This document shows positions 1-50,412 of a stretch of DNA of 50,412 nucleotides, piece after piece (positions within the stretch are counted from its first letter, which is position 1; each line of letters opens with the position of its first letter). A model generated the notes under the pieces. The model did not search any database, was not told the origin of the DNA, and was given only the letters and a program-made list of their open reading frames with translations. The translations under genes and the position numbers were made by a program. This stretch comes from a virus, in IMG/VR virus record IMGVR_UViG_3300049203_000028, positions 1 through 50,412 of that record. One strand, written 5' to 3'.

Positions 1-395
1 GTTCGCAAGGCGGCGGTGGCGGCGGCATTGTAGGTCCAGGCGCTGTCGGTGGTGGGTCGCCTTTTGGCCCCGCTTCAAGTCAGGGTGCGCCGAACATTTT
101 AGGTCTCATTGGCGGAACGATCAATCCGACAAATTCCCCAGTTCGATTCCCGTTCGACGGCTTTGTCGGCGGCGGCGGCAATCCCATCAGCCCACCGGGA
201 GGGATCGGCGGTGGCGGTGGCGGTGGAAATAGCGTGGGCGGCACCGTGACCGCTGCGGGGGTCGGTGGCGGTGGTGGCGCGGCGTCTGCCTCGACAGCCA
301 CGGACGGCGGTATCGGCGGCGGTGGCGGTGCGTGCTGCGCCGGAAGTAGCAAGACAGGCGCAGGCGGGAACGGTGTCGTCGTAATCGAATACTAA
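1..395 (+). CDS. Glycine-rich tail protein, C-terminal part (partial)
   Basis: The reading frame that starts at base 3 is open from the window edge to a TAA at 393-395 (130 codons). It is very rich in glycine, with runs of four to six Gly, and ends in a GGNGVVVIEY-type tail, a common ending of Gly-rich phage tip or adhesin proteins. No start lies inside the window. It is very probably the end of the gene that begins at 49903 and runs off the other edge, because both halves are Gly-rich and joining them needs only one extra base. Polyglycine loops of this type are known at receptor-binding tips. A role in host recognition is inferred from composition and from its place after the tail fibre gene. 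Confidence 0.8.
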   Translation, partial: SQGGGGGGIVGPGAVGGGSPFGPASSQGAPNILGLIGGTINPTNSPVRFPFDGFVGGGGNPISPPGGIGGGGGGGNSVGGTVTAAGVGGGGGAASASTATDGGIGGGGGACCAGSSKTGAGGNGVVVIEY

Positions 396-404
396 GGAAA
401 ACCC

Positions 405-851
405 ATGACCACTTATGCACGCATCGTCGACGGTTGTGCAGTCGATATCACGACCGAAGACCCCAAAACGATTTTTCACGAAGACGTTGCCGTCGAATTC
501 GTGACCGTTCCCGACGATACCTCGCACGGGGACCGCGTCGACGCGGACGGCGCCTGGACGAAAGCTCCGCAGGCTGTCGATATCGTTCCGCGGCATGTCC
601 CGCCAACCGTCACGCCTGCTCAGTTTAAAATGTTGATGCTCGCCGAGTTGCCGGAAATCCTTCCGCTCAAATCGAGCGACGAGACGGTGTCGGCATTTTT
701 CAGCGTGGTTGACGACCCGCGCCTTACTGAAGTCGACTTGTCGCTGACCTCCGTTCAAAATGGGATAAAGTATTGCTTGACGAAAATCGGTCGTACCGAA
801 GCCCAACTTGCGCAACGTATGTCTGAAATTCTTAGCGGAGTCTTAACCTAA
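405..851 (+). CDS. Hypothetical virion-associated protein after tail fibre gene
   Basis: This is a 148-residue soluble protein with no membrane segment. The start ATG follows the Gly-rich gene by nine bases and has AAGGAA just upstream. The N-terminal third (YARIVDG, AVDI) looks like a short beta domain, and the C-terminal half is helical. Small genes at this position, between tail fibre and lysis genes, often encode tail fibre assembly factors or tip proteins. No motif here proves that, so the role remains an inference from position. It probably belongs to the late transcript that runs through the tail genes into the lysis cassette. Confidence 0.75.
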   Translation: MTTYARIVDGCAVDITTEDPKTIFHEDVAVEFVTVPDDTSHGDRVDADGAWTKAPQAVDIVPRHVPPTVTPAQFKMLMLAELPEILPLKSSDETVSAFFSVVDDPRLTEVDLSLTSVQNGIKYCLTKIGRTEAQLAQRMSEILSGVLT

Positions 852-853
852 TC

Positions 854-1042
854 ATGCGAGCCCTGACCATGCCCAATATCGACCCGGACGCACAAAAGCG
901 TGCCATCAAGGAAGCCATCAACGAATGGCTTAACGAAAAATTCGCCGAGTTCGGCCGCTGGACCTTCTACGGGTTGGCCGCAGCAGCATTCGCGGGCGCG
1001 ATCTATCTCGCGCTTCGTGGGCAGGGTTGGAGCAAGGTATGA
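854..1042 (+). CDS. Small single-TM protein, holin candidate
   Basis: This 62-residue protein has a charged amphipathic N-terminal half and one hydrophobic segment at about residues 39-56 (FYGLAAAAFAGAIYLAL), ending in a short basic tail. The next gene, a cell-wall hydrolase, starts on its stop codon (ATGA), so the pair is translationally coupled. Holins form membrane lesions that release the endolysin, and they usually sit directly upstream of it. One-TM holins are known, but the topology cannot be proven here. A second ATG at 869 would give 57 residues. Neither start has a strong ribosome binding site (GGAG lies 13 bases before 854). Confidence 0.65.
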   Translation: MRALTMPNIDPDAQKRAIKEAINEWLNEKFAEFGRWTFYGLAAAAFAGAIYLALRGQGWSKV

Positions 1043-1509
1043 CGCCGCAAGCGTTTCTTGACGCGCTCTTGCCGGGCGCGCTCGCGATCCAGCATAAATA
1101 CGGAATCCCCGCCTCGTTCACGCTGGCGCAGGCCGCGAGCGAATCGAGGTGGGGGGATTCCGACCTCGCGAAACGGGCATTCAACCTGTTTGGCATCAAG
1201 GCTGACAAGTCGTGGAAAGGCCCGGTGTTCAACCTGCAGACAGGCGAAGTCCTGAACGGGAAAGAGGTCGTCGTTCCGGCGTCGTGGCGCAAATACGGGT
1301 CGTGGGCGGAATGCCTGGAAGACCGCGTCAAGTTCTTCAAGGACAACCGCCGTTACGCATCGTGCTGGCAGCAGACGACGGGCAATGGATGGGCGCTCGC
1401 CGTTGCTGCGGCCGGCTACGCGACGGACCCGAACTACGCCAAAAAGCTGATTGCCGTCATGGACGGTCGCAACCTGCAACGCTTCGACACGAAAGGAATC
1501 GCGAAATGA
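1039..1509 (+). CDS. Endolysin, FlgJ-like glucosaminidase family
   Basis: The 156-residue protein matches the glucosaminidase (GH73/FlgJ-like) fold throughout. QAASESRWGDSDLAK carries the catalytic glutamate (about E35) in the usual ESxWG context, followed by NLFGIKA and a C-terminal YATDPNYAKKL tyrosine segment. It would cut the glycan strands of peptidoglycan at lysis. No signal peptide or cell-wall-binding domain is visible, so export should depend on the upstream holin. The start at 1039 was chosen over an upstream TTG at 1027 because it forms an ATGA overlap with the holin stop and has GGAG six bases before it. The next gene again overlaps by ATGA. Confidence 0.9.
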   Translation: MTPQAFLDALLPGALAIQHKYGIPASFTLAQAASESRWGDSDLAKRAFNLFGIKADKSWKGPVFNLQTGEVLNGKEVVVPASWRKYGSWAECLEDRVKFFKDNRRYASCWQQTTGNGWALAVAAAGYATDPNYAKKLIAVMDGRNLQRFDTKGIAK

Positions 1510-2003
1510 AATACGTCATGATCAAGCTGTTTATCGGCCTCGTACTGTTCGGGACATTGGTCGCCCTGACCTTCAACAATATCCCGAATTCCGGTCGCCT
1601 GCTGGACTTCTGTTACGGCGCCCTTATGGGCCTGGGCGTCATGCACCTGGGCAGCGGCCCGCAAGACGTCGTCGCGGACAAGCAGGGCGGATTCGCGTCA
1701 CCGTTCATGTTGCTGTTCATGGCGGCCCTATCGCTATCGATCACAGCGTGCACGACCGTGTCGACACAAAACGCGAAGGTGACGTACACGCAATCGTGCG
1801 CGGCGTACGGCGGCGCGTTCGACGTGATGATCGCCTTGCGCAAGGGCGGCAAGCTGAACCAAGCCCAAATCGATCAGGTGACGTTGATCGACAGTCAGGT
1901 CACGCCGCTATGCACCGGACCCTTGCCGCAAGACCTGGACGCTGCGACAGCCCAAATCACAGGCGCCGTGACCGCATTAACCATTCTGGAGGCAGTCAAA
2001 TGA
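1506..2003 (+). CDS. Membrane protein with internal lipobox (spanin-like candidate)
   Basis: This 165-residue protein starts with AAGGA eight bases before ATG. It has a hydrophobic N-terminal segment (about residues 4-22), a short linker, then a second hydrophobic stretch that begins at an in-frame Met (base 1707) and ends in a lipobox-like LSITAC. The part after the Cys resembles stand-alone small phage lipoproteins found in lysis cassettes. It may be a fusion, or an internal start may also make a separate lipoprotein, but I see no clear ribosome binding site at 1707. The position after the endolysin fits a spanin that disrupts the outer membrane. That function is inferred. Confidence 0.7.
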   Translation: MKYVMIKLFIGLVLFGTLVALTFNNIPNSGRLLDFCYGALMGLGVMHLGSGPQDVVADKQGGFASPFMLLFMAALSLSITACTTVSTQNAKVTYTQSCAAYGGAFDVMIALRKGGKLNQAQIDQVTLIDSQVTPLCTGPLPQDLDAATAQITGAVTALTILEAVK

Positions 2004-2233
2004 CGACCGCACAGGCAATCCTTATCACGGCCGCGCAGACCGCCGCAGCGCTCGCGGCAACCGACCCGAAAGCTGCGGCGGTCTGCGCGCTCGCCCCGGT
2101 CATCGTCCAACTGCTGCAGACCGTCGAACAGATGCAAGCTGCCGGATCGCTGACACCCGAGAAGTTGCAAGCGCTTTACGACACCGTGTCGGCCAACGTC
2201 CAGCGCGCGCACGATGAATGGGCGGCGATGTGA
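2000..2233 (+). CDS. Small hypothetical protein of the lysis cassette
   Basis: This 77-residue, alanine-rich, largely helical protein starts at an ATG overlapping the previous stop (ATGA), with TGGAGG seven bases upstream, one of the best ribosome binding sites in this cassette. Residues 8-35 are moderately hydrophobic (AAALAATDPKAAAVCAL) but broken by charges, so a membrane segment is uncertain. The C-terminal half contains a helix with LTPEKLQALYDTV. The following DUF1353 gene overlaps its end by 16 bases. No family is recognised. Tight coupling to the endolysin and lipoprotein genes suggests a role in lysis or its timing. Confidence 0.7.
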   Translation: MTTAQAILITAAQTAAALAATDPKAAAVCALAPVIVQLLQTVEQMQAAGSLTPEKLQALYDTVSANVQRAHDEWAAM

Positions 2234-2604
2234 CCGCGCGATTTCTCGACGACCTGGAGATTTGCGAGGCGGACGAGAACGTTGACGATAGTACGTGGCG
2301 ACTGCGCAAACCACTGTCGTACTCGTCGGTCGTCGCAAATCGGGTGATAACGGTCCCGGCAGGGTTCAGGACTGATCTCGCCAGCGTGCCGCGTCTGCCG
2401 ATCGTCTATTGGCTTTGCGGCGGTCGGGCCAACAAACCTGCCGTCGTGCATGACTTCCTGTACACCGAAGGCCCGCTCGCACGTGAGGTCGCCGACGCGG
2501 TGTTCCTGGAGGCTATGGAAGTCGTCGGCGTTCCTGTCGTCTATCGTCGGCTGATGTGGGCCGGCGTGCGCCTGGGCGGCGCATCGCATTACGTCAAGCG
2601 GTAG
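2218..2604 (+). CDS. DUF1353 family protein
   Basis: This 128-residue protein shows the DUF1353 hallmarks: a beta-rich N-terminal part ending in VPAGFRTDLASVPR, followed by AVVHDFLY and a helical C-terminus. The family is widespread beside phage lysis genes and its biochemical role is not established. The TDxAS and HD residues suggest a metal or catalytic site. The ATG at 2218 overlaps the previous gene. A GTG at 2230, which forms a GTGA overlap, is a plausible alternative start. The 3' end overlaps the leftward ORF 2782-2594 by 11 bases, and I see no terminator between the convergent genes. Confidence 0.85.
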   Translation: MGGDVTARFLDDLEICEADENVDDSTWRLRKPLSYSSVVANRVITVPAGFRTDLASVPRLPIVYWLCGGRANKPAVVHDFLYTEGPLAREVADAVFLEAMEVVGVPVVYRRLMWAGVRLGGASHYVKR

Positions 2605-2782
2605 CAGTATTCGCGCGGACGATGTGCTTAATGTCCGCGTGTTCCCCTTCCTTCAGATTCAACGCATCAATCGCCCCCTGCATCGCCTCGATACGATCCG
2701 CCAGCGTGGCCGGTTGATCAAAAGGCAATTTCGATTCGTACACGATCAGCAACCGCGTCGCAAATCCATAGCCATCGTCCAT
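2594..2782 (-). CDS. Small hypothetical protein with its own promoter
   Basis: This 62-residue acidic protein is preceded by a strong GGGAGG ribosome binding site five bases before the ATG and by a consensus promoter just inside the end of the DNA polymerase gene. The first half contains YESKLPFDQPATLADRIEAMQGAID, probably two helices. It has no membrane segment and no recognisable family. It is the last gene of the leftward replication block. Having a separate promoter means it can be expressed independently of the polymerase. The start codon lies in one arm of an inverted repeat whose other arm covers the -10 box. Confidence 0.75.
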   Translation of the reverse strand: MDDGYGFATRLLIVYESKLPFDQPATLADRIEAMQGAIDALNLKEGEHADIKHIVRANTATA

Positions 2783-2813
2783 AGTACCTCCCCGTAAAAG
2801 GTCGATACTATGG
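2779..2813 (-). promoter_or_regulatory. Inverted repeat joining -10 box and start codon of the 2782 gene
   Basis: CCATAGTA at 2779-2786 and TACTATGG at 2806-2813 are perfect complements. Read leftward, the first arm overlaps the -10 hexamer TAGTAT and the second contains the ATG of the 62-residue gene, with the GGGAGG site between the arms next to the second one. RNA that reads through from the polymerase gene could fold and hide the start. RNA starting at the local promoter would lack the first arm. This is seen in sequence; the regulatory effect is inferred. Confidence 0.5.
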
Positions 2814-2833
2814 ACTACTAACTGAATTGTCAA
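2805..2833 (-). promoter_or_regulatory. Promoter, GTTAGTA family (leftward)
   Basis: Read leftward, a perfect -35 TTGACA (2833-2828), a 17-base spacer containing CAGTTAGTAG and a -10 TAGTAT (2810-2805) form a near-consensus sigma-70 promoter. The -35 overlaps the stop codon of the DNA polymerase gene. The spacer motif is shared with the promoters at 8350-8379, 10074-10102 and 10760-10788, which suggests a common regulator. Confidence 0.75.
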
Positions 2834-4860
2834 CAACTTATTCCGAGATCGGCAAGCATACTGCGCGCTTCGTCGACGTACCATTTGTAATCGATGTCGG
2901 GCGGCAGAACGTCGGGAAGGTCCATACACGGTTTGCATCCTTCCGATTTCGACACGAGGTTGCCATTGCCTTCGTAAGCGATGTGCCCGGTCTGCCCGAC
3001 ACCGTAATACCATCGTACGGCCTTCCCGAGGTATTCACGCGGGATGGCGTTGCGTTCGATCTTGATCGCATCGTCTGTCGAGCACCCCTCGACCTCGCCG
3101 CGATACCACGTCTTGCCTTTCGCGTTCCCTTCATATGCATTCCAGCCCCGAGCGACGAGCGCTTCCCGCTTCTGCGCCATCGTGTCCGCAACGATCGTAT
3201 CCTTGACCCACTCCCCGCCGCCCTGGACCGCGCGCACGGTGACGAACTTTCGGATATCGTCGCACCGTCGAATGGTCTGTTCAAGCGGCGTACCGTTGAT
3301 GATGTATTCCTTAACGGCGTCGACGCAAATCTGATTGGTCGGGTTTTTCGCCAACCGGCTGATAGGGTCGTCCGCGTACCATCCTTTCGCCTTGACCGAG
3401 ATCGGATGATGAACGCCTTTCTTGTCGGTGTATGCGGGTTTGAATGCAAGGTAGTTGTTGACGTTCGCCGAGAACAGGCCGATATACTCGTTGGCTTCCG
3501 TTTCGAACCCCGTGATCGATTCCCATTGCTTGACGATACGGTCCCGCAAGTCGACTTGCTCGTCGCGGCATTTGATCACGACGCCGTCCGTGTTGGCCGA
3601 CACGACGGGGATTCCCTGCAGATGCAGCATCTCGATCAGCATTAGCAACGAGAATTGCCCGGTGAGCGTCGTGCGCAACATCAGGTCCGGCGCGAACAGG
3701 ATGCTATGCCGACTGCCCGTCTTACCGTACGTTCCATTGATCTTAATTTTGAACGTTGCGGCTTTCTTCTTGTTACCGGCCGTCTTGTAAGAGATACGGA
3801 CCTCGATCCAGCCGTCGAAAATCTTGAGGAACACCGGCCCCAGTTGACGCGGGAACATTCTCAATATTGAGATGATTTTGGGGTAGTAGGACACGACGTC
3901 CACGTCGACGAGTTTCCAGCCGTTGCCGGCGCGGTGAGCGGCGCTTTTCTCCGTCGAATGCAGTCCGCCGATACCGAGCGTGTACGCCCCTTCGCCGATG
4001 CGGATTTTGTAGTCCTTGAACGATTCGGGCATTTGCGGCTTGCCGCCCTTGTCCAGGATATACGACGTATCCATGACCATCTTGTAGGCGGCCTGCAGTT
4101 CTGGCGTCTGGAAGGACAGGAACGGGGCGCCCACGTAGCGGATAGCGTGCCCTGGGGGAAGTTGGGCTTGATCGACGATCGTCCGCGCGGCGCGGCCGTC
4201 CAGCCCGAGCAATTTACGGAACGCCGCTTCGGCGATCTGAGCGTCGGACTTCGATCGGACGTCGATGCCGTATTGCTCGCCGAGTTCAACGCGCGTTGCG
4301 AGGTCTTCCGCGACAGCTTCGTAAAGACCCTCCGTCGTGATCAAGTCGTTGCCGCAATAGCGTTCAACCTCGATCATCTCGGCACGGGTAAGGATGCGGT
4401 CGGGCTTGTAGGGCAAGTCCTGTATCTTCTTGCAGTGCAACCGGCCGCCGTAAATCTTCAAGCTGGCTTGACCCGGTGCGACGTTCATCAGGTCGATGTG
4501 ATCAATGTCGAGCAGTTCGAAGCCCCAGTCACGCGCGACCATCCACGGTTGCGGCGACGGCTTCGTCGTGATGATGTAGTCGCTCAGATTCTTGAGCATG
4601 TCGTTGGTGAACCGGCCCGTTGCTGCGGCCGAGATCACCACAAGGTCGTAATTAAGACCGTTGAACGTGATGTTCGTCCCTGAGCGCAGGAACAGCAACA
4701 TTGCCGCGACGTTTAGCGGTTTGCCTTCGTAGAACTCCAGGGAGAAAAATTGCTTGGTGTGGACGTCGTAGAACTTTACGAGGAAGTAATTGCGGTACGT
4801 CTCGACGTCGACCGCGCGGACGGGCTTTGCCACTGTCGGCGGGGGTGGGGCGATTTGCAT
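2830..4860 (-). CDS. Family B DNA polymerase
   Basis: This 676-residue protein carries 3'-5' exonuclease motifs (D18/E20 in AVDVETY; FNGLNYD at 66-72; YCGND near 168) followed by polymerase motif A DVDVVSYYP (319-327), motif B KIKINGTYG (371-379) and motif C SANTDG (421-426), where the usual DTD is NTD. This is a compact phage-type replicative polymerase. It would copy the phage genome with the ssDNA-binding protein, primase-helicase and SF2 helicase encoded nearby. The start has AAGGAT eight bases upstream, and a terminator lies 33-58 bases upstream of the start, after the small gene before it. A 14-base palindrome lies inside the gene at 3859-3872. Confidence 0.93.
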   Translation of the reverse strand: MQIAPPPPTVAKPVRAVDVETYRNYFLVKFYDVHTKQFFSLEFYEGKPLNVAAMLLFLRSGTNITFNGLNYDLVVISAAATGRFTNDMLKNLSDYIITTKPSPQPWMVARDWGFELLDIDHIDLMNVAPGQASLKIYGGRLHCKKIQDLPYKPDRILTRAEMIEVERYCGNDLITTEGLYEAVAEDLATRVELGEQYGIDVRSKSDAQIAEAAFRKLLGLDGRAARTIVDQAQLPPGHAIRYVGAPFLSFQTPELQAAYKMVMDTSYILDKGGKPQMPESFKDYKIRIGEGAYTLGIGGLHSTEKSAAHRAGNGWKLVDVDVVSYYPKIISILRMFPRQLGPVFLKIFDGWIEVRISYKTAGNKKKAATFKIKINGTYGKTGSRHSILFAPDLMLRTTLTGQFSLLMLIEMLHLQGIPVVSANTDGVVIKCRDEQVDLRDRIVKQWESITGFETEANEYIGLFSANVNNYLAFKPAYTDKKGVHHPISVKAKGWYADDPISRLAKNPTNQICVDAVKEYIINGTPLEQTIRRCDDIRKFVTVRAVQGGGEWVKDTIVADTMAQKREALVARGWNAYEGNAKGKTWYRGEVEGCSTDDAIKIERNAIPREYLGKAVRWYYGVGQTGHIAYEGNGNLVSKSEGCKPCMDLPDVLPPDIDYKWYVDEARSMLADLGISC

Positions 4861-4892
4861 AGTTGATCCTTTATCGCAAGGTGAGCGGATAT

Positions 4893-4918
4893 TAAAAACC
4901 CCGCGCGAGGCGGGGCGG
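4893..4918 (-). terminator. Rho-independent terminator (leftward)
   Basis: Read leftward, a GC-rich stem (CCCCGC with GCGGGG around a short CTCG loop) is followed by TTTTTAAT. It lies just after the stop of the 54-residue gene and before the DNA polymerase start, so it may reduce transcription into the polymerase gene and keep its level below that of the ssDNA-binding protein. Confidence 0.8.
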
Positions 4919-4921
4919 TTG

Positions 4922-5082
4922 TTACTGCCCGAGGGCTGCTACGGCTTCGTGCAATCGTTCGTCGATCGTTTCGTGGCGTTGCCAGTCGGGAGAACCCGGA
5001 GCGCACTTACGCTGCAGTTCCGCGTTCTCGCGTTTCGCCCATTCCAGTTTGCGAACGACAGTTTCGATCTGCGTCATGACGT

Positions 5083-5086
<4 letters not shown>
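4922..5086 (-). CDS. Small coiled-coil protein (54 aa)
   Basis: This ORF (MNVMTQIETVVRK... to ...AVAALGQ) starts on the stop of the ssDNA-binding protein gene (ATGA), so it is probably translated by coupling. The sequence is helical and charged, with a heptad-like IETVVRKLEWAKRENAELQRK stretch, and has no membrane segment. No family is recognised. It ends immediately before a strong terminator, which supports it being the last gene of the upstream transcript. A role as partner or modulator of the adjacent replication proteins is only a guess from position. Confidence 0.65.
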
Positions 5087-6150
<1,064 letters not shown>

Positions 6151-6153
6151 GAT

Positions 6154-7287
6154 TCAGTCCTTGTTAAAAATTTGTTCGGCGGCGGTGCCGTCGTCTTCTA
6201 CGAGTTCAGCCGCGCCGCCTGGGGCGTGACTGTACATGCTTACTACTTCTTCCGGTATCCCGGCTTTGATCGCCTGCAGCGGCGTGAGCGACAGTTTCGG
6301 AGTCGAGATCGGCACACTGTACGCGCTGGCGATGTCCTGCATATCTTTCACCGCGTCGTCTTTCCAGACGGTACGGCCCTTCTTGTGCTGAATGCTGAAA
6401 TACGGCACGATGCCGCCACGCTGAATGGTCGACATCAAACTTTGTTCGATGCCTTCCCTGCGCAACTTGATCACCTTTTCCGCATCGATCAATCGGCGGC
6501 GTTCCTTTCGCAGCGCGGCCGGTGACATCACGAGCGGGGCGGAACTGTACGCCAGATCGATCGCCGGACCTTCCAGCATCAATACCGCTTCGCATTCGTG
6601 ACGACCCTTACAATCCTTGCACGCATCCAGGTCACGCGCCATTACCGGGGCGTCGGGGTCGTCCGCCATACGGTACGCGAGCGACAGTTCCGAGATCGGA
6701 TGACGCAACTCACCGAGCGTCGTCGTCCATGACCGTATCGGGCCGCGCCGATGGTAATTGCGCGGTTGATGAATGGTCATCGTAACTTTCAACGAGTCGT
6801 CGTTGTACACCCCGAACGCAAACGCCGCCAACGCCACGTAGTTGATCAACTGGTAGTTGAGAATCTCGCCCACGAAGCCGTGTCCGAACTTTTCATCGTC
6901 GACGAATATATGGTGCGACCAATGGTCGTACATCGTGTAGTCGGGCGTCCCGTAGTTATCCGCGTGGATTGGACCTTCGGTAAACGTATGTTCAACTCGA
7001 TAGACCGCACCAGCCGTCCACGCGGCGAAATCCCGCTTGATGATGTGATCCGCGTACATGTCTGCCGCTTCGATCATCTCAACATTGAGAACAACACCGT
7101 TCGGCGCGACGTCGCCAACCTGGGGGTGAATCCCGCTCAGTTTTTCGGAACAGACCCAATGCACCGCGTCGCCCTGTTGCTTCTCGATCGTATCTTCGTC
7201 CGGATAGCGCGCTTCAACGTTCGCCGACCCCCAGCACGCGACGATGCGGGCGGCAGACGATGGCGCGTATTTGGCGTGCGTGGACAT
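6154..7287 (-). CDS. DUF2800 family protein (PD-(D/E)XK nuclease-like)
   Basis: The 377-residue protein opens with HAKYAPSSAARIVACWGS, the typical DUF2800 N-terminus, and continues with GTPDYTMYD and VDDEKFGHG, matching the D...(D/E)xK core of RecB/Cas4-like nucleases. A cysteine cluster DACKDCKGRHEC (about residues 220-231) may bind metal or an Fe-S cluster, as in Cas4 relatives. DUF2800 genes commonly sit beside phage ssDNA-binding protein and DNA polymerase genes, exactly as here, which points to recombination or end processing during replication. The family's activity is inferred from fold. No strong ribosome binding site precedes the ATG. It lies three bases from both neighbours. Confidence 0.85.
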   Translation of the reverse strand: MSTHAKYAPSSAARIVACWGSANVEARYPDEDTIEKQQGDAVHWVCSEKLSGIHPQVGDVAPNGVVLNVEMIEAADMYADHIIKRDFAAWTAGAVYRVEHTFTEGPIHADNYGTPDYTMYDHWSHHIFVDDEKFGHGFVGEILNYQLINYVALAAFAFGVYNDDSLKVTMTIHQPRNYHRRGPIRSWTTTLGELRHPISELSLAYRMADDPDAPVMARDLDACKDCKGRHECEAVLMLEGPAIDLAYSSAPLVMSPAALRKERRRLIDAEKVIKLRREGIEQSLMSTIQRGGIVPYFSIQHKKGRTVWKDDAVKDMQDIASAYSVPISTPKLSLTPLQAIKAGIPEEVVSMYSHAPGGAAELVEDDGTAAEQIFNKD

Positions 7288-7290
7288 GGT

Positions 7291-8316
7291 TTAGGCCGCG
7301 ATCATCTTTTCGTACACGAGGGGGATCAGGCCCGCGTTAGCCGGCTGCGCGAGTTGTCCAGCAGCTTCGATGCCGAATTCCTTCGCGAACACGAGCATGT
7401 CGGCCATCGTCTTACCTTGCGCCGTGACCCACTTGCACAGTTCTGCGAAGTTGGTCGGCGCGGCTGCCGGTGCTGCCGGTGCTGCCGGTGCTGCCGGTGC
7501 TGCCGGTGCTGCCGGTGCTGCCGGTGCTGCCGGTGCTGCCTGGGCGGTCAACGGCTGGAAGGTCTGCGCGGCGGTGGGTTGCTGCTGACGCAGTTCGGCG
7601 ACGACCTGATTCATGTAGACTTCGCCGACGCCCTTTTTCTTCTTCCACGAGCCGTCCGCGTTCACGCTGCGGGAACCCGAGTGAATGCGGGCGTCCCACG
7701 GCAGGCCGGTTTTATCCGTGGCCGGGGGCGTCGCACCGCCAGTTTGCGCCGGCACATCCGTACTTGCAGGCGCGGCTTGCGCTGCAGGCAGAGTAGATGC
7801 GGTTGGTGGGGCGGAAATGGCCGGGGACGAACCAGACGCACCGGCCGACGGGACGTTTGGGGAATTGTCCAGTACCGGATGTTCGACGGTCATACGGCCG
7901 TCTTCGATCAGGTTGTCGTCGGTCCAGCCCTGGACGTGGTACTGCTCGCGGGTGAAGCCGTCAGCTTTGGTGGTCATCGTGTAGACCGGAGCGACGACGA
8001 CCGGAACGTTGGTCACCTGGGATACCGGCAACGGGGCCGATTGTGCGACATTGCCGCCCGAAGTCTGCACCGTGACGACGACCATGTCTTCTTTCGGCGC
8101 GGTGAATTGCGTCGCTTCGCCGAACACCTGGGCGGCGGTGTTGGTCGTCACGATGGGCGTTTCCTTGCCGACGTCCGGCGCGTCGTCGCCGATCTTGTCC
8201 AGGTATTCGCGGGCCGTCATTTCCAGACGGTCGGCGCCTTCTTCGGTCATTTCGGCCAGCGTGGCGAACGCGTTTGCGAGAACGCGGAATACGGTACGAA
8301 TTTGTTTGGAGTACAT
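7291..8316 (-). CDS. Unknown DNA-metabolism operon protein with GWTD motif and Ala-Pro repeats
   Basis: This protein of about 341 residues is the first gene of the leftward operon. The order is a helical N-terminal region (1-50), a motif YTMT...FTREQYHVQGWTDDNLI also found in the ssDNA-binding protein, a low-complexity Ala/Pro/Thr linker, a conserved-looking segment LPWDARIHSG...ADGSWKKKKGV seen in several phage replication-operon proteins, an APA repeat tract encoded by a 9-base DNA repeat, and a C-terminal helical domain. No enzyme motif is seen. Two adjacent ATGs exist (8319 and 8316). The second is preferred because AAGGA then has a six-base spacing. The shared motif suggests a common partner with the ssDNA-binding protein. 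Confidence 0.75.
   Translation of the reverse strand: MYSKQIRTVFRVLANAFATLAEMTEEGADRLEMTAREYLDKIGDDAPDVGKETPIVTTNTAAQVFGEATQFTAPKEDMVVVTVQTSGGNVAQSAPLPVSQVTNVPVVVAPVYTMTTKADGFTREQYHVQGWTDDNLIEDGRMTVEHPVLDNSPNVPSAGASGSSPAISAPPTASTLPAAQAAPASTDVPAQTGGATPPATDKTGLPWDARIHSGSRSVNADGSWKKKKGVGEVYMNQVVAELRQQQPTAAQTFQPLTAQAAPAAPAAPAAPAAPAAPAAPAAPAAAPTNFAELCKWVTAQGKTMADMLVFAKEFGIEAAGQLAQPANAGLIPLVYEKMIAA
7463..7540. repeat. 9-bp tandem repeat encoding Ala-Pro tract
   Basis: Eight perfect copies of GCTGCCGGT and a partial ninth encode APAAPAAPA on the minus strand. The perfect DNA identity suggests slippage-driven expansion, independent of the 12-bp repeat in the ssDNA-binding protein gene. Confidence 0.9.
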
Positions 8317-8349
8317 CATTTATCCTTCGTTTTGGGTTGCGGAGATTGA

Positions 8350-8379
8350 ACAATAGCGGCATACTAACCGGACTGTCAA
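8350..8379 (-). promoter_or_regulatory. Promoter, GTTAGTA family (leftward, replication operon)
   Basis: Read leftward, TTGACA (8379-8374) is followed by an 18-base spacer with CGGTTAGTAT and then TATTGT (8355-8350). It lies in the 80-base gap between the divergent helicase and replication operons and should drive the leftward genes from 8316. The spacer motif GGTTAGTA matches the family found at three other sites. I found no equally good rightward promoter for the helicase in this gap. Confidence 0.7.
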
Positions 8380-8396
8380 CAAGAATTTTTCCTGAG

Positions 8397-10064
8397 ATGA
8401 ACATTAAATCGATGACCGTTGAACTGCGACCGTATCAGCAACAACTGAGGGGCGACATCGTCAACGACTGGTTGAAGGGATACCGTTTCGTGCTCGCAGT
8501 GTCGGCCACGGGTTCCGGCAAGACGGTCTTGTTCTCGTCGATCATCGCGGAAGAACCCGGCCCCGTGTGCGCCATTGCTCACCGTCACGAACTCGTCGCG
8601 CAAATGTCGATGGCGTTGGCGCGCAATGGTATCAGACATCGCGTTATTGGTTCTGACGCCCTGGCACGAGAATGCGTCGCGTCCCACATCGACGAACTGG
8701 GTCTGAGCTACATTGACCCGAACAGCCGCGTCGCAGTCGCCAGCGTCGATACGTTGATTCTGCGCGACGACCCGCAGTTCCACGCGTGGCGCATGAGCGT
8801 CAAATTGTGGGTCATCGACGAAGCGCACCATATCCTGAAGCACAACAAGTGGGGCAAGGCGGTCCAGTTGTTCCCGAACGCTCGCGGCCTGGGTGTGACG
8901 GCCGAGACCGAACGTGCGGACGGCTACGGCCTGGGCGATCAGAATGACGGCGTGTTCCATTCGATCGTCATCGCGCCGACCATGCGCGACATCATCAACA
9001 TGGGGTTCCTGACGGATTACCGCGTGTTTGCGCCGCCGTCCGACCTGAACTTGAAGGACATACCGCTAGGCGCTGACGGCGACTTCAGCCCGAAGAAGTT
9101 GGCCAAAGCGACGAAGGCGTCGCACATCACAGGGGACGTGGTTAAGCACTATCTCAAGCTGGCGAAAGGCAAGCTTGGCATCACGTTCGCCGTCGACATC
9201 GAAGCGGCCGAAGAGATCGCCGCAGGATACCGCGCAGCCGGCGTGCCCGCCGAGATCGTAACCGGCAAGACGAACAGCGCCGTCCGCCGCAACATCCTCA
9301 AACGATTTCGCAACCGCGAGATTCTGCAACTGGTGAACGTCGACCTGTTCGGCGAAGGCTTCGACCTCCCCGCAATTGAAGTCGTCAGCATGGCCCGCGC
9401 GACGAACTCGTTCAACCTGTTCAAACAGCAGGCCGGCCGCGCGTTACGCCTGATGCCTGGGAAAGATTGGGCGATCATCATTGACCACGTTGGTAACTTC
9501 CTGCGCCACGGTCCACCGGATCAACCTCGCGAATTCACGCTAGGGCGCCCCGTGCCGAAGTCCAAGCGCGAACCCGACGAAAACATCATTCCGCAGCGCG
9601 TATGCGTTGAATGTACGGTTCCCTACGAACGCATCTACGCGGCGTGCCCGGCATGCGGTCACGCGCCGACGCCGCCTCAGCGCAACGCACCCGAATTCGT
9701 TGATGGCGACCTCGTCGAACTGACGCAGGAAGTCTTGCGCAAGATGCGCGGAGAAGCCGCAGCAGCGGTTAATACAAGTTTCGTCCCGACTCCGATGAAT
9801 GCGAGCCCTGTCGTCGTGGCATCTATTCGCAAAAATCATTTCGCCCGCGCAGCCGCGCAAGGACCGTTGCGTGACACGCTGGCGTTGTGGGCTGGATGGC
9901 AAAAGAATTTGAAGGGTCGCACCGACAGCGAAATCTACAGGCTGTTTTTCCTCACTTACGGCATGGACATGCTAACCGCGCAAACCCTGGGCGCAGCAGA
10001 CGCCGACGCTCTGCGTATGAAGTTGCAAGCGAAACTCGATAAGCACGGGATTGTGCCCCATTGA
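8397..10064 (+). CDS. SF2 DNA/RNA helicase (DEAD/DEAH type)
   Basis: The 555-residue protein has Walker A ATGSGKT (about 37-43), Walker B DEAH (141-144), a motif III-like GVTAE, a second RecA-like domain ending in motif VI QQAGRALR, and a four-cysteine zinc ribbon CxxC...CPAC near residues 400-420. This is the architecture of phage and RadD-like SF2 helicases used to unwind replication or recombination intermediates. The ATG at 8397 is preferred because the frame upstream lies over the regulatory gap. Its ribosome binding site is weak, and ATG 8412 is an alternative. It opens the rightward early block. Confidence 0.9.
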   Translation: MNIKSMTVELRPYQQQLRGDIVNDWLKGYRFVLAVSATGSGKTVLFSSIIAEEPGPVCAIAHRHELVAQMSMALARNGIRHRVIGSDALARECVASHIDELGLSYIDPNSRVAVASVDTLILRDDPQFHAWRMSVKLWVIDEAHHILKHNKWGKAVQLFPNARGLGVTAETERADGYGLGDQNDGVFHSIVIAPTMRDIINMGFLTDYRVFAPPSDLNLKDIPLGADGDFSPKKLAKATKASHITGDVVKHYLKLAKGKLGITFAVDIEAAEEIAAGYRAAGVPAEIVTGKTNSAVRRNILKRFRNREILQLVNVDLFGEGFDLPAIEVVSMARATNSFNLFKQQAGRALRLMPGKDWAIIIDHVGNFLRHGPPDQPREFTLGRPVPKSKREPDENIIPQRVCVECTVPYERIYAACPACGHAPTPPQRNAPEFVDGDLVELTQEVLRKMRGEAAAAVNTSFVPTPMNASPVVVASIRKNHFARAAAQGPLRDTLALWAGWQKNLKGRTDSEIYRLFFLTYGMDMLTAQTLGAADADALRMKLQAKLDKHGIVPH

Positions 10065-10073
10065 CATTCGCTG

Positions 10074-10102
10074 TTGACAATTCAGTTAGTAGCATGCAAA
10101 AT
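10074..10102 (+). promoter_or_regulatory. Promoter, GTTAGTA family (rightward)
   Basis: TTGACA (10074-10079), a 17-base spacer containing CAGTTAGTAG and CAAAAT (10097-10102) lie between the helicase stop and the next gene. The first 14 bases (TTGACAATTCAGTT) are identical to the promoter at 2833. A second TTGACA at 10061-10066 has no matching -10. Confidence 0.7.
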
Positions 10103-10128
10103 GGCTCCAATTACTCACCCACGGAGCC
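10103..10128 (+). promoter_or_regulatory. Inverted repeat pairing +1 region with ribosome binding site
   Basis: GGCTCC at 10103-10108 is perfectly complementary to GGAGCC at 10123-10128, and the second arm contains the GGAG ribosome binding site of the gene starting at 10133. The first arm lies just after the -10 box. Read-through RNA from the helicase gene could sequester the site, while locally initiated RNA would lack most of the first arm. Confidence 0.45.
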
Positions 10129-10132
10129 TAAA

Positions 10133-10771
10133 ATGCATCTCACGCTTGATACATGCACGTCCGCACTGACCGCCGCTGCGATCAATCACAAGGCCGCCAT
10201 TCAACTGGAACTAGCTGTGGGGCTGGCGGTGTTCCACCTGTACAAAGGCACGAACAAGGACGCCCGAAAGATGCTCGCCCAGGCGTACTCTTTAGCCGGC
10301 TGGCAGTGCCAGAAGTTTGCCGACCCGGACTACAAGACGGTGAACCGCCGAATCAACGCAACGGCGTCCTTGTACGAAAAGGTTCCCGTTGCAAAGTGGA
10401 TCGGTCGCCTGGAAGAAATGGACATCATCCAGGCGATTTGCGAAGGTCTGGAACCGTACCAACTTTACACGATTCAGGACGTTCTACGATACGCCGCACC
10501 GCATCGCGTACAGGACAAGAAGTTCGCCGTCGCGCCCGCTCACGATCTGCTGTCGGGTCCGGCCGCCAACAACCACACGGGGCAGGACCGTATCATGCAG
10601 CAGTTCCGCCGAGCGTCGGACCATATCGACGAAGGTTCCCGCGTGCTCGCAACGGACCATATTTCGGTCGTCATTCCGAAGGAAACGACGCGCGCCGAAG
10701 TGTTGGAACTCGCCCGTCAACTGCTGGTGTTGGCTGATGAGAACAAAGAGGAAAAGTTGTTGACAGTCTAG
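10133..10771 (+). CDS. Hypothetical early protein (212 aa)
   Basis: This soluble, mostly helical protein is placed between the helicase and nuclease genes and has its own promoter. GGAG lies six bases before the ATG. The first 100 residues (AAIQLELAVGLAVFHLYKG, DARKMLAQAYSLAGW) look like a helical bundle, followed by a region with KWIGRLEEMDIIQAI and a charged C-terminus. No catalytic motif, zinc site or membrane segment is visible and I do not recognise a family. Its stop codon lies inside the next promoter. Early expression with helicase, nuclease and ParB-like genes suggests DNA metabolism or host takeover. Confidence 0.75.
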   Translation: MHLTLDTCTSALTAAAINHKAAIQLELAVGLAVFHLYKGTNKDARKMLAQAYSLAGWQCQKFADPDYKTVNRRINATASLYEKVPVAKWIGRLEEMDIIQAICEGLEPYQLYTIQDVLRYAAPHRVQDKKFAVAPAHDLLSGPAANNHTGQDRIMQQFRRASDHIDEGSRVLATDHISVVIPKETTRAEVLELARQLLVLADENKEEKLLTV

Positions 10772-10788
10772 TTAGTAAGACATATCCT
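10760..10788 (+). promoter_or_regulatory. Promoter, GTTAGTA family (rightward)
   Basis: TTGACA (10760-10765), a 17-base spacer with TAGTTAGTAA and TATCCT (10783-10788) overlap the 3' end of the upstream gene. It should start transcripts at about 10795 for the block running from the 106-residue gene towards the methyltransferase and primase genes. Confidence 0.75.
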
Positions 10789-10816
10789 ACAGGGACCGTC
10801 TTTTCCTGTGGGATAT
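10782..10816 (+). promoter_or_regulatory. 12-bp inverted repeat over -10 box and ribosome binding site
   Basis: ATATCCTACAGG (10782-10793) and CCTGTGGGATAT (10805-10816) can pair over 12 positions with a single G-U, around an 11-base loop. The left arm is the -10 box region. The right arm holds GGGA, the only ribosome-binding-like sequence before the ATG at 10823. No T-run follows, so it is not a standard terminator. Confidence 0.6.
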
Positions 10817-10822
10817 TAAAAA

Positions 10823-11143
10823 ATGTCAACAACTCTGATTGAGGCAAGGACAGCGTTGCTCAAGCTGTCCAGCCAATTCCCCGCACCTTCAACGTATGCC
10901 GATTTGCTGGCGACCATTTCGGACTACTTCGACAACCAAGTACCTCTGAGTGTCGAAAACCGCAACCTTACGCAACGCGTAGCGGTTCTTGAAGCGACAA
11001 TCGAGCAGGTCCGCAAGACCCTCCCGGAAGACCCCGCACCCGCTACACCGAAGACCGGTATGCGTCGCGGGATCGACTGTACCGCCTGGATGGGTGTCGG
11101 TCGGTGCTCATGCCCAGCGTGCAAGGTAGAACAGCATGCATAG
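10823..11143 (+). CDS. Small protein with C-terminal Cys cluster
   Basis: The 106-residue protein has an N-terminal helical region (residues 1-60), a short coiled stretch (RNLTQRVAVLEATIEQVRKTL) and a C-terminal segment with three closely spaced cysteines (GIDCTAWMGVGRCSCPACK) that could bind zinc. The coiled coil suggests an oligomer. Translation probably depends on GGGA in the hairpin arm upstream, nine bases from the ATG. The next gene's start overlaps its last codons by eight bases. No family is recognised. Confidence 0.7.
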   Translation: MSTTLIEARTALLKLSSQFPAPSTYADLLATISDYFDNQVPLSVENRNLTQRVAVLEATIEQVRKTLPEDPAPATPKTGMRRGIDCTAWMGVGRCSCPACKVEQHA

Positions 11144-11615
11144 CATCGTCCACCAATGGGCGACCGACTGGGGTGTCCCTCAACACGCGGCAGTAGACCT
11201 GATGTGTCGTCTCGGCATGGGGTTCGAGCCCACTATGTTTGTCGAGTTGGAAGGATGGTCCGAAAGCGCGATCCAATCCAAGGTTAGACTCGACGCCGCC
11301 AAAGCTGGCATTCTCCCGTGGCGAAACAACGTCGGCGCGCTCCGGGACGACACCGGCCGCGTGGTCCGTTACGGCCTGTGCAACGACACGGAGCAGTTGA
11401 ACGAAAGCGTCAAGTCGTCGGACCTTATCGGCATCAATCCCGTGTTGATCAAACCGGAACACGTGGGGACGATCATCGGGCAGTTTTGGGCGCGCGAGGT
11501 CAAGGAATATGGCTGGAAGTACACCGGAACCGTACGCGAGGTTGCGCAAGCGAAGTTCGGTCAAATAGTGCTGTCCAAGGGCGGCGACTTCAAATTTACG
11601 ACAGGGGAAATTTAA
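11136..11615 (+). CDS. VRR-NUC-type nuclease
   Basis: The 159-residue protein contains the signature of the VRR-NUC branch of PD-(D/E)XK nucleases: GILPWRNNVGAL, SSDLIGINPV (catalytic Asp), FWAREVKEYGWK (ExK) and a downstream Gln in EVAQAKFGQIV. The phage members act alone, and structure-specific cleavage of branched DNA is the usual proposal. AAGG lies about eight bases before the ATG, which overlaps the previous gene. The stop overlaps the next ATG (TAATG). Together with the SF2 helicase it could process replication or recombination intermediates. Confidence 0.85.
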   Translation: MHSIVHQWATDWGVPQHAAVDLMCRLGMGFEPTMFVELEGWSESAIQSKVRLDAAKAGILPWRNNVGALRDDTGRVVRYGLCNDTEQLNESVKSSDLIGINPVLIKPEHVGTIIGQFWAREVKEYGWKYTGTVREVAQAKFGQIVLSKGGDFKFTTGEI

Positions 11616-12205
11616 TGGAAGTGGCAAAAATCAATTTCATGGCGGTTGAAACGGAAATACCACATACGGTCGGACCACTCGGTCTGGAAGTGGGTCAGAC
11701 ATGGCGCATGTATAGCGGCGACCTCGTGACGATCAGTCGGTACAGCAAATCGGAAAATCGTTTCTACCTCGTATTTGCAGAGACCGAAGGTGTTCCGTTC
11801 CGTGCCAGCGTTGATCCTGACGGTCGCACCAAGCTTACGTCGTGCCGCGATTACGACCTTAAAGAGCGCGTACAGCGCCTGTACATTGCGGGTCCGATGA
11901 CCGGGCACGAAGACCTGAACTTCCCGGCGTTCAACTCTGCGGCGGCCGAGTACCGCAGGCGAGGCGCGTTCGTGATCAATCCTGCCGAGATGAACGGCGG
12001 GAACGCTGAAATCGCATTGACTGCCAAACTAACCGCCGATGAGTATCACGCGCATTGGGTCCGCTGCATGAAGAAGGACATCAACGCCCTGATGACGTGC
12101 GACGGCATGGTCATGCTGCCCGGCTGGCAGAAGTCGCGCGGCGCGAAGCTGGAACACCATATTGCCCGCAACTTGGGTCTGACCATCACCTATTTGGAGG
12201 CGTGA
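11615..12205 (+). CDS. DUF4406 protein with N-terminal beta domain
   Basis: In this 196-residue protein, residues about 90-196 match DUF4406, a nucleoside 2-deoxyribosyltransferase-like fold: YIAGPMTG, NFPAFNSAAAEYRRRGAFVINPAE, CDGMVMLPGWQKSRGA and LEHHIARNLGL. Such proteins bind or process nucleotides, and the activity in phages is not defined. The first 85 residues (QTWRMYSGDLVTISRYS, VFAETEGVPF) form a separate small beta domain that is not usual in the family. The ATG overlaps the previous TAA, with GGGGA about seven bases upstream. It may take part in nucleotide metabolism or base modification alongside the methyltransferase. Confidence 0.85.
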   Translation: MEVAKINFMAVETEIPHTVGPLGLEVGQTWRMYSGDLVTISRYSKSENRFYLVFAETEGVPFRASVDPDGRTKLTSCRDYDLKERVQRLYIAGPMTGHEDLNFPAFNSAAAEYRRRGAFVINPAEMNGGNAEIALTAKLTADEYHAHWVRCMKKDINALMTCDGMVMLPGWQKSRGAKLEHHIARNLGLTITYLEA

Positions 12206-12207
12206 TC

Positions 12208-12570
12208 ATGACTCGCAAATCCATTGTCGAGTATTGGAGAATCCCCCTAGACCGCGTAAAGCTGATCCGCGCCGAATCATTCACGCATTCGGGTGGCACT
12301 CGAATCCATTTCCGGGAATACCCAATCCTAAAGTACACCGCATGCGGTGCATGGGTAAGCGATTACGGCTTCGAACGATTTGTAAATTTGCGCGCTGTAA
12401 AACAATTCGCATCGACGACCAAAGGCGAAGCGCTCGACCAACTGAAGCATCGGAAGCGTAGGCAAATACAAATCATCAGGCATCAACTGGAAAACGCAGA
12501 AAAAACACTCACCCTTATCGACAACGGTTTGACCGAATCGACAACTTATTCAGACGTGGAGTTTTATTAA
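12208..12570 (+). CDS. Hypothetical protein with C-terminal coiled coil
   Basis: The 120-residue protein has a clear GGAGG seven bases before the ATG. The N-terminal 70 residues look like a small mixed alpha/beta domain (EYWRIPLDRVKLIRAESF). From about residue 75 a basic helix (LKHRKRRQIQIIRHQLENAEKTL) could form a coiled coil or bind nucleic acid. There is no known family and no membrane segment. It lies two bases from the DUF4406 gene and one base from the ParB-like gene, so all are expected on one transcript. Confidence 0.7.
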   Translation: MTRKSIVEYWRIPLDRVKLIRAESFTHSGGTRIHFREYPILKYTACGAWVSDYGFERFVNLRAVKQFASTTKGEALDQLKHRKRRQIQIIRHQLENAEKTLTLIDNGLTESTTYSDVEFY

Positions 12571-12571
12571 A

Positions 12572-13792
12572 ATGTACCCATCCATCAAAGCTGCTGCCGA
12601 GGATAAAGCGAACGACGCCGTCAGCAAATCTACGCCGACGTTCCTGATCGATCCTCGCGCCGTCAAGGTCCAGGACGGATTCAACGCCCGCCCGATCGAC
12701 CCCGATCATGTGGCGTACCTAAAGCGCCTGAAAAAGTCCGGCGTCGACACGGGGGAGTACACCGTGCAGATGATCGACGGTGAGATTTACCTGCGTGACG
12801 GCCATCACCGTCACGCTGCCGACATGCAACTCATTGCCGAGGGTGAACCGATCCTTCGCGTCAAGGCGAAAGAGTTCAAAGGTGACGAGAAGGCCGCAAT
12901 CTTCTACATGCTCGGAACGCAGTCGGGAAAGGGTTACACTCCGCTCCAGGTGGGCGAACAGTACGTCAAGTTGGTGAACCTCTTTGGCATGTCGTACGAA
13001 GAGATCGCCGAGCAACGCGGTATGAGCGCGCAGCACGTCAAGGACGCTATCCGCCTGACCGAACAGCCCGTCGAACTGAAGACCGCCATCAACGAAGGCG
13101 TCATCACGTCATCGACGGCACTCAAGCTGGTCAAGAAGGTGGGTTCGACGGAAGCCGTCAAGACTATCAAACAGGCCGCCGCGCAACCCGGCGTCAAGGT
13201 TGGCAAACCCATTACGCAGAAGGTTATCGACAAGCTCGGAGACAGCTACATCGACGAGTCGAAGAAGAAGAAATCCGAATGTTCATTGCACCTGTCGGCC
13301 ATGTTGGAGTCGCCCGCATTCGACGCTGGAACAAAAGCCGCAATACGCCGAGTTCTCGACCTCGTCGACGGAAAGACGCTCGCCATCCCGCGCGACAAGG
13401 CTGCGGACAAGGCTGCGGTTGAAGCGTTCATCGAAGAACAGAAGGGTCACAAGAACAACGGCGTCAGCGTGGCCGCGCACCTGTTGTCCGATGTTCTCGC
13501 AAAGCGCCCCTTGCCGGAAGACGGAAGTCCCGGCGCGCGCTCGTACGGGCATCACGTGTGGTTGCAGGAAATGGCCGCCAGCAGCCAAAAGCCGACCTTC
13601 CGCGCTGCCGCGCACTGGTTCCTTGCGGTACTCAACGCCGATCGTAGCGGGGCAGAAGTTGCGGCCGCACCATCCGTGCTGGGTCCGGTCGCGGCGCTGC
13701 AGGCCGAGCGCGAAAGCGGCGGTCACGTGCTGGCTGAAACGCTGTGCCCGGAGCATGCGTCGCTGATCGCCTGGGCGCGGGGTCGGGCGTGA
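12572..13792 (+). CDS. ParB/Srx-like nuclease-domain protein
   Basis: The 406-residue protein has an N-terminal ParB-like domain (NARPIDPDHVAYLKRLKKSG, then IYLRDGHHRHAADM, the GxRR/H-like motif region at about residues 70-80), followed by a helix-turn-helix of the ParB core (MSYEEIAEQRGMSAQHVKDAIRL). The C-terminal 200 residues are helical and lack a known family. Phage ParB-like proteins can act as nucleases, CTP-dependent DNA binders or transcription factors, and the sequence does not decide between these. GGAG is ten bases before the ATG. The methyltransferase GTG overlaps its stop (GTGA). Confidence 0.85.
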   Translation: MYPSIKAAAEDKANDAVSKSTPTFLIDPRAVKVQDGFNARPIDPDHVAYLKRLKKSGVDTGEYTVQMIDGEIYLRDGHHRHAADMQLIAEGEPILRVKAKEFKGDEKAAIFYMLGTQSGKGYTPLQVGEQYVKLVNLFGMSYEEIAEQRGMSAQHVKDAIRLTEQPVELKTAINEGVITSSTALKLVKKVGSTEAVKTIKQAAAQPGVKVGKPITQKVIDKLGDSYIDESKKKKSECSLHLSAMLESPAFDAGTKAAIRRVLDLVDGKTLAIPRDKAADKAAVEAFIEEQKGHKNNGVSVAAHLLSDVLAKRPLPEDGSPGARSYGHHVWLQEMAASSQKPTFRAAAHWFLAVLNADRSGAEVAAAPSVLGPVAALQAERESGGHVLAETLCPEHASLIAWARGRA

Positions 13793-14619
13793 TCGCGTAT
13801 TACAACGAGTTCGACCCGTACGCCGCAGCTTGGATACGCAACCTCATTAACGCCGGCCTGATCGCGCCCGGCATCGTAGACGAAAGGAGTATCGAAGATG
13901 TCCGCCCCGATGACCTTGACGGCTTTACCCAATGCCATTTCTTCGCAGGACTCGGAGGATGGTCTTATGCTCTTCGCGCTGCCGGATGGCCAGATCATCG
14001 ACGCGTATGGACGGCTTCATGCCCGTGCCAGCCTTACAGCGCGGCAGGTGAAGGCGGCGGGTTTGCTGACGAGCGGCACCTATGGCCCCATTTCTTCCAC
14101 ATCTTGCGCGAGCAAAAGCGCAGACCTGAATCAATCTTTGGTGAGCAGGTTGCAAGCAAATTTGCGGAACCTTGGGTCGACCTTGTACACGCTGACGTGG
14201 AAGCCTTGGGTTACGCCTTCGGGTGTATCCCGTTCCCGTCTGCGAGCATCGGCGCCCCGCACATCCGGGACCGCCTGTACTGGCTGGCCGACGCCGATGG
14301 CACACGAAGCGCGGCTGGGCTACCAGCGCAGGGACACGGGCAAGAAGGGAACGCAGGAATCGCTAACCACGGTGGTGATCAATTCGGTGGGCCAGCGCGA
14401 GCACCTGCCAGCGCACCAGCCGGCCCGACTAACGGTTTCTGGCGTGCTGCTGACTGGCTCGCGTGCCGGGATGGAAAGTGGCGGCCGGTTGAACCCGGCA
14501 CATTCCCGTTGGTTAATAGGGCTCCCGCCAGAATGGGACGCCTGCGCGCCTACGGCAACGCGATCAACGTCGAGCAAGCGCGCATCTTCATCCAAACCGC
14601 AATGAGCGTGCTAGACTAA
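13789..14619 (+). CDS. dcm: C5-cytosine DNA methyltransferase
   Basis: The 276-residue protein has the motifs in order: motif [14 protein letters not shown] (50-62), motif [12 protein letters not shown] with catalytic C80, motif VI GEQV (118-121), motif VIII-like RDRLYWLA (160-167) and C-terminal motif [11 protein letters not shown]. It should methylate cytosine to protect phage DNA from host restriction. The N-terminus ([18 protein letters not shown]) is typical of phage Dcm proteins. The GTG start overlaps the previous stop. The target-recognition region is short. A second ORF with a strong ribosome binding site (13898-14605) lies entirely inside it in another frame, so this DNA codes twice. 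Confidence 0.92.
13898..14605 (+). CDS. Embedded gene inside the methyltransferase gene
   Basis: This 235-codon ORF runs in the +1 frame of the methyltransferase gene and lies wholly within it. It is more than a chance open frame for two reasons. AAAGGAG sits eight bases before its ATG, and its product shows blocks I recognise from phage proteins annotated next to cytosine methyltransferases ([53 protein letters not shown]). The C-terminus is Ser/Arg/Lys-rich, as expected from overprinting. The function is unknown. A partner of the methyltransferase, an anti-restriction factor or a DNA-binding protein are all possible. Expression is inferred, not shown. Confidence 0.6.
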
Positions 14620-14647
14620 CAGAACAGTTACTACAGGAAATACCCAA

Positions 14648-14953
14648 ATGGCACGAATGACCCCGACCGACCGCAAGGCGGCAATCCTCGACGCGGCTGT
14701 TGCCGCAGCCAAGAAGCACGGCTTTGCGCGCTTGCGCCTCGTCCACATTGCGGAGCAAGCCCAGTGCAGTAACGCCCTGGTCGTGTCCCATTACGGGACC
14801 ATGGCGCAGATGCGCCGCGCCGTTATGCGCGCGGCCGTCAAACAAGAAATCCTGCCCATCATCGCCGAGGGGATCGCCACGCGCGACCCTGTGGCGTGCA
14901 AGGCTTCCGCCGACCTGCAGCGCAAAGCCCTCGCCACGCTCGCGGCGGGGTGA
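14648..14953 (+). CDS. TetR-like HTH protein, short form
   Basis: This 101-residue protein matches the N-terminal DNA-binding domain of TetR regulators: RKAAILDAAVAAAKKHGF, LRLVHIAEQAQCSNALVVSHYGTMAQMRRAVM, which is the three-helix HTH and its linker. The large ligand-binding domain that makes TetR proteins about 200 residues is absent, and only a short helical tail follows. It could bind an operator without an inducer or act as a dominant partner of a host regulator. AGGAAA lies about nine bases before the ATG. It is placed between the methyltransferase and primase genes and is a good candidate for a phage transcription switch. Confidence 0.75.
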   Translation: MARMTPTDRKAAILDAAVAAAKKHGFARLRLVHIAEQAQCSNALVVSHYGTMAQMRRAVMRAAVKQEILPIIAEGIATRDPVACKASADLQRKALATLAAG

Positions 14954-14956
14954 CGC

Positions 14957-17431
14957 ATGTATATCCTTCCGGGGGCTCTCGCACCTCTCGGACAGTATCG
15001 CCAGTTCATCCTAGTCCGTCTCAAACCGGCTACAGATCATCTTGGCAAAACTGTCCCTGGGAAGCTCGCCAAATATCCAGCGTGGCCACACGACCATCCT
15101 ACGACGCACACGAAGGGCGACGGAACCGTAGTCCAAGTCGGCAAATGGGGTATGGTCAGCGCACACCGCCCAGATGCATGGCTTGACTGGCAGACGGCCG
15201 CAGCACTCGCCGCAATCGGCCCTATCGGCGGCGACACCGTCGCATGGACTGTCGGCTTTGTCGTTACGGAGAATGACCCGTTCGGCGTGTACGACCTGGA
15301 CGAATGCGCCACGCTCGCGGGAACGTGGAATGATCAAGCACAAGAGATAATGCGCCGCATGCCGGCCGCCGTCGAACTATCGCTATCGGGGCGAGGTCTT
15401 CACGGTTGGTTCACGTATCAGGGGAAGGCGCCCCCACACGGTAAGCGCAATCAGCATCTCAATATTGAGATGTACACCGAGGGTCGATTCATCGCCCTGG
15501 GAACCGCCGCATCCGGCCAGATGTACGACCTCACCGCACAACTGCCGCAGTTCATCGCCGATTACTTCCCGTACGTGGAAGAGGTCGAATGCGGCGAATG
15601 GACTGACGCCCCTGTGCCCGAGCACACGCCGTTGTCGGACGAAGACTTGTTGCGCATGGCGATGGCCAGTCAACGCAAAAAAGACGCGGAGAGCGTGTTT
15701 GCTGGCGGCCCGATGATGGCGAACTTCGCCGACCTGTGGAACGCTAACGTTTCGGTTCTGGCGCGCTGCTACCCGCCGCTGTCGGCCGGGAAGCCGTTCG
15801 GACAGACTGAAGCCGACCTTGCGCTAGCAAAGGAACTCGCGTACTGGACAGGCAAGGACTGCGAGCGCATCGCGCGCTTGATGCACATGAGCGGTCTGAA
15901 GCGCGACAAATGGTCGCCCGCTGTCCACAAGACCTATTTCCGAGACACGGTGCTCAAGGGTGTTGCTTTCTGCAACGCTGTCTATAAGGCTAAATCGGTT
16001 TTGCCCCCCGCGCCGACGAGTGGTGGCAAGCTGGAACCCGTGGCGATCACGCACGGGACGTTCGTCGGCCGGGAAAACCTCGCCGCCATCTTCAAGGACT
16101 GCGTGTACGTCCAGGACAACAATGAGGTGTTGCTTCCAAACGGGGACATGGTCGACCAATCGCGATTCAACGCGAAGTACGCCGGCTACACCTTCATCCT
16201 CGACAATGAGGGGCAGAAGACGACCAAATCGGCATGGGAAGCGTTTCTCGGCAACCAGTTAATCATGTTCCCCCGTGTAGAAGGGACTGAATTTAATCCG
16301 CGCCTGGACTTCCAATACGTGGTCGAGCGCGCCGGGCGACGCTGGGTCAACATCTACAAGGCGCCCGTCGTCGAGCGCAGGCCGGGCGACGTCAAGCCGT
16401 TCATGGACTTGCTACACAAGCTGTTGCCGAACGGTGATGATGCGTTGATCCTGCTGTCGTATATGGCGGCCGTCGTGCAGTACCCCGGCGTAAAATTCCG
16501 CTGGGCGCCTTTCGTCCAGGGCACGCAGGGTAACGGCAAGTCGACCCTTGTCGAATGCCTTAAATATGCTCTGGGTCACAAATACATCTTCGCGGTGAAA
16601 ACCGGAATGATCGAAAACGGTTTTAATGCGTGGCTTGAACGGAACCTTCTTTACGTTGCGGACGACATCTACAGTGCAAAAGACCGTACCGATATGATGG
16701 AAGCACTCAAGAGCCTGATCACCGAACGCGATCAGGCGATCACGCTAAAGGGTATCGATTCGCTGCAAAAGCGAATCTGCGGCAACTTCATGTTCACGGA
16801 CAACCACAAGGACGCGATGAAGAAACAAGACGACACGCGTCGTATCTGTACCCTTTATTGCGCGCAGCAATCGAAGTGGGACCGTCAACGCGATGGCCTG
16901 ACCAAAGAGTATTTCGGTGGCTTCCTTTACCCGTGGTTGGAAAGCGGCGGATACGCCCACGTGGCACACATGCTGGCGACGATGCCGATCGACCCTCGAT
17001 ACAACCCTGCCGGCGAGTGCCAAGAAGCGCCCGAGACGAGCGTGACGCGCGAAGCTGTCATCGACGGCCGCGACGCCCTGGAACACGAGATTGCGGAATG
17101 GATCGTCCTACGCGAGCCCGGCTTTGCTGGCGACTTCGTGTCGCACCATATGCTGAAGGCGCGCATGGCGCAGAACCCACAGTTCGCGAAGATGACGAAC
17201 CCGCTCAAGATCAAAGAGAAAATGCTGCGCCTGGGGTACGAACCGCACAGAGCGTTGCCGGAAGGTCGCACGACCGTGTACGTCCAGCCGGACAACACCA
17301 TGGCTATCCTCTACGTTAAGCGCGATAGTGCGGCCGCCGAAATGAAAGACCCGCACGAGGTTGCGGCGTTGTACCAGCAGTTGCAGCAGGAAGCGCAGAC
17401 CGAACAAACAGCACGGAGGTTCGCACAATGA
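14957..17431 (+). CDS. Primase-helicase (PrimPol-like plus SF3/D5-type helicase)
   Basis: In this 824-residue protein the N-terminal part resembles archaeo-eukaryotic PrimPol domains: VYDLDEC (D113, D115), LSLSGRGLHGW (142-151, with H149) and IEMYTEGRFIALG (170-182). The C-terminal half is an SF3/DUF5906-like helicase with Walker A GTQGNGKST (522-530), Walker B LLYVADD (564-570) and a later FMFTDN sensor-like segment. It should prime and unwind DNA at the replication fork for the family B polymerase. GGGG precedes the ATG by seven bases. An 18-bp perfect palindrome (15455-15472) lies in the coding sequence. The stop overlaps the next ATG. Confidence 0.88.
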   Translation: MYILPGALAPLGQYRQFILVRLKPATDHLGKTVPGKLAKYPAWPHDHPTTHTKGDGTVVQVGKWGMVSAHRPDAWLDWQTAAALAAIGPIGGDTVAWTVGFVVTENDPFGVYDLDECATLAGTWNDQAQEIMRRMPAAVELSLSGRGLHGWFTYQGKAPPHGKRNQHLNIEMYTEGRFIALGTAASGQMYDLTAQLPQFIADYFPYVEEVECGEWTDAPVPEHTPLSDEDLLRMAMASQRKKDAESVFAGGPMMANFADLWNANVSVLARCYPPLSAGKPFGQTEADLALAKELAYWTGKDCERIARLMHMSGLKRDKWSPAVHKTYFRDTVLKGVAFCNAVYKAKSVLPPAPTSGGKLEPVAITHGTFVGRENLAAIFKDCVYVQDNNEVLLPNGDMVDQSRFNAKYAGYTFILDNEGQKTTKSAWEAFLGNQLIMFPRVEGTEFNPRLDFQYVVERAGRRWVNIYKAPVVERRPGDVKPFMDLLHKLLPNGDDALILLSYMAAVVQYPGVKFRWAPFVQGTQGNGKSTLVECLKYALGHKYIFAVKTGMIENGFNAWLERNLLYVADDIYSAKDRTDMMEALKSLITERDQAITLKGIDSLQKRICGNFMFTDNHKDAMKKQDDTRRICTLYCAQQSKWDRQRDGLTKEYFGGFLYPWLESGGYAHVAHMLATMPIDPRYNPAGECQEAPETSVTREAVIDGRDALEHEIAEWIVLREPGFAGDFVSHHMLKARMAQNPQFAKMTNPLKIKEKMLRLGYEPHRALPEGRTTVYVQPDNTMAILYVKRDSAAAEMKDPHEVAALYQQLQQEAQTEQTARRFAQ
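15455..15472. repeat. 18-bp perfect palindrome shared with the polymerase gene
   Basis: CATCTCAATATTGAGATG is a perfect 18-base palindrome inside the primase-helicase gene. Its 14-base core TCTCAATATTGAGA recurs exactly at 3859-3872 in the DNA polymerase gene. I noticed no third copy. A binding site is possible, but codon use alone could also account for it. Confidence 0.5.
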
Positions 17432-17643
17432 GCAGCAAAAAACGAAGAATCAAACGGAAGATCAAATTGGCATCGAAGGCATATGCTTTCGCATTCTTCG
17501 CGGCCGACGACCAAACGTCTAACTGGACGAACCTCGCCGTCGACTGGAAGGTTCGCAACCTCGCGTTGAAGCGGAAAGGGATTCGTATGTCGTTCGCCAT
17601 TCACGAGGCGGGGGGAATTATATTTAATCGGGTCTATGTATGA
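17428..17643 (+). CDS. Small basic hypothetical protein
   Basis: The 71-residue protein starts by ATGA overlap with the primase-helicase stop and has GGAGG eight bases upstream. The N-terminus is very basic (SSKKRRIKRKIKLASK), which suggests nucleic acid binding. The rest contains aromatic residues (YAFAFFAADDQTSNWTNLAVDW) without a clear membrane segment. No family is recognised. Its coupling to the primase-helicase suggests an accessory role in replication, although early phage operons also carry unrelated small genes. Confidence 0.65.
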   Translation: MSSKKRRIKRKIKLASKAYAFAFFAADDQTSNWTNLAVDWKVRNLALKRKGIRMSFAIHEAGGIIFNRVYV

Positions 17644-17834
17644 GCACCATTTATACGGTCGGGGACGGCAAGCGCACACAGTTCGCGCAGCGTGAAGACG
17701 GCGTGTGGTTCATCCGTCACAAGTGGAACGGTAGATGGGGCAAATGGTTGGAACACGGTCGCCGCTGCCCTTACGAGTTCAGCAAATACCGGGCGCCCGG
17801 AGCGGGCAATGCGAGGTTGCCCGATGTCCGGTAA
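17640..17834 (+). CDS. Small basic, tryptophan-rich hypothetical protein
   Basis: The 64-residue protein begins on the preceding stop (ATGA) and has no good ribosome binding site of its own, so coupled translation is likely. The fold is probably a small beta sheet (IYTVGDGKRTQFAQREDGVWFIRHKWNGRWGKW), followed by a basic tail. Trp, Arg and Lys are enriched. It has no known family and no membrane segment. It overlaps the next gene by 11 bases. Confidence 0.6.
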   Translation: MSTIYTVGDGKRTQFAQREDGVWFIRHKWNGRWGKWLEHGRRCPYEFSKYRAPGAGNARLPDVR

Positions 17835-18012
17835 GTATTGCACCCCGGCGATGCTGTCCGCGTTGACCGAACTCAAGAAGGGAACACCGTGTCCAGCACC
17901 GCTACGCGAGACGTTGCGTTCGCGCGGCTGGGTGAACAAAGACGGGACCATATCGCAAAAGGGTCTTGTGTACCTTGCGGATAAACGGTACCCTAACGGT
18001 TCCAATTTCTAA
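17824..18012 (+). CDS. Small hypothetical protein (62 aa), HTH-like
   Basis: The ATG at 17824 has GAGG about seven bases upstream. The product (YCTPAMLSALTELKKG... LRETLRSRGWVNKDGTISQKGLVYLADK) reads as two or three helices with a wing-like end, the pattern of a small winged-helix DNA-binding domain. This is inferred from periodicity, not from a firm family match. It sits in the last part of the rightward early transcript. Confidence 0.6.
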   Translation: MSGKYCTPAMLSALTELKKGTPCPAPLRETLRSRGWVNKDGTISQKGLVYLADKRYPNGSNF

Positions 18013-18023
18013 AGGAGGTCATC

Positions 18024-18188
18024 ATGCGTAAAGGTGCAAAAGTAACGGTTCGTATGCCGAAGGGTCCGAACCGCGAGGGCAAGTTCGTGGGAGAGGAAAC
18101 CAATCGCGGCCTGTGGTATATCATCCAGCCGCACGAGAAGGGCGCACAACCGTTCAAGGTCCGACCCGCTACCGTGACGCCGCTCTAA
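18024..18188 (+). CDS. Small basic protein with optimal RBS (54 aa)
   Basis: This ORF (MRKGAKVTVRMPKGPN... to ...VRPATVTPL) is preceded by AAAGGAGGTC at 18011-18020, the closest match to the anti-Shine-Dalgarno consensus in the window, with optimal spacing, so it should be strongly translated. The sequence is basic and probably all beta (VTVRMP, GKFVGEE, LWYIIQP, FKVRPATV), like a small SH3-type barrel. It is the last gene before a strong terminator. No family is recognised. Confidence 0.7.
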   Translation: MRKGAKVTVRMPKGPNREGKFVGEETNRGLWYIIQPHEKGAQPFKVRPATVTPL

Positions 18189-18195
18189 AAAGAAT

Positions 18196-18217
18196 CCCCG
18201 CCGAAGCGGGGTTTTTT
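18196..18217 (+). terminator. Rho-independent terminator between convergent blocks
   Basis: CCCCGC, a CGAA tetraloop and GCGGGG are followed by six T residues. On the other strand a run of A before the stem gives a weaker T-tract, so it may act in both directions between the convergent early blocks. It overlaps the last two bases of the leftward gene ending at 18216. Confidence 0.9.
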
Positions 18218-18617
18218 ATTTCCTGAACATCCAACTCAATAGTTCGTCTGGCTTTGGTGGAACCCTGCGCAGTGCGCGTTGGCCCTTTAGATGTCGCTCG
18301 TACTTTTCCGGGTCTTGCTTCATCTTCTGGTACGCGTCCCGCCTGATCTGCGACCGTGTCTTTGCTGCAGGCTTCGGGACGCTCTTGCCCTTCCCCAGGC
18401 GCAGCACTGGGACGAACGGCCCGTTATTGCTGCGACGCGACCATCCGACCACGTGGGCAAGCTCGCGCTCCAGGAAGTGATTTACGTAATCTGCAACGCT
18501 CGCATGATGGCCGATGACGAGACGGTCGGCCAGTTCCCACTGTGCCATGTCTTTTTCTTTAAGGGCTGACATGATCTGCTCAATGCGCCGTCTGCTGCGA
18601 GAATCGCCCGGATTCAT
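18216..18617 (-). CDS. HTH-like protein, paralogue of the upstream gene
   Basis: The 133-residue basic protein has an N-terminal winged-helix-like region (RRRIEQIMSALKEKDMAQWELADRLVIGHHASVADYVNHFLERE) and a C-terminal part with PKPAAKTRSQIRRDAYQKMK. The same layout, with AQVMREYW in place of SQIRRDAY, occurs in the gene directly upstream, so the two are tandem paralogues. GGAGG lies eight bases before the ATG, which overlaps the upstream stop (ATGA). It probably binds DNA. The target is unknown. It is the last gene of the leftward accessory block. Confidence 0.75.
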   Translation of the reverse strand: MNPGDSRSRRRIEQIMSALKEKDMAQWELADRLVIGHHASVADYVNHFLERELAHVVGWSRRSNNGPFVPVLRLGKGKSVPKPAAKTRSQIRRDAYQKMKQDPEKYERHLKGQRALRRVPPKPDELLSWMFRK

Positions 18618-18916
18618 TTCTTACGCCTCCAATATTCGCGCATTACCTGCGCATGAGTTTTGACAGGTGGGCGCGGGGCATTCTTGCCGAAGCCCCATCG
18701 ATATATCGCCCAACGCACACCATTCGCCGAAGGTTCCGTCCATCCACGCACATGCAGCTTGCGCGTCCATTTGAGATTATCCAGGTAGGCGCGCAGGGAC
18801 TGTTGCCGGCTGACGTGCATCTTTTCGGCCAGTTGCGGGCGCGTCAAATCCTCGTCTAACAGGAAGTCGAGAATCTGACGCATACGGTACACGCTGCGCG
18901 AGTCCTTAGCGTTCAT
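18614..18916 (-). CDS. HTH-like protein (100 aa), tandem paralogue
   Basis: The start at 18916 was chosen because it overlaps the upstream gene's end by only 11 bases, and the longer version would run through that gene. The product has YRMRQILDFLLDEDLTRPQLAEKMHVSRQQSLRAYLDNL, a convincing winged helix-turn-helix, then WAIYRWGFGKNAPRPPVKTHAQVMREY, which parallels the next gene. No ribosome binding site is obvious, so coupling is likely. It probably represses or activates phage or host genes. Confidence 0.7.
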   Translation of the reverse strand: MNAKDSRSVYRMRQILDFLLDEDLTRPQLAEKMHVSRQQSLRAYLDNLKWTRKLHVRGWTEPSANGVRWAIYRWGFGKNAPRPPVKTHAQVMREYWRRKK

Positions 18917-19166
18917 ACGTATTGTTGACGCCGGTAGCCAGGTAGTTGATGAGGTGTTGGATGCCGCGCCCACGCTCGACGACGTTGCCCAGGCGGACGC
19001 CCCAAGCACCCGTGCTGGGGTGGATGTAGACTTCCCGCTTACCGTGTTTGAAATTGGCGCTGCCGCCTGGGTGCAAGGCGAAGTCATACCCCATCTTGCG
19101 CAACATATTGAGCGTGAACTCGCGGTTACGCGCCTTCTTTTCCCGACGCTCTTGGTTCAGATTCAT
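18906..19166 (-). CDS. Small basic hypothetical protein (86 aa)
   Basis: AGGAAG lies eight bases before the ATG at 19166. The N-terminus is strongly basic (NQERREKKARNREF), followed by a segment with ALHPGGSANFKHGKREVYIHPSTGAWGVRLGN that could be a small beta domain binding nucleic acid. It has no membrane segment and no recognised family. It overlaps both neighbours: 41 bases with the upstream membrane peptide gene and 11 bases with the downstream HTH gene. Confidence 0.65.
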   Translation of the reverse strand: MNLNQERREKKARNREFTLNMLRKMGYDFALHPGGSANFKHGKREVYIHPSTGAWGVRLGNVVERGRGIQHLINYLATGVNNTYER

Positions 19167-19272
19167 GGCAATGTCTTCCTTGGTTGCAGTTGTGATCGTC
19201 GCACGAGCTAGGCGGCGTCCAGCGCTGGACCGTGTACCATACGATGAGTACCACGACAAGCGCGATCATCAT
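19126..19272 (-). CDS. Small single-TM protein (48 aa)
   Basis: This ORF starts on the stop of the upstream gene (ATGA; two adjacent ATGs). Residues 2-15 are strongly hydrophobic (MIALVVVLIVWYTV), followed by a polar tail rich in Cys and His (SCDDHNCNQGRHCH) that could bind metal. It overlaps the next gene by 41 bases in another frame, which lowers certainty. Phages often encode such membrane peptides with roles in superinfection exclusion or host envelope interference, but nothing here identifies the role. Confidence 0.45.
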   Translation of the reverse strand: MMIALVVVLIVWYTVQRWTPPSSCDDHNCNQGRHCHESEPRASGKEGA

Positions 19273-19664
19273 TTGCGGACTTCGCGCACGGTTACGACAT
19301 CGCGGTGATTCCCCATGGCGAGCGGTTCGCACGGGGCTTGCTCGATCGTGATGACGAAGCCCATGCGGCGCGCTTCTGCGCACCAACGTTCGATCACGGT
19401 GCGGAACGCTTCGACCTTGTCGGCTGCGGGGTACACGGACGGCGCTACGCTGGCGCGCTCCGCGTACCCACGAGCAACCATTTGCTCATTTGTCCAGCCC
19501 TTGGAACGGAATGTCGAGTACGTTCCGTAAGATAGTCCGAGGTCGGTCATTTTCAGATCGGCGGGTTGAGGGTAAGTAAGGACTGGCGGAACCCAATACG
19601 TCCGTACTGTCGCGCGGCCGGCTTCGCGCTCCATTGCGCGTTCTTCGTCTTTGTCGTTCATCAT
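19269..19664 (-). CDS. Hypothetical protein carrying a GWTN/GWTD motif
   Basis: This 131-residue protein has AAAGGAGAT about eight bases before the first of two adjacent ATGs. The central part contains LKMTDLGLSYGTYSTFRSKGWTNEQMVARG, the same motif found twice in the ssDNA-binding protein and once in the first protein of the replication operon. The C-terminal region (EAFRTVIERWCAEARRMGFVITIE) is helical. The shared motif suggests that it meets the same partner as the ssDNA-binding protein, or forms a complex with it. The function is otherwise unknown. Confidence 0.7.
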   Translation of the reverse strand: MMNDKDEERAMEREAGRATVRTYWVPPVLTYPQPADLKMTDLGLSYGTYSTFRSKGWTNEQMVARGYAERASVAPSVYPAADKVEAFRTVIERWCAEARRMGFVITIEQAPCEPLAMGNHRDVVTVREVRK

Positions 19665-19945
19665 ATTTGAATCTCCTTTGTGAATATGGCCCGTCCGCCG
19701 CCCCATACGGTGATTTGCGGGCCGTTGAATGTAACGTCGCCGGGCGGCAGAGTGCCGAGTTGTTGCACGAGGATGGACGCTATTTCCATTGCGCCGGCAA
19801 CCGTCGCGTAGTCGCTGTCTGTTTGGCACGCGGTCAAGGCTAGCGGGCCGTTACGGTGGATCGTATGCCACGCGCTGCGGGCGTTGTCGTCGCACACGTT
19901 CGTGCGATACCAGTCGAGCAGCGCGCGGGCGAGTGGCGTGGTCAT
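19661..19945 (-). CDS. Hypothetical protein (94 aa)
   Basis: This 94-residue protein starts by ATGA overlap with its upstream neighbour and ends in an ATGA overlap with its downstream one. The first two thirds are helical (ARALLDWYRTNVCDDNARSAW, YATVAGAMEIASILVQQLG), and the C-terminus ends in a short hydrophobic beta segment (ITVWGGGRAIFT). No family, zinc site or membrane segment is recognised. Translation is likely coupled, because only a weak GAGAAA precedes the ATG. Confidence 0.6.
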   Translation of the reverse strand: MTTPLARALLDWYRTNVCDDNARSAWHTIHRNGPLALTACQTDSDYATVAGAMEIASILVQQLGTLPPGDVTFNGPQITVWGGGRAIFTKEIQI

Positions 19946-20157
19946 TTTATGTATTTCTCAACGTTGGACATCGCTTCGCCCCGCGTGGCGAACGATTCCC
20001 CCGTATCGCGGTCAACCCACTTGCCGCCAGATGCCGGACCAACACTGCCGATGATCATCATGTCGTGGCTGCGCTCCAAAAGCATCACGCGGCGCAGATG
20101 GGGGAGGGTAGAAGGCCGCCAGATGAAGCCCGGCGGCGCTTTGCGCGCCGTTGCCAT
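19942..20157 (-). CDS. Small hypothetical protein (71 aa)
   Basis: The 71-residue protein begins on the stop of the first gene after the promoter at 20413 (TAATG overlap). The sequence has a basic N-terminus (ATARKAPPGFIWRPS) and a C-terminal half with GGKWVDRDTGESFATRGEAMSNVEKY. The latter resembles short domains that read cellular targets, but I cannot name a family. There is no membrane segment. Confidence 0.6.
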   Translation of the reverse strand: MATARKAPPGFIWRPSTLPHLRRVMLLERSHDMMIIGSVGPASGGKWVDRDTGESFATRGEAMSNVEKYIK

Positions 20158-20333
20158 TACAGCGCGACCAGGGAGTCGAGGGGGAGGAACATTTCTCCCG
20201 GAGCGGTCTCGGCGTGGTTGTTCGGGTTGACCGCTTTGACCTGGGCGCCCCGCTCACCGCCAACGGTGCGGAACCCGAGGATGACGAAGGTTCCGGCGCG
20301 CTTACCCTTGACGATCTGATTGACGTTGAACAT
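20157..20333 (-). CDS. Small hypothetical protein (58 aa) directly behind duplicated promoter
   Basis: This ORF (MFNVNQIVKGKRAGTFVILGF... to ...LPLDSLVAL) has GGGAGAA eight bases before the ATG and follows the duplicated promoter/leader at 20344-20414. The product is probably an all-beta barrel (IVKGKRAGTFVILGF, GERGAQVKAVNP, MFLPLDSLV) and resembles small phage proteins found first in early operons. It is likely strongly expressed. The function is unknown. Confidence 0.75.
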   Translation of the reverse strand: MFNVNQIVKGKRAGTFVILGFRTVGGERGAQVKAVNPNNHAETAPGEMFLPLDSLVAL

Positions 20334-20343
20334 TTTGATTTCT

Positions 20344-20414
20344 CCCGTTTGCGCTTCGCACCGTGCGTCGCGTCCATGTAGAGAACTATACGCCGTTTAT
20401 TCGTATTGGTCAAC
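20344..20414 (-). promoter_or_regulatory. Duplicated promoter and leader, copy 1
   Basis: Read leftward, TTGACC (20413-20408), a 17-base spacer and TATAGT (20390-20385) form a strong promoter. The 71 bases from here to the ribosome binding site match 23301-23371 at 66 positions. The identity includes the promoter and most of the untranslated leader. It drives the genes from 20333 leftward. Confidence 0.85.
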
Positions 20415-20456
20415 GATCTTTTGCAGATGGTTACGGATAGCTGCAGCGTTCGACGC

Positions 20457-20573
20457 TCATACGGACCTCCCAATCTCGACAGGCGGTGTCATGTCGTCCA
20501 GCCATCCGAAAGCCTGGGCCAGCAGAACCGCGACGACCAGGACGATATACATCGTGACGATACGGCGGGTCAT
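20457..20573 (-). CDS. Small single-TM peptide (38 aa)
   Basis: The ATG at 20573 overlaps the stop of the preceding gene (ATGA). Residues 5-22 are hydrophobic (IVTMYIVLVVAVLLAQAF) after a basic start (MTRR), giving a likely inner-membrane peptide with a short acidic outer tail. It is the last gene before the promoter copy at 20413. A further ATG with a strong GGGAGG site overlaps its stop but gives only nine codons. The function is unknown. Confidence 0.55.
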   Translation of the reverse strand: MTRRIVTMYIVLVVAVLLAQAFGWLDDMTPPVEIGRSV

Positions 20574-20764
20574 ATCGTCTCCTTGGTGATGCGCTCGGCT
20601 TCGAAGCGGTATTCGGTTCCCCCACCGTGCCGGGTCGGGTAATAGCCTCGCAGGCAGACCTCTACGCCGCGCCGCTCCAGTTCCGCGGCAATGGGGTTGA
20701 TCTGCGCCATCAGCATACGGCCGGCGTCGGCGAGCTCCTTGTCGGATTGATCCTTGATGCTCAT
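20570..20764 (-). CDS. Small hypothetical protein (64 aa)
   Basis: The 64-residue protein starts by ATGA overlap. The N-terminal half is one long amphipathic helix (KDQSDKELADAGRMLMAQINPIAAELERRG), followed by a short beta hairpin (VEVCLRGYYPTRHGGGTEYRFEAERI). It has no membrane segment, zinc site or known family. Translation is probably coupled to the upstream gene. Its neighbours give no functional clue beyond membership of the accessory block. Confidence 0.6.
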   Translation of the reverse strand: MSIKDQSDKELADAGRMLMAQINPIAAELERRGVEVCLRGYYPTRHGGGTEYRFEAERITKETI

Positions 20765-20973
20765 TTAACAGCACCCCCATAACGTACGCGACGGAACGCC
20801 ACGTTGACCGCGAACTCTCGCCGCAACTTCCCCTTCTTCCTGGGCAGAGGGTCGAGCGCTGGAAAGTAATCGTTGCTCTCGGTCGGCAAGCCTGTGCGGC
20901 AATGACCGCTTAGAGCCAGAAGGCGACGCCAACCGGCGTAATAGCCTTCGCGTTGATTGCGAGACTTGTTCAT
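20761..20973 (-). CDS. Small basic hypothetical protein (70 aa)
   Basis: AAGGAGAAA lies about eight bases before the ATG at 20973, which also overlaps the upstream stop. The protein is basic throughout (NKSRNQREGYYAGWRRLLALSGH, LPRKKGKLRREFAVNVAFRRVRYG), which suggests nucleic acid binding or interaction with an acidic partner. No family or membrane segment is recognised. Confidence 0.65.
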   Translation of the reverse strand: MNKSRNQREGYYAGWRRLLALSGHCRTGLPTESNDYFPALDPLPRKKGKLRREFAVNVAFRRVRYGGAVK

Positions 20974-21155
20974 TGACGTTTCTCCTTGAGTTTGATGGTG
21001 AACAGTTCCCAGCACGCGGGGTCTATCTGGCTTTCGTCGTTCTCCCATTTCTGCCACGTGCGCAGGTTGCGATGGACCATTTCGGCCGCCTGGGTTTGCG
21101 TCAGTCCGGCGTTGTTGCGCGTGCGGGCGATCTGCTGCGGGGTTGGGGTCTTCAT
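20970..21155 (-). CDS. XRE/Cro-type helix-turn-helix protein (61 aa)
   Basis: The 61-residue protein is almost entirely one HTH domain: QQIARTRNNAGLTQTQAAEMVHRNLRTWQKWENDESQIDPACWELF, with the classic LTQxQAAxxV...RTWQKWE recognition pattern. GGAG is eight bases before the ATG. It resembles phage Cro-like or host-gene regulators rather than a full repressor, since no dimerisation or cleavage domain follows. It may control the promoters around 20.4, 23.3 or 24.5 kb. Confidence 0.82.
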   Translation of the reverse strand: MKTPTPQQIARTRNNAGLTQTQAAEMVHRNLRTWQKWENDESQIDPACWELFTIKLKEKRQ

Positions 21156-21325
21156 AGTCCGCTCCGAGGTTGACCGACTCGCATTGCGCCACATTCGCAA
21201 GTGTAGATTCCGCGACGGCTCAAGGTCTGCGTGCGGCCGCGAGGGGTCGTCTTTATCGATACGTCCGTGACATCGCGTTGCCACGTGTACGTGTGTTTCG
21301 GGCCGAGCGGGCAGCGGGCTTTCAT
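21152..21325 (-). CDS. Small Cys-containing protein (57 aa)
   Basis: The ATG at 21325 overlaps the upstream stop (ATGA) and the stop overlaps the next start. The protein is basic, with an early Cys-Pro (MKARCPLGPKHTY) and a C-terminal YTCECGAMR, so three cysteines and a histidine could form a small zinc-binding unit. No family is recognised. Without its own strong ribosome binding site it relies on coupling. Confidence 0.6.
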   Translation of the reverse strand: MKARCPLGPKHTYTWQRDVTDVSIKTTPRGRTQTLSRRGIYTCECGAMRVGQPRSGL

Positions 21326-21807
21326 TTCAGCACCCCGGCGTTGCGCGCACGGTTGATCAGGTCCAGGCCGCGCGACAAACTCTTCGGGTGATCGGTGCTG
21401 CCTGGGGCGGACGAACCTGTCAAATCCCGCACCGCGTCGAGCAATTCTTCGTACGTGGGCGGATTGGGTGGGGACAGCTTGTTGACGATCTCTTGTGCAG
21501 CGTTGCGCGCCGTGATAGTCGGAGGCTCGCCTTTGATCCAGTTGCGGGCGATCAGGATCAGGCTTTCCAGTTCGTATGCAGATACGCGGGGCTCGACGTC
21601 GACAAGGGTGTCGGGACGTGCCTTGATCGCTTGGGGTTGCGTATCGAAACTCCACGGTTGATCCATGCGCAACCCTAAAGCGACGGTATGGAATACGTAC
21701 TCGACACCCTCAACGGGCGCAATCATCAGCACGACGCGGACGGGTTCGCCTGGGGCGGTTGCCGGCAGAATGTCGCCGGGCTGCAGGTCTTTGATTGCTT
21801 TCTTCAT
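21322..21807 (-). CDS. Hypothetical protein, tandem paralogue A (161 aa)
   Basis: This gene shares its layout with the gene directly upstream. It begins with a KKAIKDLQPGDIL beta domain, has a variable middle, and ends with PPNPPTYEELLDAVRDL and a C-terminal INRARNAGVLK. The conserved tail (PPNPPTxEELL, then RARxAGxxK) shows tandem duplication followed by strong divergence. GGGGA lies about eight bases before the ATG. No enzyme motif or membrane segment is visible and the family is unknown to me. Confidence 0.7.
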   Translation of the reverse strand: MKKAIKDLQPGDILPATAPGEPVRVVLMIAPVEGVEYVFHTVALGLRMDQPWSFDTQPQAIKARPDTLVDVEPRVSAYELESLILIARNWIKGEPPTITARNAAQEIVNKLSPPNPPTYEELLDAVRDLTGSSAPGSTDHPKSLSRGLDLINRARNAGVLK

Positions 21808-22322
21808 TTGATCATCCCCGCTTTGCGTGCGCGCGTGAGCAGGGCACCGAGATTCTTTTCGGATTCGTCGCATGCGGACTTATCGTCTAGGTCGAGTCGG
21901 TCGACATTGATATTCGCCCATTTGGCGGCATCCTTCAACGCTGTGAGCAGTTCTTCAATCGTGGGCGGATTGGGCGGGTCGATCTCGTCCAGCAGATCGC
22001 GGGCATTGCCAACCCATGTTGGCAGTTTTGCGCCTGCAGGGGCGTACGCCATTTGTGATTTGACTCCGTCGCGCAGCACTTCGACGAGCAGGTCGGCGCG
22101 TTCCTGTGCGGGGGTGAGGTCAAGCGCCTCGACGTTGAACTCGCGGTCGTTAACGAGGGTCGCGGACTCGACCTCCGTGTGATGCAGGTTGATCCCTGCA
22201 AACGTGACCCTGACGCCATTGCCGATATCCCGAGCCTTCAGAATTACGTTGCGACGATTTGTGCCCTCGACCGCGAGGATGTCGCCGGGCTTGAGTTCGT
22301 CGGCGCGTTTGGTGATGATCAT
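21804..22322 (-). CDS. Hypothetical protein, tandem paralogue B (172 aa)
   Basis: The start at 22322 has AAGGAG about eight bases upstream. The protein opens with ITKRADELKPGDILAVEG, a beta domain like that of its paralogue, and ends with DPPNPPTIEELLTALKDA and LLTRARKAGMIK, matching the neighbour's end. The middle (VEVLRDGVKSQMAYAPAGAK) differs strongly. Diverged twin genes in an accessory block can reflect antagonism of variable host targets, which is inference only. The stop overlaps the paralogue's start (ATGA). Confidence 0.7.
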   Translation of the reverse strand: MIITKRADELKPGDILAVEGTNRRNVILKARDIGNGVRVTFAGINLHHTEVESATLVNDREFNVEALDLTPAQERADLLVEVLRDGVKSQMAYAPAGAKLPTWVGNARDLLDEIDPPNPPTIEELLTALKDAAKWANINVDRLDLDDKSACDESEKNLGALLTRARKAGMIK

Positions 22323-22338
22323 TTCTTGTGCTCCTTGG

Positions 22339-22425
22339 TTAGATGCCGAGACCCCATGCAACTAGCAGTCCCAGCGTTACGAGTCCGGCGACCGTGGCGA
22401 GGTCGACGGCAATTTCATCGTCCAT
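22339..22425 (-). CDS. Tiny single-TM peptide (28 aa)
   Basis: The ORF (MDDEIAVDLATVAGLVTLGLLVAWGLGI) is a nearly pure membrane helix with an acidic start. GGGG lies about seven bases before the ATG. It overlaps the end of the upstream lipoprotein gene by 11 bases and fills an otherwise empty gap. The size and overlap leave real doubt. If expressed it would be an inner-membrane peptide beside a lipoprotein gene. Confidence 0.4.
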   Translation of the reverse strand: MDDEIAVDLATVAGLVTLGLLVAWGLGI

Positions 22426-22621
22426 CCTTGCACCCCATGTGCGAGTGGCCGTCTGCGGCGATGCGCGGCGTCAGGCTTTTCGTTTCCCCCGTGCTCAGGT
22501 AGTTGCAGCCGGTGACGCGGTCAACGTAGAGCACGGGGTCGATGAAGTCAGGGTTGACATCTCCCGTGCGGGGGCTGCAGGCGGACAGCAGGACTGCGAG
22601 AGTGATGGCGAGATACTTCAT
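22415..22621 (-). CDS. Small lipoprotein (68 aa)
   Basis: The N-terminus MKYLAITLAVLLSACS is a short lipoprotein signal with the lipobox LSAC at residues 12-15, so Cys15 should be lipidated. The mature part is about 54 residues (SPRTGDVNPDFIDPVLYVDRVTG...) with two more cysteines. GGAG is about eight bases before the ATG. It lies outside the lysis cassette, so an envelope role such as superinfection exclusion is more likely than a spanin role, but this is inferred. The translation start overlaps the upstream stop (ATGA). Confidence 0.72.
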   Translation of the reverse strand: MKYLAITLAVLLSACSPRTGDVNPDFIDPVLYVDRVTGCNYLSTGETKSLTPRIAADGHSHMGCKDGR

Positions 22622-22830
22622 TTTTCGGTCTCCCATGCTGCGTCGATCAGGCGTTGCGCCAGCTTGCGCGCCTCGTCGGGCGTCATGCCGATTGCGATAC
22701 CGTCAGCGGCGTTGGATGCTTTGAAGCGGACCTTGATGCCGAGCGCGTGACCGCCGCCGATCGTGATGATCGGTTCGTCGACCTCGATTTGCTTCGCGCT
22801 GGTCATGTTGAACTGTCGTTCGATACGCAT
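22618..22830 (-). CDS. Small hypothetical protein (70 aa)
   Basis: The 70-residue protein has TGGAGA about eight bases before the ATG. It shows a beta-rich N-terminus (QIEVDEPIITIGGGHALGIKVRFKA) and a C-terminal helix with TPDEARKLAQRLIDAAWETEK, a pattern common in small phage proteins of unknown role. There is no membrane segment. The stop overlaps the lipoprotein start. Confidence 0.65.
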   Translation of the reverse strand: MRIERQFNMTSAKQIEVDEPIITIGGGHALGIKVRFKASNAADGIAIGMTPDEARKLAQRLIDAAWETEK

Positions 22831-22851
22831 GGTTGATGTCTCCAGGTGGGG

Positions 22852-23058
22852 TTAAGCGGCAGGTTTGCGAATCAAGAATTCCAGCAGGGCTAGTGCGTTG
22901 GCTGTACATTCCGCCTTTGTTTCACCGCACACGGGGCTGCTGAACGCGGTGACACCTAAGTTGGGGTGATCCATCGACTGCCGTGTGTACACCTCTCGCC
23001 CTTCGGAATCTAAAAGCCGCCAGGGGTGGCGGCTGTAGTTTAGCTTTTCGATTTTCAT
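22852..23058 (-). CDS. Small hypothetical protein (68 aa)
   Basis: The ATG at 23058 overlaps the upstream stop (ATGA). The N-terminus (KIEKLNYSRHPWRLLDSEGREVY) predicts a short beta domain, and the C-terminal helix (ETKAECTANALALLEFLIRK) is amphipathic. It has no known family and no membrane segment. Without a ribosome binding site it should be co-translated with the first gene of this operon. Confidence 0.62.
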   Translation of the reverse strand: MKIEKLNYSRHPWRLLDSEGREVYTRQSMDHPNLGVTAFSSPVCGETKAECTANALALLEFLIRKPAA

Positions 23059-23291
23059 TGGAAGTACATCGAATTGTGGAAACGGAACGTCGCTTCGTCG
23101 TCGCCCGTCAGGGTCAGTACTTCGTAGCTGCCGTCGCAGGCGTTCAGGCAAACGATGGTGTCGTCCGGGTAGACGTAGAACGACTGGCGGACGGTCAGGC
23201 CGCGCACTTCGCTGTAGAAGTGGCACTTTGCCGACTCGACTTCAACCAAGCAGCCGGTTTCGATATCAGCGAAGAGTTGCGAAGCGTTCAT
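23055..23291 (-). CDS. Hypothetical protein (78 aa) directly behind duplicated promoter
   Basis: This is the first gene after the second copy of the duplicated promoter/leader. GGGGGAA lies about eight bases before the ATG at 23291, which was preferred to an upstream ATG inside the leader. The product is beta-rich (CLVEVESAKCHFYSEVRGLTVRQSFYVYPDDTIVCLNA) with four cysteines and no membrane segment. The family is unknown. The position predicts high expression early in infection. Confidence 0.7.
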   Translation of the reverse strand: MNASQLFADIETGCLVEVESAKCHFYSEVRGLTVRQSFYVYPDDTIVCLNACDGSYEVLTLTGDDEATFRFHNSMYFQ

Positions 23292-23300
23292 TTTTGTTCC

Positions 23301-23371
23301 CCCGTTTGCGCTTCGCACATTGCGTCGCGTCCATGTGTTGAACTATACGCCGTTTATTCGTATTGGTCAAC
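23301..23371 (-). promoter_or_regulatory. Duplicated promoter and leader, copy 2
   Basis: Read leftward, TTGACC (23370-23365), a 17-base spacer and TATAGT (23347-23342) are identical to copy 1 at 20344-20414. Over 71 bases only five differ, all in the transcribed leader. It drives the genes from 23291 down to 20457. Confidence 0.85.
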
Positions 23372-23383
23372 AACAAAAAGCGG

Positions 23384-23587
23384 TCATTCGGCAGGTTCGT
23401 ACGATGGGCAGTTCTCGCCCATGTCAGGCCAGATGCCTACGCGGGACCAGTACGGCCGGATGATGCATGCCGGTAGCGGTGGCGGGACGAAGTCGACCTT
23501 GCATTTACCGTGGCGGGTGCGCTTGATGCGGCCGGTCGGCGTGCGCGGGAACTCGGCGTATTTACAGGTTTTGCAGGATTGGCTCAT
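23384..23587 (-). CDS. Small Cys-rich protein, zinc-finger-like (67 aa)
   Basis: The 67-residue protein has cysteines at residues 5 and 8 (QSCKTCKYAEF) and later single cysteines in HGKCKVD, LPACIIR and ENCPSY, consistent with a small zinc or disulphide-stabilised fold. It is proline-rich in the middle (DFVPPPLP). The ATG overlaps the MazG-like gene's stop. No family can be named. It sits just upstream of the promoter at 23370. Confidence 0.68.
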   Translation of the reverse strand: MSQSCKTCKYAEFPRTPTGRIKRTRHGKCKVDFVPPPLPACIIRPYWSRVGIWPDMGENCPSYEPAE

Positions 23588-23847
23588 TTGCGGCCCCGTT
23601 CCTCGTCGCAGACTTCCATGGCGAAGCGGACAGCCATCGCCGCGACCTGGATCGCCTCTTTGCGCATTGCTGCCAGATCGCGGTTTTTCTGTTTGGTCCA
23701 CACGTGGGCTTTCAGTTCGTCGACTTCTTCCAGCAGGACGGCGAACCCCTCGTGTGCGCTGTTGAACGCCGGCCAGTTCTCGCGGGCTAGACTGATTTCC
23801 TTGTAGACATCGTGCAAAGTCTTGTTTGTGGCATTCGGTTTGAACAT
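23584..23847 (-). CDS. MazG-like nucleotide pyrophosphohydrolase domain protein
   Basis: The 87-residue helical protein carries HEGFAVLLEEVDELKAHVW, matching the ExxE-type metal-binding helix of MazG-like enzymes, and a later KEAIQVAAMAVRFAME helix, which matches the second motif region. Phage MazG-like proteins hydrolyse (d)NTPs, and some lower host alarmone levels. This one is short and single-domain, so activity needs a dimer or tetramer. AAAGGAG lies upstream of the ATG. Confidence 0.78.
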   Translation of the reverse strand: MFKPNATNKTLHDVYKEISLARENWPAFNSAHEGFAVLLEEVDELKAHVWTKQKNRDLAAMRKEAIQVAAMAVRFAMEVCDEERGRK

Positions 23848-23860
23848 TGCAATTTCTCCT

Positions 23861-24403
23861 TTAGATGGGCGTGACGATCAGTCGTTTGTTGGTGAGGACT
23901 TCTTCTACTTTGGACAACAGGTATTTGTGCCCGTTGTGGTTCAGGTACATCGTGCCGGTTTCCCGGTCCTGCTCGATGACGTTGTAAAGCTCAAGGTGCG
24001 CGAAGTTGAATTCCGGCGTTCCGTACTTCGTGATGCGCACGAGGTCCAACTTGTTGAGTGCTTTGGGTGATGGCACCTGATCATGAAAAGTCTCAACGAT
24101 GGACTGAAGTTGGACGTACACGTGGTCGCCGCCGTACTGCAGCGCTTCGCAAAATTTCTGGACAAGCGGTCGATGTTCGTCACGCACGAGGAAAGTTCGT
24201 TCGTGGAAGTTGTTCACCATCGCGTTGATGAACTTGCGGCGACCGACCTGGACTTCCTGCCGGCGTGCTTCCTGGTCTTCCATCAGGCAGGCAATGCAAC
24301 TGCCGTTGCTGACGTAGCGGTCGGAGTTGTGGCCGCGTCGACATGGCTTTCCGGTGTTGAAGACCTTCAAACCGGCAGCGGCGGCGTCTGTGCGATTTTG
24401 CAT
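23861..24403 (-). CDS. HNH/endonuclease VII-like zinc protein
   Basis: The 180-residue protein starts with GLKVFNTGKPCRRGHNSDRYVSNGSCIACL, a four-ligand Cys/His treble-clef that is widespread at the N-terminus of phage HNH and endonuclease VII-like proteins. The usual downstream catalytic HNH residues are not obvious. The C-terminal 120 residues (FLVRDEHRPLVQKFCEAL, YLNHNGHKYLLSKVEEVL) form another domain. It may be a DNA-binding derivative rather than an active nuclease. AGGAAA is about nine bases before the ATG. It is the first leftward gene from the divergent control region. Confidence 0.65.
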   Translation of the reverse strand: MQNRTDAAAAGLKVFNTGKPCRRGHNSDRYVSNGSCIACLMEDQEARRQEVQVGRRKFINAMVNNFHERTFLVRDEHRPLVQKFCEALQYGGDHVYVQLQSIVETFHDQVPSPKALNKLDLVRITKYGTPEFNFAHLELYNVIEQDRETGTMYLNHNGHKYLLSKVEEVLTNKRLIVTPI

Positions 24404-24418
24404 TTTTGGGATTTCCTG

Positions 24419-24543
24419 CTGTTTGTGTGTATTGTACTGTGATTACATCTTAATTTTCTAAGTCTCTCACATTACAATACACACAATCAAGGGTTTTAGA
24501 GAAAACACCAAAACTAAAATCCAATCACAATACACACAAACAG
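24419..24543. promoter_or_regulatory. Divergent control region with three ACAATACACACAA boxes
   Basis: The AT-rich gap between the leftward accessory block and the terminase genes holds a perfect 17-base inverted repeat: CTGTTTGTGTGTATTGT at 24419-24435 and its complement at 24527-24543. A third copy of the core lies at 24474-24486. Each core includes a -10-like TACAAT or CACAAT: one reads leftward (24436-24431) and two rightward (24473-24478 and 24526-24531). A smaller inverted repeat, ACACCAAA/TTTGGTGT, lies at 24505-24512 and 24556-24563. This is probably the main late/early switch. An origin with iterons is an alternative. Confidence 0.6.
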
Positions 24544-24600
24544 GCGTTTCTGGCGTTTGGTGTAAAATTGACGGACCACAACTGACGAACGCGTGACGAT

Positions 24601-25302
24601 ATGAGCAATGACGAACCAACACTGAACGATTGGCTGTTCATCGGTGAGTACGTAAAAGATTGGAAGCCATCGGCGGCGATGCGGCGGGCTGGGTTCTATC
24701 ATGGTGACTTCGCGGGACAGGAAGCGTACCGCCGTCTAAAGAAGCCAGCCGTCAAACGAGAGATCGAAAAAATCAGGGAAGCGGCGAAGCAAAAAGTACA
24801 ATTATCAAATTCAATCATAGTAGACGACATCCTCAACGTGCTGACGGCGGACCCCCGCGACCTCATCGAGATCGTGACCGAATCGTGCCGTTACTGCCAT
24901 GGTGAAGGCCATCGCTACCAGTTCACGCTGAATGAATGGACGCGATTGCAGACCGCCCATCGATGGGAGAACAAACCGGAACCCGACATCCTGGGCGGCC
25001 TGGGCTTCAATCCCAACCGCGATCCACATCCAGGTTGCCCAGAGTGCTTCGGCAACGGCGTGGTCGTCGAGAAGTTGAAGGACGTGCGCGACCTGTCGCC
25101 GGCCGCCGCTGCTCTATATATAGGGGCCGAGCGCACGAAGCACGGCATCAAGATCAACATGCGCAGCAAGGACGCCGCGAGGGAAGCTGCAGCCCGCATC
25201 CTGGGCATGAACAAAGAAACGCACATCCTGAAGGACGGCGGCAAATCGCTGGCCGACATGACGGACGAACAGTTGGAAGCATTGGCGAGGGGTGAGGGGT
25301 GA
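24601..25302 (+). CDS. terS: Terminase small subunit
   Basis: The 233-residue protein fits the Terminase_2 layout: an N-terminal HTH region (LFIGEYVKDWKPSAAMRRAGF... AYRRLKKPAVKREIEKI), a helical oligomerisation part (QLSNSIIVDDILNVLTADPRDLI) and a zinc-binding insert with CRYC and CPEC. It would recognise phage DNA and load the large subunit for packaging. No good ribosome binding site precedes the ATG. The large subunit follows by a GTGA overlap, which confirms its identity. It heads the rightward structural block behind the divergent control region. Confidence 0.88.
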   Translation: MSNDEPTLNDWLFIGEYVKDWKPSAAMRRAGFYHGDFAGQEAYRRLKKPAVKREIEKIREAAKQKVQLSNSIIVDDILNVLTADPRDLIEIVTESCRYCHGEGHRYQFTLNEWTRLQTAHRWENKPEPDILGGLGFNPNRDPHPGCPECFGNGVVVEKLKDVRDLSPAAAALYIGAERTKHGIKINMRSKDAAREAAARILGMNKETHILKDGGKSLADMTDEQLEALARGEG

Positions 25303-26801
25303 GCATCTTCCAGCGTCAGGCCGCCGCCGAACTGTTGCGCCGTCGTCGCGCCCGTGTCGACCCGATCCATTACGCCGAGTACATCGACGTCCCTGGGCGG
25401 CCGGTCGAAGAGGAGGCGGAGGAAGGCGAGGTCGTCATTGACGCGCCGGAAACGCTGCTCGCGGCGCATCACAAAATGATTTTGCGCGAGGTCGAAGAGT
25501 GCTTCTTGAAGGACACGGGGCGCTTGATGATCTTCATGCCCCCTGGATCGGCCAAGTCGACGTATGGATCGGTCGTCGCGCCGTCGTACCTCATGGGCAA
25601 GTACAAGAAGACGCGCATTGGCCTCGCCAGCTACGCAGATTCCCTGGCGCTCAAGATGGGCCGCCGCACGCGCTCGATCATCAACCAGAAGCGCTACAAA
25701 CAGACGTTCGATTGCGAACTGTCCAATGAGTCGGCCGCCGCGAACAATTTCAAGCTGACGAACGACAGCGAATACATGGCGACCGGCATCCTGGGCGCGT
25801 TCACCGGCAATCGCTTCGAAATGTTGATGATTGACGATCCGGTCAAGGGCCGCGAACAGGCCGACTCCGAGACGATCCGCAATAAGACGTGGGATGCGTT
25901 TCACGATGATCTGTTGACGCGCCTCGTACCGGGTGGGTCCATAGTTGTCATAATGACAAGATGGCACGAAGACGACCTCGCCGGCCGCATCCTGCCGGAA
26001 GACTGGAACGGGGAGTCGGGCGACATCCAAGGGCGCGACGGTAATACGTGGCGCGTCCTGTGTCTCCAGGCGGAATGTGACAGCGAAACGGACCCGCTCG
26101 GCCGCGCGAAAGGTGAGATGCTGTGGAAAGAGTGGTTCACGGAGAAGCACTGGGCGCAGTTCCGGGGCGAGGCTCGCACCTGGGGCGCACTCTTCCAGCA
26201 GATACCGAAGCCGAAAGACGGCCTGATGTTCAAGCCGGACAAGATCGAGATTGTCGACACGCTGCCGGCCGGGCGCATCACCTGGGTTCGCGGGTGGGAC
26301 TTGGCAGCAACGGAAGGCGGCGGCGCGTACACGGTGGGCGGCCTGCTGGGCATCCATCAACCGACGCAACGCCCGATCATTGCGGACATTGCGCGGTTCC
26401 AGAAGGCGCCGGGCTCGCGGGACGACTCGATACGCAACGTCGCGGTGATGGACGGCCGCACGGTCAAACAGGACATCCCTGACGATCCAGGCGCAGGCGG
26501 CACGGCGCAGACGGAATACCTCGTCAAGAAGCTGAAGGGATGCCCCGTCGTGTTCGGCCCCGAATCGGGCGACAAGGAAACGCGTGCCATCCCGCTCGCG
26601 TCGGAAGTCAACATCGGCAACGTGATGATGCTGCGCGGTGACTGGAATCGGCCGCTGCTGGAAGAGATGCGCGCGTTTCCGAACGGGACGTACAAAGACC
26701 AAGTCGACGCCCTGTCGCGGGCCTATTCTCGCCTCGTTCCCCTTCCCGGTAGAATGCAGATCAATAAAACCCTCCTCAACAAAGTCAAGGCGCGATCATG
26801 A
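25299..26801 (+). CDS. terL: Terminase large subunit
   Basis: The 500-residue protein has an ATPase domain with a Walker A variant PPGSAKST (81-88) and Walker B FEMLMIDDP (about 173-181), followed by an ITWVRGWDLAAT segment that carries the first catalytic aspartate of the RNase H-like nuclease. It is the motor and nuclease that cuts and packages DNA into the prohead. The GTG start overlaps the small subunit's stop. The next gene overlaps by ATGA. Confidence 0.93.
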   Translation: MSIFQRQAAAELLRRRRARVDPIHYAEYIDVPGRPVEEEAEEGEVVIDAPETLLAAHHKMILREVEECFLKDTGRLMIFMPPGSAKSTYGSVVAPSYLMGKYKKTRIGLASYADSLALKMGRRTRSIINQKRYKQTFDCELSNESAAANNFKLTNDSEYMATGILGAFTGNRFEMLMIDDPVKGREQADSETIRNKTWDAFHDDLLTRLVPGGSIVVIMTRWHEDDLAGRILPEDWNGESGDIQGRDGNTWRVLCLQAECDSETDPLGRAKGEMLWKEWFTEKHWAQFRGEARTWGALFQQIPKPKDGLMFKPDKIEIVDTLPAGRITWVRGWDLAATEGGGAYTVGGLLGIHQPTQRPIIADIARFQKAPGSRDDSIRNVAVMDGRTVKQDIPDDPGAGGTAQTEYLVKKLKGCPVVFGPESGDKETRAIPLASEVNIGNVMMLRGDWNRPLLEEMRAFPNGTYKDQVDALSRAYSRLVPLPGRMQINKTLLNKVKARS

Positions 26802-26998
26802 CCATCCACGCATACACCGAAACGACCGACTACCGGAACTATCCGGCATACATCAACGTCAGCGAGAACCGCTTCGTGCCGGGTCAAGTGCTCGTCAGCG
26901 TTCGGAACCGCGAGTTCACGACCCCGAGCGTTATCGGCCTGGATCACGAGCAACTGCAGGCGCTGGCCGACGCGCTCAACGCATACCTGAAGGGCTGA
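26798..26998 (+). CDS. Small hypothetical protein between terminase and portal
   Basis: The 66-residue protein starts by ATGA overlap with the terminase. It has a beta-rich N-terminal part (YINVSENRFVPGQVLVSVRN) and a C-terminal helix (LDHEQLQALADALNAYL), with no membrane segment. Small proteins of this kind are common at this site, and no role is known to me. It ends two bases before the portal ATG. Confidence 0.65.
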   Translation: MTIHAYTETTDYRNYPAYINVSENRFVPGQVLVSVRNREFTTPSVIGLDHEQLQALADALNAYLKG

Positions 26999-27000
26999 TC

Positions 27001-28419
27001 ATGAAATTCCACATTGGCGAGCGTATGCGCGCCTGGGCGCGAGGGCTGAAAGAGTCGGACGTCGGCGCGGCGCAACCGCAGTTCGGGCCGCCGGCCATGC
27101 TGCCGGGCGTGATCCCCGATGGCGTCAAACTCGCGATGGACAACGAGATGCAGGGCGTCTACGGCTACGCGAACGCGATGTACGGTTGTCAGCAGACGTT
27201 CCCCGGATACCCCGTGCTCGCACAACTGACGCAGGTTGCGGAATACCGGATGTTGTCGGAGAAGACCGCGCAGGCGATGACCCGCAAATGGATCAAGGTG
27301 CATTCAAAGGGCGACGACGACAAGTCCGAACGTATCTCGCAAATCGAAGACGCGCTCACGCGGTTTAAGGTGCGGGAACTGTTCACCGAGGCGGCCATTC
27401 ACGACGGGTTCTTCGGTCGCGCGCAACTGTTCGTCGACCTGGGCGAGCAAGACGGCGACGGGCTGGCAATCCCGCTGTTCGAAGACTCGACGATCATGAA
27501 AGGCAAGCTGCGCAAATTCAAGTTGGTCGAAGCGATGTTCACCTATCCGAACTCGTACAGCGCGTCGAACCCGCTGCGTGACGACTACTTTAACCCGTCG
27601 TCGTGGTTCGTGATGGGGCAGAAGGTGCATTCGACCCGGCTGTTGACGTTCGTCGGCCGCCCGCTGCCGGACATCCTCAAACCGGCGTACAACTTCGGCG
27701 GCATGAGCATGTCGCAACTGGCAATGCCGTACGTGAACAACTGGCTCAAGACCCGCGAAAGCGTCAACCGTCTGATCTCCAACTATTCGACGTCGGGCGT
27801 CTCGACGAATATGAATAACGTCCTGATGGGTGACAGCGGCGACGATCTGATGGCCCGCGCGCAGTTGTTCGCCGAGATGCGCGACAACCAAGGGCTGATG
27901 TTGCTCGACAAGGACACGGAAGAGTTCTTCCAGTTCAACACGCCGTTGTCCACGCTCGACCAACTCCAGGCGCAGGCACAAGAGCATATGGCGTCCGTCG
28001 CGTCGATGCCGCTGCCGATCCTGTTGGGCATCACGCCGTCCGGCCTGAATGCCAGCGCCGAGGGCGATATTGAAATCTTCTACGACCATGTGCGCGACAT
28101 GCAAGAGCGTCTGTTTCGCGACAATCTGACGAAGGTCGTCAAGTTGATCCAACTATCCGAGTTCGGCGACGTCGACGACGACATCGTGTTCGACTTCGTG
28201 TCGCTCTGGCAGCAGACCGAATCGGAACTCGCAGCGAACCGCAAGAGCGACGCCGAAGCGGCTGCGGTCCTCGTCGAGATCGGCGCGGTGACACCGGAAG
28301 AGGTTCGCCAGAAGTTGGCCGACGACGAGTACAGCGGATTCAACGGCCTGGACATGGGTGTCAAGATCACGCCGCCGGCTGAAGAGGAAGCCGACCCGCT
28401 GCCGGGGGATGACGAATGA
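27001..28419 (+). CDS. Portal protein (DUF1073 type)
   Basis: The 472-residue protein matches DUF1073 portal proteins: an N-terminal YANAMYGCQQTFPGYPVLAQL region, a central FVGRPLPDILKPAYNFGGMS, and a C-terminal part with MPLPILLGITPSGLNASAEGD, a hallmark segment of the family. It should form the dodecameric ring through which DNA enters the head. The start at 27001 has AAGGG about eight bases upstream. The longer open frame overlaps the terminase and was rejected. The acidic C-terminus (EEEADPLPGDDE) is followed by an ATGA overlap with the head morphogenesis gene. Confidence 0.9.
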   Translation: MKFHIGERMRAWARGLKESDVGAAQPQFGPPAMLPGVIPDGVKLAMDNEMQGVYGYANAMYGCQQTFPGYPVLAQLTQVAEYRMLSEKTAQAMTRKWIKVHSKGDDDKSERISQIEDALTRFKVRELFTEAAIHDGFFGRAQLFVDLGEQDGDGLAIPLFEDSTIMKGKLRKFKLVEAMFTYPNSYSASNPLRDDYFNPSSWFVMGQKVHSTRLLTFVGRPLPDILKPAYNFGGMSMSQLAMPYVNNWLKTRESVNRLISNYSTSGVSTNMNNVLMGDSGDDLMARAQLFAEMRDNQGLMLLDKDTEEFFQFNTPLSTLDQLQAQAQEHMASVASMPLPILLGITPSGLNASAEGDIEIFYDHVRDMQERLFRDNLTKVVKLIQLSEFGDVDDDIVFDFVSLWQQTESELAANRKSDAEAAAVLVEIGAVTPEEVRQKLADDEYSGFNGLDMGVKITPPAEEEADPLPGDDE

Positions 28420-29216
28420 CCGAATTGCGCGCACCTGGGAAGGCCGTCACGCTCAAGCCAGTGCGGCCGAACGTGGGCGTCGAAGTCGCCTATCAACGGG
28501 CGCTGACGGACCTCGTCGACGACATGACCAAATCGATTTTGTACTGGATCAGCGCCGCGTATCGAGCCAACCCGCCAGCTATGGCGATGGACGCGACGCC
28601 GTCCGAAGAACTGCGAAAGGTCATGCGCAAGTTGGCGCGGCGCTGGATTCGATTGTTCGACGAGGCGTCAGTCAAGATCGCGGATGCTTTCGCCACGCAG
28701 GCGCAGGCGCAGGCCGAACGCACCATGGCGAAGGTTCTGAAAGACGCGGGGTTCTCCGTACCGTTCAAGCCAACCCCCGTGATGAAAGACGCGTTCGACT
28801 CCGTGCTCGTTGAGAACGTTGCGTTGATCAAATCGATCCCGTCGCAGCAGTTCACCGCGATCGAGGGCGCCGTCATGCGTAGCGTGCAGGCCGGGCGCGA
28901 CCTCAAGACGTTGCGGGAAGAATTGCTCGCCCTGGGCGCGAAGTCCAAGAATCGTGCGGCGTTGATCGCTCGGGACCAGAACAACAAAGCGACGGCTGTC
29001 GTCACGAAGGCGCGGCGCTTGTCGCTGGGGCTGACCAAGGCGAAATGGCGTCACAGTCGCGGCGGCGTTCACCCGCGAAAATCTCATGTAGAGGCGGACG
29101 GAACGATATATGATGTCAACGTTGGATGCCTGATCGACGGCGAGTACATCATGCCCGGCGAGAAGATCAATTGCCGCTGTACGTCATCGGTCGTCATCCC
29201 TGGAATCGACGACTAA
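28416..29216 (+). CDS. Minor head protein (SPP1 gp7 / Mu F-like)
   Basis: The 266-residue protein has a long helical N-terminus and a C-terminal domain (about 170-266) typical of phage head morphogenesis proteins: LIARDQNNKATAVVTKARR, then WRHSRGGVHPRKSHVEADG and a final GEKINCRCTSSVVIPG. Members of this family bind the portal and are needed in few copies in the prohead. It overlaps the portal stop by ATGA. Two tiny membrane-protein genes follow. Confidence 0.9.
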   Translation: MTELRAPGKAVTLKPVRPNVGVEVAYQRALTDLVDDMTKSILYWISAAYRANPPAMAMDATPSEELRKVMRKLARRWIRLFDEASVKIADAFATQAQAQAERTMAKVLKDAGFSVPFKPTPVMKDAFDSVLVENVALIKSIPSQQFTAIEGAVMRSVQAGRDLKTLREELLALGAKSKNRAALIARDQNNKATAVVTKARRLSLGLTKAKWRHSRGGVHPRKSHVEADGTIYDVNVGCLIDGEYIMPGEKINCRCTSSVVIPGIDD

Positions 29217-29232
29217 CCACATGGAGAAGAAA

Positions 29233-29328
29233 ATGGCACTCATGATCATTGGCTATCTGTTGTTCGCTGTCGCCCTGGGTGCGCTCGGCGGCATCGTGTC
29301 CGAACATCTCAAGGTTGAGAAAAAATGA
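29233..29328 (+). CDS. Tiny single-TM peptide (31 aa)
   Basis: GGAG lies about seven bases before the ATG at 29233. The product (MALMIIGYLLFAVALGALGGIVSEHLKVEKK) is one membrane helix with a basic tail, probably facing the cytoplasm. The next small gene overlaps its stop by ATGA, which supports real translation. An in-frame ATG at 29221 would add four residues but lacks a site upstream. Membrane peptides are unusual among head genes. The role is unknown. Confidence 0.6.
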   Translation: MALMIIGYLLFAVALGALGGIVSEHLKVEKK

Positions 29329-29447
29329 ACGTCGACACCCTGTTGGCAATTATCGTTGCCCTGCTGGCCGTAGCGACTTGCGCGTCATCGTTCATCGCGT
29401 ACCGTGAAATCAAGCGGCATCACGACTATCTGAAAGAGATCAAATGA
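29325..29447 (+). CDS. Tiny single-TM peptide (40 aa)
   Basis: The [43 protein letters not shown] has a membrane helix at residues 5-23 and a basic, His-containing cytoplasmic tail. It overlaps both the previous stop and the next start (ATGA twice), so it is translated in series with head genes. Two consecutive small membrane peptides here might help anchor prohead assembly at the membrane or act as antiholin-like factors. Both ideas are inference. Confidence 0.6.
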   Translation: MNVDTLLAIIVALLAVATCASSFIAYREIKRHHDYLKEIK

Positions 29448-30697
29448 CAGGGATCATCCTTGCAATGGACAAGAGCGCGCGTACGGTCGACAAGTTCGGC
29501 CGGATGTACATCGCCATGTCCAACATTTCGAAGGCGACCGTCAACCCGTATCGCGGGTCGGAGATTCCCGGTTGCGATGCGTTGGGTCTGGACCCTGACC
29601 GCGTCTATATGCTGTTGCGCGACCCCGAGGAACTGAAGAAGGCGGCCGACACGTTCAACAATATCCCGCTGCTCGACCGCCACATCCCCGTGACCGCGCA
29701 GGCGCCGTCGCAAGAGTTCGTCGTGGGTAGCACGGGTACTGATGCGCGGTTTGACGACCCGTTCTTGCGAAATTCGCTGGTCGTCTGGACCGCAACGGCG
29801 ATCGCCGGTATCAACACGAACCAGCAGCGCGAATTGTCGTGCGCGTACAGCTACGATCCGGACATGACGCCCGGCGTCTACGAAGGGAAACCATACGATG
29901 GTATTATGCGCAATATCAGGGGCAACCACGTTGCTCTTGTTGAAGTAGGTCGCGCCGGCCCCGATGTCGTGGTCGGTGATTCTAAACTTTCGGAGAAACC
30001 GAGAATGAAACGAAAACTGTCGACGAACGCCCGCGTCGCCGTCGCTGCCCTGATGGGTGCGATCCGGCCGGTGCTGGCTCAAGACGCGCAAATCGGGGAC
30101 TTGACCGCCATCGTCGGCAGTGTCAAGTCCCTGAAGCCCGCGAAAGTTCAACAATCCATCGTGGCTGCTGTCACCAAGGAATACGGCGACAAGCTGGCGC
30201 AAGACGCCACGCTCGACCACGTCGCCCCGCTGCTGCTGCAACTGGCGCAGGACGAGGAAGACGACGAACCGCCGAAGAAGGAAGTCACCGACGCCAACGA
30301 CGAAGACGATGACGAAGACGATGACGAGAAGAAGGACAAGCCCGTCGCCATGGATGCCGCGATCAACGCAGCCGTCGCAAAGGCGCAAGCCGAGACCGTC
30401 GCCCGTATGCAGGCCATCCACCAAGCCGAACGCGACGTCGAACCGTACGTCGGCCGCCTCGCAGTGGCGATGGACAGCGCCGAATCGGTCTACAAAGTGG
30501 CGCTCGACGCCGCGAAAGTGGACCTGACCGACGTCCATCCGTCCGCATATAAGGCCATGGTCCGCATGCTGCCGAAACCGGGCAGCGAAGTCTCGTCGAC
30601 CCAAACCCGCACGGGTATTGCCCAAGATGCAGCCATGGGCGCCGCGTCGTTCAACGCGCTGTTTGCCGGCGCTTCGAAAATGAAAGGTGGTGTGTGA
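29444..30697 (+). CDS. Prohead protease (DUF2213 type) fused to scaffold-like region
   Basis: The 417-residue protein has an N-terminal domain of about 180 residues matching DUF2213 head maturation proteases ([50 protein letters not shown] with the catalytic His and Ser expected in these segments). It continues into a long helical, acidic region (EDDEPPKKE, then repeated EDDD/EDDE) that resembles a scaffold. Self-cleaving protease-scaffold fusions of this type direct capsid assembly and are then removed. The ATG overlaps the previous gene. The stop overlaps the next ATG. Confidence 0.85.
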
Positions 30698-31422
30698 TGC
30701 CCTTCCAAAAACAAGTCAATCTGCAGCCCGCACCGGGCGTCGAAGGCGCTATCGCGAGCGGCAACCCGCCCGTCACCTACGTGACCGGCCCTGGCGGTCT
30801 GATCAGCGGCGCGAACGGCGTCATTGTCGGCCGATTCGGTTACGCGTCGTACCAATCGGACGGCAGCGAACGCGTCGACAACTCGTCGTACCTCGTCGCG
30901 AACGGCGTCGACCGCACGTCGGCCATGGGCTTCATCGCCAACATGCAGCAGGCGCTCAACACGGTGTACCTGTCCGAAGCCGGCATGTCGATGCTGCCAT
31001 GGCAATCGATGGAACTGTTCACCCGTGGCGACTTCTGGGCGAAGATGGGTTCGACCGCGACCCGTGGCCAAAAGGTCTTCGCGTCCCTGATCGACGGCAG
31101 CATCCAGGCCGCAGCGCCGGGCGCAACGGTCGCCGCGTTCGTGGGTACGGCATCGTTCGCAACGAACGTCATGACCGTAACCGCCGTGACTTCCGGTACG
31201 GTCAAGGTCGGGCAGCAGGTGACGGGCGCGGGTATCCCGGCTAACACCTACGTTACCGCCCTGGGCACCGGCACGGGTGGTGCTGGCACGTACACGCTGT
31301 CGACATCGCCGGGCACCATCTCGGCCCAGGCGACCACGACTGCCGAGTACGTCGAAACCAAGTTCCGCGTCCTGTCGACTGCGGCGTCCGGCGAGATCGC
31401 CAAAATCGGCTTCGGAGACTAA
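30697..31422 (+). CDS. Head decoration / structural cement protein
   Basis: The 241-residue protein begins with [24 protein letters not shown], the usual opening of phage structural cement proteins placed directly before the capsid gene. Residues 140-215 form an inserted beta domain rich in Gly, Thr and Ala ([22 protein letters not shown]), like the decorating Ig-type or beta-sandwich inserts of virion proteins. It should stabilise the expanded capsid. AAAGGTGG lies close before the ATG. Confidence 0.8.
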
Positions 31423-31425
31423 ACC

Positions 31426-32511
31426 ATGCCCCTCAACATCGAACAACTCAACGCTCTGAGCCCGGCGCAACAACTGGCCGTCATCGGTCAAGCTGCGCGC
31501 ACGTACGGCATCCACTTCCACCAAGCGGGCGCCGTGCAGGGCTTCATTCCGTCGCATCTGGCGATGGACGCAGACCTCGCGATGGACGCCCTGCCGCAAC
31601 TGGTCACGACCACGTCGAGCGGCGTCCCTGCATTCCTGACGAACTACGTCGACCCGAAGCTGATCGAAATTCTGGTCTCGCCGAACAAGGCCGCTCAAAT
31701 CCTGGGCGAGAACCAAAAAGGCGACTGGACGACCCCGACCGCGTTCTTCCCGGTCGTGGAATCGGCCGGTGAAGTCTCGTCGTACGGCGACTACAGCACG
31801 AACGGCGAAGTGACCGCAAACACCAACTGGCCGCAACGCCAGTCGTACCACTATCAGACCGTCACGCAGTGGGGCGAGCGCGAACTGGACCAGATGGGCA
31901 AAGGTCGCATCGACTGGGCATCGCGCCTGAACATCGCGTCGGCGATGATCATGAACAAGTTCCAGAACAAGACGTACTTCTACGGCGTCGCCGGCCTGCA
32001 AAACTACGGCATCCTGAACGACCCGTCGCTCGTCGCTCCGATCAGCCCGATCGCTAAGACTGGCGGTGGCTTCCTGTGGACCAGCGTCTCGGCCAATCTG
32101 GCGAACGAAATCTACCAGGACATCGAAAACCTGTTCCTGCAACTGGTCAGCCAGTCGAACGGCGTGATCGAGATGGACATTTCGTGCAAACTGGTCATGT
32201 CGCCGAAGCGTCAAGTTGCGCTGACCACGACCAACCAGTACAACGTGAACGTGCTCGACCTGCTGAAGAAGAACTTCCCGAACATGTCGATCGAGACCGC
32301 CCCGGAATATTCGACCGCTTCGGGCGAACTGGTGCAACTGATCGTCGAATCGGTCGAAGGCCAAGACACCGGCTACTGCGCGTTCACCGAGAAGATGCGC
32401 GCGCACGCGGTCGAGCGCAAGACCTCGTCGTTCCTGCAGAAGAAGTCGGGCGGCACCTGGGGCGCAATCATTCTCCAACCGTTCGCAATCGCCCAACTCC
32501 TGGGCGTGTAA
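31426..32511 (+). CDS. Major capsid protein (DUF2184 type)
   Basis: The 361-residue protein shows the DUF2184 capsid features: [52 protein letters not shown] and [33 protein letters not shown]. It is the HK97-fold shell protein, placed after protease and cement genes as expected. A rho-independent terminator follows within ten bases and may limit expression of downstream genes relative to the capsid. Confidence 0.9.
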
Positions 32512-32519
32512 GCGACGAC

Positions 32520-32547
32520 CGCCCCGGCTTGCGCAGCGGGGCGTTTT
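32520..32547 (+). terminator. Rho-independent terminator after capsid gene
   Basis: CGCCCCG and CGGGGCG form a seven-base stem around a ten-base loop and are followed by TTTT. The short T-run suggests partial termination, giving less mRNA for the neck genes than for the capsid gene. Confidence 0.75.
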
Positions 32548-32571
32548 CACCCTCCCACAAGGAAAATAATC

Positions 32572-32997
32572 ATGGCAACTGTTCTGATTGGCTGCAAACT
32601 CCCGCACGGTGTCGTCCTCAAGGGTTCGGCCGGACAAGACATCAAGCTCAACGGCGTGAACACGGCGCTTGTTGCTGGCGGCTTCGGTATCACCCACGTG
32701 GAAGAAAACGAAGCGGCGTATCTGTTCGCCGTGTACGAAGAGTTCGCACCGTTCAAATCGAACGCAGTGTTCACGTACAACACGTCCAAGGTTTCCGACC
32801 TGAAGTCGATCGCCGCTGAACTGTCGGACGTCCCGACCGGCTTCGAAGGCGTCGACCCGCAGAACCCGGCGCAAGGTCTGAAACCGGACGCCAGCGTCGA
32901 CAAGCAACTCGCGGCGGCCGAACAGCAGCAACGCCCGAGCAAAGCGCCGGCCGCACCGGCTGACAAGGCCGCAGCAAACGAACTGGCGGGCGCGTAA
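32572..32997 (+). CDS. Hypothetical head/neck protein with Pro-Ala tail
   Basis: The 141-residue protein has a compact N-terminal beta domain (VLIGCKLPHGVVLKG, DIKLNGVNTALVAGGFGITHV), a form common in small structural proteins after the capsid gene, and a C-terminal low-complexity tail rich in Gln, Pro, Ala and Lys (QQQRPSKAPAAPADKAAANE). GGA precedes the ATG. It overlaps the next ATG (TAATGA). A role at the head surface or neck is inferred from position. Confidence 0.7.
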   Translation: MATVLIGCKLPHGVVLKGSAGQDIKLNGVNTALVAGGFGITHVEENEAAYLFAVYEEFAPFKSNAVFTYNTSKVSDLKSIAAELSDVPTGFEGVDPQNPAQGLKPDASVDKQLAAAEQQQRPSKAPAAPADKAAANELAGA

Positions 32998-33413
32998 TGA
33001 GCGCGGGCGCCGTCGTCTTCGATCCCGTCGCGTTCGCCGCGCGGTATCCCCAATTCGCCAACGTGAGCACGCAATTGCTGCAGGCGTTCTTTGACGAAGC
33101 GGCGGCGCTCTACCTGAACAACAGCGCGCGCAGCATCGTACGAGACCTGTCCGAGCGGGCTATTCTGCTGAACATGGTCGTCGCGCACCTGGGCACGCTG
33201 TCGGGCGTTCTGACCCCCGCCGGGCAGGGCTCGACAGCAACGCAAGTCGGCCGCGTGTCGAGCGCGTCAGAGGGCAGCGTGTCCGCATCAATGGACATGG
33301 GTCAGCAGTCCAAGAACGCCGCGTTCTGGCTGCAAACTCAATACGGTGCGACGTTCTGGCAGGCGACGGCGAAATACCGCACCATGCGGTACGTTCTCCC
33401 GCGCAGGTGCTGA
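32997..33413 (+). CDS. Head-tail connector (DUF4054 type)
   Basis: The 138-residue protein matches DUF4054: FDPVAFAARYPQFANVSTQLLQAFFDEAAALYL at the start, NMVVAHLGTL in the centre and a C-terminus with FWLQTQYGATFWQATAKYRTMRYV. Members lie between capsid and tail genes and are homologues of connector proteins that bind below the portal. It overlaps the preceding stop (TAATGA), and its stop lies just before the GTG of the next gene. Confidence 0.85.
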   Translation: MSAGAVVFDPVAFAARYPQFANVSTQLLQAFFDEAAALYLNNSARSIVRDLSERAILLNMVVAHLGTLSGVLTPAGQGSTATQVGRVSSASEGSVSASMDMGQQSKNAAFWLQTQYGATFWQATAKYRTMRYVLPRRC

Positions 33414-33414
33414 C

Positions 33415-33957
33415 GTGGCGGCCGGTCTGAGCGGGGGCGACAAGCTGCGCGCCAAACTGGCCGAGATCGCGAAACAGATCGAAGGCAAGCATGAACTGCG
33501 CGTCGGGTTCCTTGAGGGCGCGACGTATCCAGACGAGGCGGGCACGCCGGTTGCGACCGTCGCATGGTGGCTGAACTACGGCACCAAGACCGCCCCGCCC
33601 CGCCCGTTCTTTACGAACATGGTCAAGACCAAGTCGGACAAATGGGGCGACGAACTGGCGGTCATCCTTCAACAAAACGATTTTGACGTCGACGCGGCGC
33701 TGCGGATCATGGGTGAGCGCATCAGCGGCCAGCTACGCGACGCCATCGTCGAACTTGACGCCCCGGCGCTGTCGCCAATCACCCTCATGCTGCGCAAGAT
33801 GCGCCACGACGACCCGCATTTGATCGTCACGGGTGCGACGGTCGGCGAGGCTGCGCGCCGCGTGGCGGCCGGCGAAAGTACGTCCCCGGCGTCGACGAAG
33901 GTCGGCGTTTTTACCGGGCACATGCTCAACAGCATTGATTACGAGGTCAAACCGTGA
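33415..33957 (+). CDS. Tail completion / neck protein
   Basis: The 180-residue protein is best started at GTG 33415, with CAGGTG just upstream; the longer frame would overlap the connector gene. It contains ELRVGFLEGATYP, VATVAWWLNYGTKTAPPRPFFTNMVK and GDELAVILQQ, the pattern of HK97 gp10-like or neck proteins that join head and tail. The C-terminal segment repeats a TGHMLNSIDYEV end typical of this group. The next gene's GTG overlaps its stop. Confidence 0.78.
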   Translation: MAAGLSGGDKLRAKLAEIAKQIEGKHELRVGFLEGATYPDEAGTPVATVAWWLNYGTKTAPPRPFFTNMVKTKSDKWGDELAVILQQNDFDVDAALRIMGERISGQLRDAIVELDAPALSPITLMLRKMRHDDPHLIVTGATVGEAARRVAAGESTSPASTKVGVFTGHMLNSIDYEVKP

Positions 33958-34325
33958 ACTTACATCAACTCGTCCGGGGCGTCGTTGGCGCAGTCAACCC
34001 GGACATCCCCGTGACGATCAAACCGAGCGCGGGCGCTGCGGAAGACGACACCGGGCGCGCGGTTCCGGCGTACGGGCCGACCATCCAGACGAGCGGGCAG
34101 AAACAGCCGATCACCGGTCGCGATATCGAGCGATTCCAGCAGCAAAATATTCAGGGCGTGACGTGTAAAATGCATCTGAACGGCAATTTCGAAGGACTGT
34201 TCCGCGTGCTCGGCAAAGGCGGCGATCTGCTGCAGTTTGAAGGGCGAACGTTTCTCGTCGCGAGCGTCATGGAACGGTGGCCGGACTGGTGCTGCGTCGC
34301 CCTCACTATGCAACTTGATCAATAG
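33954..34325 (+). CDS. Hypothetical neck/tail completion protein
   Basis: The 123-residue protein starts with GTG on the previous stop (GTGA). It has a helical start (NLHQLVRGVVGAV), a central beta domain (IQTSGQKQPITGRDIERFQQQNIQG) and an end (RTFLVASVMERWPDWCCVALTMQLD) resembling the minor structural proteins found just before sheath genes of this phage type. The function is inferred from position only. Confidence 0.7.
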   Translation: MNLHQLVRGVVGAVNPDIPVTIKPSAGAAEDDTGRAVPAYGPTIQTSGQKQPITGRDIERFQQQNIQGVTCKMHLNGNFEGLFRVLGKGGDLLQFEGRTFLVASVMERWPDWCCVALTMQLDQ

Positions 34326-34333
34326 GACCAATC

Positions 34334-34732
34334 ATGGCAATCACCCAAGCATTCCCGAACGCTTCCAAGCTCGAAGCCCTGCAGGCGTTGTGCCCGTCCG
34401 GCAGCACGTACAAGCTCGCCCTGTACACGTCGGCCGCCACGCTGGATAAGACGGCGACGACCTACTCGACGACGAACGAGGTCAGCGGCACCGGCTACAC
34501 CGCCGGCGGCGCGACCCTGACCGGATACAGCGCAGCCATGAGCGGCGACGCCGCGCAACTGACGTTCGCGTCGCCGTCCTGGGCGAACTCGACGATCACG
34601 GCGGCCGGTGCGGTCATTTACGATTCCGGCAGCGGCAAGATTCGCGGCGTGTTCAGCTTCGGCGGCAACATCACGTCGACGAACGGCACGTTCACCGCGA
34701 CGATTCCGGCCAACGTTATTTCGATCACCTGA
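34334..34732 (+). CDS. Virion structural protein, beta-rich
   Basis: The 132-residue protein has AGGA about six bases before the ATG. LKLALYTSAATL-like opening (YKLALYTSAATLDKTATTY), EVSGTGYTAGGATLTG and a beta-rich end form a recognisable phage virion protein pattern that I associate with head or tail decoration, although its exact site is not known to me. It belongs to the neck region and is followed by a small helical protein gene. Confidence 0.72.
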   Translation: MAITQAFPNASKLEALQALCPSGSTYKLALYTSAATLDKTATTYSTTNEVSGTGYTAGGATLTGYSAAMSGDAAQLTFASPSWANSTITAAGAVIYDSGSGKIRGVFSFGGNITSTNGTFTATIPANVISIT

Positions 34733-34734
34733 CC

Positions 34735-35190
34735 ATGACGCCCGCCGAACTGGCGGTTCTGGCCGCCGAAATCAACGAAGACCCGCTCACCCTGGGATAC
34801 GCCTCGCACCTGCCGGGCGATCCGCAACGCGTTGTCGACCTGCTGACGGAACAGAAATACAGCATGGTCAAATCGCGATACGTGACCGCGCGTACGATCA
34901 TGGCGGAATGCGAAGACGGCGCGGCGATCCTGGACGCCCTGCAGACGCTTTCCGGTACGATCAGCGCCGTCAAATGGATGATGACGTTCTTGCAGCAAAA
35001 TTCCGGCATTGACGCGGGCCATCCAAAGACGCAAAAAAACATCGACGATCTCGCGGCGACCGGTAAGCTGAACGGGGCGTACGCTAACGAATTGAAGCAA
35101 ATCGCGGTGCAACCTGCCGCGCGCTTCGAAGTTATCGGCACCCCTGAACCTACCGCGCGCGACATCGTCCTCGCAACGGAGATTCAATAA
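34735..35190 (+). CDS. Hypothetical helical protein
   Basis: The 151-residue protein is almost entirely helical (AELAVLAAEINEDPLTLGYASHLPG, VVDLLTEQKYSMVKSR, ISAVKWMMTFLQQN) and soluble. Proteins with this LTPAELAxLAAEI-type start occur beside the preceding beta-rich protein in other phages, so the two may act together. It has no known enzyme motif. Its TAATG end overlaps the next gene. Confidence 0.7.
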   Translation: MTPAELAVLAAEINEDPLTLGYASHLPGDPQRVVDLLTEQKYSMVKSRYVTARTIMAECEDGAAILDALQTLSGTISAVKWMMTFLQQNSGIDAGHPKTQKNIDDLAATGKLNGAYANELKQIAVQPAARFEVIGTPEPTARDIVLATEIQ

Positions 35191-35675
35191 TGGCAGGCTC
35201 TATCCGTCTTCAAGAAGGCGCAATCCAAACGATCACGAGTACCGGCGCTGCGGCTACGTCCGGTTCTGCGATCCTGGCCGGAACGCTCGACACGCGCAGC
35301 GTCGCGGCGGCTGCAACGGCTGATATGTTCGCCGCGATGTTCAGTCTTACGGCGCAATGGGCAACCATCACCGGCATTGCGGCGAACACGACCATTGCTG
35401 ACCTGTACCTCGTGCCCGCGATTGATGGTACGAACTTCCCAGACGTGGACCTGACGAGCGGTGCTAGTTTCATCGCGTATCCGTACCGCGTGGGGTCGTT
35501 CGTGGCGTCCAAAGCTCCGACTGCAAATACGAACATGTTGTTCGGCACGGCGAGTATGGTTCCGGTAGAACTGTTCCCGTCCCTCTACAACGTCTACATC
35601 CTGAACAGGTCCAGCCAATCGATTTCCGCAAACTGGACCCTTAAAGCTCAAGCTGCCGGCGCGCAGTACACGTAA
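35190..35675 (+). CDS. Beta-rich virion structural protein
   Basis: The 161-residue protein has a start overlapping the previous stop and no membrane segment. It is rich in Ala, Thr, Ser and beta strands (ITSTGAAATSGSAILAGTLDTRS, TTIADLYLVPAIDG, NVYILNRSSQSISANWTLKA), suggesting a jelly-roll or fibre-associated domain. It sits next to the lectin-like fusion protein gene and overlaps its ATG (TAATG), so it may form part of the same surface appendage. Confidence 0.7.
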   Translation: MAGSIRLQEGAIQTITSTGAAATSGSAILAGTLDTRSVAAAATADMFAAMFSLTAQWATITGIAANTTIADLYLVPAIDGTNFPDVDLTSGASFIAYPYRVGSFVASKAPTANTNMLFGTASMVPVELFPSLYNVYILNRSSQSISANWTLKAQAAGAQYT

Positions 35676-37603
35676 TGGCTGCGCTCGTCGCAAAGCGTGT
35701 GCGAACCACGCAGCCGCAGCCAGGGGAAGCGGCCCTAATTGATTGGAACAATCCGATCACGCGGGACATGACCGTTTGCTTAACGCATGCGGATCAAGCG
35801 TACGGGTATGCCTATTCGCTGTCGGGCGGCGCCCCTAGCGTTTTGAACAACGTGCCGTTCAACGCAGCAGGGTCGCAAGCGAACACGAGTCAAGGCACGG
35901 GTGCAAAGTCGTCGGGCACATCCTCGCTATACAGCCTGAACTCAATCGGTTCAATTAACTCGCCGAACTACAGTCTGTTTGCCTTTGCGTCATGTGGGTC
36001 CGCCAGCGTGACGCAAAGCGCGTTGGACATGGACAACAGTTCTGAGCGGTATTTCCAGTTCCGCATCGTCAACGGCAAGGTCGACTTCATCCCGTTTAAC
36101 TCGGCCATGAATGCCGCAACAGGTGAGGCGATTGCGCCTGTTGCAATGACCGTCGCGGAGATGTCGCGCGGCTTCACGATGGGCGCAACGGCCAGCCCGA
36201 CGCGCACCGCGTGCTTCCAAAACGGTAGCATCACCGTGGGCGCACCGTCTGCAATGAAGACGCCGAACACGTTGATCCCGATCGCTGTCGGCTCACGTTC
36301 AACCGGCACGCAGGTATGGTCAAACGGCTCGCTGATGCTGATCGTCGCCTGGACGCGCACGCTCGCTGATGCCGAAATGCAGTCGCTCGCGGACAACCCG
36401 TGGCAACTGTTCAAGCCGAAGCAACGCCACCTTTACATGGTGTCGCCTGCCGCCTCTGGCGACGGGACGGCCCCCGTAACCGGCGTATCGGCGACATCCG
36501 GCGTCGCCAGCGTGAGCGCATCGGGCGACGCGTCAGTTGGTGTTACTGGCGTCCAGGCGGCGACCGGTGCTGCAACCATCGCGGCGACCGGTGGCGCAGG
36601 CGTGAGTGTCACGGGGGTCTCTGTCGGATCGACCGTCGCCAGCGTACCTGCAACCGGTGGCGCGTCAACGACCATGGCCGGCGTATCGGCTGCATCCGGG
36701 GTCGGCACCGTGGCGGCCACTGGCGGCGCGAATACAGCCCTTACAGGCGTTTCGGCGGCGTCGGCAGTGGGAACCATCGCCGCGTCGGCTGGCGGCAGCG
36801 CCACGGCCCCAATAAGCGGCGTATCGGCCGCATCCGGGGTCGCCAGCGTGGCCGCCAGTGGCGGCGCTACGGTGTCCCTGGGCACGACGTACAGTCAAGG
36901 CAAGGTCGACGTCGTCGACGCGGGCGGCGGCGCAACGAGCGTTACGATCGCGGTGAGCGCTGCGGCGTCTGTCGGCACGATTACCGCATCGGGTACGACC
37001 GGAAGCGCTACCGCGAACTTGCAGGGCGTCACAGCGACGGCAGCAGTCGGCACGGTCTCGGCGACTGGAACGCGGACGGCAATCGAAGTGAACGTCACCG
37101 AAGACATGATCTGTCGCGCGGTGCGGGCGTACATCAAGAGCATTGCACCGACGTTGTCCGTCCAGCGTACCCCCGTGAACCGCGCGTCGATGCCGAACGG
37201 CGCGTATGTGTCGTTCACGCCCGGATTGCGCCGCGCGCTGTCGACGAATCGTGCGTTCAACGACGCCAACTCGCGCACCGTCGACCGGCCCGAGCAAATG
37301 TCGTTTCAGATCGATTGCTATGGTGCGGGCTCGGCGGAACTGGCCGAAACACTCAACGTGCTGTACCGCGACGTGTACGCGTGCGACCTGTTCGCAGGGC
37401 TCGGATTCGACGGCGCACCGCTGTACGCTGGCGACATCCAACAGGCGCCGTATGTGAACGATGCAGACCAGTATGAGGACCGGTACACGTTCGAAATTGA
37501 ATTGCAGATCAACTCACGCGTAATCGTACCGCTTCAATCCTGTAATATCTTGGGTATCAATCTGGTATCGGTTGACGCAAACTTCCCACCAACAGAGGAA
37601 TAA
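35675..37603 (+). CDS. Fusion of lectin-like and repeat domains to neck/tail terminator domain
   Basis: The 642-residue protein has three parts. Residues about 1-260 look like a concanavalin/LamG-type beta sandwich, ending in LADNPWQLFKPKQR, a frequent end of such phage domains. Residues about 265-460 hold eight units of roughly 22 residues (GVSAASGVGTVAATGG and variants), probably Ig-like beta repeats. Residues about 465-642 (NVTEDMICRAVRAYIKSIAP, PEQMSFQIDCYGAGSAEL, YTFEIELQINSRV) match the neck/tail terminator protein that normally stands alone just before the sheath gene. Fusion would place a binding module at the neck, as whiskers do. Confidence 0.75.
   Translation: MAALVAKRVRTTQPQPGEAALIDWNNPITRDMTVCLTHADQAYGYAYSLSGGAPSVLNNVPFNAAGSQANTSQGTGAKSSGTSSLYSLNSIGSINSPNYSLFAFASCGSASVTQSALDMDNSSERYFQFRIVNGKVDFIPFNSAMNAATGEAIAPVAMTVAEMSRGFTMGATASPTRTACFQNGSITVGAPSAMKTPNTLIPIAVGSRSTGTQVWSNGSLMLIVAWTRTLADAEMQSLADNPWQLFKPKQRHLYMVSPAASGDGTAPVTGVSATSGVASVSASGDASVGVTGVQAATGAATIAATGGAGVSVTGVSVGSTVASVPATGGASTTMAGVSAASGVGTVAATGGANTALTGVSAASAVGTIAASAGGSATAPISGVSAASGVASVAASGGATVSLGTTYSQGKVDVVDAGGGATSVTIAVSAAASVGTITASGTTGSATANLQGVTATAAVGTVSATGTRTAIEVNVTEDMICRAVRAYIKSIAPTLSVQRTPVNRASMPNGAYVSFTPGLRRALSTNRAFNDANSRTVDRPEQMSFQIDCYGAGSAELAETLNVLYRDVYACDLFAGLGFDGAPLYAGDIQQAPYVNDADQYEDRYTFEIELQINSRVIVPLQSCNILGINLVSVDANFPPTEE
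36475..37080 (+). repeat. About eight 66-base imperfect repeats encoding 22-residue units
   Basis: Diverged repeats in the fusion gene encode six clear and two degenerate units (VTGVSATSGVASVSASG-like). Variation between units at DNA level shows an older expansion than the perfect repeats at 5301 and 7463. Confidence 0.75.
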
Positions 37604-37606
37604 ACC

Positions 37607-39130
37607 ATGTCCATTCCGGCAAAAAAACTTGTCAACGTTATCCCCGGCGTAATCGCGGCGGGCGGTGCGGCGCTGGCCCTGTCAGGTTTGATCCTGACCG
37701 CGAACACCGCCGTCCCCATCGGCGCGGTACAGCAGTTCTCGACCTCCGACGCGGTGTCGGCGTTCTTTGGCCCGAACAGTACCGAGGCGTCGCTTGCGGC
37801 CGTCTACTTCGCGGGCTTCGACAACTCGACTGCCAAACCGGCAAACCTGCTGTTCTGGCAGTACCCCACCGCCCCCGTGGCCGCATACCTGCGCGGCGGT
37901 TCGGTCGCGACAATGACCCTCACCCAACTGCAGGCGATCCCGTCCGGTACGATGTCCGTCACCGTTGACGGCGTCGTCAAAACATCGTCGTCGATCGCCC
38001 TCGCGACGGCTACCAGCTTCAGCGACGCGGCGAGCAAGATCACTGCGGCGTTCACGGGTGGTCCGACCGTAACGTACGATGCGCAGCGCGCGGCGTTCGT
38101 CGTAACGTCCGGTACGACCGGCGCGACGTCGACGATCACTTTCGCGACCGGCGCGATCGCAACGGCGCTGAACCTGACCCAAGCGTTGGGCGCCGTCACG
38201 TCGCAAGGCGCCATCGCCAGCACGCCGGCCGCCGCGATGACCGCTATCGTCGGTAAGGCGCTGAACTGGGCGGGCTTCATGACCGTGTTCGAACCCGTCA
38301 TCGCCGACAAGATCGCCTTTGCGACCTGGGCGTCGCAACAGGGCGACCGCTTCGCATACGCATGCTGGGATACGGACGTCAACGCGACCGCGCAGGGCAA
38401 CACGACGTGTTTCGGCGCGCAGGCTAAGGCACTGGGCCTGTCCGGCAGTATCGCCCTCACCGCCGATACGAACGTCGCCGCCGACCTGGGCGTCACGATG
38501 CAGTCGATCGCGCAGCCGCTCGCCGCATTCACGCTGGGCTATCTGGCATCGATCGACTTCACGCGTACGAATGGCCGCGTGACGGCCGCGTATCGCAGTC
38601 AAGGCGGTATCGTGCCGGGCGTGACCGACGCAACGGTCGGCGATACGCTGATCGCGAACGGGTACAACTTCTACGGCAATTACGCCACGTCGCAACAGTC
38701 GTTCACCTTCCTGCAACCGGGTCAAATCTCGGGCCGTTTCGACTGGATCGACAGCTTCGCCAATGAAGTGTGGCTCAACGCCAATTTCCAACAAACGCTC
38801 ATGGCGTTCATGGCGGCATCCGGCTCGATCCCGTACAATGCTGCCGGCTACGCGGCAATCGAAACGGTACTCCAAGACCCGATCAATCAAGCGCTCGACT
38901 TCGGCGCGATCCGTGGCGGCGTCTCGCTGTCGGGCTCGCAAATCGTGTCCGTCAACGCGACCGCCGGCCAAAGCATCGATCCCGTGCTGTCGACGCGCGG
39001 TTGGTATCTGAGCATCAAAGACCCCGGCGCATCGGTGCGCGCTGCCCGTGGCACGCCGCAGATGACGTTCTTTTACTGCGATGGCGGTTCGGTCCAACAA
39101 ATGACGCTCGCGTCCCTGATGGTTCAATAA
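37607..39130 (+). CDS. Tail sheath protein (DUF3383 type)
   Basis: The 507-residue protein matches DUF3383: SIPAKKLVNVIPGVIAAGG at the start, FFGPNSTEASLAAVYFAGFDNS, and a C-terminal half with GYNFYGNYATSQQSFTFLQPGQISG and FDWIDSFANEVWLNANFQ. It would form the contractile sheath around the tail tube, which makes this a myovirus. Residues about 110-190 form a beta insertion (SVTVDGVVKTSSSIAL), common in the family. It is followed by the tube gene, as usual. Confidence 0.92.
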   Translation: MSIPAKKLVNVIPGVIAAGGAALALSGLILTANTAVPIGAVQQFSTSDAVSAFFGPNSTEASLAAVYFAGFDNSTAKPANLLFWQYPTAPVAAYLRGGSVATMTLTQLQAIPSGTMSVTVDGVVKTSSSIALATATSFSDAASKITAAFTGGPTVTYDAQRAAFVVTSGTTGATSTITFATGAIATALNLTQALGAVTSQGAIASTPAAAMTAIVGKALNWAGFMTVFEPVIADKIAFATWASQQGDRFAYACWDTDVNATAQGNTTCFGAQAKALGLSGSIALTADTNVAADLGVTMQSIAQPLAAFTLGYLASIDFTRTNGRVTAAYRSQGGIVPGVTDATVGDTLIANGYNFYGNYATSQQSFTFLQPGQISGRFDWIDSFANEVWLNANFQQTLMAFMAASGSIPYNAAGYAAIETVLQDPINQALDFGAIRGGVSLSGSQIVSVNATAGQSIDPVLSTRGWYLSIKDPGASVRAARGTPQMTFFYCDGGSVQQMTLASLMVQ

Positions 39131-39143
39131 GGAGAAATAGACT

Positions 39144-39575
39144 ATGGCAACCCTGACCACTGCAAACAGCGCCGTATCGCTCGCCGTGCGCGGCCTGTTC
39201 CCGGTCCCGCATCACCTGCAGGGCTACGCGGCCGACGATTCGTTCGCGGCCGAGGACGTCAGCCCGACTGAGGTCCAAATGGGTGTTGACGGGCAACTGT
39301 CGGGCGGCTTCGTGCCGTATCCGACCGCGATATCGTTCACGCTGCAGGCGGATAGCCCGAGCCTCGACATGTTCGACTCCGTGCTCGCAGCACAGAACGC
39401 CAACAAGGAAAGTTTCATCTTCGACGGTACGATCATCATCCAGGGCACCGGGGCGAAATACGCCTGCACTAAAGGTTTCCTGACGACCGCGTCGCCGATG
39501 TCGACCGCAAAGAAGACTCTGCAGCCGCGTAAGTTCACGCTGACGTTCCAAAACGTTACGAAGGCTCCGGTGTAA
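39144..39575 (+). CDS. Tail tube protein
   Basis: The 143-residue protein carries GYAADDSFAAEDVSPTEVQMGVDGQLSGG and PRKFTLTFQNVTKA, features of DUF3277-like tube proteins that follow DUF3383 sheaths. It should polymerise into the inner tube under control of the tape measure. AAGGAG lies about ten bases before the ATG. The next gene is the tail chaperone, as in most contractile phages. Confidence 0.88.
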   Translation: MATLTTANSAVSLAVRGLFPVPHHLQGYAADDSFAAEDVSPTEVQMGVDGQLSGGFVPYPTAISFTLQADSPSLDMFDSVLAAQNANKESFIFDGTIIIQGTGAKYACTKGFLTTASPMSTAKKTLQPRKFTLTFQNVTKAPV

Positions 39576-39577
39576 TC

Positions 39578-40006
39578 ATGGCGCGCAAAGAGATCATCTG
39601 GACTGCCACGGTCGGCCGCGACAAGGGCAAAAAGTTCCAACTCACGGAGATGTCCGCGCGCGCCGGCCATGCCTGGGCAACCCGGCTGCTACTGGCCCTG
39701 ATGGGCTCGGGCGTGGAGATCGACGAGGACGTCGCCGAACGCGGTCTCGCAGGGCTGGCAACGGTCGCCCTGACGGCTGTCGGCAAGGTCCAATCGGCGG
39801 TCGCGCTGCCTCTGCTCGACGAACTGCTCGGGTGCGTGATGTCCGTCCAGGAAAAGGGCGTGCGCAAATGGATCGACGATGACTTCGAAGAGGTCGCCAC
39901 GATCTTCCAGTTGCAAAAGGCCGTCTTCGATCTGCACGTCGAGCCTTTTACTTCCGGCGGCCTGTTGACTTCGGCGTCCACGAAGGAACCAGCAACCGCC
40001 GACTGA
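39578..40006 (+). CDS. Tail assembly chaperone (G-type product)
   Basis: The 142-residue protein begins ARKEIIWTATVGRDKGKKFQLTEMSARAGHAWATRLLLALMG, typical of tail chaperones placed between tube and tape measure genes. It should bind the tape measure during tail assembly. The reading frame stops at 40006, but the -1 frame is open from before this point to 40179. A slippery-like CCTTTTA lies at 39944-39950, which gives a longer frameshift product as in lambda G/GT. Confidence 0.82.
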   Translation: MARKEIIWTATVGRDKGKKFQLTEMSARAGHAWATRLLLALMGSGVEIDEDVAERGLAGLATVALTAVGKVQSAVALPLLDELLGCVMSVQEKGVRKWIDDDFEEVATIFQLQKAVFDLHVEPFTSGGLLTSASTKEPATAD

Positions 40007-40179
40007 TCAACTACGAAAATGTGCCGGCGACAATCGGCACGGTCGTATCGAGAGGTCTTGCGACTCTACACGAATTGGACACCGTGTACGGGACGCAAGA
40101 CCTTTACGACATGTTGGAAATCATCGCCGTTGACGCGCATAACGAGCGTGTGTCGCGGCAGGCACAAGGCGCAAAATGA
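39578..40179 (+). CDS. Tail assembly chaperone, -1 frameshift product (GT-type)
   Basis: Reading the first 124 codons and then slipping back one base at TTT (39947-39949) gives about 200 residues. The extension (NRRLINYENVPATIG, DTVYGTQDLYDMLEIIAVDAHNE) has no good start of its own and ends at a TGA that overlaps the tape measure ATG (ATGA). That coupling is strong support for translation of this frame. The site CCTTTTA allows good re-pairing in the A site but a poorer one in the P site, so the exact site is uncertain. Confidence 0.68.
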
Positions 40180-42137
40180 GCACAACAGTTATCGACGCAT
40201 TCGTGACGACGCTCGGCCTGGACGGAACGCTGTTCCGAAAGGGCATGAAGGACGCGGAGAACGCACAAGACAAGCTCGACAAGAACACGAAGCGCATCAA
40301 CCGCGATCGCGAGAAGTCCGAGCAGGAAGCCGCAAAGGCGCGCGAGAAGCGCCAAAAGCAAATCGACGAGCAGGGCAAACGTAGCGTCGAGGGCTACAAG
40401 AAGGTCCGCAACGAACTCCTTGCGATCGGCGCTATTTTTACGGCCGGCGTCGGCATCAAAGACTTCCTGACGAACACGATCAACACCGCCGCGAACCTGG
40501 GCTACCTGTCGCAAAACCTGCGCATGTCGACCGAGGACTTGACGTCGTGGCAGCGCGCCAGTGAGCGTGCAGGCGGCAGCGCGGAAGGCATCATCGGCCA
40601 GTTGAAGGAGTCGGCCGAGACGCTCGCGGCGTTCAAGTCAGGCATGGGTCCGAACGAGGGTTTGCAATCGTTCTTCCGGTGGGGCGGCAAACCCGAAGAC
40701 CTGAAGGACGGCAATACTTACCTGCTCGCGCGCTCGCGCATCATCTCGGAAATGTTCAAGCGCGACCCGGCGCAAGCATCCGTGATCGCGAAACAGATGG
40801 GCGTCGCAGAAGATCAATTCAACTTCCTGAAGCAAGGTCCGGACGCGGTGATGGACCTCGTGCGCGCGCAGGAAAAGAACGCCGCCATCACCGCGAAGGA
40901 CGCCGCCGAAGCGCTCAAACTAAAGAACCGATTGCTTGACCTGCGCGACAGCTTGACGTCCACGGGGACGCGCATCGCCGTCCAGTTAATCCCGCTTATC
41001 GACATGATGGTCGAAAGGCTGACCAAATTGTCGCAATGGGCGATCGACCACAAGGACGATATTGCGCGCTGGGTCGACAACATGACCGTGTGGATCAAGG
41101 ACTTCGTGAAGACGGCCGACAGCGCAGCGGAGGCGGTCGGGGGCTGGAAGAACGTCTTGATCGGGCTAGCTGCGTTCAAGGCGTTGTCGATGGCTGCCAG
41201 CTTCGTGACGCTCGCCGGGTCGCTCGTGCAACTTGCTGGCGGACTGTCCGCCGTTGCTGCAGGTGGGGGCGCGTTGAGCGTGCTCGCAGGGCTTGCCGCT
41301 GCCGGCCTGGGCGGCGCGCTGGGTTACGGCGTCGGTACGGTCATCAGTAAAAACCTAAGCGACGAGACCAACAACAGCATCGGGCGCGGCATCGCGAAGG
41401 TTCTCGCGAAACTGGGCGTAAAGAGCGCACAAGAAGCGCTCGACAACGAGGCGGCCGCCAGCGTGGCGCAACGATCGGCGTCGGGAAAGATCAAACCCAT
41501 GCCGAAGAAGTCATCCGACCCGAAGCCCGTCGTCGATAAGTTGGTGGGCATGGGCTGGACGTCCGAGCAGGCCGCAGGGATCGCTGCAAGCTTCATGCAA
41601 GAAAGCAACCTCGACCCAACCGCGCGCAACTCCACATCGGGTGCTTACGGCATCGGGCAATGGCTCGGCTCGCGCGTGGCCGACTTTAAAGAGTTCACCG
41701 GGCGCGATCTCGTCGGATCGTCGTTGGAGGACCAACTGAGGTTCTTCCAGCACGAGGTTACCAATGGCAAGGAGAAGCGCGCGGGGAACATGCTACGGGC
41801 CGCCAAAACGGCCGAGGACGCCGCGCGCATCCATTCCGAGGCGTATGAGCGTCCAGGCGCTGAAGAAGCCAACATCGACCGTCGTAAGCGCCTTGCCGCG
41901 CAACTGGCGGCGAGCGGCCGCGCAGCCAACGCCGCGACGGTGGGGTCGATCCCTGCAGGTGCGGCCGCCAGCGTGCCGAACAGCGTGACATCGACCAGCA
42001 CGTCGAAAAGCGAAGTCACCATCGGCAACATCAACATCCAGACGCAAGCCACGGACGCGCAGGGCGTCGCGACCGCGATCCGGCCCGCCGTGGAGAAATA
42101 CACGTTCGCGTCGCAGGCAAACACGGGGGTCCGGTAA
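40176..42137 (+). CDS. Tape measure protein with tail lysozyme domain
   Basis: In this 653-residue protein the N-terminal 120 residues include a charged coiled coil (DKLDKNTKRINRDREKSEQEAAKAREKRQKQ), the middle has hydrophobic segments near 330-390 (LVQLAGGLSAVAAGGGALSVLAGLAAAGLGGALG), and residues about 450-545 match phage tail lysozymes (KLVGMGWTSEQAAGIAASFMQES, TSGAYGIGQWL). It should set tail length and help DNA cross the peptidoglycan and inner membrane. The start overlaps the frameshift chaperone's stop. Confidence 0.9.
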   Translation: MSTTVIDAFVTTLGLDGTLFRKGMKDAENAQDKLDKNTKRINRDREKSEQEAAKAREKRQKQIDEQGKRSVEGYKKVRNELLAIGAIFTAGVGIKDFLTNTINTAANLGYLSQNLRMSTEDLTSWQRASERAGGSAEGIIGQLKESAETLAAFKSGMGPNEGLQSFFRWGGKPEDLKDGNTYLLARSRIISEMFKRDPAQASVIAKQMGVAEDQFNFLKQGPDAVMDLVRAQEKNAAITAKDAAEALKLKNRLLDLRDSLTSTGTRIAVQLIPLIDMMVERLTKLSQWAIDHKDDIARWVDNMTVWIKDFVKTADSAAEAVGGWKNVLIGLAAFKALSMAASFVTLAGSLVQLAGGLSAVAAGGGALSVLAGLAAAGLGGALGYGVGTVISKNLSDETNNSIGRGIAKVLAKLGVKSAQEALDNEAAASVAQRSASGKIKPMPKKSSDPKPVVDKLVGMGWTSEQAAGIAASFMQESNLDPTARNSTSGAYGIGQWLGSRVADFKEFTGRDLVGSSLEDQLRFFQHEVTNGKEKRAGNMLRAAKTAEDAARIHSEAYERPGAEEANIDRRKRLAAQLAASGRAANAATVGSIPAGAAASVPNSVTSTSTSKSEVTIGNINIQTQATDAQGVATAIRPAVEKYTFASQANTGVR

Positions 42138-42776
42138 ATGGCAATCGACATCATCCCAAAATCACTTTATCCCGTTGTGCCGCAGGCGCTCGGCGTGCCG
42201 GCATTGCTGCGCGGCGGGGCGCAAATCCTGGACACGATCACGCTCGGGCAATTCGGCATCAGTGATGCCCTGTCCAGCGCGATCGGCGTGGACGTGACGA
42301 AATGGGGCGTGTTCGACTCGGGCGGGAACTCGATCGGCGATTACGATTCCATGTTCGCGGTGAACTACCGCAACGAGTCGCGTATCTCAGATTACCCCGT
42401 TGAGGGCGGGTCGTTCGCGGCATACAACAAGGTCGACAATCCGTTCGACGTGATGGTGACGCTCAATTGCGGCGGCGACGAGGCACGGCGCGCGAACTTC
42501 CTCGCGGCAGTAGAAGCGGCGCGGGGGTCGCTCGACCTGTACACCGTGATCACGCCCGAATACACGTTCAAGAACGTCAATTTCGTCGGCGTCGATTATT
42601 CGCGCAGCGTGCGCGACGGCGCGTACATGTTGAGCGTCCAGATGTACGGGCGCGAGGTTCGCGAAATCTCGGCGTCGTATTCATCACCGAAAGATTCGGA
42701 GGTTTCCGACATGCTGAACCAAGGCATGATCCAGACCGTCGACGATCCGAGCATCGATACATCGGGGGTTGCATGA
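42138..42776 (+). CDS. Baseplate / Dit-like tail protein
   Basis: The 212-residue protein directly follows the tape measure stop. It has WGVFDSGGNSIGDYDSMFAVNYRNESRISDYPVEGGSFAAYNKVDNPFDVMVTLNCGG, the pattern of phage baseplate proteins downstream of tape measures, likely with a LysM-like or split-barrel fold at the tube tip. The C-terminal region is acidic. The next gene overlaps the stop by ATGA. The precise role is inferred from order. Confidence 0.78.
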   Translation: MAIDIIPKSLYPVVPQALGVPALLRGGAQILDTITLGQFGISDALSSAIGVDVTKWGVFDSGGNSIGDYDSMFAVNYRNESRISDYPVEGGSFAAYNKVDNPFDVMVTLNCGGDEARRANFLAAVEAARGSLDLYTVITPEYTFKNVNFVGVDYSRSVRDGAYMLSVQMYGREVREISASYSSPKDSEVSDMLNQGMIQTVDDPSIDTSGVA

Positions 42777-43063
42777 CGATTCGCATTCCAACCGTTGCCA
42801 CGGCAAACCAGACCCTTACGGTCACGCTCGGCGGGCAACTGTGCAAGATCACCATCATTCAGCGTAACGGGCTCGTTTATCTATCGCTTACCGCGAACAA
42901 CGTCCCCGTGATAGACACGCGCATGTGCCGCGACCGTACAAAACTCGTGCGGGGCGCTCACCTGGGCTTTAGCGGCGACCTTGCGTTCGTCGACACGCAG
43001 GGGGCGAGCGACCCGGATTACACGGGCTTCGGAACGCGCTATCAACTGGTCTACCTGCCATGA
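42773..43063 (+). CDS. Baseplate plug-like protein (96 aa)
   Basis: The start at 42773 overlaps the previous stop, and the longer frame is a shadow of the upstream gene. The 96-residue all-beta product (IRIPTVATANQTLTVTLGG, LCKITIIQRNGLVYLSLTANNVPVI, HLGFSGDLAFVDTQG) matches small baseplate-plug proteins that seal the tube end in contractile phages. Its next neighbour, the hub protein gene, overlaps by ATGA. Confidence 0.8.
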   Translation: MTIRIPTVATANQTLTVTLGGQLCKITIIQRNGLVYLSLTANNVPVIDTRMCRDRTKLVRGAHLGFSGDLAFVDTQGASDPDYTGFGTRYQLVYLP

Positions 43064-43914
43064 CGACACGCAAAGCAATCGAACTTACGATCACGCTCGG
43101 CACGGGGACGTTCGGCGAGGACGTTGGCGACACGGTCACGCTGTCGGGCTTTCGCGTGACCGTCGATGTCTCGCAACCTGGGGGCGACTCGATGGGCATG
43201 TGTCAGGTCCGCGTGTACGGCCTGCGCGCTGACATGATGAACCGGCTAACGACGATCGGCCCCGTCAATACCGCGATCAAGGCGAAGAACTCGATTCTGA
43301 TCGCGGCGGGCGACGAGGGCGGCGCAATGAACGTCGTGTTCAGCGGGACCATATTCGACGCCTGGGCGGACTACAACAACGCGCCCGACGTGCCCTTCAA
43401 CATCCTTGGGTATGCGGGCCTGGACTCGGCAGTCAAGCCCGTCAACGCGACCAGCTACAAAGGTTCTGTCGACGTCGCAACCATCCTGCAAGAAATCGCA
43501 ACCGGCGACATGGGTTTGACGTTCGAAAACAACGGCGTCAGCGTCCAACTCACCAACCCTTATTTCTCGGGCTCGTCGCTCGACAAGGTGCGCGCCATAA
43601 CGGCAGCGGGCGGCATCAACTGGGCGATAGATCGCGGCGTGCTGGCGATCTGGCCGGACGAAACCGCGCGACAGGGCGACACCCCTAACATCTCCCCGGA
43701 AACCGGCATGGTGGGATATCCAGCCCTGTCGAGTAAAGGCATGACTGTTAGAATGCTTTTCAATCCGCGCGTGACGATCGGGCGTGACGTCCAGGTGCAA
43801 AGCGCAATCCCGATGGCGTGCGGAAAATGGCGGGTCTTCAGCGTGGCGCACAACCTTTCTTGCGTCGCCCCCGGTGGCCCATGGTTCACTATCGCGGACG
43901 TCTACAATGCCTGA
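43060..43914 (+). CDS. Baseplate hub protein
   Basis: The 284-residue protein resembles baseplate hub proteins of the Mu gp44 / T4 gp27 group: an N-terminal beta barrel (AIELTITLGTGTF), a GRADMMNRL-like linker (YGLRADMMNRLTT), and a second barrel with NILGYAGLDSAVKPVN and later VQSAIPMACGKWRVFSVAHNLS. It should link tube and spike. It lies between the plug and spike genes, which fits the usual order. Confidence 0.82.
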   Translation: MTTRKAIELTITLGTGTFGEDVGDTVTLSGFRVTVDVSQPGGDSMGMCQVRVYGLRADMMNRLTTIGPVNTAIKAKNSILIAAGDEGGAMNVVFSGTIFDAWADYNNAPDVPFNILGYAGLDSAVKPVNATSYKGSVDVATILQEIATGDMGLTFENNGVSVQLTNPYFSGSSLDKVRAITAAGGINWAIDRGVLAIWPDETARQGDTPNISPETGMVGYPALSSKGMTVRMLFNPRVTIGRDVQVQSAIPMACGKWRVFSVAHNLSCVAPGGPWFTIADVYNA

Positions 43915-44671
43915 CATCGACGGTTATTACGGTACGCAGAAGCCGACAGCGGGATCGAGCGAATACAACGCGATGATGTTCGTTGTGCGGTCCCTTATGG
44001 AGCAGAACAACCACGTCGCATTGGTCAAGGTGGTCAACGTCGACGCGCCGGGCGGGCTCGCATTGGCGGGCACGGTGGATGTGCAACCGCTCGTCAACCA
44101 GATCGACGGGCAGGGGCGGCCGGTTCCGCACGCCGTCGTAAACGGTATCCCATATCATCGGCTGCAGGGCGGCAAGAACGGCGTGATCATCGACCCGCAA
44201 GTCAACGATATCGGCCTGTGCGTGTTCGCGGATCGCGACACGTCGTCGGCCATGGTGAACAAGGATCAAGCCAACCCCGGCAGCTTGCGGCGCAACAGCA
44301 TGTCGGATGGCTTCTACTTCGGCGGCGTGTTGAACGCGATCCCCGAACAGTACGTCATGTTCCTTGAAACCGGCATCACGATCGTATCGCCGCACAAGAT
44401 CACCATGCAAGCGCCTGAGATCGACCTTGTAGCCCCCGTGATCAGCATGCAGGCCGACACGTCGATTACGGCCACGACGCCGATATTCACCATTAACGGC
44501 GATCTGCACGCGACGGGCAAATCCGACCTCGACGGCGACGTGACGTCGCAAGGGCTCGTCAAAGCGCCGAACGTTCAAGGTACGGTCGACGTTACGTTCG
44601 GCGGTAAATCTGGCATCGGACACATCCACACGGGTGGCACGATCAGCGGCAAAACGGGAACACCTGTATGA
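43907..44671 (+). CDS. Baseplate spike protein (gp138 N-terminal type)
   Basis: The ATG at 43907 overlaps the hub gene by eight bases. The 254-residue protein has an N-terminal OB-like domain (VALVKVVNVDAPGG, VDVQPLVNQIDGQG, YHRLQGGKNGVIIDPQVNDIGL) and a C-terminal triple beta-helix-like region with ITMQAPEIDLVAPVISMQAD, ending in GKSGIGHIHTGG, a His-rich tip that can hold iron in such spikes. It is the membrane-piercing needle. Confidence 0.88.
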   Translation: MPDIDGYYGTQKPTAGSSEYNAMMFVVRSLMEQNNHVALVKVVNVDAPGGLALAGTVDVQPLVNQIDGQGRPVPHAVVNGIPYHRLQGGKNGVIIDPQVNDIGLCVFADRDTSSAMVNKDQANPGSLRRNSMSDGFYFGGVLNAIPEQYVMFLETGITIVSPHKITMQAPEIDLVAPVISMQADTSITATTPIFTINGDLHATGKSDLDGDVTSQGLVKAPNVQGTVDVTFGGKSGIGHIHTGGTISGKTGTPV

Positions 44672-45018
44672 AAACTCTTCTACTCGATACCGATGCTTGG
44701 GACTTGGTGCTCGACATCGGCGGGAACATCGCAGTTGCGAGCGAACCTTACGCACTGGCGCAGGACGTGGCAAGCGCTGTCCGCGTCAACCTGGGCGAAC
44801 TGTGGTACGACACGACGCAAGGCGTAGCGTACACTGGGCAGATTTTGGGTAAGGTGCCGAACTTGCAGTTCATCAAGTCGCAGGTCGAAACGGCCGCACT
44901 GTCCGTCCCCGGCATCGTCAAGGCTAAATGCAGTTTCGCGCAGTTCAGCAACAACGTCTTGACGGGGCAAGTCCTCGTGACCGATGCGAACGGTATCGCA
45001 AATAACGTCTCTTTTTAA
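44668..45018 (+). CDS. Baseplate wedge protein (gp25 / DUF2634-like)
   Basis: The 116-residue protein starts on the previous stop. DTDAWDLVLDIGGNIAVASEPYALAQDVASAVRVNLGELWYDTTQGVAY matches the gp25/W-like wedge group. It should anchor the sheath to the baseplate and start contraction. It precedes the baseplate J gene as usual. AAGGAAAA lies between it and the next ATG. Confidence 0.85.
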   Translation: MKTLLLDTDAWDLVLDIGGNIAVASEPYALAQDVASAVRVNLGELWYDTTQGVAYTGQILGKVPNLQFIKSQVETAALSVPGIVKAKCSFAQFSNNVLTGQVLVTDANGIANNVSF

Positions 45019-45027
45019 GGAAAAACC

Positions 45028-46251
45028 ATGAGCGGAGAAACCAGCGTCCCGCCGATCAAATTTACGTCGACGGGGCTCGTCCTGCCGGACGACGCTACGA
45101 TCCGCGCGGGCATCATGGCGGACATGAACGCCGCGTTCGGCGGCAACTTGAATCCGTCGTTGTCGACGCCTCAAGGGCAACTCATGAGCAGCTACGCGGC
45201 GATCCTGTCGCAGAAGAACGCGGACTTCGCCTACTTCGTGAATCAGATCGACCCTGCGAACGCGGACGGCCCAATGCAAGACGCGCTCGGGCGCATCTAT
45301 TTCATGACCCGCAACCCGGCAACGTCGACCGTCGTCCAGGTGTCTTGCCTGGGCAAACAGGGTGTCGTAATCCCGGTCGGTGCGCTCGTGCAAGATGTCA
45401 ACGGCAACGTGTACGCATGCACGAGCGCCGGAACCATCCCGTCGTCGGGAACGATCACGTTGCCGTTTGCAGCGCTCCAGACCGGCCCGATTGCATGCCC
45501 CGCTAATGCGATCGCGGGGTCGCCGTACCGCTCTATTCCGGGGTGGGACCGGGCCGTCAACAATACGGACGGCGTGCCGGGAACGCTCGTCGAGAACCGC
45601 GCGGACTTCGAATACCGCCGACAGCAGTCCGTCGCCGTCAATGCTCGCGGTTCGCTGCCAGCCATCTACGCCAATGTCTTTTCAGTGGCAGGCGTTACGG
45701 ACGCGTACGTGACCGAGAACGTCACCGACGACCTGATCACGGTCGGCGCGACGAGCTACGACCTTTTGCCACATTCGATCTATGTCGCAGTCGTGGGCGG
45801 TAGCGATGCGAACGTTGCCACAGCCATTTGGCAGCGCAAGGACGGCGGGTCCAACTACAACGGCAACACGACCGTTTCCGTTCAAGACCCGTCCGGCTAT
45901 AGCAACCCCGTGCCGACCTACAACGTAACCTTTCAGCGCCCGACGAACACTCACGTCTACTTCACGATCAACGTCCAGAACCTGGGCGGCCAGAACAATG
46001 CAACGATCCAAGCGGCGATCCAATCGGCGGTCATCAGCGCGTTCAATGGTGGCGACGGTGGCCAGCGTGCGCGCATCGGTTCGACGATCTTCGCAAGTCG
46101 ATTCTTTGCCGCGATTGCGGGCGTCGGCCCGATTGCGATTCTCGGGGTTACTATTGGCAAAAGCGCATCGCCGGTTGGCGCATCAGTGACGATGGGTATC
46201 GACGAGGCGCCGACTATCGCTTCGCAAAACATCGTTGTAATTTTCTCGTAA
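45028..46251 (+). CDS. Baseplate wedge protein J
   Basis: The 407-residue protein matches the baseplate J family: IRAGIMADMNAAFGGNLNPSLSTPQGQLMSS at the start, EFEYRRQQSVA-like FEYRRQQSVAVNARGS in the middle and VSVQDPSGYSNPVP with a C-terminal beta domain. It forms the wedge that encircles the hub. A good AAGGAA site precedes the ATG. The next gene is a tailspike rather than the usual tail protein I, which follows only after it. Confidence 0.92.
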   Translation: MSGETSVPPIKFTSTGLVLPDDATIRAGIMADMNAAFGGNLNPSLSTPQGQLMSSYAAILSQKNADFAYFVNQIDPANADGPMQDALGRIYFMTRNPATSTVVQVSCLGKQGVVIPVGALVQDVNGNVYACTSAGTIPSSGTITLPFAALQTGPIACPANAIAGSPYRSIPGWDRAVNNTDGVPGTLVENRADFEYRRQQSVAVNARGSLPAIYANVFSVAGVTDAYVTENVTDDLITVGATSYDLLPHSIYVAVVGGSDANVATAIWQRKDGGSNYNGNTTVSVQDPSGYSNPVPTYNVTFQRPTNTHVYFTINVQNLGGQNNATIQAAIQSAVISAFNGGDGGQRARIGSTIFASRFFAAIAGVGPIAILGVTIGKSASPVGASVTMGIDEAPTIASQNIVVIFS

Positions 46252-46263
46252 AGGTAAGTCCAA

Positions 46264-48060
46264 ATGGTTAGCATCGACACTCGTCAACTGCAATTGGTTC
46301 CCCTGACACACGCGCAGGTCGACCAAAACTTTATCAACCTGAAGGATGCCGTTGAAGCCCTTCAATCGTCGGCCCAAGACTTTTCGACGCTGCTGTCGTC
46401 GGGTTCTGGTTCCACCGTAATCGGCGACATTCAGGACGGAGTCGGCGCGGTCCCCCGAACCGTACACGATGAATTGCGGTCGTACGTCCGCCCTGAACAG
46501 TTCGGAGCGGACCCTGCGTCGTCTAACAATTTGGCTGCGATACAGGCCGCCATCAACGAAGTTTATGCGCGCGGCGGCGGTCAAGTTATTTTCGGCCCTA
46601 ATAAATACCAAGTATCGGGCGCGATAGTGCTGTACAGCAAAGTCGAGATGGTTGGCGAAGGGTCGGCCGCTACGATAATTCAGCAGAACGATCTCGCGTC
46701 GCCCCTGGTTAAATCTTATGGTTTCGACGGTTTTACCGGAACGAATAATTCTGGCGGTATTCGCAGGTCAGCGTTACGAGGCTTGACGTTGCAGGGTACG
46801 CTGTCGGGATCGGTTCCGGCCGGCGAAACCACGCAACACGGCGTATCTATCTATGGTTACGGCTGCTGTTTCGAAGACGTTCACGCGCGATATTTCGGCG
46901 GCCTCGGGTTTTACACGGAATGGGCCAACCCTGGGACCGCGCCTGATTCCGGCTATTACGACGGCTTTGTCGAAAACCATTACTTATTTCTGAAGTCCTA
47001 TATGAACGGCCTTTCGGGAATCAAGTGCGCCGGCCCAAATGACGGCCAGTGGGTTTGCCCCATCGCCTACGACAACAACCTGAACGATACCGGCGCGGAT
47101 AAGCCCAACGTGCATGTGACGACCAAAGGTAACCCGCAACACTTCGACCAACTTCACGCTTGGGGCAATTCCTCTGGCGTGGCGTTGCTGGCGGAAGGTA
47201 GCGTTCATTGTTCGAATTGCGCATTGGAAGGCGCTGGCGCGGTGCAACTCAAGATCAAGACGGGGGAAGTCACCTACGAAGGTGGGATGATCTTCGCCGC
47301 AGGTGCATCGTCATCGATCGGCATGCAGTTTGTGGGCGGCCCCGGCGTGTGCATCGGATACACCATCAACACGACGATCGAGGGTTGCAACGGTGGCTCG
47401 GTCGACTTCGGAACCGGGATTGACGCGCACAAGATCAGCCTGCGCGCATACCAGACATCCGGTACGGTTCAACTCGGCACGGTTCCGACGGCCGGTGCTG
47501 GCAAGTCGTATTCGATCGATATGAGCGGTGGCGCGAACAATCGTGGGTCGACTCAGCGGTCGTATAGCTCCGTGGCGACAAACTTTTCGGTTACGGGTAC
47601 TGGCGACGTCGGGTTCGAATACGCAGACCACGGGGGCGAGGGGATGATTGCAATGCCTCAACGGAAGACCGAGCCTGCAGCGAATTACGTCCCGCCTAGC
47701 GGCCTCGTCGGGTGTGCCCGCGTAAATGCCGCTAAGTACTGGCAGTCCAGCGGAAACGTTGGGGCTGTCATGGGTGAACCTCAAACCCCAGTCACGCCGG
47801 CCGACAACCTGGACTTTTCCAACTACCAGACGGTGACGCTCGCGGCGGCGGCATCTCCCGTCACGATCAACAACTTCGCAAACGGCTTGAACGGTTCGCC
47901 GATGTTCCTCGGGATGCCCACCGGGGGCGCAGAAATCACGCTCACGACGACCGGGAACATCCGGTCGAAGTCCGGGGCCAACATCACGCGATCGGGTCTC
48001 GGGTCGGCTATCACGCTCTGTTTCATCAAGCGGCGTGACGGTAATTATTACCAAGTCTGA
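46264..48060 (+). CDS. Tailspike, parallel beta-helix (pectate-lyase-like)
   Basis: In this 598-residue protein residues 80-135 (VRPEQFGADPASSNNLAAIQAAINEVYARGGGQVIFGPNKYQVS) are the standard opening of pectate-lyase-like beta-helix tailspikes. The following segments (LRGLTLQGTL, CCFEDVHARYF, FVENHYLFLKSYMNGLSGIK) form right-handed helix turns, and a C-terminal beta domain follows. It likely binds and cuts surface polysaccharide. The gene lies between baseplate J and the DUF2612-type gene, an unusual insertion, and its base composition looks less GC-rich than its neighbours. Confidence 0.82.
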   Translation: MVSIDTRQLQLVPLTHAQVDQNFINLKDAVEALQSSAQDFSTLLSSGSGSTVIGDIQDGVGAVPRTVHDELRSYVRPEQFGADPASSNNLAAIQAAINEVYARGGGQVIFGPNKYQVSGAIVLYSKVEMVGEGSAATIIQQNDLASPLVKSYGFDGFTGTNNSGGIRRSALRGLTLQGTLSGSVPAGETTQHGVSIYGYGCCFEDVHARYFGGLGFYTEWANPGTAPDSGYYDGFVENHYLFLKSYMNGLSGIKCAGPNDGQWVCPIAYDNNLNDTGADKPNVHVTTKGNPQHFDQLHAWGNSSGVALLAEGSVHCSNCALEGAGAVQLKIKTGEVTYEGGMIFAAGASSSIGMQFVGGPGVCIGYTINTTIEGCNGGSVDFGTGIDAHKISLRAYQTSGTVQLGTVPTAGAGKSYSIDMSGGANNRGSTQRSYSSVATNFSVTGTGDVGFEYADHGGEGMIAMPQRKTEPAANYVPPSGLVGCARVNAAKYWQSSGNVGAVMGEPQTPVTPADNLDFSNYQTVTLAAAASPVTINNFANGLNGSPMFLGMPTGGAEITLTTTGNIRSKSGANITRSGLGSAITLCFIKRRDGNYYQV

Positions 48061-48077
48061 TAAACCTACCCTACACC

Positions 48078-48725
48078 ATGACAACCCCCACCGCATACGC
48101 CGATCCGGATTACTGGCAACCCGGATACGGCGAGGGGGAAAGCGGCGACCCGCCGTTCTCCCCGCTCGACACCGTCGCCAGCCAATACCGCAACAGTCCA
48201 ACGTTGCTGCAACTGGTCGCGAACTTTAAACAGTACGTCGACCCGTCGTTGAACTTCCAGAAGTTTTACGAATACGTATGGGATATTCGGTCGGCGCAGG
48301 GGTTCGGGCTCGACATCCTGGGGCGCATCGTCGGGACGTCGCGGCAAGTCACCGTGCCCGCAATCTACCCTGTGACCGTCGCCCCCGGCGTGCGCAATCT
48401 CACCGACGATCAGTTCCGCCCCGTCGCGCTCGCGAAGGCATTGTCGAACATCGTCGGCACGTCGTCGGCAGAAATCAACGGCGTGTTGCGCGCGCTGTTC
48501 GCCGACCGGGGGAACGCCTACGTCCAAGACCTGGGCGGCATGCGGATCAAGTACACTTTTCTATTTGAGTTGCAGCCTACTGAGTTTGCTATCATTCTCC
48601 AAAGCGGCGCGCTTTCGCATCCTGCCGGCGTGCAGACTGCGATATTAAGCGTGCAACCTTATTTCGGGTTCACTGAGGCGGACTCGTGGTCAACCTTCGG
48701 CGAAAACGTCTTCGCGGCGTACTGA
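48078..48725 (+). CDS. Baseplate/tail protein (DUF2612 type, tail protein I-like)
   Basis: The 215-residue protein contains VASQYRNSPTLLQLVANFKQYVDPSLNFQKFYEYVWDIRSAQGFGLDILGRIVG and LTDDQFRPVALAKALSNIVGTSSAEING, a clear DUF2612 pattern. These proteins complete the baseplate and hold the fibres. It would normally follow baseplate J. Here a tailspike gene lies between them. The ATG has no strong ribosome binding site. The tail fibre gene follows after one base. Confidence 0.88.
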   Translation: MTTPTAYADPDYWQPGYGEGESGDPPFSPLDTVASQYRNSPTLLQLVANFKQYVDPSLNFQKFYEYVWDIRSAQGFGLDILGRIVGTSRQVTVPAIYPVTVAPGVRNLTDDQFRPVALAKALSNIVGTSSAEINGVLRALFADRGNAYVQDLGGMRIKYTFLFELQPTEFAIILQSGALSHPAGVQTAILSVQPYFGFTEADSWSTFGENVFAAY

Positions 48726-48726
48726 C

Positions 48727-49902
48727 ATGACGACACCACTCGTAAAGCCAACAACCATCGTCGAACCGTTTGCAAACAGCGGTTCGAAAAACACGATCCC
48801 CGTGACCGCGTCGCCGACTCCAGGTCGCGCGTCACTCGACACGGGGTTTCCGCCGCTGACCATGACGCCGGTTGCGCAAGGCGGCGTGCCTCCGTCCGGC
48901 CTGGACTTTAACGGCATCCTGAACTGGATCACGCAGCATACGACGTGGCTTAACGGTGGCGGGCAATACACGTTCGACGCATCGCTCGCCGCGTTCATTG
49001 GCGGGTATCCCGTTGGTATGGTCCTGCAGTCGAACGACGGCCTGTCGAGCTACGTCAACGTCCAGGCTGCGAACTCGACCGACTTCAACACGACGCCGTC
49101 ATCGATCGGCGTGTCGTGGTTGCCGTACGGCGGCGCGGCCGTTTCGTCCGACAGCATCGTCACCGTGAACACAACGGGCGGTACGACGACCCTGACCGGG
49201 GATCAAGCGTCAAAGCGAATCATCAAGGTCACGGGCGTGCTGACGAGCAATGCAAACATTATCGTGCCCAACACGTATTCGAAAAGCTGGATCGTACAGA
49301 ACGCAACGACCGGAGCATTTACGGTCAATGTCGCTCCGAGCGGCGGGACCAGCGTGCCCGTAAGTCAAGGTGGCGTCGATACGGTATTCAGCAACGGTAC
49401 GGCCATGTCGTATGGTCAGCTTGACGTCGTGACCCAAAGCCCCGGCAACAACACGACGAAGGCGTCGAGTACCGCGTTTGTTACTGCGGCAATTGCCGCC
49501 GCATTGGTCAACACCGCCCTGACCGGCGTCCCGACCGCACCGACCGCACCACAGAACACGAACAACACGCAGATCGCCACGACGGAATACGCCGACCGTT
49601 CCGCCGCTGCGATCGGTGCGGGAACGACCGCCCAATACAAAAACGCAGCGTTCACTGCGGGTCCGACCGGCGATTACTGGGTCGACACGTCGGCCGGCGC
49701 GTTCACCATGACGTTGCCCGACCCGCCGCTTACTCAAAACTGCATCCGTATTCAGGACATATACGGAACGTTTTCGGTGAACCCCCTGACTATCAACCCT
49801 GGGACTAAAACGGTCCTGGGAACATCGGGCAATCTGATTGCCGATATCGCCGGCCAGTCTTTTGAGATGTGGTACGACGGTTCTACGTGGAGGCTTGTAT
49901 AA
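48727..49902 (+). CDS. Tail fibre protein
   Basis: The 391-residue protein has an N-terminal anchoring part (NTIPVTASPTPGRASLDTGFPPLTMTPVAQGGVPPSGLDFNGILNWIT, a frequent baseplate-proximal module), central beta repeats rich in Thr, Gly and Asn, and a TTEYADRSAA helix typical of fibre proteins. The C-terminal domain (FTMTLPDPPLTQNCIRIQDIYG, QSFEMWYDGSTWRL) resembles phage fibre heads. It probably contacts the host surface together with the Gly-rich protein. The next ATG directly follows the stop codon. Confidence 0.82.
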   Translation: MTTPLVKPTTIVEPFANSGSKNTIPVTASPTPGRASLDTGFPPLTMTPVAQGGVPPSGLDFNGILNWITQHTTWLNGGGQYTFDASLAAFIGGYPVGMVLQSNDGLSSYVNVQAANSTDFNTTPSSIGVSWLPYGGAAVSSDSIVTVNTTGGTTTLTGDQASKRIIKVTGVLTSNANIIVPNTYSKSWIVQNATTGAFTVNVAPSGGTSVPVSQGGVDTVFSNGTAMSYGQLDVVTQSPGNNTTKASSTAFVTAAIAAALVNTALTGVPTAPTAPQNTNNTQIATTEYADRSAAAIGAGTTAQYKNAAFTAGPTGDYWVDTSAGAFTMTLPDPPLTQNCIRIQDIYGTFSVNPLTINPGTKTVLGTSGNLIADIAGQSFEMWYDGSTWRLV

Positions 49903-50412
49903 ATGAACATCAGTGACATCGTCGGGCGTACAGCCCTTAACAACGTTATCAACAACAACCCGCCAGCGGGTTTCCTGGGCTATTACGGAAAGGGTGGATA
50001 CCAAACGTTCGGCACGCCGGGCACGTCCACTTTCACCGTTCCGACCAACGTCACGCGAATTCGCGCACGTGTGGTCGGCGCTGGCGGTTCAGGGGGCTTC
50101 GGTAACAGCGGTGGTGGTGGCGGTGGTGGTGGCTTTGCCATGGGCGAATTTACCGTCACGCCGGGCCAAACGCTATCCGTAACCGTGGGTGCGGGCGGCG
50201 CAGGCGTGACGACCGGGAATGGCGCGGCGGGTGGCAGTTCGTCCCTAGCGGCATTGCTGTCCGCAACTGGCGGTGCTGGCGGCACTACGACGACGGGCGG
50301 TTCTGGCGGTACGGGCACGGGGGGCAACTGGCAGGCGGCAGGCGGGGCTGGAGGTTCGACCTTGGGCGGCGGCGGCGGTGCCGGTTCGCAACTCGGGCCG
50401 GGGGGTGCGGGT
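49903..50412 (+). CDS. Glycine-rich tail protein, N-terminal part (partial)
   Basis: This ORF starts immediately after the tail fibre stop and is open for 170 codons to the window edge. The N-terminal 60 residues (NISDIVGRTALNNVINNN, FGTPGTSTFTVPTNVTRIRARVVGAGG) match the Gly-rich lectin-like domain start seen in phage tip proteins, followed by polyglycine runs. The other half is at 1-395. Joining the edges directly puts the halves out of frame by one base. Adding one base restores a continuous protein of about 301 residues. Confidence 0.85.
   Translation, partial: MNISDIVGRTALNNVINNNPPAGFLGYYGKGGYQTFGTPGTSTFTVPTNVTRIRARVVGAGGSGGFGNSGGGGGGGGFAMGEFTVTPGQTLSVTVGAGGAGVTTGNGAAGGSSSLAALLSATGGAGGTTTTGGSGGTGTGGNWQAAGGAGGSTLGGGGGAGSQLGPGGAG

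Follow-up and report, generated by a model that had tools for sequence, protein, structure and literature searches.

M.EcoHK31I, a C5 methyltransferase of the sequence YGGCCR, is made up of two polypeptides, and its smaller gene reportedly lies nested within the larger one in another frame, an arrangement attributed to Lee, Kam and Shaw in 1995. The alpha chain of this enzyme carries motifs I to VIII and X along with the predicted target recognition domain (TRD), and motif IX is found only in the smaller polypeptide, beta (PMC3404938). A second natural alpha/beta C5 enzyme, M.AquI, is split after motif VIII (PMC3404938), and its beta chain bears both IX and X. Here we describe an overlapping gene pair with the first of these layouts, located in a 50,412-base IMG/VR virus record of 60% GC, the whole of which we refer to as the window. 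The large chain has motifs I to VIII and X, a motif IX-like block resides in the small chain (as judged by motif scan and a chain of profile comparisons), and the gene for the small chain lies within that for the large one, in a different frame. The likeness to M.EcoHK31I is one of published layout, and there are differences: M.EcoHK31I is a bacterial enzyme whereas the window pair is phage-borne, and its TRD is in the larger subunit whereas the window pair has a WPTP variable region in beta too. Unlike M.AquI, the window pair keeps motif X in the alpha frame, which sets it apart from the AquI type. We consider it highly probable that the product of the nested open reading frame (ORF) serves as the beta subunit in an M.EcoHK31I-type C5-cytosine methyltransferase made of two polypeptides.

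The larger gene (alpha, or dcm) occupies positions 13789 to 14619 of the plus strand, on which all features of the pair given below also lie, and encodes 276 residues from a GTG. Its reading frame is free of stops from 13744 on, the homologous start being the GTG at 13789. The smaller gene (beta) spans 13898 to 14605 in the +1 frame relative to dcm, from an ATG at 13898-13900 to a stop codon that ends at 14605, and encodes 235 residues. A Shine-Dalgarno sequence, AAAGGAG (13883 to 13889), falls within dcm codons 32-34, with 8 nt between it and this ATG. The nested gene, its frame and its ribosome binding site (RBS) are exactly as claimed in the original prediction, which was made from the letters of the window. 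Directly 5' of dcm is a gene for a ParB-like protein (12572-13792), the stop of which overlaps the dcm GTG start; a ParB-like gene likewise lies just upstream in Bas80 (locus L165). Just 3' of dcm, positions 14648-14953 encode a small protein with an N-terminal TetR-type DNA-binding domain (PF00440, E-value 1.2e-5; PHROG 8723).

The length of the nested ORF is by itself little proof of a gene, since the GC-rich window contains many long spurious ORFs. Their abundance speaks for chance, that is, for a spurious long ORF whose frame stays free of stops through GC-rich codon use and the conserved dcm protein; this conservation also partly forces similarity in the N-terminal part of the +1 product. 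Within the window alone, permutation of synonymous dcm codons leaves the stretch open with a probability of about 0.005, with 3.6 stops expected. The original prediction was to fall if the second frame of homologous dcm genes proved to be freely interrupted by stops. Instead, the +1 frame of 142 homologous loci contains 0 stops versus 551 expected, a comparison in which the loci are related and hence are not independent trials, although the margin is nonetheless very large. The +2 frame of the same 142 loci shows no avoidance of stops (1860 seen, 1575 expected). In a non-redundant set of 75 loci, retrieved solely with the dcm protein, every +1 frame is open, while synonymous permutation predicts 0.63 open loci.

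Synonymous constraint across homologous dcm genes, the other check that had been proposed, gives a concordant result. In 20-codon bins, observed synonymous divergence is 0.37-0.71 of that expected over dcm codons 77-256, a zone of strong constraint (14017 to 14556) corresponding to beta residues of about 41-219. Values of 0.85-0.95 are found for dcm outside the overlap and for the first 40 codons of the overlap, and divergence rises back to 0.87-0.89 of expectation at the end of dcm. A column test on 57 divergent representatives (<72% identity) returns a median observed-to-expected synonymous diversity of 0.42 inside the zone versus 0.93 outside (p = 1.8e-17). At fourfold-degenerate dcm sites, the corresponding ratios are 0.25 and 0.93 (p = 1.5e-11). 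Chance, to which we attach next to no probability, is already refuted by the stop counts and this fourfold-site constraint.

The nested start is ATG in 119 of 135 aligned homologs. The dcm codons underlying the start signals are over-used: Asp37 is GAT, which makes the nested ATG, in 50 of 56 representatives (background 39%), and Arg33 is AGG, which makes AGGAG, in 26 of 57 (background 9%). Together, these codon choices and the retention of ATG indicate that both the nested start and its RBS are under selection. A Shine-Dalgarno-like core is present in 34 of the 45 representatives with a nested ATG. Some homologs, such as those at loci L001, L003 and L012, have CGATCG codons and so are without AGGAG at this position; the ATG is retained in L001 and L003, and L012 has ATA. 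The conservation of the open frame, the constraint on synonymous sites and the conserved start and RBS all agree, and strongly support the reading that the nested +1 gene is real and that two proteins share one stretch of DNA, with dual coding under selection. To this extent, the original interpretation holds.

The alpha chain has the hallmarks of a C5 methyltransferase, namely motifs I, IV (PCQ), VI, VIII and X together with a catalytic fold match. It matches PF00145 above the cutoff (E-value 1.6e-9) and PHROG 363 (1.1e-80), a profile search finds M.HhaI (6e-18), and its AF2 model matches the structure of M.HhaI (4.9e-8). In an alignment of 98 alphas, PCQP, EQV and GNA are invariant. The first of these, motif IV with the catalytic Cys, was placed at 14023 to 14034 by sequence and alignment, and the last comprises the G, N and A of motif X (GNAI, 14554 to 14565). 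Motif IX is absent from the consensus of the 98 alphas, and alpha aligns with single-chain methyltransferases over their N-terminal catalytic region only.

Beta is a member of PHROG 1008 (E-value 3.2e-27) and PHROG 31772, which are matched by 102 of 102 and 98 of 102 of its homologs, respectively, and the protein blocks singled out in the original prediction are conserved motifs of this real family. Both PHROGs are labeled DNA methyltransferase, a label that is silent on encoding in the +1 frame of dcm. No family in Pfam or NCBIfam, regulator families included, matches beta, and its profile, run with hmmsearch on the sequences of the PDB, returned no matches. The AF2 model of beta alone has a pLDDT of 59, with fair confidence only for a helix (71-92) and a hairpin (98-118), and Foldseek gave no fold match for it. 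As seen in alignments, a variable, TRD-like region follows WPTP (14285 to 14296), which is repeated from one to several times among homologs. The C-terminus consists of a 13-residue motif IX-like block (residues 198-210; 14489 to 14527), which lies 62 nt 5' of the dcm-frame motif X match, and then a short tail.

The relation of this block to motif IX was traced by profile comparison. The beta profile matches a firmicute-type phage +1 family (E-value 9e-22, positions 37-243), which in turn matches motif IX of actinophage single-chain methyltransferases (6.3e-12) and the canonical RRLTPLECERLMGFP of motif IX (3.7e-5). Compared directly, the beta profile reaches 6.4e-4 with the actinophage motif IX block and 0.17, which is not significant, with canonical motif IX. 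The beta block is thus linked to canonical motif IX transitively, by way of intermediate families. The +1 block takes an LNPxWVEWLMGFP-like form in distant phages (Lacticaseibacillus, Paenibacillus, phage C72C1). A regular-expression scan for motif IX missed a minority of loci, among them the window, which has I for M. Since one stretch of DNA serves both frames, some +1 similarity follows from the conservation of alpha, and comparisons with shuffled codons were used as the control. When the firmicute codons are shuffled, only the N-terminal part of beta still aligns (1.6e-9), and the C-terminal half drops out; some of the shuffled actinophage comparisons yielded degenerate one-column alignments, which we disregarded. 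Cross-family homology of the N-terminal half of beta was rejected, since the shuffled controls still align there. Homology across families is therefore claimed for the motif IX part only, and beyond that part the case rests on synonymous constraint, not on similarity, part of which the overlap itself imposes.

Since profile comparison ties this C-terminal block to C5-methyltransferase motif IX, we prefer a second subunit over the anti-restriction partner or regulator first suggested, the part of the original interpretation that is not supported. An independent protein of either kind, its overlap with dcm being incidental, would agree with a product that is real and under selection, as well as with the separate constrained +1 ORF, described below, in methyltransferases that already have motif IX. 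Nevertheless, its C-terminus would happen to be motif IX-like while alpha is without that motif, and the lack of a regulator family in Pfam and NCBIfam also counts against it. Furthermore, beta is never found without alpha among the bacterial genome loci picked by beta: 80 of 80 also encode alpha, 77 of them with a long overlap; the other three were found by the overlap test to be degraded or frame-disrupted copies, and none of the 80 has beta without an overlapping dcm. We regard an independent function as unlikely. In an Arsenophonus endosymbiont genome (L358), the copy is degraded, with both frames interrupted by stops. A search of genome contigs with the alpha of phage C72C1 found nothing.

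In the two-polypeptide enzyme that we favor, ribosomes would start independently on one mRNA, at GTG 13789 for alpha and at ATG 13898 for beta. Alpha would bind SAM and contribute the catalytic Cys and motif X; beta would contribute motif IX and probably target recognition, or a part of it, through the WPTP variable region. The two chains, both presumably needed, would come together as an active enzyme for methylation of the phage DNA, plausibly as a means to evade host restriction. If beta is obligate, orphan phage methyltransferases cloned or assayed with only the dcm frame would seem inactive, and methylome predictions made from dcm-frame genes would be wrong.

Programmed frameshifting from frame 0 of dcm to +1, and perhaps back, would instead yield one longer methyltransferase and no separate subunit. 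It would fit the collinear place of motif IX, between VIII and X and merely in another frame, and the fusion of IX and X in frame 0 in some actinophages. We nevertheless hold it to be improbable: beta has its own ATG and RBS, conserved at synonymous sites, its start is far 5' of motif IX in an overlap that spans motifs IV-VIII, and two shifts would be needed to regain frame 0 for motif X. Motif IX is placed in one of two modes: it lies in +1, 62 nt from an X in frame 0, or it shares the frame of X, as in single-chain and AquI-like genes. In the inspected homologs of the nested class, to which our two-subunit reading applies, 62 nt separate the start of the block from the motif X match downstream. 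Several frame-swapped copies (L147, L210, L219, L350 and L362) have an indel in the variable region, through which the N-terminal part of alpha or beta is attached to the other tail; where measured, the tail keeps the 62-nt relation of IX to X.

The arrangement recurs in hundreds of phages and prophages and is absent from most of the annotations seen here. By tblastn, the nested protein is present in 229 phage records. In phage K1G, where the Mte8-like protein of K1 phages (ADA82276) is nested at the same position, both genes are annotated, the nested one with no assigned function. For PMG1 and FoX4, the nested ORF is listed instead of the dcm frame, and for Haboob, BcepC6B and others, dcm only. 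Thus, in many phage and prophage genomes, a real gene is either unannotated or annotated in the place of dcm. A literature search, with most subscription papers outside its reach, found no paper on the nested gene in phages. The kind of arrangement is known; what is new is its scale, together with its absence from most annotations. As an instance of dual coding, in which both parts of an enzyme would be read from the same DNA, the locus is sampled unusually well.

A different +1 ORF, of about 128 residues (YYLSPKTAxGILRRA...), occurs in single-chain C5 methyltransferases (loci L364-L443, L250 and L247). Its hosts are ordinary single-chain enzymes with motif IX in frame 0, and profile comparison detected no relation between this family and the beta family. 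Synonymous diversity is 0.16 inside this ORF versus 0.83 outside (p = 5.5e-22). Since a constrained +1 ORF exists in methyltransferases that already have motif IX, the +1 genes of phage methyltransferases may do more than supply that motif. A broader proposal, that nested +1 genes are a general and ancient trait of phage C5 methyltransferases and that the overlap has a second function besides completing the enzyme, is possible, but we are inclined to doubt it. Among actinophage methyltransferases (L254-L283 and L177-L179), some are single-chain, with TRD, IX and X all in frame 0, yet retain a +1 ORF. Actinophages such as WillSterrel encode the motif IX block in frame 0, with motif X behind it in a single chain. 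Others, including Smooch (L179), L275 and L279, are split in an AquI-like manner, with IX and X in +1.
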